From assembly GCF_009865385.1 (NCBI RefSeq), contig NZ_WWJT01000204.1:1-64000 (forward strand): 64,000 bases of DNA, read 5' to 3'. The notes beneath the pieces were generated by a model, which saw nothing but the letters and a program-made list of their open reading frames with translations, was not told the origin of the DNA and ran no database searches. Shown here in pieces: positions 1 through 64,000 of the stretch. How positions within the stretch are numbered: the stretch's first letter is position 1; every line of letters starts with the position of its first letter. A program made the position numbers and the translations under genes. This DNA comes from Streptomyces sp. SID486. Lineage in GTDB: Bacteria > Actinomycetota > Actinomycetes > Streptomycetales > Streptomycetaceae.

Positions 1-59
1 CGCCCCCACGTGACGCACCCCACCCCACCACCCCGTTCAAACTCCGTTAACAATGGACT

Positions 60-1049
60 GTGATCTCACAGGTCTCCTCGATGCCCCGGAGCGCCCACCG
101 GCACAGGCCGGAGGCGACTCCCTACGTCGATCTCACCCGCGCCGAGTGGAGCGCGCTGCGGAACAAGACGCCGCTGCCGCTCACCGCCGAGGAGGTGGAG
201 AAGCTCCGCGGTCTCGGCGACGTCATCGACCTGGACGAGGTGCGGGACATCTACCTCCCGCTCTCCCGGCTCCTCAACCTCTACGTCGGCGCCACGGACG
301 GGCTCCGGGGGGCGCTGAACACGTTCCTCGGGGAGAAGGGCTCCCAGTCCGGCACCCCGTTCGTCATAGGGGTCGCCGGCTCCGTGGCCGTCGGCAAGTC
401 CACCGTGGCCCGGCTGCTGCAGGCCCTGCTCTCCCGCTGGCCCGAGCACCCGCGCGTGGAGCTGGTGACGACGGACGGGTTCCTGCTGCCGACCCGGGAG
501 CTGGAGGCCCGCGGCCTGATGTCGCGCAAGGGTTTCCCCGAGTCCTACGACCGCCGGGCCCTCACCCGCTTCGTCGCCGACATCAAGGCAGGCAAGAACG
601 AGGTGTCCGCGCCCGTCTACTCCCACCTCATCTACGACATCGTGGCCGACGAGAAGCTCACCGTCCGCCGCCCGGACATCCTGATCGTGGAGGGCCTGAA
701 CGTCCTCCAGCCCGCCCTGCCCGGCAAGGACGGCCGCACCCGGGTCGGTCTCGCCGACTACTTCGACTTCAGCGTGTACGTGGACGCGAGCGCCGAGGAC
801 ATCGAGCGCTGGTATCTCAACCGCTTCAAGAAGCTGCGCCAGACGGCCTTCCAGAACCCCAACTCGTACTTCCGCAAGTACACCCAGGTCTCCGAGGAGG
901 AGGCCCTGGACTACGCGCGCACCCTCTGGCGGACCATCAACAAGCCGAACCTGGTGGAGAACATCGCCCCCACCCGGGGCCGGGCCACGCTCATCCTCCG
1001 CAAGGGCCCCGACCACACGGTGCAGCGCCTCCGGCTCCGCAAGCTGTAG
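60..1049 (+). CDS. coaA: Pantothenate kinase, type I (CoaA)
   Basis: A 329-residue type I pantothenate kinase that phosphorylates pantothenate with ATP, the first committed step of coenzyme A synthesis in the cytosol. The Walker A loop [12 protein letters not shown] is at residues 104-115, followed by the family stretches VTTDGFLLP and IVEGLNVLQ. Length is normal for the family. GTG at 60 is chosen because the protein then begins a few residues before the conserved region; an in-frame ATG at 81 would shorten it by seven residues, and neither start has a strong ribosome binding site. The DUF389 gene follows 22 bases downstream on the same strand and may be cotranscribed. Confidence 0.95.
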
Positions 1050-1071
1050 AACCGCCTGTTAGAAAGGCGCC

Positions 1072-2001
1072 ATGCTGCATCTGCGCCTGATCACACCGGC
1101 GGACCGGACCGACGAGGTGGTCCGTCTGATCGAGACCACGATCGGCACCACCCACCTCGTCGTCCTGCCGGGCGCCGCCCGCGCCCCCGCCGGAGACCTC
1201 GTCCTGTGCGACGTGGCCCGCGAGGCCGGGGACGGACTGATCGCCGGACTACGGCGCCTCGGCCTGGACGACACCGGCTCGATCGCCGTCGAGACCATCG
1301 ACCTCTCCCTGTCCCGGCGCGCCGACAAGGCGGAGGCCGACGCACCGGGCGAGGGCGCGGACGCGGTGCTGTGGGAGGGGCTGACCGACGCGACCCACGA
1401 GGAGTCGACGTTGTCGGTCACCTACGTCGCGTTCATCACGCTGGCCACGATGATCGCCGCCTGCGGTGTGGTGCTGGACAACGCCGTCCTGATCGTCGGC
1501 GCGATGGCGGTGGGACCGGAGTTCGGGCCGCTCGCCGGCGTCTGCACGGCGCTGGTGCAGCGCCATCCCCGCCTGGCGTGGCGCTCGCTGATCGCGCTGC
1601 TGGTCGGCTTCGCCGCGGCCATGGCCCTGACATCGGCGTTCAGCGTGCTCATGGACGCGGTCGGCCTGTTCAGCAAGGCGGAGCTGGAGGCCGACCGGCC
1701 CAACACCGGCTTCATCTACGCCCCGGACTGGTTCTCGTTCGTCGTGGCGGTGCTCGCCGGGATCGCCGGCACACTGTCGCTGACGTCCGCCAAGTCGGGC
1801 GCCCTGGTGGGCGTCGCCATCTCCGTGACGACCGTGCCCGCCGCCGCCAACGCGGCCGTGGCCCTGGTGTACGGCGACACCGGCCAGACGGCGCGTTCCT
1901 CGGAGCAGCTGCTGCTGAACCTGCTCGGCATCGTCGTCGCCGGAACGCTCACCCTGCTCGCCCAGAAGTACTTCTGGGCACGGCAACGGCAACGCGCCTG
2001 A
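1072..2001 (+). CDS. DUF389 family integral membrane protein
   Basis: A 309-residue protein of the DUF389 family, whose function is not established. Residues 1-100 form a soluble, probably cytoplasmic domain. From about residue 115 on there are five or six hydrophobic segments, including the family's small-residue helix around VGAMAVGPEFGPLAG. ATG at 1072 is preceded by GAAAGG, a modest ribosome binding site. It lies just downstream of coaA and ends in front of a strong bidirectional terminator, so coaA and this gene probably form one transcription unit. No catalytic motif is recognised, and a specific transport role would be a guess. Confidence 0.85.
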   Translation: MLHLRLITPADRTDEVVRLIETTIGTTHLVVLPGAARAPAGDLVLCDVAREAGDGLIAGLRRLGLDDTGSIAVETIDLSLSRRADKAEADAPGEGADAVLWEGLTDATHEESTLSVTYVAFITLATMIAACGVVLDNAVLIVGAMAVGPEFGPLAGVCTALVQRHPRLAWRSLIALLVGFAAAMALTSAFSVLMDAVGLFSKAELEADRPNTGFIYAPDWFSFVVAVLAGIAGTLSLTSAKSGALVGVAISVTTVPAAANAAVALVYGDTGQTARSSEQLLLNLLGIVVAGTLTLLAQKYFWARQRQRA

Positions 2002-2008
2002 AAGAGGT

Positions 2009-2063
2009 GCGGGGACCGCGCGGCCCGCCACGGACACACCGTGGCGGGCCGCGCGGTCCCCGC
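2009..2063. terminator. Perfect bidirectional terminator hairpin
   Basis: Inverted repeat with 25-base arms (2009-2033 and 2039-2063) matching perfectly around a five-base loop. It lies between the convergent DUF389 gene (+) and glmM (-), so it can end transcription from both sides. There is no U-tract, as is common for Streptomyces terminators. Confidence 0.85.
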
Positions 2064-2079
2064 GCTCCCGGGTCCCGGA

Positions 2080-3438
2080 CTAGCCGAGGGCCGACTTCAC
2101 CGCGTCGGCCAGCCGCCCGGCGACCGCGCGGGCCTGCTCGATGTCGGCCGCCTCGACCATGACGCGGACCAGCGGTTCGGTGCCCGACGGGCGCAGCAGC
2201 ACCCGCCCGGTCTCCCCCAGCTCCCGCTCGGCCTCGGTGACCGCGGCGGCGAGGTCCGCCGACGTCTTCACCCGCGACCTGTCCACGTCCGGGACGTTGA
2301 TCAGCACCTGCGGCAGCCGCTCCATGACCGAGGCCAGCTCCCGCAGCGTCCGGCCGGTCTGGGCGACCCGCGCCGCGAGCAGCAGGCCGGTCAGCGTGCC
2401 GTCACCGGTCGTCGCGTGGTCGAGGATGATCACGTGCCCGGACTGCTCGCCGCCGAGGGCGTAGCCGTGCTCCTTCAGCTCCTCCAGCACGTACCGGTCG
2501 CCGACGGCCGTCTGCACCAGCCGGATCCCGGCCTTCTCCATCGCCAGCTTGAAGCCCAGGTTGGACATCACCGTGGCGACGACCGTGTCGGCCCGCAGCT
2601 CGGAGCGCTCCCGCATGGCCAGCGCCAGCACGGCGAGGATCTGGTCGCCGTCGACCTCGTCGCCGGTGTGGTCCACGGCCAGGCAGCGGTCGGCGTCGCC
2701 GTCGTGCGCGATGCCGAAGTCGGCGCCCTCGGCGAGGACCGCCGCCTTCAGCTTGTCCAGGTGGGTGGAGCCGCAGCCGTCGTTGATGTTGAGCCCGTCC
2801 GGCTCGGCACCGATCGTGACGATCTGGGCGCCCGCCCGCGTGAACGCCTCCGGCGAGACCCCCGAGGCCGCGCCGTGCGCTTCGTCCAGGACGATCTTCA
2901 GACCGTCGAGCCGGTTGGGCAGCACCGACAGCAGATGGCCGACGTACTGCTCGAAGCCCTCCTCGTACGACCGCACGCGGCCGACCCCGGCGCCCGTCGG
3001 CCGCTGCCAGGGCTCGCCGTGCCGGTGCGAGTCGTAGACCGCCTCGATCCTGTCCTCCAGCTCGTCGGCGAGCTTGTGACCGCCGCGGGCGAAGAACTTG
3101 ATGCCGTTGTCCGGCATGGCGTTGTGGCTGGCGGAGAGCATCACACCGAGGTCGGCGCCGAGCGCACCGGTCAGGTGGGCCACCGCGGGCGTCGGCAGCA
3201 CGCCGACGCGCAGGACGTCCACGCCCGCGCTGGCCAGGCCGGCCACCACCGCGGCCTCCAGGAACTCCCCGGACGCGCGCGGGTCCCGTCCGACCACCGC
3301 TGTCGGCTTGTGGCCCTCGAAGGTGCCCGCCTCGGCCAGCACGTGCGCCGCGGCGACGGAGAGACCGAGCGCCATCTCGGCCGTCAGATCCGCATTGGCG
3401 ACACCGCGCACGCCGTCCGTGCCGAAGAGTCGTCCCAC
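2080..3438 (-). CDS. glmM: Phosphoglucosamine mutase (GlmM)
   Basis: A 452-residue phosphoglucosamine mutase converting glucosamine-6-phosphate to glucosamine-1-phosphate, a precursor of UDP-GlcNAc for peptidoglycan. The start region carries the family signature [14 protein letters not shown]. The phosphorylated catalytic serine lies in SASHN (Ser104), the Mg-binding loop is DGDADR, and the C-terminal phosphate-binding loop is RPSGTEP. GTG at 3438 is chosen because AGGAGG lies just upstream and the signature starts immediately; an open frame continues upstream but looks noncoding. Downstream of rpsI on the same strand, with a terminator-like hairpin between them, so it probably has its own promoter. 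Confidence 0.96.
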
Positions 3439-3565
3439 TTGTCCTCCTGAGGAAGCATCGATGTCGGAAGCGGTCAGGTGCCGCGTCGGGTGGCAGACGT
3501 CCCCGCATCCGATCACACAAGCCTTTGAGCGTCTTGTGTCGTTATACGCCCTTGGCTGGGATAAA

Positions 3566-3608
3566 CGAACGCCCCGGGGGCACATGTGGCGTGCCGCCGG
3601 GGCGTTCG
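3566..3608 (-). terminator. Terminator hairpin after rplM-rpsI
   Basis: Twelve-base perfect arms (3566-3577, 3597-3608) with an inner GGCAC/GTGCC stem. It lies 49 bases past the rpsI stop, between rpsI and glmM on the minus strand, and probably ends the rplM-rpsI transcript. Confidence 0.65.
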
Positions 3609-3656
3609 GAGTACGCGGGGCCGAAGCCCGTACCACGTACGAGCAGGCAGCGAAGC

Positions 3657-4169
3657 TTAGCGCTTGCTGTACTGCGGAGCCTTGCGGGCCTTCTTCAGAC
3701 CGGCCTTCTTGCGCTCGACCGCACGGTCGTCGCGCTTGAGGAAGCCGGCCTTCTTCAGCGGGCCGCGGTTGTTGTCGACGTCGGCCTCGTTCAGCGCACG
3801 GGCGACACCGAGACGGAGCGCACCGGCCTGACCGGAGACACCGCCACCCGCGATGCGGGCGATGACGTCGTAACGGCCTTCGAGCTCGAGCACCTTGAAG
3901 GGCTCGTTGACTTCCTGCTGGTGCACCTTGTTCGGGAAGTAGTCCTCGAGGGTGCGACCGTTGATCTTCCACTTGCCGGTGCCCGGGACGATCCGGACAC
4001 GGGCGATGGCGTTCTTGCGACGGCCCAGGCCGGCGGCCGGCTGGGGCTCGCCGAAGCGGGACGCCATCGACTCCGAGGTGTACTCACCCTCGACGGGGAC
4101 CTCGGACTCGGTGGTGTAGCTGTCGATGTCAAGCTCTTCGAGCGGCTGCTCGGCAGTGGTCTCGGCCAC
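3657..4169 (-). CDS. rpsI: 30S ribosomal protein uS9
   Basis: A 170-residue uS9 of the 30S head. The conserved domain starts near residue 47 ([12 protein letters not shown]) and ends in the family tail QYSKR, whose last residues reach the P-site tRNA anticodon region. The first 45 or so residues are an acidic extension rich in Glu, Thr and Ser, absent from the ~130-residue enterobacterial protein; such extensions are usual in actinobacteria. GTG start at 4169. It follows rplM by 42 bases, the standard L13-S9 pair. Confidence 0.97.
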
Positions 4170-4211
4170 GATTCTCCTCAGATTCTCTTCAGTCTTAGGG
4201 GGTGGCCGGTA

Positions 4212-4655
4212 CTACTGCGCGACCTGGGTGATCTCGAACGGCTGCGGCTGCTGCGCGCCGTGCGGGTGCTGGTCACCCTTGTAGACCTTCAGCTTCGAGA
4301 GCATCTGACGGCCCAGGGAGTTCTTGGGGAGCATGCCCTTGACGGCCTTCTCGACGGCCTTCTCGGGGTTCTTGTCGAGCAGCTCGTCGTAACGGACGGA
4401 GCGCAGACCACCCGGGTAGCCGGAGTGGCGGTACGCCATCTTCTGGGTCCGCTTGTTGCCGGACAGGTGCACCTTGTCGGCGTTGATGATGATGACGAAG
4501 TCACCAGCGTCGACGTGCGGCGCGTAGATCGGCTTGTGCTTGCCCCGCAGGAGGGTCGCAGCTGTGGTGGCGAGACGGCCCAGGACAACGTCCTGAGCGT
4601 CGATGACGTGCCACTGGCGCGTCACATCGCCGGGCTTGGGGCTGTACGTACGCAC
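4212..4655 (-). CDS. rplM: 50S ribosomal protein uL13
   Basis: A 147-residue uL13, an early-assembling 50S protein. The sequence matches the family from the first residues ([15 protein letters not shown]) through the [11 protein letters not shown] motif to the C-terminal helix, and the length is typical. It is the first gene of the rplM-rpsI operon. A candidate promoter lies at 4832-4861, giving a leader of about 170 bases. Confidence 0.97.
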
Positions 4656-4831
4656 GGTTCGTAGCCTTCGCTTCGAGTGAATGGTCCTGAACAGGTCACC
4701 GAAACGATCACGACAGCCTCGACCGCACCGCGGTGACGCAAACCGCGTGCTGATCGCTGGTCATCGGCCCGGTGGACCGGTGTAAGGGCCCGTCCCGTGA
4801 GAATGAGCAAGCCAATACACAACGAAGAAGC

Positions 4832-4861
4832 AGGTTACCTGCCAGGCCCCGGACGGGTCAA
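4832..4861 (-). promoter_or_regulatory. Candidate rplM-rpsI promoter
   Basis: On the minus strand TTGACC (4861-4856) is followed after 18 bases by TAACCT (4837-4832), a good match to the vegetative sigma consensus. Transcription would begin near 4825, leaving a leader of about 170 bases. Predicted from sequence only. Confidence 0.55.
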
Positions 4862-4950
4862 AACGAGTCTCTTCCCCTCTTGTCGCGGCTCGCGCGACGG
4901 ACAAACAAGGCATGCCGCCGGACGCGCTCCTGCGCACTCCGCCCCCCGTC

Positions 4951-4956
4951 TAAGAT
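4951..4956 (+). promoter_or_regulatory. -10 element of a probable leaderless promoter
   Basis: TAAGAT ends seven bases before the A of ATG at 4964, so the predicted first transcribed base is about the start codon itself. There is no ribosome binding site in front of that ATG. No convincing -35 box was seen. Confidence 0.45.
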
Positions 4957-4963
4957 GCGCCCC

Positions 4964-5842
4964 ATGAGTTACGGGCAGGGGGGACCCCAGTCTCAATGGG
5001 ATCCCTGGAAACCGAATTCCCAGCAGCAGCCGTGGAACGCCGGAGCCGACGACGGGACGCCTGACTGGGCCGCGCTCGCCGAGGCATCGGAGACGCGGAA
5101 CAAGCGCCGCAAGCTGCTGTTCATAGCCGGCGGCGCCCTCGCCACGGTCGCGATAGGCACCGCGGTCGCGATGGCCGTCGTCTCCGCCGGCGGCGGGGAT
5201 GCGGAGGCCGGGCCCGGCAACCTGCCCGCCAGCGCCTCACTGCCGGCCTCCGGCAGCGCGACGCCGTCCTTCGCGCCGACCAGCGCACCACCGCCGCTGG
5301 ACCCGAAGGACTTCATCTCCAGCGCCAAGAAGGACACCGCCCCGCTCGGCCCCGGCACGCTGTTCCCGGGCACCCAGCTGACCATGGGCGGCACCGTGTA
5401 CAAGAAGGGCCCGACGGCCGACACCGGGAGCTGCGCCACCGCCGCCGGCGGCACGCTGCCCAAGGCCCTCACCGCCAACGGCTGCACCCGCCTGATCCGC
5501 GCCACCTACACCAAGGGCGACATCGCCGTCACCGTCGGTGTCGCCGTCTTCGACACCGCGGACCGCGCCACGCAGGCCAAGGCCCAGACCGACGACCGGA
5601 GCATCGTGCGCTCCCTGTTCGGCAAGGGCGTCAAGCCGTTCTGCGACGGAGCGTTCTGCCGCTCCACCAGGAACGCCTTCGGCCGCTACGCCTACTTCAC
5701 GGTCGCCGGCTTCACCAGCGGCAAGGACGTCACCAAGAAGGACACCAAGGTCTTCGACGTCGGCAACGACCTCGCCCAGTTCACCGTCAACCAGATCTAC
5801 CGCCGCGGCCAGGTCCAGGCGTCGGCCGCGACCGACCGGTAG
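4964..5842 (+). CDS. Membrane-anchored protein of unknown function
   Basis: A 292-residue protein I do not recognise beyond its architecture. Residues 1-40 are hydrophilic and rich in Gln, Trp, Pro and Asp. An RKKR-like basic stretch precedes one transmembrane helix at about residues 46-70 (LLFIAGGALATVAIGTAVAM). A Ser/Pro/Ala-rich linker follows, then an external domain with several cysteines (near SCATAAGG, NGCTRL, FCDGAFC). The topology suggests a single-pass cell-surface protein. ATG at 4964 is preferred for the leaderless arrangement; ATG at 4955 is also in frame. It is divergent from rplM and convergent with the glycosyltransferase gene at 5852. Confidence 0.75.
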   Translation: MSYGQGGPQSQWDPWKPNSQQQPWNAGADDGTPDWAALAEASETRNKRRKLLFIAGGALATVAIGTAVAMAVVSAGGGDAEAGPGNLPASASLPASGSATPSFAPTSAPPPLDPKDFISSAKKDTAPLGPGTLFPGTQLTMGGTVYKKGPTADTGSCATAAGGTLPKALTANGCTRLIRATYTKGDIAVTVGVAVFDTADRATQAKAQTDDRSIVRSLFGKGVKPFCDGAFCRSTRNAFGRYAYFTVAGFTSGKDVTKKDTKVFDVGNDLAQFTVNQIYRRGQVQASAATDR

Positions 5843-5851
5843 CCCCGCCCG

Positions 5852-6595
5852 CTAGTGCCGCTTCAGCCGTAGCCGCAGCGGCACCACCGCCGACTCCAGC
5901 TGCGTGCGCAGGGTCATCTTGGAGACACCCTCCGTGCGCTCGGCGAACCGGATCGGGATCTCCACGGCCTTGTGCCCGGCCCGTACGGCCTTGTACTTCA
6001 GCTCCACCTGGAAGCTATAGCCCGCGCTGTCCAGGGACGACAGGTCGACGTCGCGCAGGGTGGCCGCCGACCACAGGTTGAAGCCGGCCGTGATGTCCTC
6101 GATCTCGGTGCCGAGGACCGCGCGCGCGTACCGGTTGGCGAAGCGGGAGAGCAGCACGCGGTGCGCGCCCCACCGCTCGTCCAGCGAGCCGCCCGCCACG
6201 TACCGGCTGCCGATCACCAGGCCGGCGCCGGTGCCGAGGGCCGTCTCCAGCATGCGCGGCACGGCCTCCACCGGATGACTTCCGTCGGCGTCCATCTGGA
6301 CGACGTACGCGGCGCCCTCCGCCAGCGCGGCGGACATCCCGGCCGTGTACGCCCGCCCGAGCCCGTCCTTCTCCGTGCGGTGCAGCACGCTCATCCGGCG
6401 CCGGCCGCCGCTGTTGTACTCCTCCGCCAGCTCCTCCGCGATCCGCCCGGTGCCGTCCGGGCTGGAGTCGTCGACGACCTTCAGATGCAGCCCGTCCAGC
6501 TCCAGACCGAGCAGGGCCTCGGCCATCCCGGGCAGGTTCGCCGCCTCGTTGTACGTCGGCATCACCACGGTGACCGGCCGCTCGCCGTCCGCCAT
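5852..6595 (-). CDS. Family 2 glycosyltransferase, polyprenol-monophosphomannose-synthase-like
   Basis: A 247-residue GT2 enzyme resembling dolichol/polyprenol phosphate mannose synthases. Near the N-terminus it has VVMPTYNEAANLP, then DDSSPDGT and the metal-binding QMDADGSHP (DAD motif), all intact. There is no C-terminal membrane domain, so the product is soluble or peripheral and may load a sugar onto polyprenyl phosphate at the inner membrane face. ATG at 6595 follows a purine-rich ribosome binding site. The GT-C transferase gene upstream could use such a lipid-linked sugar as donor, which is an inference from adjacency. It is separated from that gene by 188 bases. Confidence 0.85.
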   Translation of the reverse strand: MADGERPVTVVMPTYNEAANLPGMAEALLGLELDGLHLKVVDDSSPDGTGRIAEELAEEYNSGGRRRMSVLHRTEKDGLGRAYTAGMSAALAEGAAYVVQMDADGSHPVEAVPRMLETALGTGAGLVIGSRYVAGGSLDERWGAHRVLLSRFANRYARAVLGTEIEDITAGFNLWSAATLRDVDLSSLDSAGYSFQVELKYKAVRAGHKAVEIPIRFAERTEGVSKMTLRTQLESAVVPLRLRLKRH

Positions 6596-6783
6596 CACTG
6601 TTCCTTCCCTTCGGGTGCCGGCCTGTCCGGCGCCCGGAACCGCCGGCCCGCCGCGGCCCGGCGTGCCGCGTCGAGCTCTCCACGCCCGTCCACGATCCAC
6701 GGCCGGCCCGACCGGGCCGTGAGGTGACCGGGCCGTGAGGTGATCGGGGCCGCCGTCGACCCCGACGATCAAAAGGTTCCGCG

Positions 6784-8781
6784 TCAGGAGGTCTTGGTCC
6801 AGATGCGGTAGTGGCCGGTGCCGCTGGAATTACGGAACGGCAGGTCGGCGAGGAGCCGGTAGTGCCGGTTGCCCTCGACGGCGTCCGCGATCACGGCGTC
6901 GACCCGGGGATTGGTGAGACCGTCCAGGACGATCAGGTCGTACTCACCGTCGCGCAGGGCCGCGCGGTAGGCGTCGTCACCCGAGTGACGGGCGCCCTTC
7001 CGGTCCGTGTACTCCAGGGCGAAGACCCCCTGCCACTGCCGGTGGCTGGTCTTGTCGCGCAGGTAGTAGACGGGCACCTCGGGTGTCGAGGCGAGGTAGT
7101 GGCCCTTGCGGTCCACATGGGAGTCGACGACCTGGATCATCTTCGTGGAGTCGGGCCAGACGCCGTAACGCCAGTCCGCCTGCGAGATGCCCAGGCAGAG
7201 CGTCGCCGTCCACAGCATGATGCCGAGCTGGGGGTAGCGGAAGTGGGCGCCGATCAGCCGGGTCACGCCCACGCCTGCCATCGGCGCGGCGAAGAGCAGG
7301 CCGAAGCCGACGTGCTTGAACAGCGAGACGACGGTGCCCAGGTGCACCTGGTACGCGGGAGCGAGCAGGGCGGTGCCGCACAGCACCAGTCCGAGCAGGA
7401 ACCGCCAGCGCCGGCCGGGGCTGCCGAGGCGCTGGGCGGCCGGTGACTCGTTCATGCGGCTGCGCCGCACGTAGGACACCGCGCCGCCGACGGCGGTGAG
7501 GAACATCAGCCCGCCCCACTCGGCGGACCGCTGGAGCAGGAAGGCGGTGCTGTCGGCGCCGTGGGCGCGGTCGGTGGTGGTCTGCCGCACGCCCGCCAGC
7601 AGGTCGGTGGCGTACACGCCCGCCCCGAGCAGGGCGCCGATGCCGAGCGCGAGCAGCAGCATCCGCACAAACGCCTTGCCGCCCTTGTGCGGCCAGCCGG
7701 TGAGCAGGGCCAGCACGACGATGGTCGGCAGGTACAGTCCGGCCGCGTACTTCACGCCGACGGCGAGGACGGCGACGGGTGCGGCGAGCAGTACGGCGGC
7801 CACGGGCGCCCGGTCGGTGCGTACGACGATCCACGTGGCCAGAGCCAGCAGGAACACCGCGGCGGCGTCGTAGGTGGCGAAGTAGCCCATGACGACGGTC
7901 GACTGCACCACGGCGAAGAGCGCCGCGCCGGCCAGCGCGGCCCGCTCGTTGAACAGCCGCCGGGTGAAGGAGTAGAGCAGCGCGGTGGTGCCCAGCATGA
8001 ACGCGAGGCTCGTCAGGCGGGCCCCGGTGAGTCCGAAGCGGCTGTCCACGGCGGCGGCGAGCACCGGGTAGAGCTGCGGCGACCCGGAGAAGTACGCGGC
8101 GTAGTCGACCGGCAGCGGGGTGCCGTGCAGCAGGTGCCGCAACTCGGCGTGGCCTGCCGCCAGGTACAGGGCCTCGTCCTGGAACGCGGTGTTGGCCAGG
8201 CGCAGCGAGAGCACCGCCTGGACGGTCAGCACGAACAGCAGCACGGCGCGGCTGACCCAGGCGCGCCGCCGGCTGGCCGCCATGTCCCAGCCGACCTCGG
8301 GGGTCTGCGGCACGTGGTAGGCGGGCGCGGCCGGCGCGGCCGCCTCCGGCACCGTCCGCAGGGCGAACGTCTCCTGGTCGTCCGGCTGCTGGTACGGGTA
8401 GGTCCGGGGGTCGTAGTCGTACCCCTCGGGAGTGTCGTAGCCCTGGGAAACGGCAGGTCCCGGGTCATAGCCGTGGTCCTGACCATGGCCGTGGTCCTGA
8501 CCGGGGCCGGGGCCGCGGGCCTGACCGTGGCCGGGGCCGCGGGCCTGAGCGTGGCCGTGGCCGTGGGCCTGACCGTGGCCGTAGTCCTGGCCAGGGCCGG
8601 GGCCGTGGGCCTGACCGTGGTCCTGGCCCGGATGATGACCCCGCGCACGGCCCTGGGGGTCGTCGTGGCCCTGCGGCTGACGCGGGATGTAGCCGTCGGA
8701 GTTGAACCAGCCGCCCTGGGGCTCGTCGTCGGCGTACGGGTCGTACGGCTGCGGCGTGTAGTACTCGGGGTGAGAGGTCAT
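6784..8781 (-). CDS. GT-C (ArnT/PMT-like) membrane glycosyltransferase with His/Gly/Gln-rich N-terminus
   Basis: About 665 residues. From residue 175 on there are many hydrophobic segments (roughly 11-13), and FQDEALYLA near residue 201 carries the Asp-Glu pair typical of the first external loop of GT39/ArnT-type GT-C enzymes, which move sugars from polyprenyl phosphate to an acceptor outside the membrane. The first 170 residues are a predicted cytoplasmic, disordered tail with GHGQAHGHGHAQ-type repeats encoded by 24-bp tandem units (8497-8592). ATG at 8781 shares its A with the TGA of the GH26-like gene, indicating translational coupling; GTG at 8784 is an alternative. Acceptor and sugar are unknown. 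Confidence 0.8.
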   Translation of the reverse strand: MTSHPEYYTPQPYDPYADDEPQGGWFNSDGYIPRQPQGHDDPQGRARGHHPGQDHGQAHGPGPGQDYGHGQAHGHGHAQARGPGHGQARGPGPGQDHGHGQDHGYDPGPAVSQGYDTPEGYDYDPRTYPYQQPDDQETFALRTVPEAAAPAAPAYHVPQTPEVGWDMAASRRRAWVSRAVLLFVLTVQAVLSLRLANTAFQDEALYLAAGHAELRHLLHGTPLPVDYAAYFSGSPQLYPVLAAAVDSRFGLTGARLTSLAFMLGTTALLYSFTRRLFNERAALAGAALFAVVQSTVVMGYFATYDAAAVFLLALATWIVVRTDRAPVAAVLLAAPVAVLAVGVKYAAGLYLPTIVVLALLTGWPHKGGKAFVRMLLLALGIGALLGAGVYATDLLAGVRQTTTDRAHGADSTAFLLQRSAEWGGLMFLTAVGGAVSYVRRSRMNESPAAQRLGSPGRRWRFLLGLVLCGTALLAPAYQVHLGTVVSLFKHVGFGLLFAAPMAGVGVTRLIGAHFRYPQLGIMLWTATLCLGISQADWRYGVWPDSTKMIQVVDSHVDRKGHYLASTPEVPVYYLRDKTSHRQWQGVFALEYTDRKGARHSGDDAYRAALRDGEYDLIVLDGLTNPRVDAVIADAVEGNRHYRLLADLPFRNSSGTGHYRIWTKTS
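8497..8592 (-). repeat. 24-bp tandem repeat coding for Gly/His/Gln-rich tail
   Basis: Four consecutive 24-bp units starting at 8497, 8521, 8545 and 8569, each eight codons and so frame-preserving, with degenerate copies continuing to about 8630. They encode AQARGPGH-like octads in the cytoplasmic tail of the GT-C protein. Confidence 0.75.
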
Positions 8782-9980
8782 CACGGCTTCCGGGTGTCGA
8801 AGCCGAAACGGTCGTCGGCGGCCAGGCGCTTGAACTCCTTGAGCGCCAGCGGGCTCGCCTCCAGCCGCCAGTCGGCGCGCTTCTTGTAGTCGAACCAGAT
8901 GAAGCCGAGCATGTCGGCGTCCGCCGTGACGCCCGCGAACAGGTTGCGGACGTCGGCGCGCCGCCGCTCGCCGGGCATGGCGGCGGTCTCCAGCAGCAGC
9001 ATCGGCTTCTTGGTGAAGGTGCGGATCTCGTCCCGGGTCGGCCCGAAGACGCTGTCGAAGGCGTTGTCCTCGCCGGTGGTGAAGTACCCGACGAGGCCGA
9101 CCCAGTCGACGTAGGCGTCACCGGGGTAGTACGGCTTCAGCCGCACGTTCTTGACCGGGTTGACGATGTTGGGCGACCAGGCCCAGATGACGTTGGTGGC
9201 GCCGGCGTCGGCGAAGGTCCGGTGGATGTGCCGCCAGGCGGCCACGTACTGGGTGGGGGTCACGTGCTTCGTGCCCCACTTCTCCCAGTGGCCGTTGAAC
9301 TCGTCCGCGAAGTCGACGACCACGGGCAGGTTCAGCGTGCGGACCGCGGTCGCGTACTCCTTGATGTAGGCGTCGGACCTGCCCGCAGCGATGTCCGCGA
9401 CCGGGGTGTCGAAGGGCTCCCAGGACATCAGCGTCAGGGCGCCCCGGGCCCAGGCGTTGCGCACGCCGGTGGCGTCGAAGCCGTCGCCCCAGGCCGCGTA
9501 GTACTCGACCAGGTTCGGCTGCTTGCCGGTCAGCCTCGTGTACGCGTCGAGGCTCTCCATGGAGGTCGGCGCACCCGGTACGGCCGCGCCGAAGTACTTC
9601 TTCGCGGGCTTGAGCAGGGGGGTGACGTCGTAGGGGGCTTCCGTGGCGCCGTTCGCCGTGGAGTGCGGGCCGGCCGTGCCGCCCGCGGACGCCGGGTCCT
9701 CGTCGTCGCCGAGCAGCGAGCAGCCGCTGAGCGCGAGGACCCCGACCAGAAGGCCGGCCACGGCCGCGCGGACCGTACGGCCCCTGTACCGGGTACGGCA
9801 CGTGTGCGGGACACGGCCCGTATGCGGGGTACCGGCCGTGTGCGGGGCACCGGCCGCGTGCGGGGCACCGGCCGTGTGCGGGGCACCGGCCGCGTGCGGG
9901 GCACCGGCCGCGTGCGGGGCACCGGCCGCGTGCGGGGCACCGGCCGCCAGAAGTGAGCGGAATCGTTCCTTCAGATGCAT
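8781..9980 (-). CDS. GH26-like glycoside hydrolase, predicted lipoprotein
   Basis: A 399-residue protein with a GH26 (endo-beta-mannanase type) fold signature. DEFNGHW places the acid/base at Glu227, where classical GH26 has His before this Glu and here there is Asp. KPMLLLETA gives the nucleophile at Glu331. A lipobox LALSGC puts the lipidated cysteine at residue 87. The 60 residues before the hydrophobic signal core are AGAPHA/AGAPHT repeats, an unusually long n-region. ATG at 9980 shares its A with the TGA of the upstream GT2 gene. No start codon was found nearer the signal core. Probably trims or releases a polysaccharide made by the neighbouring synthase; substrate unknown. Confidence 0.8.
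   Translation of the reverse strand: MHLKERFRSLLAAGAPHAAGAPHAAGAPHAAGAPHTAGAPHAAGAPHTAGTPHTGRVPHTCRTRYRGRTVRAAVAGLLVGVLALSGCSLLGDDEDPASAGGTAGPHSTANGATEAPYDVTPLLKPAKKYFGAAVPGAPTSMESLDAYTRLTGKQPNLVEYYAAWGDGFDATGVRNAWARGALTLMSWEPFDTPVADIAAGRSDAYIKEYATAVRTLNLPVVVDFADEFNGHWEKWGTKHVTPTQYVAAWRHIHRTFADAGATNVIWAWSPNIVNPVKNVRLKPYYPGDAYVDWVGLVGYFTTGEDNAFDSVFGPTRDEIRTFTKKPMLLLETAAMPGERRRADVRNLFAGVTADADMLGFIWFDYKKRADWRLEASPLALKEFKRLAADDRFGFDTRKP
9805..9948 (-). repeat. 18-bp tandem repeat (eight units)
   Basis: Eight 18-bp units (starts 9805, 9823, 9841 ... 9931), the central ones almost identical and based on TGCGGGGCACCGGCCGYG. They encode the hexapeptide AGAPHA/T at the N-terminus of the GH26-like lipoprotein. 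Unit length is a multiple of three, so copy-number change keeps the frame. Confidence 0.9.
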
Positions 9981-11596
9981 CAGACGGCCTCCGCCCCGGA
10001 CCGCGGCTGGACCAGCACGCGTCCGACGACCAGGGCGTAGAACAGCCCGGAGGACAGGATCAGGGCGAAGTCGGGGGCGTGCATGGTGAACGTCCGGTAC
10101 ACCGCCGCGGTGACCCAGACCAGCGCCGTGCCGCCGCTCCAGGCCCACATACCGATCCAGAAGCGCCGCGTCTTGTTCTTCTTGGCGCCGGAGGAACCGG
10201 TCGGCTGCCAGCCCATGCGGTTCTTGCGCAGGATGTCCCAGATGGCGAAGACGTGCGCCCAGCCGTACATCATGCGGGCCGCCCACGCCTCCAGGCGATA
10301 CGGCGCCCTGTGCCACATCGGGAAGATGATCGTGGTGTAGAGGATGCTGGGCAGCACCAGGAGCAGGTGCTCGACCTTGAGCTTCTCCGGCATCGTCAGC
10401 AGCAGCACGATCGGGATGACCGGGGCCGCGAAGGTGAACAGCGCGGTGTGGATGTAGTAGAAGAACCCCGACATGTAGCACAGCCGGCTGGAGAACCTGA
10501 TCTCGCGCTGCCAGAACTTGCGGCTGCCGAGCAGGCTCATCGAGCCCGAGCACCAGCGGTACTGCTGGTTGAAGAAGGCGCCCGCGCTGTCCGGGCAGAC
10601 CCCGGTGGACACCGCGACCGGCACGTACCGCAGGTCCCAGCCGAGCCCGCGCAGATCGAACCCGGTGTGCACGTCCTCGGAGTGCTCGATCAGCGTGGTG
10701 CCGCCGTTGGTCTCCAGGGCCGCCCGCCGGTAGACCGCGCAGGAACCGACGCAGATCGCGCCGTCACTGCTCTGCCGCGCCACCTGGACGGACCGGTAGA
10801 ACAGCTCCTGCACCGCACCCGCCCCGCGCTCGATCCAGTTCTGCGAGTCGAGCACGCGGAAGTACTGCGGGGACTGGACGATGCCGATCCGCGGATCGTC
10901 CGCCATGTAGGGCAGCAGTTCCTCCAGCAGGTCCGCGCGCGGGGTGAAGTCGGCGTCGAGGATCAGGATGAACTCGCCGTCGGACCGCCCGAAGCCGAAG
11001 TGCAGGTTGCCGGCCTTCTTGAACCAGCCCCGGTTCTCCCGGGTGCCGTAGCGGAAGCCGAAGTCGCGGGCCATGGCCTCGAGTCCGGGGTCCGCACCGT
11101 CGTCGAGCACGAACGGGACACAGACGCCCGGGTACCGGTCGGCCATCGCCCGCACGTGCCGCCAGGTGTTGTGCAGGACCTCGATGGGCTCGCCGCACAC
11201 CGGCAGGAACACGTCCACCGTCGGATACGTCTCCGGCCGCCAGTTCGCGACCAGCCGCCGGTGGTGGGCGATGTCGAAGTCCCGGGTGAAGCCGTTGACC
11301 CGCAACGACACCAGGTAGTAGATCACCGTGAACACCAGCAGCGGTGTGTAGATCCACAGCACCGGCGTGGACTGCGCGAGCTTGAACTGACTCAGCACCA
11401 GGCAGCAGAAGCTGACCAGCGAACTGATCGTCAGGATCCACAGATGCCGGTGCGCGTAGGAGTACTTCTCCCTGTCCGACGGCGGGAGCGGCAGCAGCCC
11501 CAGCGCGGCGTTCCCACCGCGCCCGACCCGTCGCCGCCCGCCGCTCTGCCGCACGGCACGTCGCCCCCCGGTCCGCACGGGACCCAATGAAGTCAT
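9980..11596 (-). CDS. Cellulose-synthase-like family 2 glycosyltransferase
   Basis: A 538-residue processive GT2 synthase. All catalytic elements are visible: VLDDG (Asp165-166), the DAD motif (214-216) in LILDADF, the general base in HSEDVHT (Asp308) and QQYRW (344-348). Two membrane helices precede the catalytic domain and about four follow it; no PilZ domain is seen. It should polymerise a beta-linked polysaccharide from a nucleotide sugar and extrude it. First gene of the minus-strand cluster, coupled by TGATG to the GH26-like gene. Distinguishing cellulose from mannan-type or other products is not possible from sequence alone; the GH26 partner hints at a mannose-containing glycan. Confidence 0.88.
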   Translation of the reverse strand: MTSLGPVRTGGRRAVRQSGGRRRVGRGGNAALGLLPLPPSDREKYSYAHRHLWILTISSLVSFCCLVLSQFKLAQSTPVLWIYTPLLVFTVIYYLVSLRVNGFTRDFDIAHHRRLVANWRPETYPTVDVFLPVCGEPIEVLHNTWRHVRAMADRYPGVCVPFVLDDGADPGLEAMARDFGFRYGTRENRGWFKKAGNLHFGFGRSDGEFILILDADFTPRADLLEELLPYMADDPRIGIVQSPQYFRVLDSQNWIERGAGAVQELFYRSVQVARQSSDGAICVGSCAVYRRAALETNGGTTLIEHSEDVHTGFDLRGLGWDLRYVPVAVSTGVCPDSAGAFFNQQYRWCSGSMSLLGSRKFWQREIRFSSRLCYMSGFFYYIHTALFTFAAPVIPIVLLLTMPEKLKVEHLLLVLPSILYTTIIFPMWHRAPYRLEAWAARMMYGWAHVFAIWDILRKNRMGWQPTGSSGAKKNKTRRFWIGMWAWSGGTALVWVTAAVYRTFTMHAPDFALILSSGLFYALVVGRVLVQPRSGAEAV

Positions 11597-11781
11597 TCTG
11601 TTGTCCCACCCCGGGCGCTAGCGACCCGTCGACCCCCCAGCCAACCCCGGCCTCCCTTGTCGAACATGTGGCCGGGAGGCGCAACTGTATCCGAGAGGTA
11701 TGGAACGCGTAAGGGTCATTAAGGGGAGTTACGCCCAGTAAGTGCGGACATGAGGTATTGGTGATGCCAAAGGGAACGTAA

Positions 11782-12645
11782 CTAACAGGTTTCGCAACCT
11801 GCCGCCGAGGGAAGCGAGCGCTTGTTCCTGGCCTCCTTGTTGCGGGCGGCCAGCAGTTCGTCGGCGGGGTAGCCGACCTCCTCCAGAGTGAGCCCGTGCG
11901 GCCGTACGACGTGTACGGCGGAGTCGCGCACCCCCGCGGCCAGCACCTCGCCGGGCCACCGCGGCCCCCGGTGCCCGTCCCCGACGAACAGCAGCGCGCC
12001 GATCAGCGACCGCACCATGTTGTGGCAGAACGCGTCGGCGCGGACGGTGGCGGTGATGACCCCGTCCCCGCCCCTGGCCAGGCTCAGCTCCTGGAGCGTG
12101 CGGATCGTCGTCGCACCCTCACGCCGCTTGCAGTAGGCGGCGAAGTCGTGCTCGCCCAGCAGCGCTCTGGCGGCCTCGTTCATCGCGTCGACGTCGAGCG
12201 GCCAGTCGTGCCAGAGCACATGGCCGCGCAGCAGCGGGTCGACCCCGCCGGGATCGTCGGTGACGCGATAGGCGTAGCGCCGCCAGATCGCCGAGAACCG
12301 TGCGTCGAAACCGTCCGGCGCCTCGGTGAGCCGCCACACGCGGACGTCCTTGGACAGCCGGCCGGCGAGCCGCTTGAGCAGCTTCTCCCGGTGCTCCGCC
12401 CACACCTCGGCCGGCAGGTCGACGTGGGCCACCTGGCCGCGGGCGTGCACACCCGCGTCCGTGCGCCCGGCCACGGTCAGCTCGTACGTCTCCTTGGACC
12501 GCGTCACCGTGCGCAGGGCGTCCTCGATCTCCCCCTGCACGGTCCGCTTGCCCCCGGCCTGCTTGGCCCAGCCGTGGAAGCCGGAACCGTCGTAGGAGAG
12601 GTCCAGACGGATGCGCACCCGCCCGGGCTGTACTTCGTCACTCAC
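11782..12645 (-). CDS. truA: tRNA pseudouridine synthase A
   Basis: A 287-residue TruA that isomerises uridines 38-40 in the tRNA anticodon stem-loop. The catalytic aspartate is Asp63 in GRTDAGVHA, and the N-terminal YDGSGFHGW and later FCHNMVR motifs are present. Length is slightly above the usual 250-270 because of a basic C-terminal tail. It follows rplQ by 140 bases with a terminator between them, so some or all transcription is separate. A small hairpin (CAGGTT/AACCTG) overlaps its last codons. Confidence 0.95.
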
Positions 12646-12671
12646 ACGGGAATCCTCTCAGGTACGGAAAA

Positions 12672-12703
12672 GCGGGCCCGCCCCTGAAAGGGAACGGGCC
12701 CGC
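12672..12703 (-). terminator. Intrinsic terminator after rplQ
   Basis: GCGGGCCCG / CGGGCCCGC arms (12672-12680, 12695-12703) followed on the minus strand by TTTT. It lies 83 bases beyond the rplQ stop and in front of truA. Confidence 0.65.
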
Positions 12704-12708
12704 CAACA

Positions 12709-12750
12709 CCCCGAAGGGGCGCGGGGAACTGCGCGACCGGCCACGACGGT
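12709..12750. repeat. Dispersed intergenic repeat, copy A
   Basis: Begins CCCCGAAGGGGCGCGGGGAA and continues with an ACTGCGCG-A-CCGGC core. Copy B at 13407-13448 is nearly identical. This resembles a short intergenic element I recall as frequent in Streptomyces genomes. CCCC-GAA-GGGG forms a small hairpin. Confidence 0.65.
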
Positions 12751-12785
12751 GCCGCGGCGGCCGGCCGGCAGTCCCGGCAGAACGC

Positions 12786-13289
12786 TTACGCGTCCTTCGA
12801 CTCCTCGGCGGCCTCGGTCTCCTCGACCTTGGTCTCCTCGACCTTGGTCTCCTCGGCCTTGGCCTGGTCGGCCTCCTTGACCGCACGCTTGGTGGCGGCC
12901 TCGGCCTCACCCACGGCGTTCTGCTGCACGGTCAGCGCCTCGACCAGCTCGATGACGGCCATGGGCGCGTTGTCGCCGCGGCGGTTACCGATCTTGGTGA
13001 TGCGGGTGTAGCCACCGGGACGGTTCTCGTACCGCGGGCCGATCTCGGTGAAGAGCGTGTGGACGACGCTCTTGTCCGTGATCACCTGGAGCACCTGACG
13101 GCGGTTGTGAAGGTCGCCCTTCTTCGCCTTGGTGACCAGACGCTCGGCGTACGGACGCAGACGGCGCGCCTTCGCCTCGGTGGTGGTGATGCGGCCGTGC
13201 TCGAAGAGGCTCTTCGCGAGGTTCGCGAGGAGCAGCTTCTCGTGCGCGGCGCTGCCGCCCAGACGGGCACCCTTGGTGGGCTTCGGCAT
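12786..13289 (-). CDS. rplQ: 50S ribosomal protein bL17
   Basis: A 167-residue bL17, located near the tunnel exit of the 50S subunit. The conserved domain starts with [18 protein letters not shown] and spans about 115 residues. The rest is an actinobacterial Ala/Lys/Glu tail containing tandem KVEET pentads encoded by 15-bp repeats. Downstream of rpoA by 194 bases, the usual alpha-operon order. Confidence 0.96.
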
Positions 13290-13406
13290 GGTTCTTCTCC
13301 TGTGTGTCTGCCCCGGCCGTATCAGGTACCGGAGTCAGTATCCGAGCAGGCGGTCGCCTGTCGGAGATCCGGGCGTCCCTTTCGGGAACGCCCGGAGGGT
13401 CCGCGC

Positions 13407-13448
13407 CCCCGAAGGGGCGCGGGGAACTGCGCGGCCGGCAACGACGGC
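13407..13448. repeat. Dispersed intergenic repeat, copy B
   Basis: Second copy of the element at 12709-12750, in the rpoA-rplQ gap. The first 27 bases are identical and the rest differs at few positions. Both copies lie in noncoding DNA within the alpha operon, on either side of rplQ. Confidence 0.65.
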
Positions 13449-13483
13449 CCCGCAGCCGCAGAACCGGCCTCCTCGCGGAGGGC

Positions 13484-14506
13484 TCAGTACTGCTCGGTCT
13501 CCACGAATCCGGCGTCCGCGTCGTCGTCGGCGCCGAAGGCGTCCGCGGCGGCGGTCGGGTCGAATCCGGGCGGGCTGTCCTTGAGGGCCAGGCCCATGCC
13601 GGCCAGCTTCGCCTTGACCTCGTCGATGGACTTCGCACCGAAGTTGCGGATGTCCAGCAGGTCGGCCTCGGAGCGCGCGACCAGTTCACCCACGGAGTGG
13701 ATGCCCTCACGCTTGAGGCAGTTGTAGGAGCGGACCGTGAGCTCCAGCTCCTCGATCGGCAGCGCGAGGTCGGCGGCCAGGGCGGCGTCCGTGGGGGACG
13801 GGCCCATGTCGATGCCCTCGGCGTCGATGTTCAGCTCGCGGGCGAGACCGAACAGCTCGACCAGCGTCTTACCGGCGGAGGCCATGGCGTCACGGGGACG
13901 CATCGCCTGCTTGGTCTCGACGTCGACGATCAGCTTGTCGAAGTCGGTGCGCTGCTCGACACGCGTGGCCTCGACCTTGTAGGTGACCTTGAGAACCGGC
14001 GAGTAGATGGAGTCGACCGGGATACGGCCGATCTCCTGGCCCACCTGCTTGTTCTGCACGGCGGAGACGTAACCGCGACCGCGCTCGACGGTCAGCTCCA
14101 TCTCCAGCTTGCCCTTGCCGTTGAGCGTGGCGAGGACCAGGTCGGGGTTGTGCACCTCGACACCGGCCGGGGGCGCGATGTCGGCGGCGGTGACCAGACC
14201 CGGGCCCTGCTTGCGCAGGTACATCACGACCGGCTCGTCGTGCTCCGAGGAGACGACCAGCTGCTTGATGTTGAGGATCAGGTCGGTGACGTCCTCCTTG
14301 ACGCCCGGCACGGTGGTGAACTCGTGCAGCACGCCGTCGATCCGGATGCTGGTGACAGCGGCACCGGGGATCGAGGACAGGAGGGTACGGCGCAGGGAGT
14401 TGCCGAGGGTGTAACCGAAGCCCGGCTCCAGCGGCTCGATCACGAACCGGGAGCGGAACTCGTCGACGACCTCTTCGGTCAACGAGGGACGCTGAGCGAT
14501 CAGCAT
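13484..14506 (-). CDS. rpoA: RNA polymerase alpha subunit
   Basis: A 340-residue alpha subunit. The N-terminal domain (about 1-230) dimerises and assembles beta and beta-prime; it has the conserved [20 protein letters not shown]. The C-terminal domain (about 255-315) contains the helix-hairpin-helix region around [16 protein letters not shown] that contacts UP elements and activators. The tail is acidic. ATG at 14506. It lies between rpsK and rplQ, as in most bacteria. Confidence 0.98.
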
Positions 14507-14658
14507 GTGTGGATCAGATCCTTCTTTCGTGGACGCCCGCTATTTGACGCCCGACGGAAACCGCACCTGTGAGAAGTGCGGGTATTGCAAGGGTACGGGC
14601 GGCACGACCCGAAAGAGCCGTACCGCCCGGAACCACTGCTCGACGAAGCAGCCGTGCG

Positions 14659-15063
14659 TCAGACGCGGCGGCGCTTCGGCGGGCGGCAGCCGTTGTGCGG
14701 GGTCGGGGTGACGTCCTGGATGGAGCCGACCTCGAGACCGGTCGCCTGAAGCGAACGGATGGCGGTCTCACGACCGGAACCCGGACCCTTCACGAACACG
14801 TCGACCTTGCGCATGCCGTGCTCCTGGGCGCGGCGGGCAGCCGACTCGGCGGCCATCTGCGCGGCGAACGGCGTGGACTTCCGGGAGCCCTTGAAGCCGA
14901 CGTGGCCGGCGGAGGCCCAGGAGATCACGTTGCCGGACGGGTCCGTGATCGAGACGATCGTGTTGTTGAACGTGCTCTTGATGTGCGCGTGGCCGTGAGC
15001 GACGTTCTTCTTTTCCTTGCGGCGCACCTTCTTGGCAGCGCCCTGACGTCCCTTGGGGGGCAT
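14659..15063 (-). CDS. rpsK: 30S ribosomal protein uS11
   Basis: A 134-residue uS11 of the 30S platform. The N-terminal basic segment ([14 protein letters not shown]), the [10 protein letters not shown] core and the C-terminal [13 protein letters not shown] are all as expected. It follows rpsM by 65 bases and precedes rpoA by 152 bases; an imperfect GC-rich hairpin around 14594-14630 lies in the latter gap. Confidence 0.97.
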
Positions 15064-15128
15064 CTACTAACTCCTACGGGAGGTGGTCGGTCCTACAGCG
15101 AAGACCGTGGACAGAGGTCCGCTGCGGA

Positions 15129-15509
15129 CTACTTCTTGCCCGGCTTCTTCTTGCCGGCGATGGCGCGACGCGGGCCCTTGCGGGTACGAGCGTTGGTGCT
15201 GGTGCGCTGACCGCGGACGGGCAGACCGCGACGGTGACGGAGACCCTGGTAGCAGCCGATCTCGACCTTGCGGCGGATGTCGGCCTGGATCTCGCGACGG
15301 AGGTCACCCTCGGTCTTGATGTTGTTGTCGACGTACTCGCGGATCGCGACCAGCTGCTCTTCGCTCAGGTCACGGACGCGGGTGTTCGGGTCGACGCCGG
15401 TCGCAGCCAGCGTCTCCTTCGAGAGGGTCCGGCCGATGCCGAACACGTAGGTGAGGGCGACCTCCACGCGCTTTTCGCGCGGGATGTCAACACCGGAAAC
15501 GCGTGCCAT
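15129..15509 (-). CDS. rpsM: 30S ribosomal protein uS13
   Basis: A 126-residue uS13 of the 30S head, forming bridges to the 50S subunit and touching P-site tRNA through its basic C-terminal tail. It begins [21 protein letters not shown] and has the [15 protein letters not shown] segment. Length is standard. The gap back to rpmJ is 192 bases and contains GC-rich inverted repeats but no gene. Confidence 0.97.
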
Positions 15510-15701
15510 TCAATGGCTCCTGGTGAATCTTCGGAGGTCTTCCGCAGAGCCGGTTCCCGGCCGCCGTACTAGGTACGAACCGGGTCCCCGGCCTCCGAAC
15601 CGGGGGTGTCGAGCTGGTTGGCTCGGGCTCTGCGTATGAACAAATTCAGCTCGCGTCGCGCGAAACTCTGCGATAGAGGTGCAGAGGGTGATGGTCGTGC
15701 G

Positions 15702-15815
15702 TCAGCCCTGGCGCTGCTTGTGGCGCGGGTTCTCGCAGATGACCATGACCCGGCCGTGACGGCGGATCACCCTGCACTTGTCGCAGATCTTCTTGACGCT
15801 CGGCTTGACCTTCAT
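15702..15815 (-). CDS. rpmJ: 50S ribosomal protein bL36, zinc-binding form
   Basis: A 37-residue bL36. It starts [14 protein letters not shown] and keeps all four zinc ligands (C11, C14, C27, H32), so this is the zinc-containing C+ paralogue; many actinobacteria also carry a zinc-free copy elsewhere. ATG at 15815 has an upstream GGAGAACC-type ribosome binding site. It sits between infA and rpsM, the standard place. Confidence 0.95.
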
Positions 15816-15874
15816 TGGTGAGGTTCTCCGGGTCAGTGCCATCGCTCCGGGCGGGCCCGAAGCGCGGGCAAGAT

Positions 15875-16096
15875 CTACTTGTACCGGTAGACGATCCGGC
15901 CACGCGTCAGGTCGTAAGGAGACAGCTCCACCACGACCCGGTCGTCAGGGAGGATGCGGATGTAGTGCATACGCATCTTGCCGCTGATGTGTGCCAGGAC
16001 CTGGTGGCCGTTCTGGAGCTCGACCTTGAACATGGCGTTCGGAAGAGACTCGACGACAGTGCCCTCGATCTCGATGGCACCTTGCTTCTTGGCCAC
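15875..16096 (-). CDS. infA: Translation initiation factor IF-1
   Basis: A 73-residue IF-1, a single OB-fold protein that occupies the ribosomal A site during initiation. It starts at a GTG (16096) with [11 protein letters not shown] and contains the conserved [19 protein letters not shown]. Length is standard. The 163-base gap to map may hold a separate promoter, but none was identified. Confidence 0.97.
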
Positions 16097-16259
16097 GCTT
16101 CGCCCTTCGAATCGACTACCTTGATCGACTCTCTTGCCTTCTAACGGAGACAAGGTGCGAGCGCATGCAGACATGCGGGTGCACGAGAGCCGACGAGTCA
16201 GTCTACGTCGCGGCACCCTGAAAGGCGAATCGAGAGAGTCTGCCCCACGGGGGTGATCC

Positions 16260-17096
16260 CTAAGCCAGTGGGTCGGGCGCGGCCGTGATGCCGTACTCGG
16301 CGAGCTTGGCCTTGCCGCCGTCCGGGGCCGTCAGGACCAGCGGGCCCTCCGCGGTCAGGGCCACCGAGTGCTCCCAGTGGGAGGACCAGGTGCCGTCCGT
16401 CGTGATGACGGTCCAGTCGTCGGAGAGGACCTCGGTCCGCGGGGTGCCGAGGGACACCATCGGCTCGATCGCCAGGCAGAGACCGGGGACCAGCTTGGGG
16501 CCCTTGCCGCGCCGGCGGTCGACGTAGTTCAGCAGGTGCGGGTCCATGTGCATCTCGGTGCCGATGCCGTGGCCGCCGTAGTCCTCGATGATCCCGTACT
16601 TGCCGCCGCCGGGCTTCGGCTGGCGGCGGATGTACGTCTCGATCGCCCGGGAGATGTCGACCAGGCGGTTGCCCTGCTTCATGGCCGCGATGCCGGCCCA
16701 CATCGACTCCTCGGTCACCCGGGACAGCTCGATCAGCTCCGGAGCGTGACCGGAGCCCACGAAGGCCGTGTAGGCGGCGTCACCGTGCCAGCCGTCGATG
16801 ATCGCGCCACAGTCGATGGAGATGACGTCACCGTCCTTGAGGACGACGTCGTCGGAGGGGATGCCGTGGACGACGACGTCGTTCACGGAGGTGCAGATGG
16901 TGGCGGGGAAACCGCCGTAGCCCAGGAAGTTCGACTTGGCGCCGTGCTCGGCGAGCACCTTGCGGGCCACCTCGTCCAGGTCCTTGGTGGTCGCGCCGGG
17001 GACGGCGGCTTCGCGGGTCGCCGCGTGGATGGCGGCTACGACCAGGCCCGCCGCCCGCATCTTCGCGATCTGCTCGGGGCTCTTGATCTGCACCAT
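16260..17096 (-). CDS. map: Methionine aminopeptidase, type I
   Basis: A 278-residue type I methionine aminopeptidase that removes the initiator methionine from nascent proteins. The catalytic His78 is in VVHGIP, metal ligands Asp95 (SIDCGA) and Asp106 (WHGDAAYT) are present, followed by the [13 protein letters not shown] region, AIEPM and HWEHSV glutamates. There is no N-terminal zinc-finger extension. It stands between adk and infA, a common actinobacterial order. Confidence 0.96.
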
Positions 17097-17220
17097 GGAA
17101 GCCTGCGCTCTCCGTCACTCACGTCGACTGGGATACGTACACAACAGTACGGCCGCGGCACCCTGGCGGTCCCCCGGACCGGATCCGGGAGAAGGGCACC
17201 GCGGCCGGAAGGGCCGGGAT

Positions 17221-17883
17221 CTACTTCTCGGCCTTCTCGCGCTTGAGGGCGTCCAGCGCCCGCTTCGTGATCTCTTCCACCGGGCCCAGGGAGGAGATCG
17301 TCACGACCAGGCCCTGCGCCTTGTAGTAGTCGATGATCGGCTCGGTCTGCGTGTGGTAGACCTCGAGCCGCTTGCGCACGGTGTCCTCGGAGTCGTCGTC
17401 GCGCTGGTACAGCTCGCCGCCGCAGACGTCGCAGACGCCTTCCTGCTCCGGCTTGCTGTACGTCACGTGGAAGACGTGCGAGGAGTCCTTGCGGCAGATG
17501 CGCCGGCCGGCGATCCGCTTGACCACCTCGTCCTCGGGGACCTCCAGGTCGAGGACGGCGTCCAGCGTGATGCCCTCGGTCCGCAGCAGCTCGTCCAGCG
17601 CCTCCGCCTGCGAGACGTTCCGCGGGAAGCCGTCCAGCAGGAAGCCGTTCTCCGCGTCCGGCTGCTCCATGCGGTCCTTGGCCATCGCGATGGTCACCTC
17701 GTCGGGGACGAGGTTGCCGGCGTCCATGTAGGACTTCGCGAGCTTGCCCAGCTCCGTCTGCCGGCTGATGTTGGCGCGGAACAGGTCACCCGTGGAGATG
17801 TGCGGAACGTTCAGCTTCTCAGCGAGCCGGACGGCTTGCGTTCCCTTACCGGCACCCGGCGGCCCGACGAGGACGATACGCAT
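17221..17883 (-). CDS. adk: Adenylate kinase
   Basis: A 220-residue long-form adenylate kinase, interconverting ATP + AMP with two ADP. The P-loop is GPPGAGKGT (7-15). The LID domain (about 125-165) includes [14 protein letters not shown], so one cysteine pair of a zinc-type lid is present while the other pair is represented only by C-R-K-D. Its ATG shares one base with the secY stop (TGATG), so the two are translationally coupled. Confidence 0.96.
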
Positions 17884-19196
17884 CAGCGGAGGAACCCTTC
17901 GTAATTGCGCTGCTGGAGCTGGCTCTCGATCTGCTTCACCGTCTCGAGGCCGACACCCACGATGATGAGGATGCTGGTCCCGCCGAAGGGGAAGTTCTGG
18001 CTTGCCCCAAAGCCCACCAACGCCATTGTCGGCACGAGAGCGATCAGACCCAGATACAGCGAACCCGGCCAGGTGATCCGGTTGAGCACGTAGCTCAGGT
18101 ACTCAGCGGTCGGTCGGCCAGCCCGGATGCCCGGGATGAAGCCACCATACTTCTTCATGTTGTCGGCCACTTCCTCGGGGTTGAAGGAGATGGCGACGTA
18201 GAAGAAGGCGAAGAAAACGATGAGCAAGAAGTACGTAACGATGTAAATCGGGTGGTCGCCCTTGGTCAGGTTCTGCTCGACCCAGGTCTTCCAGCCAGAC
18301 TTGCCCCCCGCGAACTGCGCCACGAGTGCCGGGATGTAGAGCAGCGAGGAGGCGAAGATGACGGGAATCACACCCGCCTGGTTCACCTTGAGCGGGATGT
18401 ACGTGGACGTACCGCCGTAGGAGCGCCGGCCGATCATGCGCTTCGCGTACTGCACCGGGATACGGCGCTGGGCCTGCTCGACGAAGACGACGAGCGCGAC
18501 CATGATCAGACCCACCGCGATCACGGTGCCGAACTCGATCCAGCCGCCGGCCAGGGTGCCCTGCTTCTTGATGGCCCACAGCGCGGAGGGGAAGGTCGCG
18601 GCGATCGAGATGAACATCAGGATCGACATGCCGTTGCCGATGCCGCGGTCGGTGATCAGCTCACCGAGCCACATCACGACGGCGGTGCCGGCGGTCATGC
18701 AGATGACCATGGTGATGGTGGTGAAGATCGCCTGGTCGGGAACGATCTGGTTCGCCACCGAGCAGCTGCTGAACAGGGCGCCGCTGCGGGCGGTGGCCAC
18801 GAGGCCGGTGCCCTGGAGGATGGCGAGCGCCACGGTCAGGTAGCGGGTGTACTGCGTGATCTTCGCAGTACCGGCCTGGCCTTCCTTCTTGAGCGCTTCC
18901 AGGCGTGGGATCACGACCGTCAGCAGCTGCAGGATGATGCTGGCCGTGATGTACGGCATGATCCCGAGCGCGAAGATCGTGATCTGCAGCAGCGCACCAC
19001 CGCTGAACATGTTGACGAGCCCGAAGAGACCCTGGTTACCGGAGGCCTCACGGACGCACTGCTGGACGTTCTTGTAGTTGACGCCGGGGATCGGGACGTG
19101 GGTGCCGACCCGGTACACCACGATGATGGCCAGCGTGAACAGCAGCTTCTTGCGCAGGTCGGGCGTCCTGAACGCCCGGGCGAACGCGGTGAGCAC
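17883..19196 (-). CDS. secY: Preprotein translocase subunit SecY
   Basis: A 437-residue SecY with ten transmembrane helices, forming the protein-conducting channel with SecE (also encoded here) and SecG. It starts at GTG 19196 with [16 protein letters not shown]. The plug helix region, the [15 protein letters not shown] segment and the cytoplasmic loops that dock the ribosome and SecA are recognisable. Preceded by a strong hairpin at 19315-19347, which suggests attenuation or separate initiation relative to rplO. Confidence 0.97.
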
Positions 19197-19314
19197 GGTG
19201 CCTCCTGCGACCCCCGCGCAACTGCGTCAAGGGTGACGGTCTTGAGGTTCGACGAATACGAAAAAGAACAGTGCAGGCCACCTTACCGGCGACACTGCCC
19301 CCGTGGAACGACCA

Positions 19315-19347
19315 ACCGGGGATACCCCATTGTGGGGTATCCCCGGT
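19315..19347 (-). terminator. Perfect 15-bp hairpin between rplO and secY
   Basis: Arms 19315-19329 and 19333-19347 pair perfectly around a three-base loop (core GGGGATACCCC). It lies in the 189-base gap between rplO and secY, where it could end or attenuate read-through from the spc operon. Confidence 0.65.
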
Positions 19348-19385
19348 CGGGATCGTCTACGTCATCGAGGCGTCGTCCGAAGGAC

Positions 19386-19841
19386 TCAGACGAGCTCGGT
19401 GACCGTACCGCCGGCGGCGGTGATCTTCTCCTTGGCGGAGCCGGAGACGGCGTCGACCGTCACCTGCAGCGCAACGGAGATCTCGCCCTGGCCGAGGACC
19501 TTGACGAGGCTGTTCTTGCGAACGGCACCCTTGGCCACCAGACCCTCGACCGTGACCTCGCCACCCTCGGGGTAGAGCGCGGCCAGCTTGTCGAGGTTCA
19601 CGACCTGGAACTCGGTCTTGAACGGGTTCTTGAAGCCCTTCAGCTTCGGGAGGCGCATGTGGAGGGGCATCTGCCCACCCTCGAAGCGCTCCGGAACCTG
19701 GTAACGGGCCTTGGTGCCCTTGGTACCACGACCGGCCGTCTTACCCTTCGACGCCTCACCACGACCGACACGGGTCTTGGCGGTCTTGGCGCCCGGGGCG
19801 GGACGGAGGTTGTGGATCTTGAGCGGGTTGTTCTCCGCCAT
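19386..19841 (-). CDS. rplO: 50S ribosomal protein uL15
   Basis: A 151-residue uL15, a late-assembling 50S protein. The Gly/Lys-rich N-terminal extension ([19 protein letters not shown]) that threads into 23S rRNA and the C-terminal globular domain are both typical. It is two bases downstream of rpmD. Confidence 0.97.
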
Positions 19842-19843
19842 GA

Positions 19844-20026
19844 TCAGTCGACCTCCTCGACCGTCACGAGGTGGCGGACGGTGTGCACCATGCCGCGGAA
19901 CTCGGGGCGGTCCTCCTTGACGACCTGCGTGTTGATGCCCTTGAGACCAAGGGACCGCAGGGTGTCGCGGTGGTTCTGCTTGCTACCGATGTAGGACTTG
20001 ACCTGCGTGATCTTGAGCTGAGCCAT
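19844..20026 (-). CDS. rpmD: 50S ribosomal protein uL30
   Basis: A 60-residue uL30, complete, beginning [20 protein letters not shown]. The short bacterial form lacks the eukaryotic extensions. ATG at 20026; two bases separate it from rpsE upstream and two from rplO downstream, indicating tight coupling in the spc operon. Confidence 0.96.
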
Positions 20027-20028
20027 GA

Positions 20029-20634
20029 TTACGCACCCGCCCCGGCACGCGCACGAAGGAGAGCCGCGGGGGCGACGTCCTCGAGCGGCAGACCACGGCG
20101 GGCCGCGATCTCCTCGGGACGCTGCAGACCCTTCAGGGCCTCCACGGTCGCGTGCACGATGTTGATCGCGTTGTCGGAACCGAGCGACTTCGACAGCACG
20201 TCGTGGATACCGGCGCACTCGAGCACGGCGCGCACCGGACCACCGGCGATAACACCGGTACCCGGGGACGCGGGCTTGAGCAGCACGACGCCGGCAGCCT
20301 TCTCACCCTGGATGGGGTGCGGGATGGTGCCCTGGATACGGGGGACCTTGAAGAAGTGCTTCTTGGCCTCCTCAACACCCTTGGCGATGGCGGCCGGCAC
20401 CTCCTTGGCCTTGCCGTAACCGACACCCACGGTGCCGTCACCGTCGCCCACCACGACCAGCGCGGTGAAGCTGAAGCGACGACCACCCTTCACAACCTTG
20501 GCGACGCGGTTGATCGCGACGACGCGCTCAACGTACGCGGTCTTCTCGGCGGCAGCAGCGCCGCCGTCACGGCCCTTCCGGTCCCGCCGCTCGCCGCCAC
20601 CGGCACCGCCACCGCGGCGCTGGGGTCCAGCCAT
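20029..20634 (-). CDS. rpsE: 30S ribosomal protein uS5
   Basis: A 201-residue uS5 at the mRNA entry channel and decoding site. The double-stranded RNA-binding domain begins near residue 34 ([20 protein letters not shown]), after a Gly/Arg-rich N-terminal extension of about 30 residues. The [20 protein letters not shown] segment is where spectinomycin-resistance and ram changes occur in other species; nothing unusual is seen. Confidence 0.97.
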
Positions 20635-20673
20635 TGGAATTACCTCTCTCTGTTTCCGCTAGCTACGGCAGGC

Positions 20674-21057
20674 TCAGAACTTGAGCCCGGCTTCGCGGGC
20701 GGCGTCCGCCAGGGCGGCGATGCGCCCGGCGTACTGGTTGCCACCACGGTCGAACACGACAGCCTCGACACCGGCGGCCTTGGCACGCTCGGCGACCAGG
20801 GCGCCGACCTGCTTGGCCTGGGCCGACTTGTCGCCCTCGCCACCACGGACGGACGCGTCCAGGGTGGACGCGGACGCCAGGGTGTGGCCCTTGAGGTCGT
20901 CGATCACCTGCGCCACGATGTGGCGGTTGGAGCGGGTCACGACCAGACGGGGACGCTCCGCCGTACCGGAAAGGTTCTTGCGGATCCGGATGTGACGGCG
21001 CTTGATCGCGGCGCGCTTGTAGGCGTCGCCCTTGAGGATCTTCTGCCCGTATGCCAT
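20674..21057 (-). CDS. rplR: 50S ribosomal protein uL18
   Basis: A 127-residue uL18 of the central protuberance, binding 5S rRNA together with uL5 (also encoded in this operon). It begins [21 protein letters not shown] and ends in the AREAGLKF tail typical of the family. Three bases downstream of rplF. Confidence 0.97.
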
Positions 21058-21060
21058 GGC

Positions 21061-21600
21061 TTACTTACCCGCCTTTCCGACCTTGCGGCGGATGACTTCG
21101 CCCTCGTACTTGACGCCCTTGGCCTTGTACGGGTCAGGCTTGCGCAGCTTGCGGATGTTGGCCGCAACCTCGCCGACCTTCTGCTTGTCGATGCCCTCGA
21201 CCTGGAAGCGGGTCGGGCTCTCCACCTTGAAGGTGATGCCCTCGGGCGCCTCGACGACGATCGGGTGGCTGTAGCCGAGCGCGAACTCGAGGTTCGAACC
21301 CTTGGCCGTCACGCGGTAACCGACACCGCTGATCTCGAGCTTCTTCACGTAACCCTGGGTCACGCCGGTGATCATGTTCGCCACCAGCGTGCGGGACAGG
21401 CCGTGGAGGGCCTTGTTCTGACGCTCGTCGTTCGGACGGGTGACGTTGAGAACGCCGTCCTCACCCTTGACGATGTCGATCGGCGCAACGACGGTGTGGG
21501 TCAGCGAGCCCTTGGGGCCCTTGACCGAGACCGTACGGCCGTCGATGGTGACGTCCACGCCGGCGGGAACCGTGATGGGGAGCTTGCCAATACGCGACAT
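21061..21600 (-). CDS. rplF: 50S ribosomal protein uL6
   Basis: A 179-residue uL6 near the factor-binding centre. It begins [19 protein letters not shown] and ends with the [19 protein letters not shown] signature and short basic tail. Two related domains, as in all uL6 proteins. The gap back to rpsH is 24 bases. Confidence 0.97.
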
Positions 21601-21624
21601 AGCTGTTTCCTCCGTTCCCTTCCG

Positions 21625-22023
21625 CTACCAGACGTAGGCGAGGACTTCCCCACCCACGCCCTTCTTGCCGGCCTGCTTGTCGGTGAGGAGCCCGTGCGAC
21701 GTGGAGATGATCGCCACGCCGAGGCCGCCCAGCACCTTCGGCAGGTTGGTGGACTTCGCGTACACCCGGAGACCGGGCTTGGAGATCCGCTTGATGCCCG
21801 CGATGGAGCGCTCACGGTTCGGGCCGAACTTCAGCTCGAGAACGAGGTTCTTGCCGACCTCGGCGTCCTCGACCTTCCAGCCCGTGATGAAGCCCTCCTG
21901 CTGGAGGATCTCCGCGATGTGCGACTTGATCTTCGATGCCGGCATCGTCACGGAGTCGTGGTATGCCGAGTTCGCGTTACGCAGACGCGTAAGCATGTCT
22001 GCGATCGGATCAGTCATGGTCAT
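21625..22023 (-). CDS. rpsH: 30S ribosomal protein uS8
   Basis: A 132-residue uS8, a primary 16S rRNA binder and, in E. coli, the translational regulator of the spc operon. ATG at 22023 ([17 protein letters not shown]) gives the family length; ATG at 22017 is the only nearby alternative. C-terminal [12 protein letters not shown] is conserved. It is preceded by a 211-base gap after rpsN, the longest spacer within the spc operon. Confidence 0.96.
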
Positions 22024-22215
22024 GAATTGGCCTTCGGCCTCTCTCGCCGGGGTTTCCTGGTGCGCCATCCCTCTCCCCGATCCGAGACGGGACGGGTGCG
22101 GCGCGGTGGACCTACGGCGTAGTAAGTCGTACGGGCGGCAGACGCCCAACCCCGCTAGCCTACGGCATGCGGAGAAGGGCCTCTGCCGACCCAGATGCTT
22201 ACCGAGAGCTTCCGG

Positions 22216-22236
22216 AATCCCCTGTTACTGGGGATT
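22216..22236 (-). terminator. Hairpin overlapping the rpsN stop codon
   Basis: AATCCCC and GGGGATT arms (22216-22222, 22230-22236) around a seven-base loop; the right arm overlaps the rpsN TAA at 22237-22235. It may partly terminate, or protect the upstream mRNA end, at the start of the long rpsN-rpsH spacer. Confidence 0.5.
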
Positions 22237-22420
22237 ACCAGGAGCTCTTGGTCACGCCCGGCAGCTCGCCACGGTGAGCCATCTCACGAAGGCACACGCG
22301 GCACAGGCCGAACTTGCGGTACACGGAGTGCGGGCGGCCGCAGCGCTGGCAGCGGGTGTAGCCACGCACACCGAACTTGGGCTTGCGAGCAGCCTTAGCG
22401 ATCAGAGCCTTCTTCGCCAT
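22235..22420 (-). CDS. rpsN: 30S ribosomal protein uS14, zinc-binding type Z
   Basis: A 61-residue uS14 of the short zinc form, with two CxxC pairs (RCQRCG and LCRVC). It starts at ATG 22420 ([20 protein letters not shown]). Streptomycetes often carry an additional longer, zinc-free S14 elsewhere that is induced in zinc deficiency. Five bases downstream of rplE. Confidence 0.96.
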
Positions 22421-22425
22421 CTCGC

Positions 22426-22983
22426 TCACGCCTCCTTGAACGGGAAGCCGAGGTGACGAAGGAGCGCGCGGCCCTCAGCGTCGTTGGTCGCCGTGGTGAC
22501 CACGGTGATGTCCATACCCCGGACACGGTCGATCTTGTCCTGGTCGATCTCGTGGAACATGACCTGCTCCGTGAGACCGAAGGTGTAGTTGCCACGGCCG
22601 TCGAACTGCTTGGGGGACAGACCACGGAAGTCGCGGATGCGCGGGAGCGCGAGCGACAGGGTGCGGTCCAGGAACTCCCACATGCGGTCGCCACGGAGCG
22701 TGACGTGGGCACCGATCGGCTGACCCTCGCGCAGCTTGAACTGCGCGATGGACTTGCGGGCCTTGGTGACGGCCGGCTTCTGACCGGTGATGGTGGTCAG
22801 GTCGCGGATCGCGCCCTCGATCAGCTTCGAGTCACGGGCGGCGTCGCCGACACCCATGTTGACCACGATCTTGACGAGGCCGGGAACCTGCATGACGTTC
22901 TCGTACTTGAACTCGTCACGCAGCTTGCCCGCGATCTCCTCGCGGTACTTCTGCTTCAGACGCGGAGTGGTGGTGGTCGCCAT
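22426..22983 (-). CDS. rplE: 50S ribosomal protein uL5
   Basis: A 185-residue uL5 that binds 5S rRNA and contacts P-site tRNA. The conserved [17 protein letters not shown]-like and [16 protein letters not shown] segments are present. Its ATG overlaps the rplX stop by one base, a coupled pair. Length is standard for actinobacteria. Confidence 0.97.
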
Positions 22984-23306
22984 CAGATGTCCTCACCCGT
23001 CCGCTTGGCAACGCGGATCTTGTTGCCTTCGTCGTCGAAGCGGTAACCGACACGCGTGACAACCTTGTTGCCGTCCTTCTCAACGACCAGCTGGACGTTG
23101 GAGACGTGGATCGGCGCCTCGGTCGTGACGATGCCGCCGGCCTGGGAACCGCTGGCGGTCGGGCCGGCCTTGGTGTGCTTCTTGACCCGGTTGACACCCT
23201 CGACCAGGACACGGTCCTCACGGGGGAAGGCCGCGATGACCTTGCCCTGCTTGCCCTTGTCCTTACCGGTGATGACCTGGACCAGGTCGCCCTTCTTGAT
23301 CTTCAT
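22983..23306 (-). CDS. rplX: 50S ribosomal protein uL24
   Basis: A 107-residue uL24, an assembly initiator next to the exit tunnel. It begins [20 protein letters not shown], the KOW motif, and has the [12 protein letters not shown] segment. Two bases downstream of rplN and overlapping rplE by one base. Confidence 0.97.
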
Positions 23307-23308
23307 GC

Positions 23309-23677
23309 TTACAGCACCTCCGGCGCGAGCGAGATGATCTTCATGAACTTCTTCTCGCGCAGCTCACGGCCGACCGGGCCGAAGATACGGGTGCCGCGAG
23401 GGTCGCCGTCGTTCTTCAGAATGACGGCGGCGTTCTCGTCGAAGCGGATGTACGAGCCGTCCGGACGGCGGCGCTCCTTGACGGTGCGAACGATGACCGC
23501 CTTAACGACGTCACCCTTCTTCACGTTGCCACCGGGGATCGCGTCCTTGACGGTGGCGACGATGACGTCACCGATGCCCGCGTAGCGGCGACCGGAGCCA
23601 CCGAGCACACGGATGCAAAGGATTTCCTTCGCACCAGTGTTGTCGGCGACGCGCAGTCGCGACTCCTGCTGGATCAC
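23309..23677 (-). CDS. rplN: 50S ribosomal protein uL14
   Basis: A 122-residue uL14, located at the subunit interface near bridge B8. It starts [20 protein letters not shown] and has the standard length. It is the first gene of the spc block; the 100 bases separating it from rpsQ contain two strong hairpins. Confidence 0.97.
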
Positions 23678-23705
23678 GTCTATCTCCTGTTTGTCTGCCG
23701 GTTCC

Positions 23706-23735
23706 CCGGGAGCCGCTCAGCGAAGCGGCTCCCGG
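23706..23735 (-). terminator. Hairpin 2 at the S10/spc boundary
   Basis: Perfect 12-base arms CCGGGAGCCGCT (23706-23717) and AGCGGCTCCCGG (23724-23735), six-base loop, between rpsQ and rplN. A second hairpin lies at 23751-23774. Confidence 0.6.
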
Positions 23736-23750
23736 AGCCTGGCGGAACTG

Positions 23751-23774
23751 TCCTGCGAGGGGCGCCTCGCAGGA
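23751..23774 (-). terminator. Hairpin 1 at the S10/spc boundary
   Basis: Perfect ten-base arms TCCTGCGAGG / CCTCGCAGGA with a four-base loop, starting three bases past the rpsQ stop. Together with 23706-23735 it fills the only sizeable gap in the rpsJ-to-rplF run before rpsH, where the E. coli S10 and spc operons also divide. Confidence 0.6.
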
Positions 23775-23777
23775 GAT

Positions 23778-24065
23778 TTACTTAGCCTTCTCGAGGATCT
23801 CGACGACGCGCCAGCGCTTCGTCGCGGACAGCGGCCGGGTCTCCATGAGGAGGACACGGTCGCCGACGCCCGCGGCGTTCTGCTCGTCGTGAGCCTTGAG
23901 CTTGTTGGTACGGCGGATGACCTTGCCGTACAGCGCGTGCTTGACGCGGTCCTCGACGGCGACGACGACGGTCTTGTCCATCTTGTCGCTGACGACGAGA
24001 CCCTCGCGGGTCTTGCGGAAGCCGCGGGCCTCTGCAGTCTGCTCAGTCACGTTGCTCTCACTCAT
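23778..24065 (-). CDS. rpsQ: 30S ribosomal protein uS17
   Basis: A 95-residue uS17, an OB-fold primary 16S rRNA binder. After a 15-residue acidic start the core [18 protein letters not shown] is recognisable. Its ATG overlaps the rpmC stop by one base. It ends the S10 block. Confidence 0.96.
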
Positions 24066-24289
24066 CAGGCGCTCTCCACCGTCTCGATGCCCAGCTCGCG
24101 CTCACGCATCAGGGTGTAGATCCGCGCGATGTCCTTACGGACGGCCTTGAGCCGACCGTGGTTCTCGAGCTGACCCGTCGCCGCCTGGAAGCGGAGGTTG
24201 AACAGCTCTTCCTTGGCCTCGCGGAGCTTGTTCAGCAGCTCCTCGTTGCCCAGCTCGCGCAGCTCGGACGCCTTGGTACCGGCCGACAT
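24065..24289 (-). CDS. rpmC: 50S ribosomal protein uL29
   Basis: A 74-residue uL29, a two-helix protein at the tunnel exit that helps dock trigger factor and SRP. ATG at 24289 ([14 protein letters not shown]) is preferred because it overlaps the rplP stop as TGATG; GTG at 24292 is possible. It overlaps rpsQ by one base downstream. Confidence 0.95.
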
Positions 24290-24708
24290 CACGCTTCACC
24301 TGCCTCGCGCTTGACGATCCGGCACTTCATCGGCAGCTTGTGGGCCGCACGAGTCAGCGCCTCACGGGCGATCTTCTCGTTGGGGTACGACAGCTCGAAC
24401 ATCACACGTCCGGGCTTGACGTTGGCGATCCACCACTCCGGCGAACCCTTACCGGAACCCATGCGGGTCTCGGCGGGCTTCTTGGTGAGGGGACGGTCCG
24501 GGTAGATGTTGATCCAGACCTTGCCGCCACGCTTGATGTGGCGGGTCATCGCGATACGAGCCGCCTCGATCTGGCGGTTCGTGACGTAGGCCGGGGTCAG
24601 CGCCTGGATGCCGTACTCGCCGAACGCAACCTGCGTTCCACCCTTGGACATACCGTTGCGCTTCGGGTGGTGCTGCTTGCGGTGCTTGACCCTACGGGGG
24701 ATCAGCAT
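24289..24708 (-). CDS. rplP: 50S ribosomal protein uL16
   Basis: A 139-residue uL16, which lies by the A-site tRNA elbow and is needed for late 50S assembly. It begins [19 protein letters not shown], contains the [21 protein letters not shown] region (positions about 82-102), and has standard length. Five bases after rpsC; it overlaps rpmC by one base. Confidence 0.97.
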
Positions 24709-24713
24709 TTCGG

Positions 24714-25541
24714 TCAGGCCTCCGTTCCGGTGCTCTCAGCCGGAGCGGACGCGGGAGCCTCGGCCTTGGGGGCCTCGGCGCCGGCAGCCTGCTGCGGCTT
24801 GCGACCGCGCCCGCCACGCTCGCCACCGCGGCCACCACGGGCCGGGCGGTCGGCGCCGCCACGGGCCGGGCGGTTACCCGCACGGGCCGCAGCGTTCTCG
24901 GCGCGGACCTCGGCGATGTTCTTCACGTCGCCCTTGTAGATCCAGACCTTCACGCCGATGCGGCCGAAGGTCGTCTTGGCCTCGAAGAAGCCGTAGTCCA
25001 CGTTCGCGCGGAGCGTGTGCAGGGGCACGCGGCCCTCGCGGTAGAACTCCGAGCGGGACATCTCGGCGCCGCCGAGGCGGCCACCGCACTGGATCTTGAT
25101 GCCCTTGGCGCCGGCCTTCATCGCCGACTGCATGCTCTTACGCATGGCGCGGCGGAAGGAGACGCGGGAGGAGAGCTGCTCGGCGACGGCCTGGGCCACC
25201 AGCTGAGCGTCGGTCTCCGGGTTCTTGACCTCGAGGATGTTCAGCTGGACCTGCTTGCCGGTCAGCTTCTCCAGGTCACCGCGGATGCGGTCGGCCTCGG
25301 CGCCGCGGCGGCCGATGACGATGCCCGGGCGAGCGGTGTGGATGTCCACACGCACGCGGTCACGGGTGCGCTCGATCTCCACCTTCGAGATGCCGGCGCG
25401 CTCCATGCCGGACGTCATCATCCGACGGATGGCGACGTCTTCCTTGACGTAGTCCTTGTACAGCTTGTCGGCGTACCAACGCGACTTGAAGTCGGTCGTG
25501 ACACCGAGCCGGAACCCGTGCGGGTTTACCTTCTGGCCCAT
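24714..25541 (-). CDS. rpsC: 30S ribosomal protein uS3
   Basis: A 275-residue uS3 at the mRNA entry tunnel, with N-terminal KH domain ([19 protein letters not shown]) and C-terminal domain. The last 55 residues are a low-complexity actinobacterial extension, first RGG-rich ([15 protein letters not shown]) and then Ala/Pro/Glu-rich. The stop overlaps none of rplP (five-base gap), while the ATG overlaps the rplV stop by one base. Confidence 0.97.
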
Positions 25542-25888
25542 TACCGGGTTCCTTCCTTGCTGCTGACGACCACGGTGATGTGGCTGGTCCGCTTGCGGAT
25601 CCGGTAGGCACGGCCCTGGGCGCGCGGCCGGAACCGCTTCAGGGTCGGGCCCTCGTCGACGTAGGCCTCGGAGATGTAGAGGCTGTCGGCGTCGGTGTGG
25701 TCGTAGTTGTGCGCGGCGTTGGCGATGGCGCTGTCGAGCACCTTGCCGACGGGCACGGAGGCTGCCTGCGGAGCGAATCGCAGAACAGCCTGGGCCTCCG
25801 TGGCGTCCATGCCACGGATGAGGTCCACCACACGGCGGGCCTTCATGGGCGTGACGCGGATGTACCGCGCCTGGGCCCTGGCTTCCAT
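25541..25888 (-). CDS. rplV: 50S ribosomal protein uL22
   Basis: A 115-residue uL22 lining the exit tunnel; the beta-hairpin tip (about residues 80-95, [18 protein letters not shown]) is the site of macrolide-resistance changes in other bacteria and looks ordinary here. One-base overlap with rpsC, 45 bases after rpsS. Confidence 0.97.
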
Positions 25889-25933
25889 GGTTGTCCCTTC
25901 AGAGTTACTTACGTGTCTGAATGCGATCCGCTA

Positions 25934-26215
25934 CTAGCGGCGCTTCGACTTCCGGTCTTCCTTGACGTGACCCCGGAAGGTGCGCGTCGGCGAGAACTCG
26001 CCGAGCTTGTGGCCGACCATCGACTCGGTGACGAACACCGGGATGTGGGTCTTGCCGTTGTGCACCGCCAGCGTGTGGCCCAGCATGGCCGGGACGATCA
26101 TCGAGCGGCGGGACCAGGTCTTGATGACGTTCTTGGTGCCGGCTTCGTTCTGGGCGTCCACCTTCTTGATCAGGTGGTCGTCGACGAAGGGCCCCTTCTT
26201 CAGGCTACGAGGCAT
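25934..26215 (-). CDS. rpsS: 30S ribosomal protein uS19
   Basis: A 93-residue uS19 of the 30S head, binding with uS13. It starts [19 protein letters not shown] and has the conserved [20 protein letters not shown]. Twelve bases downstream of rplB. Confidence 0.97.
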
Positions 26216-26227
26216 CTCAACCCGTCC

Positions 26228-27064
26228 TTAGCGCTTCTTGTTCGTCTTGCGGCGGCGGACGATGTACTTGTTCGACGCCTTCTTGGGCGAACGAGTACGG
26301 CCTTCCTTCTTGCCCCACGGGGACACGGGGTGACGACCACCGGAGGTCCGGCCCTCACCACCACCGTGCGGGTGGTCAACCGGGTTCATCACGACACCAC
26401 GGACGGTCGGGCGAACGCCCAGCCACCGCTTACGGCCGGCCTTGCCCCAGTTGATGTTGCTCTGCTCGGCGTTGCCGACCTCGCCCACAGTGGCGCGGCA
26501 GCGGACGTCGACCAGGCGGATCTCACCGGACGGCATGCGCAGGTGGGCGTAGGCGCCCTCCTTCGCGAGCAGCTGCACGGAGGCACCGGCGGAGCGGGCG
26601 AACTTGGCGCCGCCACCGGGACGGAGCTCGATCGCGTGGATCGTGGTACCGACCGGGATGTTGCGGAGCGCCAGGTTGTTGCCCGGCTTGATGTCGGCCC
26701 CGGGACCGTTCTCGACGCGGTCACCCTGCTGCAGGTTGCGCGGGGCGAGGATGTAGCGCTTCTCGCCGTCGGCGTAGTGCAGCAGCGCGATGCGCGCGGT
26801 GCGGTTGGGGTCGTACTCGATGTGCGCGACCTTCGCCGGCACGCCGTCCTTGTCGTGACGACGGAAGTCGATCACGCGGTAGGCGCGCTTGTGTCCGCCA
26901 CCCTGGTGGCGAACGGTCACACGACCGGCGTTGTTACGGCCGCCCTTGCTGTGCAGCGGGCGGACCAGCGACTTCTCCGGCGTGGACCGCGTGACCTCGA
27001 CGAAGTCGGCGACGCTGGCGCCACGACGGCCCGGCGTAGTCGGCTTGTACTTGCGGATTCCCAT
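26228..27064 (-). CDS. rplB: 50S ribosomal protein uL2
   Basis: A 278-residue uL2, essential for peptidyl-transferase assembly and subunit association. It begins [20 protein letters not shown], and the universally conserved histidine region [15 protein letters not shown] near the C-terminus is intact. The gap to rplW is 38 bases. Confidence 0.98.
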
Positions 27065-27102
27065 TTCTCAGTCCTCGTCCGATATCGGACGATCCGACCC
27101 GC

Positions 27103-27522
27103 TTACGCGGTCGGACCGCCGAAGATGTCGATACGGTCGCCCTCGGCGAGGGTCACGATCGCGCGCTTGCTGCCGGCACGCTGACCGAAGCCGGTCTTCG
27201 TGCGCTTGCGCTTGCCCTGGCGGTTGATCGTGTTGACCCCGGTGACCTTGACGTCGAAGACCGCCTGCACGGCCTGCTTGATCTGGGTCTTGTTGGCGCC
27301 CGGGGCGACGATGAACGTGTACTTGTTCTCGTCGAGGAGCGCGTAGCTCTTCTCGGAGACGACCGGCTTGAGCAGCACGTCACGGGGGTCCGTGAAGGAC
27401 TTGCTCAGCGGGGTCTCGACGGTGTTCTTGCCCTCGGTGGCGTGGCGACGCGCCTTGGCGACGCGCGCGGCCTTGGCAGCCTTGGCGGCCTTGGAGGCAA
27501 TGCTCGGGTGACGCGTAGCCAT
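27103..27522 (-). CDS. rplW: 50S ribosomal protein uL23
   Basis: A 139-residue uL23, docking site for trigger factor and SRP at the tunnel exit. The conserved domain begins near residue 45 ([19 protein letters not shown]); the first 40 residues are an Ala/Lys-rich actinobacterial extension containing AAKAAKAAR repeats. An internal start at that boundary is possible, but the ATG at 27522 overlaps the rplD stop by one base, which supports it. Confidence 0.95.
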
Positions 27523-28178
27523 CAGGCCTCGCTCCCTTCGGTGTCAGCGGCCTTGGGGCCAGACACGAAGGACTCGAAAGCGGCCTGGGTGAAGACCACG
27601 TCGTCCGAGACGAGAACGTCGTACGTGTTCAGCTGGCCCGGCTCCAGGATGTGGACCTGGGGCAGGTTGCGGGCGGACAGCCACGCGGCCTCGTCGGAGC
27701 GGTCGACGACCAGGAGCAGGTTCTTGCGCTCCGAGATCTTGCCGAACAGGCTCTTGGCGGCCTTGGTGCTGGGGTTCGCGCCCTCGACCACGCCGGAGAC
27801 GACGTGGATGCGGTTGTGACGCGCCCGGTCGGTGAGGGCGTGGCGCAGGGCCGCGGCCTTCATCTTCTTCGGGGTGCGCTGCGAGTAGTCACGCGGCACG
27901 GGACCGTGCACGACGCCACCACCGGCGAACTGCGGCGCGCGGGTCGAGCCCTGACGGGCGCGGCCGGTGCCCTTCTGGCGGTACGGCTTCTTGCCGCCAC
28001 CACGGACTTCGCCACGGGTCTTGGTCTTGTGCGTGCCCTGACGGGCAGCGGCCAGCTGCGCGACGACGACCTGGTGGATCAGCGGAATGCTGATCTTCTC
28101 CACGTCGAAGATCTCCGCGGGGAGCTCGACGGAACCGGCCTTGTCGCCCGCCGGCGAAAGGATGTCAACAGTGCTCAT
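27522..28178 (-). CDS. rplD: 50S ribosomal protein uL4
   Basis: A 218-residue uL4 whose extended loop ([25 protein letters not shown], roughly residues 57-82) reaches into the exit tunnel. In E. coli this protein represses its own operon; whether it does so here is unknown. One-base overlap with rplW and eight bases after rplC. Confidence 0.97.
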
Positions 28179-28186
28179 CGGTTACC

Positions 28187-28831
28187 TCAGGCCCCCTTGG
28201 CCGCGGTGCGGACCAGGACGAGGCCGCCGTTCGGACCGGGAACCGCGCCCTTGATGAGCAGCAGACCCTTCTCCGCGTCAACGGCGTGGACGGTCAGGTT
28301 CTGGGTGGTGACCCGCTCGTTGCCCATACGACCCGCCATGCGGAGGCCCTTGAACACGCGGCCCGGGGTGGCGCAGCCACCGATGGAACCGGGCGAGCGG
28401 TGCTTGCGCTGGGTGCCGTGTCCGGCGCCGAGGCCCTTGAAGTTGTGACGCTTCATGACACCGGCGAAGCCCTTGCCCTTGCTCTTGCCGGTCACGTCGA
28501 CCTTGATGCCGGCCTCGAACACCTCGGCGGTGATCTCCTGGCCGAGGGTGTACTCGCTGGCGTCAGCGGTACGGATCTCGACGAGGTGGCGGCGGGGAGT
28601 GACGTCGGCCTTGGCGAAGTGGCCCTTGAGGGGCTTGTTCACCTTGCGCGGGTCGATCTCGCCGAACGCGATCTGGACGGACTCGTAGCCGTCGACGTCG
28701 TTCGTGCGGACCTGGGTGACGACGTTGGGGCCGGCCTTGACGACGGTGACCGGAACAACACGGTTGTTCTCGTCCCACACCTGCGTCATGCCGAGCTTCT
28801 CGCCCAGGATGCCCTTGATCTGCTTAGCCAT
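28187..28831 (-). CDS. rplC: 50S ribosomal protein uL3
   Basis: A 214-residue uL3, one of two assembly initiators, with a loop near the peptidyl-transferase centre ([16 protein letters not shown] region). It begins [20 protein letters not shown]. Seventeen bases after rpsJ. Confidence 0.97.
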
Positions 28832-28848
28832 TCTCAGATCACCAGCCC

Positions 28849-29157
28849 TCAGAGCTTGATCTCGATGTCGACACCGGCCGGGAGGTCGAGTCGCATCAGA
28901 GAGTCAACGGTCTTGGGGGTCGGGTCGAGAATGTCGATCAGGCGCTTGTGCGTGCGCATCTCGAAGTGCTCGCGCGAGTCCTTGTACTTGTGCGGCGACT
29001 TGATGACGCAGTACACGTTCTTCTCAGTGGGCAGCGGCACCGGGCCCGCGACCGACGCACCAGTGCGGGTCACCGTCTCGACGATCTTCTTCGCCGAGGA
29101 GTCGATGACCTCGTGGTCGTAGGCCTTGAGCCGGATGCGGATCTTCTGTCCCGCCAT
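28849..29157 (-). CDS. rpsJ: 30S ribosomal protein uS10 (NusE)
   Basis: A 102-residue uS10, which also acts as NusE in antitermination through its contact with NusB and NusG. It begins [19 protein letters not shown] and has the conserved [19 protein letters not shown] loop. First gene of the S10 operon; a candidate promoter lies about 390 bases upstream and a conserved leader hairpin 70-94 bases upstream. Confidence 0.98.
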
Positions 29158-29226
29158 GGCTACTCAGTAGTCCTGTCTCTCTTACGCTCTGGAACCCGGT
29201 GGATTCCTTCTGCTGCCGTCGTTTCT

Positions 29227-29251
29227 CCGACCCACGCGGTCGGGCGTGTCG
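29227..29251 (-). promoter_or_regulatory. Conserved leader hairpin, S10 copy
   Basis: A 25-base element that differs at one base from 39837-39861 in the rpsL leader. It contains CCGACC and GGTCGG arms around CACGC, followed on the plus strand by GG-Y-GTGTCG. It lies 70-94 bases upstream of the rpsJ start codon. Confidence 0.6.
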
Positions 29252-29547
29252 CTCTCCCGCTGACACAGATGTCCCTTGTTCGAACATCCCTGCGGAATGC
29301 ACACGGCCCTTCCGGAAACCGCGGACCGGGGACCTCGGGCCCACCGGGCGCCTGGCCGGTGTCGCGCTCACACTTCCCGGAAGATTCCCGTACGTCCGCC
29401 CCAGCGCTGCCCGCAGGCAGTTAGGGCGACGAGTACTGTGGGACTCGCTTCCGGTCCTCCCGGCGGGAGGCGCGCAGCATCAACACTCGACCGAGCAACT
29501 CGGACAGTCTGCCATATGGGGCAGCCGCCTGGCCAATCGAGCCGAAG

Positions 29548-29575
29548 AGATTACCCCGAGGGTGACGTGGGTCAA
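29548..29575 (-). promoter_or_regulatory. Candidate S10 operon promoter
   Basis: Minus-strand TTGACC (29575-29570), 16-base spacer, TAATCT (29553-29548). It would start transcription near 29541, giving a leader of roughly 385 bases before rpsJ. Confidence 0.5.
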
Positions 29576-29604
29576 ACCGCCGCACCCGACGGGCGGCCGC
29601 GGCC

Positions 29605-30705
29605 TCACGAGCGGGACAGCGTCCGGACGCCGGTGCAGCCGCGCTGTTTCGCCTCGTGATCGGCGAAGGCCTTCAGGGCGGAGCGGGCGAACGAGGCCGA
29701 GTAGGGCGCGGCCGGGTAGCTGTCGGTGTCCCGGTCGTACAGCCGGTAGATCGCGAAGACCGCCTCGTGGCTGGAGCGGGGGCAGGACGCGGTCGCCAGC
29801 TGGAAGTCGTGGCCGGGGCCGCCGAACCCGGCCGACTCGAAGTCGTTGGCGACAGCGCCGTAGTACGCGTACAGGCCGTAGCCGGGCTTTCCCGCTCCGG
29901 TGAAGAGGTAGCAGTTGACCTGCGGCGTGTGCACGTCCGTGGGGGAGGCGACGAACCCGGGCGTACCGGCGTCGGACGCCCGGTCGGCCAGTCCCCGCAG
30001 GGCGACGCAGGAGCCCTGGGCCCGTGCGAGGGGACGCGGAGCCGTTTTCCCGCGCGTGTCGGGGAGCGACACGCGGGTGAGCTGTCTGCCTCCCTTTGCC
30101 CGGCACCCGAACTTCACCGACGCCTTCAGCGCCGTCTCGGTGGTCACCCGACCCAGCCCGGTGAGGACGGTGCCGCTCTCCTTGGCATCCTCCGGCCACT
30201 GGATGAGGTCGCCGTACGCCACCAGAGCCCGGCTCCTGCTGTTCTGGCAGTCGAGGGCGACCATGACTTCCGCCGTCCCGTCGTAGCGGACGAAGCCCGG
30301 CCAGCCGTTGCCGAGCGGCGCGACCTGCCCCCGGACCCCGTTGGCGTTCCCGCTGAACGGCGCGAGAGCCACGGACGGGGCCGACTGATCGCTCCAGCGG
30401 AGCGTGAGCTGGAGAGCGCCGCCATGCCGGCCCGTGTCGGGCCTGTTGATCAGGCAGCCCGCCAGGCTCGCCGAGTCGTCGCCGCCTCTGGCGCGCACCT
30501 GCGAGGAATGCAGCGCGTCTCCGAGTCCGCCCTGAGCCAGGGTGCCGTCGCATGCCGAGTCCAGTGACCGCTGGTCCCGCCAGTGCGCGTAGACGCCGGT
30601 GCTGTAGAGCGTCTGCGCCACGATGTACAGCGTCAGCAGGATGCCGCCCACGGACCAGCCGACCATGCGCCGCCTGCGGCTTGCGAAGATCTTCATCGTG
30701 CTCAT
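29605..30705 (-). CDS. Membrane-anchored protein with eight cysteines, unknown function
   Basis: A 366-residue protein not assigned to a named family. A cytoplasmic RRRR stretch precedes one transmembrane helix at about residues 14-34 (WSVGGILLTLYIVAQTLY). The remainder is predicted to be outside the cell and contains eight cysteines (e.g. DSACDG, AGCLIN, VNCYLF, TASCPR, QRGCTG), suggesting disulfides. It is the last of three minus-strand genes, 26 bases after the WXG protein gene, and may be a partner or receptor for that protein. That role is inferred only from position. Confidence 0.75.
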   Translation of the reverse strand: MSTMKIFASRRRRMVGWSVGGILLTLYIVAQTLYSTGVYAHWRDQRSLDSACDGTLAQGGLGDALHSSQVRARGGDDSASLAGCLINRPDTGRHGGALQLTLRWSDQSAPSVALAPFSGNANGVRGQVAPLGNGWPGFVRYDGTAEVMVALDCQNSRSRALVAYGDLIQWPEDAKESGTVLTGLGRVTTETALKASVKFGCRAKGGRQLTRVSLPDTRGKTAPRPLARAQGSCVALRGLADRASDAGTPGFVASPTDVHTPQVNCYLFTGAGKPGYGLYAYYGAVANDFESAGFGGPGHDFQLATASCPRSSHEAVFAIYRLYDRDTDSYPAAPYSASFARSALKAFADHEAKQRGCTGVRTLSRS

Positions 30706-30731
30706 TCTGTCGGGGGCCGTTCGCCGCCTGC

Positions 30732-32966
30732 TCAGCGATCGGCGCGCAGGGTGCTCAGGGTGCGGTCACGGCCGTGTTCGTAGTCGTTCTGCCCGGCATG
30801 GACGTAGTACTTCGTCCAGTCGCTGTCGACGGTGTGGCCGCGGCTGTCCGCCCACGCCCTGACCAGCTTCTCGACGTCGTGCTGGCCGGCGTCGTAGGTC
30901 TTGGCGTTCGCTTCGGTGGCGGCGAGGTTCGCCTCGGCGACATGCTCCTTGTTCGACTCGTACGACCACACGTCGAGGGTCTTGGAGGCGAGGTCGCCGA
31001 CGGGGCTGAGGTCCGAGACGGGGTTGAACATCAGTGCCGTGCTGAGGGACGTGCCGAGCCCGTGGTTGAAGTCGGCGGCCCACTGCGTCTTCTTGAACCG
31101 CTCGTCGTAGATGATGTCCGACCGGATGCCGTCGTAGGCGCCCATGGCCCGGGAGGACTCCACGATGCGGTCGTGGATCGTCTTCTCGCCGGCGTCCGCG
31201 GGGACCCCGTCCAGGACGTGGTGGGCGTACTGCTGCTCGGCCCCGTAGAGGTGGCCGAACGCCTCCGGGTCGTTGGCGACGCCGCGCATGACCGCCGCGA
31301 GACGCTGGTGCCCCACCGCCAGGTGCGCCCCGTCCTTGTCGGACCAGACCGACCCCTCGCTGTCCCAGTCGATGGCGTACTTCGACGAGGACTCCGCGTA
31401 GATCTCATGGGTGTCGGGCGTGTACGACGTCAGGATGTGGGCCATCGGCGCGACCAGGTTCTTGGGCAGGTCCTGGGCGTGCTTGTCGGTGTACAGCGTG
31501 TTGATCGTGTGCTGCAGGATGCGGGCCTGCGGTTCGCTGTGCTGTCCGACCGGGTGGTAGTCGCCCGGTGCCTGGCCGGTCGTGGCGGCCTCCAGGGCGG
31601 CGCCGAAGCCATTGCGGACGTCGCCGTCCTCCGCCAGGACGGGGATGCCGACCGTGGTACCCCCGGGCGGGGTGGCGTAGTGGTCCACGACGGTGTCCCA
31701 GTTCCGCTCGTGGAGCAGGTACTGGAGGTTGTCGTTGTGGGCCGGGTCCAGGTAGTCGGTGCTGAGCTTGGGGTCCTGGGACATGATGCCGAGCACGCCG
31801 TCGAGCGGGTCGTTGGCGAACCAGCCCCGGTCCTTGCCGCTGAACTGGTCCCGCAGGCCCCAGATGGACTCGGTCGGGTTGCCGTCCTCGGGCACGTACG
31901 ACTGCTCGGCGTGCCGGATGTCGTCCGCGGTGTCCTTGAGGAACTGCCCGGAGTAGCCGTGGCCCTGCTGCATCAGCGTGACCAGGCTCTGGTAGCCGCG
32001 GACCTTCTCGTCCGGGATGGGGCTCAGGCCGTCGACCTTGAACTGCTCGGTGCCGGCCTTCCGCATGTCCGCGCGGAAGTTCTTGTAGAAGTCCGAGTCC
32101 GGGTCCTTCGTCGCGGTCGCGAGGGTGGTGGCCAGGCCCTTCTGGATGTCCAGATACTGGCCGCCGTGCTCCTTGTCCCCGTGGTAGGCGAGACCGTCGA
32201 GGCTGTTGGAGAGCTGCAGCGTGCCCTTGGCGCCCAGTTCGTCCAGCAGGGTCTGGCTGAACGCCGTGTCACCGGAGTTGTCGTGGAAGAGCCGCTGCAG
32301 TTCCTTGTAGTCGCCCGTACTCGCCTTGCCGGCGTTGACGCGCGTGGCGATGTCCTTGGCCTCGTCCGCTTCGTACTTCTCGATGTCGCCCTGAGCCTTG
32401 CCGTTGAACCCGTTCAGGGTGCCGTCGCCGGTGTCGGAGTCGACGGTCACGGCCTTGAAGGCGATCTCGACGCCGCTGTCGGCGTCGTCCACGTCCTTCA
32501 CGCACTGGTCGATACGCGCCTGCCAGGAGGCGACGGCGGTACGGATGCTCTGCTGGTAGTCCGGGTCGTGGGCCAGCGCCTGGCGGTCGCCCTGGGTGAG
32601 CTTGGTGGTGTCGTAGGAGACCACGCCCTGGTCCGACACCTTCATGCCCGCCTCGACGGCGTCGTCCCGGGCCGACTCCAGCTTCTTGCGCAGGTCCACG
32701 AACTGGGTGTGCGCGTCCCGAAGCAGCGAGGCGATGGCCTTGGCCTCGGTCTGGGCCTTCTGGAACTCCTTGAGAGTCCAGCCGAGGCGCTGCTGAGCGA
32801 CGTCACCGCTGAATCCCTGCCAGGTCGGGCCGAGGGTGATGCCGTGCACATCCGTCGAGTACGCCGTCTCCTGTGTGTGGAACTCCTTCGCCATCCCGTC
32901 CCAGCGGTCGGCTGCCGTGGTGAGCGTGGACAGGTCGGTGGTCGTGATCTCGTGGTACGTCGGCAT
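30732..32966 (-). CDS. Large WXG-type (DUF6571-like) protein, possible ESX/type VII substrate
   Basis: A 744-residue, mostly helical protein. Residues 1-110 resemble a WXG100 helical hairpin with WQG at 49-51 (GPTWQGFSGDVAQ), the turn typical of ESX/type VII secreted proteins. The long remainder resembles DUF6571-type proteins of streptomycetes; no toxin catalytic motif is recognised. There is no signal peptide or transmembrane helix, which agrees with a non-Sec route. ATG at 32966. It follows the small gene at 33013 by 46 bases and precedes the membrane protein gene by 26, so the three look like one operon. The match to DUF6571 is from memory and needs a profile search. Confidence 0.7.
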   Translation of the reverse strand: MPTYHEITTTDLSTLTTAADRWDGMAKEFHTQETAYSTDVHGITLGPTWQGFSGDVAQQRLGWTLKEFQKAQTEAKAIASLLRDAHTQFVDLRKKLESARDDAVEAGMKVSDQGVVSYDTTKLTQGDRQALAHDPDYQQSIRTAVASWQARIDQCVKDVDDADSGVEIAFKAVTVDSDTGDGTLNGFNGKAQGDIEKYEADEAKDIATRVNAGKASTGDYKELQRLFHDNSGDTAFSQTLLDELGAKGTLQLSNSLDGLAYHGDKEHGGQYLDIQKGLATTLATATKDPDSDFYKNFRADMRKAGTEQFKVDGLSPIPDEKVRGYQSLVTLMQQGHGYSGQFLKDTADDIRHAEQSYVPEDGNPTESIWGLRDQFSGKDRGWFANDPLDGVLGIMSQDPKLSTDYLDPAHNDNLQYLLHERNWDTVVDHYATPPGGTTVGIPVLAEDGDVRNGFGAALEAATTGQAPGDYHPVGQHSEPQARILQHTINTLYTDKHAQDLPKNLVAPMAHILTSYTPDTHEIYAESSSKYAIDWDSEGSVWSDKDGAHLAVGHQRLAAVMRGVANDPEAFGHLYGAEQQYAHHVLDGVPADAGEKTIHDRIVESSRAMGAYDGIRSDIIYDERFKKTQWAADFNHGLGTSLSTALMFNPVSDLSPVGDLASKTLDVWSYESNKEHVAEANLAATEANAKTYDAGQHDVEKLVRAWADSRGHTVDSDWTKYYVHAGQNDYEHGRDRTLSTLRADR

Positions 32967-33012
32967 GGGTCCCCGTTGAGTGCGATGGCGTACGAGTGCG
33001 ATCGGACAGAGA

Positions 33013-33453
33013 TCAGTTCTTCGGCGGCCGCGAGTACTGGTCCAGCACGGACGGCCTGCGCGCCGCCGCGCCGACTCCGACGTCCGTGCCCGTCAGTGTG
33101 CGGTTGGCGGCCCGCAGCGCGCCCTTGTCCGTCGACAACATGTCCATGAGGCCCTTGACCTGCTCGCCCCACTTCTTGTGCGCCGCCGCGACAGCCCCGG
33201 ACGTCAGCCAGCCGTCCCCGTCCTTCGCGGCGAACGCCTTCACCATGGCGTCCGTCTCGCCGTCCGCCCAAGCTCCCGCCGTGCGGGTGCCCGGCTCGAT
33301 GCTCTGCTCGATCTTGTTCGCCGCGGTCTGCTTCGCGGCAGCCGACGACACAAGGCGTGGCTGACCACCACCCGACGATCCACCACCGCCCGGATCTGCC
33401 GGGTACTGGTTGAGCTGCATTCCCGCGGCATGTCCGCCGCCCCTACCTGCCAC
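33013..33453 (-). CDS. Small helical WXG100-like partner protein
   Basis: A protein of up to 146 residues. The first 40 are Gly/Ser/Gln-rich; residues 45-130 are helical with WLTSGAVAAAHKKWGEQ, of WXG100 size and similar polarity, though without a strict W-x-G turn. GTG at 33453 gives the full length; ATG at 33420 (MQLNQYPADPG) is a plausible shorter start. First gene of the three-gene set with 30732-32966 and 29605-30705. The pairing of a short and a long WXG-type gene suggests partners that are exported together, an inference not proved by the sequence. Confidence 0.65.
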   Translation of the reverse strand: MAGRGGGHAAGMQLNQYPADPGGGGSSGGGQPRLVSSAAAKQTAANKIEQSIEPGTRTAGAWADGETDAMVKAFAAKDGDGWLTSGAVAAAHKKWGEQVKGLMDMLSTDKGALRAANRTLTGTDVGVGAAARRPSVLDQYSRPPKN

Positions 33454-33607
33454 GTTGCCAACCCCCGTCTGCGACTCTGGCGTGCCCGCGTCACGCTAGC
33501 AAACGGCCCGTTTTCGTAGGGGAGTTGGGGCTGCGGCCTTGGCATTTCCTTTACAGCACCCTGAGTGTCCCCACCCGGTGTTGCACGGAGACCACGACCT
33601 GGTCCGC

Positions 33608-33859
33608 CTAACGCCGAGAGGCGTACCTGACGAAGCCGGCCCAGGCGGTCGGGGTGACGGCGAGGCGGGGGCCCTCGGGGTTCTTGGAGTCGCGGATGTG
33701 GATGGTGGTGGAGGTGGGGGCGACTTCGAGGCAGTCATTGCCGTTACTGCTGTCGCTGTAACTGCTTTTGAACCAGTGGAGCGCGACTTCGAGGCAAGAG
33801 CCGGGTTCGCCGCTGTCGCTGTAGCTGCTTTTGAACCAGTGCAGGTCCGCGATGCTCAT
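33608..33859 (-). CDS. DUF397 protein with duplicated N-terminal motif
   Basis: An 83-residue DUF397 protein. Such small proteins usually pair with an Xre/DUF5753 regulator in streptomycete regulatory or toxin-antitoxin-like modules. The motif LHWFKSSYSDS occurs twice, at residues 7-17 and 27-37, through an in-frame 60-base duplication, so the N-terminal half is doubled. The C-terminal part (IHIRDSKNPEGPRLAVTP) is normal. It overlaps by four bases the truncated DUF5753 remnant at 33856, its former partner, and may now lack a promoter. Confidence 0.85.
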   Translation of the reverse strand: MSIADLHWFKSSYSDSGEPGSCLEVALHWFKSSYSDSSNGNDCLEVAPTSTTIHIRDSKNPEGPRLAVTPTAWAGFVRYASRR

Positions 33860-34131
33860 AGTCTCCCCAGCGCTGTCTCGATGAAGGCCTGTGACTCCCT
33901 CGGGGTGAGAGCCTGCGCCCGGATCGTGCCATAGCGGAGTTCAAGGATCCGGAGCTCCTTTGGACTGGAGACCGGGCGGCCGTTGAACGCACCATCAGAG
34001 CGCCCGATCGAGGTGCCATCAGCGAACTTCAGCACCCGAATTTCTCCCTGTGTTCCGGCGTGCTCCTCCAGCGCGGTCGGCATGACCTGGAGCGTGACGT
34101 TCCTCAACCGCGCCACCTCCAGCAGGTGTTC
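33856..34131 (-). pseudogene. DUF5753/Xre regulator, 3' fragment
   Basis: Only about 90 C-terminal residues remain (EHLLEVARLRNVTLQVMP ... RAQALTPRESQAFIET), the end of the DUF5753 domain; a full protein has about 280 residues with an N-terminal helix-turn-helix. Homology stops near 34131, exactly where the remnant of an oppositely oriented ATPase gene begins. A GTG at 34116 opens a frame of 86 codons but is not a credible start for this family. Confidence 0.75.
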
Positions 34132-34289
34132 GCATCGAGGTCACCGACACGCGCGGTGACCGACTGCCCCGGCTCACCACTCCGGCCGAGGACGGTGAAT
34201 CAGGCCGCGGCCTGCTGCTCGTGGCGGCCCTCGCCGACCGCTGGGGCGTCGCCGAGGGACGGCACCCGCGCAAGACCGTCTGGGCGTAG
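34125..34289 (+). pseudogene. RsbW-like ATP-binding protein, 3' fragment
   Basis: Plus-strand frame from 34125 reading VRIEVTDTRGD, then ESGRGLLLVAALADRWGV and KTVWA with TAG at 34287-34289. This is the C-terminal G2-box part of the HATPase_c_2 / anti-sigma-like kinases common in Streptomyces. The N-terminal two thirds and any start codon are missing. The fragment abuts the DUF5753 fragment tail to tail across a deletion that removed both promoters. Confidence 0.75.
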
Positions 34290-34442
34290 GTGAGCACCGC
34301 CCCACCGCATCGCGGTCCATCCCGCCCCGGTGACCGACGCCCCGCCCATGGGCGAGGTCGGTACTTCCCATGACCGGGTCGGGGAGAGAACCGACGCACC
34401 CGACCCCTCCAGCCCCCCACGGCCGCGCGCACCGGAGTCCGG

Positions 34443-34913
34443 TCACCCGGTGGCCAGGCGGCGCCGAAGCTCCTCCTGCGGGACGTCTTCCACGTGGGCC
34501 AGGAACACCCACAGGTGACCTGAAGGGCCCTTGAGGATGACGGTGCGGTCACCGTGGAACATGTCCTTCGGCGGCTGGAGGATCTCAGCGCCGGCGGCTT
34601 CCGCGCGCTCCGCCAGGCTGTCGACGTCCGGCACGAAGACATGCAGCGTCACGGACGTACCTCCGCCGAGCGAGGTCGGCGGGGCGAGGGAGGCGGCCGC
34701 CGCCGCGTCGCCCAACATCAGGGCCGACCGTCCGATGGTGATCTCGGCGTGCAGGATCCCGCCGCCCGGAGCGTCGATCCTGAAGTCCTCACGGGCGCCG
34801 AACGCCCGCTGGTAGAAATCGATCGCCACGGCGTCGTCGTCGACCATGATGTGCGGGATCACGGCATAGCGGTAGCGGTCGGGGATCTCGATGTGGTCTG
34901 TGCGCTCGGTCAC
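34443..34913 (-). CDS. VOC-superfamily (glyoxalase/PhnB-like) protein
   Basis: A 156-residue protein of the vicinal-oxygen-chelate fold with two beta-alpha-beta-beta-beta modules: VIPHIMVDDDAVAIDFYQRAFGA at residues 18-40 and VTLHVFVPDVDSLAERAEAAGA further on, ending in GPSGHLWVFLAHVEDV. Members include glyoxalases, dioxygenases and resistance proteins; the substrate cannot be told. GTG at 34913 follows GGGAGG seven bases upstream. It sits among decayed genes but is intact. Its start overlaps by four bases the terminal codons of the GH115 remnant frame. Confidence 0.85.
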   Translation of the reverse strand: MTERTDHIEIPDRYRYAVIPHIMVDDDAVAIDFYQRAFGAREDFRIDAPGGGILHAEITIGRSALMLGDAAAAASLAPPTSLGGGTSVTLHVFVPDVDSLAERAEAAGAEILQPPKDMFHGDRTVILKGPSGHLWVFLAHVEDVPQEELRRRLATG

Positions 34914-35215
34914 GGCGGACCTCCCTGAAAAGGCAAGCGGCCGAGCGTGTCGCCCGAGGGGACCCCTGTCACCCGTTCGAGGTCGTCCCGCAGATCCCCC
35001 GCCACGCGTACCACTCCGGGGTGATCCTCCCGGCTCACCACCACGGGCGCGCCCACGAGGGAGAACGCCCCACCCGAGAAGGAGACGTACGCCCCGGGCT
35101 CCGTCACCCGGAGGCCGCCCCCACCGCCCCCCTACGCGGTCCCCGAGGCCCCGGCGGCCAGCACCGGTACGGCGGCGAGCCCCGCCCCCAGCACCGCCCT
35201 GCGCTCCACGGACAT
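34910..35215 (-). pseudogene. GH115-type glycoside hydrolase, N-terminal remnant
   Basis: ATG at 35215, preceded by GGGAGGGG, opens a signal-peptide-like start ([20 protein letters not shown]), interrupted by an in-frame TAG after 27 codons. The same frame then reads [20 protein letters not shown] and HPGVVRVAGDLRDDLERVTG, as in the N-terminus of GH115 alpha-glucuronidase-type enzymes, which normally run to 800-1000 residues. Homology ends after about 80 residues, so most of the gene is deleted. Assignment to GH115 is from motif memory. Confidence 0.6.
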
Positions 35216-35356
35216 ACGACCCCTCCCGGTCCGTCACCGCCACTGCCCATGCCACCCCGATTTTGTTCAGAGCATGACAAATAGAGGAGGGAGCCGGCGG
35301 CGGAGGGAACGGGTCGTGGGCGCCGAACAGTTTCGAAGGACCGGGACATGCAGAAG

Positions 35357-35386
35357 AGGCCCGTACGACCGGAGTCGTACGGGCCT
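35357..35386 (-). terminator. Terminator of the str operon (after tuf)
   Basis: Perfect 13-base arms AGGCCCGTACGAC / GTCGTACGGGCCT (35357-35369, 35374-35386) with a CGGA loop, 38 bases beyond the tuf stop. Followed by CTTCT on the minus strand. Confidence 0.8.
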
Positions 35387-35423
35387 CCCCTTAGGTCAGG
35401 CAGTGACCCTCAAGCAAGCGAAC

Positions 35424-36617
<1,194 letters not shown>

Positions 36618-36697
36618 TGGGGTCCTCCTGTGGAGTGGTTCTGTACGCCTTACTTCATCGGCGCCAGGTGATCTTTGCTGTAAAGGCCCGGAACCCG

Positions 36698-36732
36698 GGG
36701 GCATTCCGTCCGCGTTTGCGGGGGAATGCCCC
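36698..36732 (-). terminator. Hairpin in the fusA-tuf gap
   Basis: Ten-base perfect arms GGGGCATTCC / GGAATGCCCC (36698-36707, 36723-36732) in the 158-base fusA-tuf gap. It may attenuate read-through so that tuf can be expressed independently. Confidence 0.55.
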
Positions 36733-36775
36733 TGGAGGCTCCGGAGTCAAGCCTACGGCGTGTTAACGCGGTGCG

Positions 36776-38902
36776 TTACTCGCCCTTGGCCTTCGCGATG
36801 ATCTCCTCGGCGACGTTCCGCGGAACCTCGGCGTAGGAGTCGAACTGCATCGAGTAGCTTGCGCGACCCGACGTCTTGCTGCGGAGGTCGCCGACGTAGC
36901 CGAACATCTCCGACAGGGGCACGAGGCCCTTCACGACGCGGGCACCAGCCCGCTCCTCCATGGCCTGGATCTGGCCACGGCGGGAGTTGATGTCGCCGAT
37001 GACCTCGCCCATGTAGTCCTCGGGCGTGGTGACCTCGACGGCCATCATCGGCTCGAGGAGCACGGGCGAAGCCTTGCGCGCGGCCTCCTTGAAGGCCTGC
37101 GAGCCGGCGATCTTGAAGGCGAGCTCGGAGGAGTCGACCTCGTGGTAGGCACCGTCGTGGAGGATGACACGGACACCGGTCATCTCGTAGCCGGCGAGGA
37201 TGCCGAACTGCATGGCCTCCTGCGCACCGGCGTCGACCGAAGGGATGTACTCCTTCGGGATGCGACCGCCGGTCACCTTGTTCACGAACTCGTACGAGGT
37301 CTCGCCGGCCTCGATCGGCTCGATGCCGATCTGGACCTTGGCGAACTGACCCGTACCACCGGTCTGCTTCTTGTGCGTGTAGTCCACGCGCTCGACGGCC
37401 TTGCGGATCGTCTCGCGGTAGGCCACCTGCGGCTTGCCGACGTTGGCCTCGACCTTGAACTCACGGCGCATACGGTCGACCAGCACCTCGAGGTGCAGCT
37501 CGCCCATACCACCGATGATGGTCTGGCCGGTCTCCTCGTCCGAGTGGACCTGGAAGGACGGGTCCTCCTCGGCCAGGCGCTGGATCGCGACGCCCAGCTT
37601 CTCCTGGTCACCCTTCGACTTGGGCTCGATGGCGACCTGGATGACCGGCGCCGGGAAGTCCATGGACTCCAGGATGACCGGGTTCTTGTCGTCGGACAGC
37701 GTCTCACCGGTGGTGGTCTGCTTCAGGCCCATGACGGCGACGATGTCACCGGCGCCCACCGACTCGATCTCCTCACGCTTGTTCGCGTGCATGCGGTAGA
37801 TCTTGCCGATGCGCTCCTTCTTGCCCTTGACGGAGTTCAGCACCGAGGTGCCGGACTCCAGGCGGCCCGAGTAGACCCGGACGAAGGTGAGCTTGCCGAG
37901 GTGCGGGTCGCTCATGATCTTGAACGCCAGCGCCGAGAGGGGCTCCTCGTCGGACGGCTTGCGCTTGACGACGACCTCGGGGTCCTTGACATCGTGGCCC
38001 TCGATGGCCTCGATGTCGACCGGGGACGGCAGGTAGCGCACGACCGCGTCGAGCAGGGGCTGGACGCCCTTGTTCTTGAACGCGGTACCGCAGAACACCG
38101 GGGTCACGGTGGTGCCGGTGCCCTTGCCGGACGCGATGGTGATACGACGGATCGCGGCGTACAGCTGCTCCACGGAGGGCTCTTCGCCCTCCAGGTACAG
38201 CTCCATGATCTCTTCGTCGTTCTCGGCCACGGCCTCGAGCAGCTTGCCGCGGTACTCCTCGGCAGCCTCGGTGTGCGTGTCCGGGATGTCGACGGTGTCG
38301 TACATCTCGCCCTTGGTGGCCTCGGCGGACCAGACCAGGGCCTTCATCGTCACGAGGTCGATGACGCCCTTGAAGTCGGCCTCGGCACCGATCGGCAGCT
38401 GCATCACGATCGGCTGAGCGCCGAGGCGGTCAGAGATCATGTCGACGCAGCGGTGGAACTCGGCACCGGTGCGGTCGAGCTTGTTGACGAAGCAGATACG
38501 CGGCACGCCGTAGCGGTCCGCCTGACGCCACACCGTCTCGGACTGGGGCTCGACGCCGGCGACGCCGTCGAACACCGTCACGGCACCGTCGAGCACACGC
38601 AGGGAACGCTCCACCTCGACGGTGAAGTCGACGTGACCCGGGGTGTCGATGATGTTGATGGTGTGGTCGACGTCTTCCAGCGGCCAGTGGCAGGTGGTGG
38701 CAGCAGAGGTGATCGTGATGCCACGCTCCTGCTCCTGCTCCATCCAGTCCATGGTGGCAGCGCCGTCGTGGACCTCACCGATCTTGTACGACACACCGGT
38801 GTAGAACAGGATCCGCTCGGTGGTGGTCGTCTTGCCCGCGTCGATGTGGGCCATGATCCCGATGTTGCGGACCTTGGCCAGGTCAAGTGAAGTGGTAGCC
38901 AT
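36776..38902 (-). CDS. fusA: Elongation factor G
   Basis: A 708-residue EF-G translocase. The G domain begins with [19 protein letters not shown] (18-36), then [20 protein letters not shown] and NKLDRTG; domains II-V follow, with the tip of domain IV around [11 protein letters not shown]. Length and order are standard. It is 39 bases after rpsG. Confidence 0.98.
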
Positions 38903-38941
38903 AAGGCTTCAGTCTTCTCTCGGTCTCGATGTGGGTAGCGA

Positions 38942-39412
38942 CTACCAGCGGTAGTGCGCGAAGGCCTTGTTGGACTCGGCCATCTTGTGCGTGTCCTCGC
39001 GCTTCTTCACAGCGGCACCCAGGCCGTTGGAGGCGTCGAGAAGCTCGTTGAGCAGGCGCTCGGTCATGGTCTTCTCGCGACGGGCGCGGGAGTAACCGAC
39101 CAGCCAGCGCAGCGCGAGCGTGTTGGCACGACCGGGCTTGACCTCGATCGGGACCTGGTACGTCGCACCACCGACACGGCGGGACTTGACCTCGAGGGTC
39201 GGCTTGATGTTCTCAAGCGCGCGCTTCAGCGTGATGATCGGGTCGTTGCCCGTCTTCTCACGCAGACCCTCCATGGCGCCGTAGACGATGCGCTCGGCGG
39301 TGGAGCGCTTGCCGTTCAGCAGCACCTTGTTGATCAGGGAGGTCACCAGAGGAGAACCGTAGACCGGGTCGATGATGACCGGGCGCTTCGGGGCGGGGCC
39401 CTTACGAGGCAT
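38942..39412 (-). CDS. rpsG: 30S ribosomal protein uS7
   Basis: A 156-residue uS7, the head-assembly initiator that also contacts E-site tRNA. It begins [20 protein letters not shown] and ends in the [15 protein letters not shown] tail. In E. coli it represses the str operon; not testable here. Two bases after rpsL. Confidence 0.97.
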
Positions 39413-39414
39413 TC

Positions 39415-39786
39415 TTACTTCTCCTTCTTGGCGCCGTAGCGGCTGCGGGCCTGCTTGCGGTTCTTGACACCCTGGGTGTCGAGCGAACCACGGATGATCT
39501 TGTAGCGAACACCCGGCAGGTCCTTCACACGGCCGCCGCGCACGAGCACGATGGAGTGCTCCTGCAGGTTGTGTCCCTCACCCGGAATGTAAGCAGTGAC
39601 CTCGATCCCGCTGGTCAGACGCACACGCGCGACCTTACGCAGGGCCGAGTTCGGCTTCTTCGGGGTGGTCGTGAACACACGCGTGCAGACGCCACGACGC
39701 TGAGGGGAACCCTCGAGTGCCGGCGTCTTGTTCTTCTCGACCTTGTCCTGCCGGCCCTTACGGACCAGCTGCTGGATCGTAGGCAC
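39415..39786 (-). CDS. rpsL: 30S ribosomal protein uS12
   Basis: A 123-residue uS12 at the decoding centre. GTG at 39786 gives [15 protein letters not shown]. The two streptomycin/paromomycin-resistance positions Lys43 ([11 protein letters not shown]) and Lys88 ([13 protein letters not shown]) are wild type, so no streptomycin resistance of the common rpsL type is encoded. First gene of the str operon, with a candidate promoter at 39981-40009. Confidence 0.97.
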
Positions 39787-39836
39787 TACTTCTCCGGTTT
39801 CTGTGTGCCGATAGGTACAGCTAACCTGGAACATCG

Positions 39837-39861
39837 CCGACCCACGCGGTCGGGTGTGTCG
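39837..39861 (-). promoter_or_regulatory. Conserved leader hairpin, str copy
   Basis: Twenty-four of 25 bases match 29227-29251 of the S10 leader: CCGACC-CACGC-GGTCGG followed by G-Y-GTGTCG on the plus strand. It lies 51-75 bases upstream of the rpsL start and about 115-137 bases into the predicted transcript. Confidence 0.6.
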
Positions 39862-39980
39862 AATCCGCCAGACTCCCGCCGCGAGGCGGGAAGGGCGCAG
39901 ATTGCGGTGGCCGCTCACGGCTCGCCATGCGGTTTGCAGGCACGCACAGGAGCCAGGGCACACCCCAGGCACAAGGTCTG

Positions 39981-40009
39981 AGCGTACCTACCTCATTCGC
40001 TGCGGTCAA
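39981..40009 (-). promoter_or_regulatory. Candidate str operon (rpsL) promoter
   Basis: Minus-strand TTGACC (40009-40004), 17-base spacer, TACGCT (39986-39981). Predicted start about 39974, giving a leader of some 190 bases. Near-consensus vegetative promoter. Confidence 0.65.
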
Positions 40010-40185
40010 AACAAATGAGGCTCGGAGGCTCTCTCCAGCGAAACATGTCAAGTCCCCGTCCGCTAGGTGATCTTCGAATCGCCGATTTCCGGGCGGATCG
40101 ACGCCACCGATTTCCGGGCGGAACGACGGGGCACGCCCCCCGGATCGCGGCCGGATCCACAGCGGCACACCCCCGCCCCGCCGTC

Positions 40186-40326
40186 CCCGCCGCCGAGTAC
40201 CGGCAGGGTATGTCAGCGCCCCCGCCGCCGAGTGCAGGCAAGGGGCTGTCAGCGCCACTGCCGTCGGATGCCGGCAAGAGACGTCAGCGCCAGCGCCGCC
40301 GAGTACCGGCAAGAGACGTCAGCGCC
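40186..40326. repeat. Four tandem ~35-bp intergenic repeats
   Basis: Units 40186-40220, 40221-40256, 40257-40291 and 40292-40326, each ending GTCAGCGCC and containing GCCGAGTACCGGCAAG-like cores. Units three and four are most alike. Noncoding, downstream of rpoC. Confidence 0.75.
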
Positions 40327-40418
40327 ACCGCACGGGCCGGGGACCGGCTGCCTGCCCCCCTGGGCACCGCCCGGGCCCCCGGTGCCCCCAGGGGCGCTTC
40401 AGCGGCCGACAACGCCGG

Positions 40419-40452
40419 AGGGCGGCCACACCCCGTGGGGAGTGGCCGCCCT
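40419..40452 (-). terminator. rpoBC terminator
   Basis: Perfect 11-base arms AGGGCGGCCAC / GTGGCCGCCCT (40419-40429, 40442-40452), 14 bases past the rpoC stop on the minus strand. Confidence 0.75.
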
Positions 40453-40465
40453 TCATGCTGCTCGC

Positions 40466-44365
<3,900 letters not shown>

Positions 44366-44428
44366 TATGCGTCAATCCCTCTCAGGGTCGAAAGTCTTTG
44401 GTCTGATACGGGGGCCTGGGGGTCGGCG

Positions 44429-44454
44429 GGGGCCTCACACGGTGGCGAGGCCCC
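44429..44454 (-). other. Hairpin in the rpoB-rpoC gap
   Basis: GGGGCCTC / GAGGCCCC arms (44429-44436, 44447-44454) in the 102-base spacer. Possibly an mRNA-stability or processing element; no U-tract. Confidence 0.45.
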
Positions 44455-44467
44455 TACCGGACTCCCG

Positions 44468-47400
44468 TCAGACCTCTTCGACGCTGCTCGGCTCGCGCCG
44501 GGACAGGTCGATGCCGAGCTCCTCCGCAGCGCGGAAGACGTCCTCGTCGGTGTCGCGCATCTCGATGGACATACCGTCGCTGGACAGCACCTCCACGTTC
44601 AGGCAGAGCGACTGCATCTCCTTGATGAGCACCTTGAAGGACTCGGGGATGCCGGGCTCGGGGATGTTCTCGCCCTTGACGATGGCCTCGTAGACCTTCA
44701 CGCGGCCGGTGACGTCGTCGGACTTGATGGTCAGCAGCTCCTGGAGGGCGTAGGCGGCGCCGTACGCCTCAAGCGCCCACACCTCCATCTCGCCGAAGCG
44801 CTGGCCACCGAACTGGGCCTTACCACCCAGCGGCTGCTGGGTGATCATGGAGTACGGACCGGTCGAACGGGCGTGCAGCTTGTCGTCGACCAGGTGGTGC
44901 AGCTTCAGGATGTACATGTAGCCGACCGAGATCGGGTCCGGGAACGGCTCACCGGAGCGGCCGTCGAACAGCCGCGCCTTGCCGGACGGGAGCACCATGC
45001 GCTCGCCGTCGCGGTTCGGGATGGTGTGCTGCAGCAGACCCGCCAGCTCGTCCTCGCGGGCACCGTCGAAGACCGGGGTCGCGACGTTGGTGCGCGGGGC
45101 GACCTGGTCGGCGCCGATGGCCTGCAGACGCTGGGCCCACTCGTCCGCGAGGCCGGAGACGTCCCAGCCGCGGCTGGCGAGCCAGCCGAGGTGGATCTCC
45201 AGGACCTGTCCCGGGTTCATTCGGGACGGCACACCCAGCGGGTTGAGGATGATGTCGACCGGGGTGCCGTCCTCCAGGAACGGCATGTCCTCGATCGGCA
45301 GGATCTTGGAGATGACACCCTTGTTGCCGTGGCGGCCGGCGAGCTTGTCACCGTCGGTGATCTTGCGCTTCTGCGCGACGTAGACGCGGACCAGCTGGTT
45401 CACGCCCGGCGGCAGCTCGTCGCCCTCCTCGCGGTCGAAGACGCGTACGCCGATGACCTTGCCGATCTCGCCGTGCGGCACCTTCAGCGAGGTGTCACGG
45501 ACCTCACGGGCCTTCTCGCCGAAGATCGCGCGCAGCAGGCGCTCCTCGGGGGTCAGCTCGGTCTCGCCCTTGGGGGTCACCTTGCCGACGAGGATGTCGC
45601 CGGCGACGACCTCGGCACCGATGCGGATGATGCCGCGCTCGTCGAGGTCGGCGAGGACCTCCTCGGAGACGTTCGGGATGTCCCGGGTGATCTCCTCGGG
45701 GCCGAGCTTGGTGTCACGGGCGTCGACCTCGTGCTCCTCGATGTGGATCGAGGAGAGGACGTCGTCCTGTACGAGGCGCTGCGACAGGATGATCGCGTCC
45801 TCGTAGTTGTGACCCTCCCACGGCATGAACGCCACGAGCAGGTTCTTGCCCAGGGCCATCTCGCCGTTCTCGGTGGCCGGGCCGTCCGCGAGCACCTGGC
45901 CCGTGACGATCCGGTCGCCCTCGTCGACGACGACCTTCTGGTTGACCGAGGTGCCCTGGTTGGACCGGGAGAACTTGTGCAGGCGGTACGTGATGTACGT
46001 GCCGTCGTCGTTGGCGGTGGTGATGTAGTCCGCGGAGACCTCCTGGACCACACCGTCCTTCTCGGCCTTGACCACGTCACCGGCGTCGACGGCGGAGCGG
46101 TACTCCATGCCGGTGCCGACGAGCGGGGCCTCGGACTTAATCAGCGGCACGGCCTGACGCATCATGTTCGCGCCCATGAGGGCACGGTTGGCGTCGTCGT
46201 GCTCGAGGAACGGGATCATGGCGGTCGCGACCGACACCATCTGGCGCGGCGAGACGTCCATGTAGTCCACGTCCTCGGGGCCGACGTAGTCGACCTCGCC
46301 GCCACGACGGCGGACGAGCACGCGGGCCTCGGCGAAGCGCAGGTCGTCGTTGAGCGTGGCGTTGGCCTGCGCGATGACGAAGCGGTCCTCCTCGTCGGCG
46401 GTCAGGTAGTCGACCTCGTCGGTGACCTGGCCGTCGATGACCTTGCGGTACGGGGTCTCGACGAAACCGAACGCGTTGACCCGGCCGTAGGAGGCGAGCG
46501 AGCCGATCAGACCGATGTTCGGGCCTTCCGGCGTCTCGATCGGGCACATACGGCCGTAGTGCGACGGGTGCACGTCACGGACCTCGAAGCCGGCCCGCTC
46601 ACGGGAGAGACCACCCGGGCCGAGCGCCGACAGACGGCGCTTGTGGGTGAGACCCGACAGCGGGTTGTTCTGGTCCATGAACTGCGACAGCTGGCTGGTG
46701 CCGAAGAACTCCTTGATGGAGGCGACGACCGGCCGGATGTTGATCAGGGTCTGCGGCGTGATCGCCTCGACGTCCTGAGTCGTCATGCGCTCGCGGACGA
46801 CACGCTCCATACGGGCCAGACCCGTACGGACCTGGTTCTGGATCAGCTCGCCGACGCTGCGCAGGCGACGGTTGCCGAAGTGGTCGATGTCGTCGGTCTC
46901 GACGACGATCGAGTCACCGTTGTCGCCGGTGGTCTCGGTCTCGCCGGCGTGCAGCTGCACCAGGTACTTGATCGTCGAGATGATGTCCTCGACGGTCAGG
47001 ATGCCCGCGTCCAGCGGAGCGTCCGCACCCAGCTTCTTGTTGACCTTGTAGCGGCCGACCTTGGCGAGGTCGTAGCGCTTGGGGTTGAAGTAGAGGTTCT
47101 CGAGCAGCGTCTGCGCGGCCTCACGCGTGGGGGGCTCGCCCGGACGCAGCTTGCGGTAGATGTCGAGGAGCGCGTCGTCCTGGCCCTGGGTGTGGTCCTT
47201 CTCCAGGGTGGCGCGCATCGACTCGTAGTCGCCGAACTCCTCGAGGATCTGCTCGGTCGTCCAGCCGAGCGCCTTGAGCAGAACGGTGACCGACTGCTTG
47301 CGCTTGCGGTCGATGCGGACACCGACCATGTCACGCTTGTCGATCTCCATCTCCAGCCAGGCACCCCGGGACGGGATGATCTTGGCGGAGAAGATGTCCT

Positions 47401-47953
47401 TGTCGGACGTCTTGTCGATGGAGGAGTCGAAGTAGACACCGGGGGAACGGACCAGCTGAGACACAACGACACGCTCGGTGCCGTTGATGACGAAAGTGCC
47501 CTTGTTCGTCATGAGCGGGAAGTCGCCCATGAAGACCGTCTGGGACTTGATCTCACCGGTCTCGTTGTTGGTGAACTCGGCGGTGACGAAGAGCGGGGCG
47601 GCGTACGTGAAGTCGCGCTCCTTGCACTCGTCGATGGAGTTCTTCGGCGGCTCGAAGCGGTGGTCCCGGAACGTCAGGGACATCGACCCGGAGAAGTCCT
47701 CGATCGGGGAGATCTCCTCGAAGATCTCCTCCAGACCGGACTTGGTGGGGACGTCCTGACCGTTCTCCAGAGCCTCCTCGACCCGAGTCTGCCAGGCGGT
47801 GTTGCCGAGCAGCCAGTCAAAGCTCTCGGTCTGCAGCGCGAGCAGGTTCGGAACCTCGAGGGGCTCCTTGATCTTTGCAAAGGAGATGCGCAGCGGGGCG
47901 GTGCTTGCGCCGTTGTTCGTATTCGCGGTCGAGGCAGTGCGCGAGGCGGCCAA
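44468..47953 (-). CDS. rpoB: RNA polymerase beta subunit
   Basis: A 1161-residue beta subunit. TTG at 47953 is chosen: it is preceded by GGAAGGA, yields [16 protein letters not shown] and the length known for S. coelicolor. A longer open frame upstream has no family support. The rifampicin region ([19 protein letters not shown], then [10 protein letters not shown]) is wild type; Asp427 in FMDQNN numbers as in S. coelicolor. The C-terminus includes the usual [20 protein letters not shown]. Confidence 0.98.
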
Positions 47954-48117
47954 GAGGGGGTCCTTCCGAGGGCTCGGACTCACTACGCGCGTACCGGTCC
48001 CTCTCCGGCACACAGGGACAGAAACCCCAGGTCAGGGGGGCTTCGGTCGACTGTGCTCAAGTGAGGGCAGACCCCTGGTGACGGGCAGGGGACAGCTAAC
48101 AGGCAGCGCAAAGGGTC

Positions 48118-48146
48118 AGTGTAGCCACTTGGCACACTGATGTCCA
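48118..48146 (-). promoter_or_regulatory. Candidate rpoBC promoter
   Basis: Minus-strand TGGACA (48146-48141), 17-base spacer, TACACT (48123-48118). Places rpoBC initiation after the rplJL terminator, with a leader of about 160 bases. Confidence 0.55.
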
Positions 48147-48427
48147 GTGCGGGTTTTCGAAGACCCTCGTTGTGCTCAACGCCCTAGTCAACGCCCTTGT
48201 TCAACGCCCTCGGCCTGCTGCCCTCAACGCACGGTGATACTGCCCTCTTCGTCGTCGATCCATGCCTCGGATTCGGATCCTTGTGACGACGCGTCCTGAG
48301 AATTGCGCGCTGCGTGCGGTTCGTCAAGGCCCCCCTGCCGGAAGCAGGCCGTCCGGTGACACAACGAAGATCACCATACCCCTCGCCGCAGCGAGTGCAA
48401 GGCAACCGCGGTCGGTCCCCGGATACG

Positions 48428-48465
48428 CCGAAGAGCGACCACCCGGATGGATGATCGCTCTTCGG
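48428..48465 (-). terminator. rplJ-rplL terminator
   Basis: Perfect 11-base arms CCGAAGAGCGA / TCGCTCTTCGG (48428-48438, 48455-48465), about 90 bases beyond the rplL stop. Confidence 0.65.
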
Positions 48466-48556
48466 TGCGTTCGCGTTACAGCCCGGGGGCGCCGGTTTCG
48501 GCGCCCCGCGCGGCCGCGTTCAGCGCGCGCTCGAGCCCTGGCGGACCCGTGAGGTC

Positions 48557-48946
48557 TTACTTGACCTCGACGGAGGCGCCGGCGGCCTTGAGGGACTCGG
48601 CAGCCTTCTCGGCGGCCTCCTTGTTGACCTTCTCGAGGACCGGCTTCGGGGTGCCGTCGACGAGGTCCTTGGCCTCCTTCAGACCCAGGGAGGTCAGCTC
48701 ACGCACGACCTTGATGACCTGGATCTTCTTGTCGCCGGCGCCGGTGAGGATGACGTCGAACTCGTCCTTCTCCTCCTCGGCCTCGGCGCCCGCACCGGCA
48801 CCAGCGGCGCCGGCGACGACGACCGGGGCGGCAGCGGCGGCGGTGACGTCGAACTTGTCCTCGAAGGCCTTCACGAACTCGGAGAGCTCGATGAGGGTCA
48901 TCTCCTCGAACTGGGCAAGCAGCTCGTCCTGGGTGAGCTTCGCCAT
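48557..48946 (-). CDS. rplL: 50S ribosomal protein bL12 (L7/L12)
   Basis: A 129-residue bL12 of the stalk, which recruits translation GTPases. N-terminal dimerisation domain ([20 protein letters not shown]), an Ala/Val/Gly-rich hinge at about 35-55 and the C-terminal domain ([14 protein letters not shown]). It follows rplJ by 110 bases. Confidence 0.97.
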
Positions 48947-49056
48947 GATGGCGTCCTTCCACTCATATCGGCAGGTGCCGGATGTACTGGGTAAGGCGGG
49001 CGTACGTCGGCCCGCTGCGACCCGAACCGGTGGTACGGGTCAGAAAGCGAGCCGAA

Positions 49057-49587
49057 TTACTCGGCACCGCCCTGCTCGGCCTGCTTGGCGCGCAGCGCGT
49101 CCACGGTGCGGACGAGCTTCGACGGCAGCGCCTGGAAGACGGAGGCAGCCTGGGACTGCTTCGCCTTGAAGGCACCGGCCAGCTTGCTGAGCAGAACCTC
49201 GCGGGACTCGAGGTCCGCAAGCTTCTTGATCTCGTCGGCGCTGAGCGCCTTGCCGTCAAGGACACCGCCCTTGATGACGAGATTCGGGTTGTCCTTGGCG
49301 AAGTCACGGAGACCCTTCGCCGACTCCACCGGGTCACCGGTGACGAAGGCGACGGCCGTCGGACCAGCGAAGAGCTGGTCGTCCAGCGTGATCCCGGCCT
49401 CGTTGGCCGCAATCTTGGTCAGCGTGTTCTTCACCACGGCGTACTGGGCGTTCTCACCGAGCGACCGGCGCAGCGTCTTGAGCTGCGCCACGGTGAGACC
49501 GCGGTACTCGGTCAGCACGGCGGCGTTGGAGCTGCGGAACTTGTCCGTCAGCTCCGCAACCGCGGCAGCCTTGTCGGGCCTCGCCAT
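49057..49587 (-). CDS. rplJ: 50S ribosomal protein uL10
   Basis: A 176-residue uL10 that anchors bL12 dimers to the stalk base and, in E. coli, represses its own operon through the mRNA leader. It begins [20 protein letters not shown] and has the [12 protein letters not shown] and LTEYRGLTV motifs; the C-terminal helix that binds bL12 is present. ATG at 49587 follows GGAAGGAGG. The 240-base leader has a GC hairpin at 49654-49678. Confidence 0.97.
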
Positions 49588-49653
49588 AGAGCCTCGGCCT
49601 CCTTCCGGGTGATTCGGACCGCGCGGACCCGAAGGAGGACTGGGGAAACGAAA

Positions 49654-49678
49654 CGCCCCGGCGCAGGCGCTCGGGGCG
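49654..49678 (-). promoter_or_regulatory. Attenuator-like hairpin in rplJ leader
   Basis: CGCCCCG / CGGGGCG arms (49654-49660, 49672-49678) followed on the minus strand by TTTCGTTT, 67 bases upstream of the rplJ start. Could be an attenuator or part of an L10-binding leader. Confidence 0.5.
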
Positions 49679-49830
49679 GACTCGACCGGCCGCACACGCG
49701 CTCGGCGCGCGCACTCCGGGAGTACTTCCACAATCACCTGCGCGGGTCGCCCACTTTTCAGCGGATCCTTCGGCCACCGCACCCTCGTACAAGCGTGCGG
49801 CAACGACCAGCGGTCTTTGGCTTCTGCAAG

Positions 49831-49860
49831 AGAGTACGGGACCGGGGCGTCACCGAGCAA
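49831..49860 (-). promoter_or_regulatory. Candidate rplJ-rplL promoter
   Basis: Minus-strand TTGCTC (49860-49855), 18-base spacer, TACTCT (49836-49831). Leader of about 235 bases to rplJ. Confidence 0.5.
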
Positions 49861-49924
49861 ATCGGGCCGCCCGCGGCCGGCGGGACGAGACCGCCGACGG
49901 TCACTCGACGGCGCGCGGGGCGGT

Positions 49925-50165
49925 CACGCGGGGGCTGTACGGCTGCGGAGTCGCGAGGCCGTGGGGCGGTGGGGCCGCGGAGCTGCGGTGGTGGAGAGCC
50001 GGGAGGCTGAGGCCGCAGAGTCGAGAGGCTGTGGGAGCGGGAGGCTGTGAAGCCGAGCCGCTGTGAAGCCAGGAGGCTGCTGGGAGCCGGGCCGGGAGGC
50101 TGTGGGGCCGTGGGGCTGTGGAAGCCGAGCCGGGAGGCTGTGGGGCCGCGAGGCCGTGGAGGTGC
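49925..50165. repeat. Degenerate G-rich repeat tract
   Basis: Irregular copies of GGGAGGCTGTGGGGCCG-like units (period roughly 12-40 bases) over 240 bases. Noncoding, between the lipoprotein gene and the rplJ promoter. One strand is strongly G-rich. Confidence 0.55.
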
Positions 50166-50245
50166 CCCGAGGGACGGCCGGCCGGCTCCTGGTGGCGGGC
50201 CACCGGCGCCGTGCGTCCCTCAGGGTCTCCGGGACGGCGCCGGGG

Positions 50246-51154
50246 TCAGGAGGCGGTGCCGGTGCTGGTGCCGCTCGCCGGGGAGCCACCGGCCTTCATC
50301 AGGTCACCGAAGTCCCTGGTGTCGGCGGCCGGCGGAGCCTCTGCCGAGACCTTCACGCCGTAGTCGGTGTAGACGGTGGTGTTGGTCATGGCGCCGTTGG
50401 CCGTGTCGGCCTTCTCGGTCTTCTTGACCAGCAGGTTCTGGTCGTTGATCCAGAGATCGACGGTGTCCGTGGTGACACCGGCCTGGCTGAGCTGCTTTTT
50501 CAGGGCGGACAGCTGGTCCGCGCTGAGGTTGCTGGTCTTGCTCGCGAGGTCGGCGACGTTCACCGTGCCCGAGTAGTGGGTGGTGTCGACGCCGGAGATC
50601 TTCTCCTCGCCGACCTTCTTGACGTCGCCCGAGGCCAGCAGCATCTTCACGGACTGGTTCGGCGTGGCGTTCTGGATCTGGTCCTTCATGTACGAGCCGG
50701 AGGCGCCGCCGAGCTTGGCGAGGTCGTCGTACGAGTACTTGAGCCAGTGCTTGCCGCCGGCCTGCTGCGCGAAGGTGTCCCCCATGTGCGCGTAGTAGGC
50801 GTCCGGCAGGTACCGGGCCTCCATCGACTGGGTGCCAGCCTTCTTCATCGCCTCGGCCATCTTGCCACCGGTGTACGTGATGGTGAGGTTGCCCTTGAGG
50901 CCGTTCTCCCAGGTGAGGGCGCCGTTCGCGGTCATCGCCATGAGGTCGCCGACGGACGTGGTGGAGCGCACCTTGGCCGACTCCGCGCTGTCGGTGGACT
51001 TCTCGGCGGAGCGCAGGGCGGCGATGGGGCTGACGTGTATCGCGGTCTTGCCGGCCGCCTTGTCGGCGTCGGTGGTGCCGCAGGCCGCCACTCCGGTCAG
51101 CGCGGCCACCACGGCGATCGAAAGGGTCGCGCGGCGCACGGTCGTGCTCTTCAT
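50246..51154 (-). CDS. LppX/LprAFG-like lipoprotein
   Basis: A 302-residue predicted lipoprotein. A positively charged start is followed by a hydrophobic core and lipobox VAAC with the lipidated cysteine at residue 25. The rest resembles the LppX/LprG-type U-shaped beta-sheet fold with a long hydrophobic cavity (segments LTWENGLKGNLTITYTG and LWINDQNLLVKK); family members bind or transfer lipids in mycobacteria. The sequence also fits general Streptomyces lipoproteins of unknown ligand. It interrupts the rplA-rplJ spacing and has terminators on the upstream side (51237-51276), so it is probably transcribed on its own. Confidence 0.78.
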   Translation of the reverse strand: MKSTTVRRATLSIAVVAALTGVAACGTTDADKAAGKTAIHVSPIAALRSAEKSTDSAESAKVRSTTSVGDLMAMTANGALTWENGLKGNLTITYTGGKMAEAMKKAGTQSMEARYLPDAYYAHMGDTFAQQAGGKHWLKYSYDDLAKLGGASGSYMKDQIQNATPNQSVKMLLASGDVKKVGEEKISGVDTTHYSGTVNVADLASKTSNLSADQLSALKKQLSQAGVTTDTVDLWINDQNLLVKKTEKADTANGAMTNTTVYTDYGVKVSAEAPPAADTRDFGDLMKAGGSPASGTSTGTAS

Positions 51155-51236
51155 GTAGTCCCACCCCTATTGCGTGTCCTGTGCCTGCACCGTAGTCCAG
51201 GCCACTGACAGTCGTGCCAAAGGCCGTACAAAGAAA

Positions 51237-51276
51237 GGACGGGCCCGGAACCTCAGGGGTTCCAGGGCCCGCCCTC
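51237..51276 (-). terminator. rplK-rplA terminator
   Basis: Hairpin built from GGGCCC-GGAACC against GGTTCC-A-GGGCCC (one bulge), followed on the minus strand by TTTCTTT. It lies 44 bases past the rplA stop. Confidence 0.75.
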
Positions 51277-51319
51277 TTCTTTACGCGTACCTGACGCGGC
51301 TACCGGGCTGAGCGAAGGC

Positions 51320-52045
51320 TCAGACGGTGGCCGGGTCCTCCTCGACGAGGAGGTTACGGGTGCGGTTCGGGTCGACCGGGATGCCGGGGCCCATCGTGGT
51401 GGTGATGGCGGCCTTCTTGATGTAGCGACCCTTGGCGGCGGACGGCTTCAGACGGAGGATCTCCTCCAGCGCGGCGCCGTAGTTCTCCACCAGCTTGGCG
51501 TCGTCGAAGGACGCCTTGCCGATGATGAAGTGCAGGTTCGAGTGCTTGTCGACGCGGAACTCGATCTTGCCGCCCTTGATGTCGGTGACGGCCTTGGCGA
51601 CGTCGGGGGTGACGGTGCCGGTCTTCGGGTTCGGCATCAGACCACGCGGGCCGAGGACGCGGCCGAGGCGGCCGACCTTGCCCATGAGGTCCGGCGTGGC
51701 GACGACGGCGTCGAAGTCCAGACGGCCCTTCGCCACCTCGTCGATCAGTTCGTCGGAGCCGACGATGTCGGCGCCCGCGGCCTCCGCGGCCGCAGCACGG
51801 TCACCGGTCGCGAAGACCAGGACCCGGGCGGTCTTGCCGGTGCCGTGCGGAAGGTTCACGGTGCCACGGACCATCTGGTCGGCCTTGCGCGGGTCGACAC
51901 CCAGGCGGAAGGCGACCTCGACGGTGCCGTCGAACTTGGTCGTGGAGGTCTCCTTGGCGAGACGGACGGCCTCGAGCGGGGCGTAGAGCTTCTCCCGGTC
52001 GATCTTGGCGTCCGCAGCGCGGAGAGCCTTGCTGCGCTTGCTCAC
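51320..52045 (-). CDS. rplA: 50S ribosomal protein uL1
   Basis: A 241-residue uL1 of the mobile L1 stalk, assisting E-site tRNA release. GTG at 52045 gives [20 protein letters not shown]; the 23S-binding loop [20 protein letters not shown] is present. In E. coli it represses the rplK-rplA mRNA. It follows rplK by 96 bases. Confidence 0.97.
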
Positions 52046-52141
52046 AACTGCTCCTGTGTGTTCTGAAAGGAGTCGTGGTACGGGCCGAGCAGGCCCTGCC
52101 ACGTGCGACCGGCTACGGCCGCATGACTACGGGGGTGGGGT

Positions 52142-52576
52142 TCAGCCCTCGACCGTGATGCCCATGGAGCGCGCGGTACCGGCGATGATCTTCGCCGCGG
52201 CGTCCAGGTCGTTCGCGTTGAGGTCGGGCATCTTGGTCGTGGCGATCTCGCGGACCTGCGCCTCGGTGATCTTGGCGACCTTGGTCTTGTGCGGCTCGCC
52301 GGAGCCCTTCTCGACACCCGCGGCCTTGAGGATCATCTTCGCGGCCGGCGGCGTCTTGGTGATGAAGGTGAAGGAGCGGTCCTCGTAGACCGTGATCTCC
52401 ACCGGGATGACCCAACCGCGCTGCGACTCGGTCGCGGCGTTGTAGGCCTTGCAGAACTCCATGATGTTGACGCCGTGCTGACCCAGCGCGGGGCCGACCG
52501 GCGGAGCCGGGTTGGCCGCGCCGGCCTGGATCTGGAGCTTGATGAGCCCCGTGACCTTCTTCTTCTTGGGAGGCAT
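52142..52576 (-). CDS. rplK: 50S ribosomal protein uL11
   Basis: A 144-residue uL11 of the GTPase centre; the N-terminal proline-rich helix region ([19 protein letters not shown]) is the thiostrepton and RelA-related contact. Nothing unusual is seen. Separated from the nusG transcription unit by a small membrane protein gene and 131 bases. Confidence 0.97.
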
Positions 52577-52707
52577 GCTCTCTCCGGGTCCTTACTGAGA
52601 GGTTGACTGCCATCCGCGTCATCCGGATCCACGCCGATGCATGATCCCACAGATGGCATACCGCACAACGATAGCCGCTGTCCCCTCAGGACAAGAAATC
52701 GCCCAGG

Positions 52708-53160
52708 TCAGGCGGTCTTTACAGGGGCTTCGGGCCGCCGCTCGCGCAGCATGTGCACGGCTCCGGCGAGCAGCGCGATCAGCGTCGCGCCGACGGGCAC
52801 CGCGAGCAGCGCGGCCACGGTCCCGCGGCCGGTGTCCGAGGCGAGAGCGACCCGCTCCGGCTCCCCGGGCGCGGCGCGCACGCGCACCATGTCGCCCTCG
52901 GCGAGGCCCGGCGCGCGCGTGCCGACCGGGAGGTCGGCGGTCACCCGCTCACCCGCGACGGGGTAGGACACCGTGCAGCGGCCGAGGAGGCAGGCCCCGT
53001 CGTGGAACGTGGCCGCGGTCGGCTCCGCGCCGCGCAGCTCCGTGCGCGTCCAGACCGCCGGGAGGAAGACGGCGTACGTCAGCGCCAGCAGCGCGAGTAC
53101 GGCGACCGTGGTGACGGCGGCGGGCCGGACACGGCGAGAGCGCCCCGGCCCGGTGTCCAC
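52708..53160 (-). CDS. Small two-helix membrane protein of unknown function
   Basis: About 150 residues. A basic N-terminus (GRSRRVR) precedes a first transmembrane helix (VTTVAVLALLALTYAVFLPA, about 16-35); an external segment with two cysteines (ACLLGRCTVSYPV) follows, then a second helix near the C-terminus (LLAVPVGATLIALLAGAV). GTG at 53160 is the first credible start; the frame extends upstream into nusG without ATG or GTG, and the ribosome binding site is weak. Its position between nusG and rplK, where E. coli has no gene, makes it worth noting. No domain recognised. Confidence 0.6.
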   Translation of the reverse strand: MDTGPGRSRRVRPAAVTTVAVLALLALTYAVFLPAVWTRTELRGAEPTAATFHDGACLLGRCTVSYPVAGERVTADLPVGTRAPGLAEGDMVRVRAAPGEPERVALASDTGRGTVAALLAVPVGATLIALLAGAVHMLRERRPEAPVKTA

Positions 53161-53186
53161 CGGCGGGGCGCTCTCGGAGTACGTGC

Positions 53187-54122
53187 TCAGTTCTTCTGGA
53201 TCTGGTCGAAGGACAGCTCGACCGGGGTCTCGCGGCCGAAGATCTCCACCAGGCCCTTGACCTTCTTCGAGTCCGGGTTGATCTCGTTGATGGTCGCCTG
53301 CAGCGTGGCGAAGGGACCGTCGGTGACGGTGACCGAGTCGCCGACCTCGAAGTCCAGCACCTGGACCTCGACCTTGCGCTGCGGGGCGGGCTTGCCCTCG
53401 GCCTCGGCGGCCTCGCGGGCGGCCTTCTCCTCGGCCTCCGGGGCGAGCATCTTGACGATCTCGTCCAGGGTCAGCGGGTAGGGGTCGTAGGCGTTGCCGA
53501 CGAAGCCGGTGACACCGGGGGTGTTGCGGACGACGCCCCAGGACTCGTTGGTCAGGTCCATGCGGACCAGGACGTAACCCGGCAGCTTGTTCTGCTTGAT
53601 CGTCTTGCGGTCGCCGTTCTTGATCTGGACGACCTCTTCCTGCGGCACCTCGGCCTGGAAGATGTAGTCCTCGACGTTCAGCGAGACGGCGCGCTGCTCC
53701 AGGTTGGTCTTCACGCGGTTCTCGTAGCCGGCGTAGGTGTGGATGACGTACCACTCGCCGGGCAGGGTGCGCAGTTCCTCGCGCAGGGCCTGGATCGGGT
53801 CGACCGGGGCGGCCGGCTCTTCCTCGGCGGCCTCGGCGACGGCGGTGTCCTCGTCGGCTTCGGCGTCCTCGCCGGCTTCGGCATCCTCGGCGGCGTCCTC
53901 GACGACACCGGCTTCGGCGTCCTCGTCGGCCTCAGCGATCTCGTCGCCCTCGTCCTCGGCGTGCAGGGCGGCCTCCTCGGCCGGCTCGCCCGCCTCGGCC
54001 TCGGCAGCCTCGAACTCGTCCTGCTCGTCCGCGCCCTCGACGATGTCGAGCTCGTCATCCGCCGTCTCGGCAGCCAGCCCGCGCGGCTCGGTGGCGTCGT
54101 CGTTCAGGTTCGGGTCAGACAC
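53187..54122 (-). CDS. nusG: Transcription factor NusG, with acidic N-terminal extension
   Basis: A 311-residue NusG, linking RNA polymerase to Rho, NusA/S10 or the ribosome. The NGN domain starts near residue 122 ([15 protein letters not shown]) and the KOW domain near 248 ([18 protein letters not shown]). The first 115 residues are a highly acidic, low-complexity extension (Glu/Asp/Ala-rich), known from streptomycetes and giving a protein about 130 residues longer than E. coli NusG. It follows secE by 80 bases, with a hairpin in between. Confidence 0.96.
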
Positions 54123-54168
54123 GATGGCTGCTTCTTCCTGGATACATAGGGGTGGAACATGCGAAAAC

Positions 54169-54190
54169 GGGCGCCGGTGCCACGGCGCCC
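54169..54190 (-). terminator. Hairpin in the secE-nusG gap
   Basis: Perfect eight-base arms GGGCGCCG / CGGCGCCC (54169-54176, 54183-54190), six-base loop, followed on the minus strand by GTTTTCG. Looks like a weak intrinsic terminator or attenuator in front of nusG. Confidence 0.55.
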
Positions 54191-54202
54191 TTCGCTCTTG
54201 GC

Positions 54203-54487
54203 TCAGCCGAAGACGTACTTGGCCGCGTGGTTGAGCCCATAGTCAATCACGGTCACCAACGCGATCATGATGGCGACGAAGAAGATCACCACAGTGGTGT
54301 ACGAAGTCAGCTGGTTACGCGACGGCCAGACGACCTTGCGGAGTTCCGCGATGATCTGGCGGTAGAAGGTGGCGAGGCGCTTGAGCGGGCCCTTCTTGGC
54401 GCGCTTGCCGCCCTTGCGAGCCTTCTTGGACTCGGGCACCTCGTCCTGGGCATCAGGCGTGTCGATGGAGCCCACGGCGTCCGTCAT
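54203..54487 (-). CDS. secE: Preprotein translocase subunit SecE
   Basis: A 94-residue SecE with one transmembrane helix ([20 protein letters not shown], about residues 65-84), the minimal form that clamps SecY. The conserved amphipathic region is [18 protein letters not shown]. The first 30 residues are hydrophilic and lysine-rich. ATG at 54487. It lies between tRNA-Trp and nusG, the standard arrangement. Confidence 0.97.
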
Positions 54488-54593
54488 AGTCCTCACCTGG
54501 TCCCGGGTCGTGGCCGTGCCGCGCCCGGTTTCTGAGCCGCACGGCGGTGCATTGCTGTACGTACATGCGCACACATCCTGGCGGTGTGTGTAG

Positions 54594-54666
54594 CAGGGCC
54601 GGAGGGACTTGAACCCCCAACCGCCGGTTTTGGAGACCGGTGCTCTACCAATTGAGCTACGACCCT
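54594..54666 (-). tRNA. tRNA-Trp (CCA anticodon)
   Basis: A 73-base cloverleaf on the minus strand. Acceptor arm AGGGTCG pairs with CGGCCCT, D-loop TAGCTCAATTGGTAGA, anticodon stem CCGGT/ACCGG with loop CTCCAAA (anticodon CCA), T-loop GTTCAAGTC, discriminator G. CCA is not encoded. Located just upstream of secE, as in other actinobacteria. Confidence 0.95.
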
Positions 54667-54928
54667 TTGTGTGTCCCCCAACGTACCGCATCCGACCGAG
54701 TGCGCGGTGTGCACCGGTTTCGGCGGTGGCTGCTGAAGGCCAACGAGGTGAGAGTGTACGTGTTCCGCGCCCCGGCGTCGAACAGAAAGTGGCCGTCCGG
54801 ATCCCCTCGGCCAAAGATCGTCCTGGCCCGGGGCCGGATTCGGACCCTTGTTCACGCCTCGACCCCTTGCTGTTCAGTCTGTGAAACCAGTGTGCCGGGG
54901 GGATTTCCGGTCTGGAACGATGGGCGGC

Positions 54929-56155
54929 ATGAGCGCTGCAATCCCACCCACCGAGCGCCGGGTCTCCGCCCGAGTCGGCGCGATCTCCGAGTCCGCCACC
55001 CTCGCCGTGGACGCCAAGGCCAAGGCCCTGAAGGCCGCCGGGCGTCCGGTGATCGGCTTCGGCGCCGGTGAGCCCGACTTCCCGACCCCGGACTACATCG
55101 TCGAGGCGGCCGTCGAGGCCTGCAAGAACCCGAAGTACCACCGCTACACGCCGGCCGGCGGCCTGCCCGAGCTGAAGTCCGCGATCGCCGCGAAGACGCT
55201 GCGCGACTCCGGCTGGGAGCCCGACGTCTCCCAGATCCTGATCACCAACGGCGGCAAGCAGGCCATCTACGAGGCGTTCGCCGCGATCCTCGACCCGGGT
55301 GACGAGGTCATCGTCCCGGCGCCGTACTGGACGACGTACCCCGAGTCGATCCGCCTGGCCGGCGGTGTCCCGGTGGAGGTCGTGGCCGACGAGACGACCG
55401 GCTACCGCGTCTCGGTGGAGCAGCTGGAGGCGGCGCGCACGGAGAAGACGAAGGTCGTCCTCTTCGTCTCCCCGTCCAACCCGACCGGCGCCGTGTACTC
55501 CGAGCCCGAGACCGAGGCGATCGGCCGCTGGGCCGTCGAGCACGGCCTGTGGGTGCTCACCGACGAGATCTACGAGCACCTGGTCTACGGCGACGCCGCC
55601 GCGGTGTCCCTGCCGGCGCTCCTGCCCGAGCTGCGCGACAAGTGCATCGTGGTCAACGGCGTGGCGAAGACGTACGCCATGACCGGCTGGCGCGTGGGCT
55701 GGGTCATCGGCCCGAAGGACGTCGTCAAGGCCGCGACGAACCTGCAGTCGCACGCCACCTCGAACGTCTCCAACGTCGCCCAGGTGGCCGCCCTCGCCGC
55801 CGTCTCCGGTGACCTGGAGGCCGTCGCGAAGATGCGCGAGGCGTTCGACCGGCGCCGCAGGACGATCGTGCGCATGCTCAACGAGATCGACGGCGTGCTC
55901 TGCCCGGAGCCCGAGGGCGCCTTCTACGCCTACCCCTCGGTCAAGGCGCTGCTCGGCAAGGAGATCCGCGGCAAGCGCCCGCAGAACTCGGTCGAGCTGG
56001 CCGCGCTCATCCTGGAGGAGGCCGAGGTCGCGGTCGTCCCGGGCGAGGCCTTCGGCACGCCGGGCTACCTGCGGCTGTCGTACGCGCTCGGCGACGAGGA
56101 CCTCGTCGAGGGCGTGAGCCGGATCCAGAAGCTGCTGGCGGAGGCCAGGGACTGA
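54929..56155 (+). CDS. aspC: Aspartate-type aminotransferase, class I PLP enzyme
   Basis: A 408-residue class I aminotransferase. The Schiff-base lysine is Lys247 in [24 protein letters not shown] and [10 protein letters not shown] are the other PLP-pocket segments. This family uses aspartate or related substrates with 2-oxoglutarate; substrate choice cannot be read from sequence alone. ATG at 54929 is preferred over ATG at 54920, which is in frame nine bases upstream. A strong terminator follows at 56174-56208. Orthologues occur next to secE in streptomycetes. Confidence 0.92.
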
Positions 56156-56173
56156 GCGGTCCGTTCGTGAGAG

Positions 56174-56208
56174 CAGGGGCACCCCCGGAGGACGGTGGGG
56201 TGCCCCTG
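56174..56208 (+). terminator. Terminator after aspC
   Basis: Perfect 12-base arms CAGGGGCACCCC / GGGGTGCCCCTG (56174-56185, 56197-56208), followed by TTCGTTT on the plus strand. Confidence 0.8.
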
Positions 56209-56282
56209 TTCGTTTGTGCGAGCAAGACCACGTACGGGGAAACGGCTACCGGTATGACGGGTCGGTACGGCAGGATCCTGGG

Positions 56283-57323
56283 ATGGAGCGTGTACGTGAC
56301 CTCTCTGAGCTGCCGAAAGCCCATCTGCACCTGCACTTCACCGGCTCGATGCGGCCGGGAACCGTCCTGGAGCTGGCCGACAAGTACGGCGTCCGGCTGC
56401 CCGACGCGCTGACGGACGCCCTCACCGGCGGGGAACCGCCCAGACTGCGTGCCACGGACGAGCGGGGCTGGTTCCGGTTCCAGCGGCTGTACGACGCGGC
56501 GCGCTCCTGCCTGCGCGAGCCGGACGACATCCGGCGCCTGGTCCGGGAGGCCGCCGAGGAGGACGTCAAGGACGGCTCGGGCTGGCTGGAGATCCAGGTG
56601 GACCCGACGTCGTACGCGCCCCGGCTGGGCGGCCTGATCCCGGCCCTGGAGATCATCCTGGACGCGGTGGAGACGACGTCCCGGGAGACCGGCCTCGGCA
56701 TGCGTGTCCTGGTCGCCGCGAACCGTATGAAGCACCCGCTGGACGCGCGCACGCTGGCCCGGCTGGCCGTGCGGTACGCGGACCAGGGCGTGGTGGGCTT
56801 CGGGCTCTCCAACGACGAGCGGCGCGGCATGGCCCGCGACTTCGACCGGGCCTTCCACATCGCGCGCGAGGGCGGTCTGCTGTCGGCACCGCACGGCGGT
56901 GAGCTGGCCGGCCCGGCGTCGGTCCGGGACTGCCTGGACGACCTGCACGCCACCCGGATCGGCCACGGGGTGCGGGCGGCCGAGGACCCGCGCCTGTTGA
57001 AGCGGCTGGCGGACCGGGGCGTGACCTGTGAGGTGTGCCCGGCCTCGAACGTCGCGCTCGGGGTGTACGAGAAGGCGCAGGACGTACCGCTGCGCACCCT
57101 GTTCGAGGCGGGTGTCCCGCTGGCGCTGGGCGCCGACGACCCGCTGCTGTTCGGTTCCCGGCTGGCCGACCAGTACGAGCTGGCCCGCCATGTCCACGGC
57201 TTCACCGACCCCGAACTGGCCGAACTGGCCCGGCAGTCGGTGCGGGGCTCCGCGGCCCCGGACAAGGTCAAGGAGCGGCTGCTGGCCGGCGTGGACGACT
57301 GGCTGGCGACCCCGGCCGGCTGA
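56283..57323 (+). CDS. Adenosine deaminase family protein
   Basis: A 346-residue TIM-barrel deaminase. The zinc ligands are visible as HLHLH (His16, His18) and GHGV, with catalytic APHGGE and GADDPLLF. Members hydrolyse the amino group of adenosine or of aminodeoxyfutalosine in menaquinone synthesis; the sequence does not decide which. ATG at 56283 is chosen because MERVRDLSELPKAHLHLH matches the family start. A CAGGAT box lies seven bases in front of it, so the transcript could be nearly leaderless. Confidence 0.87.
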   Translation: MERVRDLSELPKAHLHLHFTGSMRPGTVLELADKYGVRLPDALTDALTGGEPPRLRATDERGWFRFQRLYDAARSCLREPDDIRRLVREAAEEDVKDGSGWLEIQVDPTSYAPRLGGLIPALEIILDAVETTSRETGLGMRVLVAANRMKHPLDARTLARLAVRYADQGVVGFGLSNDERRGMARDFDRAFHIAREGGLLSAPHGGELAGPASVRDCLDDLHATRIGHGVRAAEDPRLLKRLADRGVTCEVCPASNVALGVYEKAQDVPLRTLFEAGVPLALGADDPLLFGSRLADQYELARHVHGFTDPELAELARQSVRGSAAPDKVKERLLAGVDDWLATPAG

Positions 57324-57443
57324 GCTTCGCGCGGGGCGGAGTGGCCTGGAAGCAGACGGGCACCGCGCCCGGGTGTGTGATCAGTCGGTGCGCGCGGCCT
57401 CAGTCGCACGTGTGATGCCTCATGGCAGCCGGGTCGCGGGTCC

Positions 57444-58052
57444 TCAGGGCCGGTCCGCGACGGAGATTCCGCCGAGCAGCGTGGCGGCGAGCCGGGCGGC
57501 GAACTCGTCCACCGACGGCCGTTCGGCGCTGTCGAGGGCGTCGTAGGCGAACGCCCGGTGCGCGCAGGCCCCGAGCAGCAGGGACGCGGCGGCGTGCGTG
57601 TCGGCGTCCGCGCGGACCCGGCCGGCGGCCTGCTCGGCGCTCAGGTAGGCGGCCAGGCCCTCGATCGGCACGTGCGGTCCGGATCCGATGGCGCGCAGGG
57701 CGTCGAAGTGGCGCCGCTTGAGCTGGACCTCGGCGTACAGGGAGGCGGCGATCGGGAAGACCTGTTCGTAGAAGAGGGCGGCCTCGCGGGCGATCTCGGT
57801 GAGGTTCTCCTCCAGGCCGGCCCGTCCCGGTTCGGCGGAGAGGCTGCTGAGCAGCGGGGTGAGCCGGGGCATGCGCTCGTCGAGGACCCGTACGAACAGT
57901 TCCTCCTTGCTGTCGAAGTACTTGTAGAGGGCCGCCTCCGAGCAGCCTGCCGCGCGGGCGATCTCCTTGGTGGTGGCGCGGGCGAGCCCGACGGTGAGCA
58001 TCAGCTCATGGGCGGCATCGAGGATGCGGACACGCGCCGGCTTCGTCTCCAT
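57444..58052 (-). CDS. TetR family transcriptional regulator
   Basis: A 202-residue TetR-type regulator. The N-terminal helix-turn-helix (TTKEIARAAGCSEAALYKYF, residues 27-46) is standard; the C-terminal ligand domain has no identified ligand. It is divergent from the NAD(P)-binding protein at 58157, and two similar operators lie between the starts, so it probably represses that gene and itself. Confidence 0.9.
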   Translation of the reverse strand: METKPARVRILDAAHELMLTVGLARATTKEIARAAGCSEAALYKYFDSKEELFVRVLDERMPRLTPLLSSLSAEPGRAGLEENLTEIAREAALFYEQVFPIAASLYAEVQLKRRHFDALRAIGSGPHVPIEGLAAYLSAEQAAGRVRADADTHAAASLLLGACAHRAFAYDALDSAERPSVDEFAARLAATLLGGISVADRP

Positions 58053-58076
58053 GGGGCTCGCTTTCGGACTTGACGG

Positions 58077-58098
58077 GTGGGTGAGTGCTTACCCACTC
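58077..58098. promoter_or_regulatory. TetR operator, site 1
   Basis: GTGGGTGAGTGCTTACCCAC (58077-58096) is a near-palindrome with GTGGGT/ACCCAC arms. Shifted by two bases it matches the reverse complement of site 2 at 18 of 20 positions. It lies 25 bases upstream of the tetR start. Confidence 0.7.
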
Positions 58099-58110
58099 TA
58101 GGAGACAGTC

Positions 58111-58130
58111 GGGTGAGTAAGCACTCACCC
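58111..58130. promoter_or_regulatory. TetR operator, site 2
   Basis: GGGTGAGTAAGCACTCACCC has perfect eight-base arms around AAGC. Its centre is 32 bases from that of site 1, about three helical turns, and 36 bases upstream of the start at 58157. Confidence 0.75.
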
Positions 58131-58156
58131 ACCACGCTCGCGCAGGGGGAGCCACC

Positions 58157-58789
58157 ATGAAACTGACTGTTTTCGGCGCCACCGGGGGGATCGGCCGGGA
58201 GCTGGTCCGCCAGGCCCTGGCCGCCGGTCACGAGGTCACGGCGGTCGTACGGGACCCGGCTGGGCTCCCTGTCACCGGTGAACGCCTGGAAGTCGTCCGC
58301 AGCGGTCTGACCGACCCGCGGGAACTGCGCGCCGCCGTCCGGGGGCGGCACGCCGTCCTCTCGGGCCTGGGAGCGCGCAGCCGCAAGGACGCCGGTGTGG
58401 CGACCCGGCTGACCCGTACGGTGCTGGGCGCCATGGAGGCGGAGAACGTGCGCCGGCTGCTGGTCGTCAGCGCCGGCCCGGTCGGACCGGCACCGGCGGG
58501 CGACGGCGCGCTGGACCGCGGGCTGCGGGGTCTGGTGTCGGCGGTCCTCAAGGACGTGTACGCCGATCTGCGCGAGATGGAGGCCGAGCTGGTGCACAGC
58601 GGCACGGACTGGACGTCCGTACGGCCGCCGCGCCTGCAGGACAAGCCGCTCACCGGCCGCTACCGCATCGTGATCGGCGGCTTCCCGCCCAAGGGCCGCT
58701 TCATCGCCCGCGCGGACGTCGCGCACGCGATGCTGTCGATGATCGACGCCGGGGAGACGGTGAAACAGGGGGTGGGGGTGGCTTACTGA
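58157..58789 (+). CDS. NAD(P)-binding (NmrA/SDR-like) protein
   Basis: A 210-residue atypical short-chain-dehydrogenase-like protein with a Rossmann start, GATGGIGRELVRQAL at residues 8-22, and VVSAGPVG after strand four. The catalytic YxxxK of classical SDRs is absent, which places it with NmrA/NAD(P)H-binding family members that act as quinone reductases, epimerases or sensors. Start ATG 58157 follows GGGGGAG. It is regulated in all likelihood by the divergent TetR. Substrate unknown. Confidence 0.85.
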   Translation: MKLTVFGATGGIGRELVRQALAAGHEVTAVVRDPAGLPVTGERLEVVRSGLTDPRELRAAVRGRHAVLSGLGARSRKDAGVATRLTRTVLGAMEAENVRRLLVVSAGPVGPAPAGDGALDRGLRGLVSAVLKDVYADLREMEAELVHSGTDWTSVRPPRLQDKPLTGRYRIVIGGFPPKGRFIARADVAHAMLSMIDAGETVKQGVGVAY

Positions 58790-58795
58790 GCGGCC

Positions 58796-59020
58796 TGCCG
58801 GAACCGCAGAGGGGCTGCTGAGACCGCCCACCGGGTGGCTTGCCGGAACCGCAGAGGGGCTGCCGGAACCGCCCACCGGGTGGCTTGCCGGAACGGCAGA
58901 GGGACTGCTGAGACCGCCCACCGGGTGGCTTGCCGGAACGGCAGAGGGACTGCCGTAACCGCCTACCGGGTGGCTCGCCGGAACGGCAGAGAACTGCCGT
59001 AACCGCCTACCGGGTGGCGG
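58796..59020. repeat. 45-bp tandem repeat array between convergent genes
   Basis: Five units starting at 58796, 58841, 58886, 58931 and 58976, followed by a decayed copy. Each unit contains a CCACC-G-GGTGG palindrome and a TGCC/GGCA hairpin, so the array could serve as a chain of bidirectional terminators between the gene ending at 58789 and murB. Confidence 0.85.
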
Positions 59021-59038
59021 CCTGCCGAGCCGGACCGG

Positions 59039-60094
59039 TCACAGACTCACGCCCACGGTCACCGGCTCGTTGACCAGGGTGACCCCGAAGACCTCGCGGA
59101 CACCGGCGACCACCTCGCGGGCCAGGGCCAGCAGGTCCTCCGTGGTGGCGCCGCCCCGGTTGGTGAGGGCGAGGGTGTGCTTCGTGGAGATGCGGGCGGG
59201 CCCGGTGCCGTAGCCCTTGGTGAAGCCCGCCTTGTCGATCAGCCAGGCCGCGGAAGTCTTCGTACGGCCCTCCCCCGCGGGGTACGCGGGCGGCTCGACG
59301 CCCTCGCCCAGCCGCTCACGCACGCGCGCGTGGAACGCGGCGAACTGCTCGTCGGTGAGGATCGGGTTGGTGAAGAAGGACCCGGCCGACCAACTGTCGT
59401 GGTCCTCGGCGTCCAGCACCATTCCCTTGCCGGCGCGCAGCTTCAGCACGGTTTCACGGACCTCGGCGAGCGGTGCCCGGTCGCCGGGCTCCACGCCGAG
59501 CGCGCGGGCCGCCTCGGCGTACTTGACCGGCGCGGAGAGCCCGCCCGCGTCCTCCAGCACGAAACGGACCCGGAGCACGACATAGCGCTCGGGGTCGGCC
59601 TTGAAGCGGCTGTGGCGGTAGGAGAAGGCGCACTCCTCGTTCGTCAGCGTGACCGTCTCGCCGGCCCGCCGGTCGTACGCGACCACCTCGGTGATCGCGG
59701 AGGAGACCTCCTGGCCGTAGGCGCCCACGTTCTGGATCGGGGTGGCGCCGGCGGACCCGGGGATGCCGGCCAGGCACTCGATGCCGGCGAGCCCGGCCTC
59801 CACGGTGCGGGCGACGGCGTCGGTCCAGACCTCGCCGGCGGCCAGCTCCAGGGTCGTACCGCGCAGTTCGACGCCGCGCGTGGCGATGCGCAGGGCGGTG
59901 CCGTCGAAGCCCTTGTCGCCGATGACGAGGTTCGACCCGCCGCCGATGAGCAGCAGCGGGGTGCCGCTGTCGTCGGCCTCGCGTACTGCGGCGATCACCT
60001 CGGCGTCGGTCGTGGCGGTCACCAGCCGCGTCGCGGGGCCGCCCAGCCGGAAGGTGGTCAGCGGGGCAAGGGGGGCGTCGTGGAGTACCTGCAC
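59039..60094 (-). CDS. murB: UDP-N-acetylmuramate dehydrogenase
   Basis: A 351-residue MurB reducing UDP-GlcNAc-enolpyruvate to UDP-MurNAc in peptidoglycan synthesis. FAD-binding residues lie in LLIGGGSNLVIGD and GIPGSAGATPIQNVGAYGQE; the catalytic serine is in GSFFTNP and the C-terminal acid in EVREVFGVTLVNEP. GTG at 60094 gives the orthologous start (QVLHDAPLAPLTTFRLGG) although its ribosome binding site is weak. An open frame upstream is low-complexity and noncoding. Confidence 0.93.
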   Translation of the reverse strand: MQVLHDAPLAPLTTFRLGGPATRLVTATTDAEVIAAVREADDSGTPLLLIGGGSNLVIGDKGFDGTALRIATRGVELRGTTLELAAGEVWTDAVARTVEAGLAGIECLAGIPGSAGATPIQNVGAYGQEVSSAITEVVAYDRRAGETVTLTNEECAFSYRHSRFKADPERYVVLRVRFVLEDAGGLSAPVKYAEAARALGVEPGDRAPLAEVRETVLKLRAGKGMVLDAEDHDSWSAGSFFTNPILTDEQFAAFHARVRERLGEGVEPPAYPAGEGRTKTSAAWLIDKAGFTKGYGTGPARISTKHTLALTNRGGATTEDLLALAREVVAGVREVFGVTLVNEPVTVGVSL

Positions 60095-60385
60095 GGGCCC
60101 AAGACTACGAGACACCTCCGACAGCACCGCATCCACGAGCGGCTTGTCGGCCGATGGGGCGCGGGGTGGGGGGTGGCGGGTCTGCGAACGTAGCGTGCGG
60201 GGCCTGCTGTGCGGGGGTGCGGGCCAGGCGTCGTGGCTTGAGGGATGCCGGTCATGACTGACGCGGGGCGGGCCGAACGAGCGAGGCTTCCCCACCTTCT
60301 GGACGCGGCTAGACGGATGCCGGTCATGGGACGTGGCGTGCGGGGTGCGGGCCCTTCGCGTCGGGCGCGCATCGGGCACGGGGTG

Positions 60386-60428
60386 CGGGCGCGGGGCGCG
60401 GGCGCGGGGCGCGGGCGCGGGGTGCGGG
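60386..60428. repeat. GC-rich 12-bp simple repeats
   Basis: About three and a half copies of GCGGGCGCGGGG with small changes. Noncoding. Confidence 0.6.
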
Positions 60429-60502
60429 TCATGGGATGTCGAGCGCGGGGCGCGGGGGCCCGGGGGGGGGTGACCGGGGTCTACGGGAGCCGGCCGGTTA
60501 CG

Positions 60503-60561
60503 GAAGCGCCACGCGCGCGTGGGCCGGCCTGAGCCGTGGTCCCACGCGCGCGTGGCGCTTC
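60503..60561 (-). terminator. Perfect 21-bp hairpin
   Basis: Arms 60503-60523 and 60541-60561 match perfectly around a 17-base loop; the stem contains CCACGCGCGCGTGG, itself a palindrome. It lies 18 bases past the stop of the small gene at 60579, so it probably ends the efflux operon. Confidence 0.75.
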
Positions 60562-60578
60562 GTGCTGTCGCCCGGCGA

Positions 60579-60950
60579 CTAAGTGAGCCGCCGTACGGCC
60601 TCCTCCCAGCTCACCGGCAGATCGTCACCGGAGGTCTGCCAGCCGGCGAAGGGGGCGGAACGCAGCTGGGCGGCCAGGGCGCGCGAGGTGGGCCGGTGTG
60701 CTCCGGAGCGGGCGACCTCCTTCAGCGCGTCGGCGCTCTCCCAGGCGGACAGTGTCCGTCGCAGCGGCTGCGCCTGGCGGGAGCTGCCGTAGGCCCCCGG
60801 GGCGCGGCCGGCCTGCCGCCACACGGCCGGCGTGCGGACGAGGAAGCGGAGGCCGCCCCACAGGGTGCGGGTCTCGAAGCGTGAGGCGAAGACGTGAACC
60901 TCGGTGCCGGGTGGCGGGGTGCGCGGCGCGGTCCAGGGCAGCGTGGGCAT
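60579..60950 (-). CDS. DUF3291/monooxygenase-like small protein
   Basis: A 123-residue protein resembling the spheroidene-monooxygenase-like/DUF3291 group of the dimeric alpha-beta-barrel superfamily: HVFASRFETRT, then FLVRTPAVWRQAGRAPGAYG, LRRTLSAWES and HRPTSRALAAQL. Catalysis is not established for these. It follows the MFS gene by 30 bases on the same strand and likely belongs to the same transcript, possibly modifying the drug or stress agent that the pump exports. Family placement is from memory. Confidence 0.7.
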   Translation of the reverse strand: MPTLPWTAPRTPPPGTEVHVFASRFETRTLWGGLRFLVRTPAVWRQAGRAPGAYGSSRQAQPLRRTLSAWESADALKEVARSGAHRPTSRALAAQLRSAPFAGWQTSGDDLPVSWEEAVRRLT

Positions 60951-60980
60951 CGCGGGCTCCTTGTGCGGGAGTGGCGCGGG

Positions 60981-62438
60981 TCAGCGGGAGGTTGCCTCGA
61001 GGACCGGTGCGGACACCTGTCCGGCCTTGTCGGCGGCCGGCCCGAGGAGCCGGCGGGCGGGGATCGCCAGGGCCGCGACGGCGGCCAGGGCGACCACCGC
61101 CGAGCCGGTGACCAGAGCCGGCCGCAGGCCGTCCACGAAGCTCTGCGCGGACTCGTAACCGCCCCGCGCGGAGAAGATCGACGACATGATCGCGATACCG
61201 AGCGCGCCGCCCACCTCGCGCAGCGCGTTGTTCGCACCGGAGGCGATGCCCTGCTCCTGCGGGCGGACGCTGGACATGACCAGGTTGGCGGCCGGCGCGA
61301 AGAACAGGGCCATGCCGACCCCGCTGATGATCAGGGCGGGCAGCTGGACGGCGTAGGAGGCGTCCGTGGTGGCCACAGAGGCCATGTAGCCGAGACCGAC
61401 GGCCTGCAGGAACAGGCCCGCGGCGACGACCGGCCGGCCGCCGATGCGGTCGGAGAGGATCCCGGCGACGGGCGCGACGAGCATCGGCATGCCGGTCCAC
61501 GGCAGCATCCTGAGCCCCGCCTCGGTGGGCGAGTAGCCGAGGACGCCCTGCATGTACTGGCTGAGCAGGAAGATCGAGCCGAACATCCCGACGAACATCA
61601 GCAGGCTGGCCGCGTTGATCCCGGCGAAGGCCCGGGAGCGGAACAGCCGCATCGGCAGCATGGGCGAGGTGGCCCGGGAGCTGTAGAGCACGAAGGCCGC
61701 CAGCAGCGCTCCGCCCGCGGTCAGCGCGGTCAGCACAACCGAGTCGGTCCAGCCGTCGGCGGGGCCGCGGACCAGGCCGTAGACGATCCCGAAGAGCCCG
61801 CCGCTGGCGAGCAGCGTGCCCGGGATGTCGAGGCGGGCGCCGGTGCCGTGGGACTCGGCGAGGCGCAGCCGGGCGAGCGGCAGCGCGATCAGGCCGAGCG
61901 GGACGTTCAGCCAGAAGATCCAGTGCCAGGAGACGTGCTCGGTGAGGCTGCCGCCGATCAGCGGCCCGGAGGCGACGGCGAGCCCGTTGACGGCACCCCA
62001 GATGCCGTAGACCATCCCTCGCCTGGCGGCCGGCACGGCGGCGGTCAGCAGCGTCAGGGTGAGCGGCATCATCACGGCCGCGCCGACTCCCTGGACCGCG
62101 CGGGCCGCGATCAGTGAGCCGATGCCGGGTGCCATGGCCGCGGCGGCGGAGGCACCGGTGAACACGGCGAGTCCGGCGATGAAGAGCCTGCGGCGCCCGA
62201 AGCGGTCGCCGAGCGCGGCACCGAACATCAGAAGGACGGCGAACGTGAGCGTATAGGCGCTCACCGTCCACTCCAGGTCGTCCAGCGCACCGCCGAGGTC
62301 CTCGCGGATGGAGGGCAGGGCCGTGGTGACGACGAGGTTGTCCAGTGCCGCCATGAACCCGGCGACGCTGGTGATGACAAGGGCCCACACGGCCCCCGCG
62401 CGCGATGTGGCGCCGGATGTTGCTGTCTGCTGTGCCAT
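60981..62438 (-). CDS. MFS multidrug exporter, DHA2 (EmrB/QacA) family
   Basis: A 485-residue proton-coupled exporter with 14 predicted helices. Motif A appears as GAALGDRFGRRR (about 73-84); motif D1 with an early acidic residue is AALDNLVVTTALPSI; motif C (GPLIGGSL) marks an antiporter. Substrate unknown. Start ATG 62438. The operator TTAGT-N8-ACTAA lies 24-41 bases upstream and also precedes the tetR gene at 62521-63090, so the pump is very likely under that regulator. Confidence 0.92.
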   Translation of the reverse strand: MAQQTATSGATSRAGAVWALVITSVAGFMAALDNLVVTTALPSIREDLGGALDDLEWTVSAYTLTFAVLLMFGAALGDRFGRRRLFIAGLAVFTGASAAAAMAPGIGSLIAARAVQGVGAAVMMPLTLTLLTAAVPAARRGMVYGIWGAVNGLAVASGPLIGGSLTEHVSWHWIFWLNVPLGLIALPLARLRLAESHGTGARLDIPGTLLASGGLFGIVYGLVRGPADGWTDSVVLTALTAGGALLAAFVLYSSRATSPMLPMRLFRSRAFAGINAASLLMFVGMFGSIFLLSQYMQGVLGYSPTEAGLRMLPWTGMPMLVAPVAGILSDRIGGRPVVAAGLFLQAVGLGYMASVATTDASYAVQLPALIISGVGMALFFAPAANLVMSSVRPQEQGIASGANNALREVGGALGIAIMSSIFSARGGYESAQSFVDGLRPALVTGSAVVALAAVAALAIPARRLLGPAADKAGQVSAPVLEATSR

Positions 62439-62461
62439 CGCTCCCCCCGGAGTGATCTCGA

Positions 62462-62479
62462 TTAGTTATTGATGACTAA
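62462..62479. promoter_or_regulatory. Efflux operator, MFS copy
   Basis: TTAGT-N8-ACTAA, with the same half-sites and spacing as at 63101-63118. It is immediately upstream of the MFS gene. Confidence 0.75.
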
Positions 62480-62520
62480 CTTTTTGGGGCAGGGCAAGCG
62501 CCTCGCCTCCCCCACCCGCA

Positions 62521-63090
62521 CTACGCTTCCGGGCGCCCCTTCACCCGGGCGGACGGGTAGAGCCCCTCCCACACCCGGTGCTGCGGTGGGAAACCCATGG
62601 CCACCAGGCAGTTGACGAGCATTCCGTACGCCATGAACGTGGTCGTCTCGTCGATGTCCGCACCGAGCGGCAGGTGCACCGTGTCCCACAGCCGCATCCA
62701 GCCGGCCCGGACGCTCTCACCGAACTCGCGGTCGCCCTCTTCCTCGGCAGCCGCCACCGCGACGTACATCTGCATCTGCATCATCAGCCGCTCGGGCCGT
62801 TCCGCGATGACCTTGGTGTACGCGTTCGCCATGGCGTGCAGGGCCTCCTCGCCCCGCAGCCCCTCGGACGCCTCCCTGAAGGTCCGGACGGTCTCTTCCA
62901 CGCAGCGCTCCGCCGCGGCCAGGAAAATCGCCTTCTTGCCCGGGAAGAGCCGGAAGAGGTACGGCTGCGACACCCCCACCCGCTTGGCGATCGCCTCGGT
63001 GGAGGTGCCGTGATACCCACCACGCGCGAACTCGGCCATCGCCGCGCGAATGACGCTCTCCCGCCGCTCGTCCGCACTCATCCTGACCAT
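62521..63090 (-). CDS. TetR family regulator of the efflux operon
   Basis: A 189-residue TetR regulator with helix-turn-helix TSTEAIAKRVGVSQPYLFRLF (about 30-50). ATG at 63090 is taken; ATG 63081 and an upstream TTG at 63111 are in frame, and no start has a clear ribosome binding site. The C-terminal domain is typical of drug-responsive repressors. It precedes the MFS gene by 82 bases on the same strand; matching operators in front of both genes indicate autoregulation and pump repression. Confidence 0.9.
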   Translation of the reverse strand: MVRMSADERRESVIRAAMAEFARGGYHGTSTEAIAKRVGVSQPYLFRLFPGKKAIFLAAAERCVEETVRTFREASEGLRGEEALHAMANAYTKVIAERPERLMMQMQMYVAVAAAEEEGDREFGESVRAGWMRLWDTVHLPLGADIDETTTFMAYGMLVNCLVAMGFPPQHRVWEGLYPSARVKGRPEA

Positions 63091-63098
63091 GGAGAGGA

Positions 63099-63120
63099 AG
63101 TTAGTACTCAATCACTAACT
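63099..63120. promoter_or_regulatory. Efflux operator, tetR copy
   Basis: Palindrome AGTTAGT-N8-ACTAACT covering the predicted promoter/start of the tetR gene. Shares TTAGT-N8-ACTAA with 62462-62479. Confidence 0.75.
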
Positions 63121-63187
63121 TGGCAAGTGCTCCGCGCGGGGCCAACAGGGACCGGTGGGGGGCCACAGGTCCGGTGCGGGGCCACAG

Positions 63188-63222
63188 GTAAGGGGCGCCC
63201 GCTATTGAAGGGCACCCCTTAC
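63188..63222 (-). terminator. Terminator hairpin downstream of maoC-type genes
   Basis: Thirteen-base arms (63188-63200, 63210-63222) with one mismatch that becomes a G-U pair on the minus-strand RNA; core AAGGGG ... CCCCTT. Confidence 0.6.
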
Positions 63223-63240
63223 TTCCGTGGGGCCACTGCT

Positions 63241-63296
63241 GTGGGGACACGTCCGTGGGTCCACATCTGTGGGGACACTTCCGTGGGTCCACATCT
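63241..63296. repeat. Two 28-bp tandem repeats
   Basis: Units 63241-63268 and 63269-63296 differ at one position; the following bases begin a third copy. GTGGGTCCAC within each is palindromic. Confidence 0.75.
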
Positions 63297-63411
63297 GTGG
63301 ATACGCCCCCTCTCGCCTGAGCGAGCGCATCCCTCGTATCCGGGCGCCCCCTGCGGGAGCGCAGCTCGCAGCACCTGCCACTGTGCGCCCGCAGGTGCTG
63401 CGGCGCGGCGG

Positions 63412-63840
63412 TCAGGCCAGTCGCACGACGGCGCGGGACATGCCCAGCACCTTCTGGCCGGCACTCATGGCCGTGAGGTCCACCCGCACGGTCCGGTCGT
63501 CCAGCTTGGCCGCGACCTTGCCGCTGATCTCGATCAGGGCGCCCTGGTCGTCGTTGGGGACGACGACGGGCTTGGTGAAGCGGACGCCGTACTCCACGAC
63601 CGCACCCGGGTCCCCGGTCCAGTCCGTGACCACGCGGATCGCCTCGGCCATGGTGAACATGCCGTGCGCGATGACGTCCGGCAGACCCACCTCCTTGGCG
63701 AACTTCTCGTTCCAGTGGATCGGGTTGAAGTCCCCCGAGGCCCCCGCGTAGCGCACCAGGGTGGCGCGCGTCACGGGAAAACTCTGCGCCGGCAGCTCGG
63801 TGCCGACCTCGACGTCGTCGTACGCGATCTTCGCCGCCAT
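63412..63840 (-). CDS. MaoC-like hydratase/dehydratase (HadB-type)
   Basis: A 142-residue hot-dog-fold MaoC protein. The hydratase motif appears as YAGASGDFNPIHWNEKFAKEVGLPDVIAHG (catalytic Asp in GDFNPIHW and His). Its neighbour upstream on the same strand, seven bases away, is a second hot-dog protein; together they resemble the HadA/HadB pair of mycobacteria that dehydrates 3-hydroxyacyl-ACP. In a mycolate-free Streptomyces the acyl substrate is unknown. Confidence 0.88.
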   Translation of the reverse strand: MAAKIAYDDVEVGTELPAQSFPVTRATLVRYAGASGDFNPIHWNEKFAKEVGLPDVIAHGMFTMAEAIRVVTDWTGDPGAVVEYGVRFTKPVVVPNDDQGALIEISGKVAAKLDDRTVRVDLTAMSAGQKVLGMSRAVVRLA

Positions 63841-63847
63841 CGGCTGC

Positions 63848-64000
63848 TCACGCCTCCTCGGCCGCGCGGGCCACGAGCTTGGTCCAGGCGGTGACGACGT
63901 GCTCGCCGGCCTCGTCGTGCACCTCACCACGGATGTCCAGGATGTCGTTGCCCGCGAGGGACTTGATCCCCTCGATCGTGGAGGTGACCGTGAGCCGGTC
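63848..64000 (-). CDS. FAS1_DH-region/UPF0336 hot-dog protein (partial, 3' end)
   Basis: The last 50 codons of a gene that continues past the window edge: DRLTVTSTIEGIKSLAGNDI ... HVVTAWTKLVARAAEEA, with TGA at 63850-63848. This matches the C-terminal end of the MaoC-dehydratase N-terminal (UPF0336) family, the usual HadA-like partner of the next gene. Confidence 0.8.
   Translation of the reverse strand, partial: DRLTVTSTIEGIKSLAGNDILDIRGEVHDEAGEHVVTAWTKLVARAAEEA

Follow-up and report, generated by a model that had tools for sequence, protein, structure and literature searches.

Known modules of the abaA-whiJ-bldB type

Modules made of abaA, whiJ and bldB paralogues, encoding proteins of the HATPase_c, XRE and DUF397 families, are described in Streptomyces venezuelae (PMC10294661). 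According to the same source, WhiJ9 binds three direct repeats in the iosA-whiJ9 region. In S. coelicolor, strains that have lost SCO4677, which codes for a predicted anti-sigma factor, are affected in sporulation and in antibiotic production (PMC3896431); development and actinorhodin production are reported to change when SCO4678/79 are overexpressed or deleted (PMC10364602). A type II toxin-antitoxin nature has been proposed for XRE/DUF397 pairs; in PMC10364602, no clear toxicity was seen with 14 DUF397 proteins. According to PMC4239341, variation within a species is unusually rapid in the bldB and hpb genes.

The sequence analysed here, called the window, is a stretch of 64,000 nucleotides from Streptomyces sp. 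SID486 (genome G000, contig C132) and consists of Streptomyces DNA beside tuf/fusA. It very probably holds a degraded module of the abaA-whiJ-bldB type, in which one 961-bp deletion has fused two C-terminal stumps and spared the DUF397 gene (Table 1). The same three families are present as in the S. venezuelae modules, but the starts of both regulators and the repeats are deleted, and DUF397 alone is whole. As regards the toxin-antitoxin proposal, DUF397 persists here although the locus has no intact XRE gene to pair with it.

The tuf-linked position fits the numbering of SCO4677-SCO4679, tuf1 being SCO4662. Judged by this position and by domain layout, the copy is probably the counterpart of that S. 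coelicolor module: the XRE protein of the intact S. tricolor homologue has 281 amino acids with DUF5753 at 99-276, as compared to 282 and 100-277 for SCO4678 (PMC10364602). The S. coelicolor module is intact, and its SCO4679 has 63 amino acids, as opposed to 83 for the DUF397 protein of the window.

Architecture of the degraded locus

Leftward from tuf, the locus comprises a hairpin, a GH115 stump, a glyoxalase gene, the ATPase stump on the plus strand, and the DUF5753 stump and DUF397 gene on the minus strand. Its left border is a gene pair encoding proteins of 146 and 744 amino acids.

Table 1. Features of the tuf-linked locus in the window and of comparable scars in five other Streptomyces genomes (ATPase and XRE residue numbers in the scars follow the best query of each)
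Feature	Position	Strand	Evidence or extent
DUF397 (BldB-paralogue) gene, intact, 83 aa	33608-33859	-	PF04149, E 2.2e-29, two stretches
XRE-DUF5753 (WhiJ-like) C-terminal remnant	33856-34132	-	PF19054, E 7e-16; S. tricolor alignment
Deletion joint	34131-34132		961 bp of S. tricolor absent; 2-bp (CG) block overlap
HATPase_c (AbaA/SCO4677-like anti-sigma) C-terminal remnant, from about codon 81	34131-34289	+	alignments to L033 and G672
Probable original sequence 3' of the ATPase gene	34290-34347		window 34228-34347 against G024 (L131), 75%
Glyoxalase-family gene, intact	34443-34928	-	PF00903, 1e-16
GH115 N-terminal remnant	34919-35218	-	residues 8-103 of 1018, one in-frame TAG; DNA homology from 34932
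Second joint, glyoxalase segment/GH115 remnant	34932-34935		about 4 bp overlap
Strong hairpin 3' of tuf	35352-35391	-	-40.2 kcal/mol, z -5.54
tuf	35424 upward	-	right border of the locus
Scar in G024			ATPase 102-129 beside XRE 215-280; DNA blocks 8 bp apart; DUF397 intact
Scar in G013			ATPase 24-121, XRE 83-163; DUF397 partial
Scar in G140			ATPase from about 88 to end in two frames, XRE 13-206; DUF397 not detected
Scar in G056			ATPase 47-131 against DUF397 (partial); no XRE piece
Scar in G020			ATPase 101-134 against DUF397 (partial); no XRE piece

The XRE stump matches the S. tricolor homologue from about codon 190 to codon 281, with 87% protein identity (188-281 of 281), and covers positions 93-177 of the 178 in the PF19054 profile. 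Its N-terminal HTH is absent, while the S. tricolor homologue has both the HTH and DUF5753. The frame extends over 94 codons from stop to stop, and the open reading frame listed within it starts at a GTG at 34116 and is open for 86 codons. As compared to S. tricolor, 28 codons differ, 19 of them synonymously and nine non-synonymously, and two of these nine amino-acid changes are unseen among 19 homologues (S. tricolor included). Since the differences are mostly synonymous and so few replacements are unseen in homologues, most of this divergence would seem to have arisen before the loss, when the gene was still intact.

The ATPase stump keeps the last 52-53 residues and ends with a TAG at 34287-34289. 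A Pfam profile search calls no domain in this 52-amino-acid piece; it is identified by its alignment with S. tricolor (92% DNA identity over 163 bases), whose homologue has HATPase_c_2 at 20-124, and with 19 intact or nearly intact ATPases. At the position of the TAG, 18 of the 19 compared genes go on with AEV, AEI, AEL or AEC, and the remaining one (L003) stops two residues further on, in a different way. The earliest in-frame start codon is a late GTG, within LLLV, that leaves 22 codons. A fusion gene is ruled out, the stumps lying on opposite strands and the DUF5753 frame being confined between its two stops.

The survival of DUF397, asserted in the preliminary description, holds, and the ATG of this gene overlaps the DUF5753 stop. 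The accompanying claim that it has lost its upstream promoter is not established: the promoter of a DUF397 homologue has been reported to sit inside its whiJ gene, and XRE codons 190-281 are still upstream of DUF397 in the window. Neither synonymous-site identity nor a sigma-70 scan gives a positive internal-promoter signal in the retained XRE part. The scan upstream of DUF397 returns no site (0.1 expected), with a model that says little for Streptomyces; synonymous-site codon identity in 20-codon windows is an unremarkable 0.61-0.70 over codons 191-270 and peaks at 0.745 in codons 261-280, adjoining the DUF397 start. The N-terminal motif of the DUF397 protein is duplicated (LHWFKSSYSDS twice), and two-part DUF397 matches are also listed for certain S. 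coelicolor proteins (PMC10364602).

A single 961-bp deletion relative to S. tricolor

A search with the protein of the adjoining 744-amino-acid gene yields 47 named loci. One of these, L033 of Streptomyces tricolor NRRL B-16925, harbors intact and divergent ATPase and XRE-DUF5753 genes, followed by DUF397 and the two neighbours. The window matches it in two blocks, 33783-34132 (350 bp, 89% identity) and 34131-34293 (92%), on the same strands and separated by a single clean gap of 961 bp (L033 260-1220). The preliminary description had two C-terminal parts meeting at 34117-34131 with neither 5' end present, through one internal deletion that took both starts. The meeting of the parts is confirmed with a joint slightly further right, the missing segment is found in the intact relative, and the gap fits a single deletion exactly, so that the core interpretation as a deletion scar is supported.

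With gene starts as matched, the missing 961 bp divide into 242 bp of ATPase, 569 bp of XRE and, between the two, 150 bp of intergenic DNA. Relative to S. tricolor, the deletion has removed ATPase codons 1-80 and part of 81, the shared control region between the divergent genes and XRE codons 1-189 and part of 190. We infer that the joining was illegitimate, because the blocks overlap by 2 bp and no long repeat occurs at the joint. A repeat-mediated deletion was rejected on comparison of the block ends, which share those 2 bp alone.

A second comparison is provided by G672, where 960 bp separate the corresponding blocks and the module is likewise located past tuf and GH115. Chance juxtaposition of the two stumps is excluded by these alignments, because the same blocks occur on the same strands in S. 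tricolor, with 961 bp more between them, and 960 bp apart in G672. S. tricolor is about 10% diverged from the window at the locus, while G672 shows 94% identity at the ATPase end and 78% over DUF5753-DUF397. Since G672 is closer than S. tricolor at the ATPase end yet farther at DUF5753-DUF397, the locus appears to be a mosaic and the ancestral sequence at the joint is uncertain.

The own genome matches the missing piece only with paralogous modules at 69% (C179, C507) and with three stretches of 37-66 bp at 82-86%; a translocated copy of the missing part was not found. The locus is therefore collinear with an intact relative apart from one gap whose content has no more than these matches elsewhere in the genome, as expected of a deletion pseudogene.

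The preliminary description also held that the ATPase and XRE genes are usually divergent. This is true of every one of 44 loci, representing 35 distinct XRE sequences, in which long tblastn matches to the two genes lie 116-261 bp apart; the loci had been selected for their similarity to the module or to genes adjoining it, and none of the 44 is an intact non-divergent locus. Relatives sharing the short genes were sought with a 120-bp query centred on the joint (at 60/61), taking the two best candidates per genome in two overlapping draws that included the own genome. In the first draw, 73 of 392 Streptomyces genomes matched the query (E <= 1e-10) and none but the own genome spans the joint; among the matches listed, those of other genomes end at 55-61 or begin at 58-60. 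In the second, four of 394 family genomes matched (1e-16), again with the own genome alone spanning the joint. Of 131 genomes, G096 (L133) resembles the window most in the tuf-fusA stretch (98%), and it has no module piece within 16 kb of tuf. Among the genomes compared, none is a conspecific strain in which the locus is intact.

Both stumps are presumably non-functional, since they have lost the DNA-binding domain, the front of the ATPase domain, their two starts and the conserved repeats between the genes. This would make the strain a natural double null for the anti-sigma-like and WhiJ-like partners of this module, while paralogous modules remain. The probable S. coelicolor counterparts of the two genes affect sporulation and antibiotic production.

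Comparable scars at the tuf-linked site

A survey of the tuf-linked site was based on 131 drawn genomes, 116 of which matched, the own genome included; 89 of the other 115 were examined and 26 were left out. Eighty stretches were newly taken and nine, all in the draw, had been chosen earlier by matching prior queries. The stretches reach 10-14 kb beyond tuf for these nine and 16 kb for the others, except L207 (5.6 kb). The pair is intact in 16 genomes, in two of them at 12-15 kb from tuf (L152, L153); three genomes have a full XRE without a full ATPase, ten a partial module or the ATPase alone, and two DUF397 alone. No module piece is detected within reach in the remaining 58.

Five of the 89 genomes carry central scars comparable to that of the window, defined by an ATPase C-side piece at most 40 bp from, or overlapping in tblastn coordinates, an XRE/DUF397 piece (Table 1). 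This is the new observation of the present work; a limited literature search found no report on whiJ/abaA pseudogenes in Streptomyces. As in the window, the control region is lost in all five, but the breakpoints differ, so that the five look like independent losses. The presence of such scars, differently delimited, in other species suggests repeated and largely neutral loss of the module at a variable chromosomal site. Pieces with the ATPase C-terminus are more frequent than pieces with its N-terminus, a descriptive count from which no inference is drawn. A scar identified by its two flanking pieces lacks the centre by definition, and the pattern is thus partly one of detection.

Several partial loci were not counted as scars: L158 has a nearly whole ATPase alone (55%), L181 a weak XRE piece (51%), L155 ATPase 99-129 alone, L206 XRE 218-274 with DUF397 and no ATPase, and L139 an internal XRE deletion. 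L107 (G366), with XRE 179-266 adjoining a DUF397 piece, is outside the survey. Together, these comparable losses make it possible to ask which module parts go, and in what order.

Duplications and further decay are also seen in other genomes. L175 (G086) was rejected as an ATPase scar, because its extra piece (9103-9276) is an inverted copy of a segment of the intact gene there (9999-10385), from which it lies about 0.7 kb away; the copy covers ATPase residues 70-127 and is 100% identical at the protein level. In L179 (G019), three consecutive DUF397 matches follow one XRE gene at 8123-8753 bp beyond tuf. L096 (G003) harbors at 3765-4159 a second decayed module copy, in which pieces of ATPase 1-83 and XRE 210-233 adjoin.

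Origin of the scar

Ordinary repeated gene decay is most likely the process at work, and no new mechanism is shown. A selected removal of the centre of the module is an unlikely alternative origin. It supposes that the loss of a single regulator does harm through mis-expression of the ATPase, that the deletions which survive are therefore those removing the shared operator along with both starts, and that DUF397 remains switched on and affects BldB by forming hetero-oligomers. The joining of an ATPase C-side piece to an XRE/DUF397 piece in the window and in five of the 89 genomes is what this would produce. PMC10294661 adds, for S. venezuelae, that BldB loss strongly raises abaA paralogues, that abaA6 overexpression gives a white, sporulation-deficient phenotype, and that BldB binds several paralogues in two-hybrid assays. 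However, four of six genes overexpressed in S. venezuelae are reported to give no obvious effect. Single-gene losses also exist at the tuf-linked site: the ATPase is nearly complete in G042, which has an internal deletion in XRE only, and G123, G043 and G100 lack the ATPase while keeping full XRE and DUF397. Moreover, the detection bias noted above applies to this very pattern. The fuller form of the idea is quite unlikely: a tuf-linked switch would be repeatedly disarmed through simultaneous deletion of its operator and both regulator starts, since the loss of one regulator mis-sets the ATPase and blocks development, with DUF397 expressed from a promoter in the XRE stump and acting via BldB-family hetero-oligomers.

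The assembly is a draft of 809 contigs with an estimated contamination of 6.42%, and the genome contains several paralogous modules. An intact locus in the living strain, hidden by the collapse of paralogous or repeated sequence during assembly, is nonetheless very improbable: the joint lies within a contig and has no long repeat, the missing segment has only the distant or short matches given above elsewhere in the assembly, and comparable scars with other breakpoints occur in further assemblies, including the single-contig genomes G140, G056 and G013. Finally, that the two short frames are new functional genes with conserved starts can be practically dismissed, for although the DUF5753 frame is open and differs from S. 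tricolor mostly at synonymous sites, no other genome in either draw spans the joint, the ATPase piece has only its late GTG, and neither the HTH nor the front part of the ATPase domain is left.

Direct repeats in the intergenic region of relatives

Intact relatives of the module resemble iosA-whiJ9 as described in PMC10294661 in having direct repeats in the intergenic region. Alignment of the intergenic regions of 13 relatives reveals these repeats directly 5' of the XRE start, the best cases reading TTGTCTCG-GCTGTCTCG-GCTGTC, as at L033 588-608 and L123 10422-10442. The repeats differ from the WhiJ9 consensus CGXXCTCAAC published in PMC10294661, and the likeness is one of place and form. The pattern is found in 13 of 212 loci (nine distinct places), always within the ATPase-XRE gap; in its exact form it matches 12 of the 44 two-gene loci, the kind of loci from which it was derived. 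A first trial pattern gave no matches. The repeats thus form a possible operator, and those of close relatives are flagged as candidates for this role.

The window contains no match to the pattern with up to three mismatches allowed, and the own genome contains none. This latter absence is partly expected, because the intact paralogue on C179 also lacks the repeats.

Flanking genes

The hairpin 3' of tuf is probably the tuf terminator and, if so, would restrict read-through to the remnants. Apart from the remnant beside it, the own genome shows no GH115 match; in 11 of the 89 surveyed genomes, the region beyond tuf contains a GH115 gene (PF15979, E 5e-130 in L102). None of the 89 stretches examined beyond tuf gave a match to the glyoxalase gene that follows. 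Its matches in other Streptomyces, with the two best candidates taken per genome, span only about window positions 34415-34935, and one match is reported in the own genome, where two candidates were scored. By these comparisons the gene appears displaced, in an unusual place, and a third joint probably exists near 34350-34415. At the left border, the 744-amino-acid protein (30732-32966), preceded by the 146-amino-acid gene, shows a weak N-terminal WXG100 match below the cutoff (E 0.0024), and the pair is possibly related to type VII secretion.
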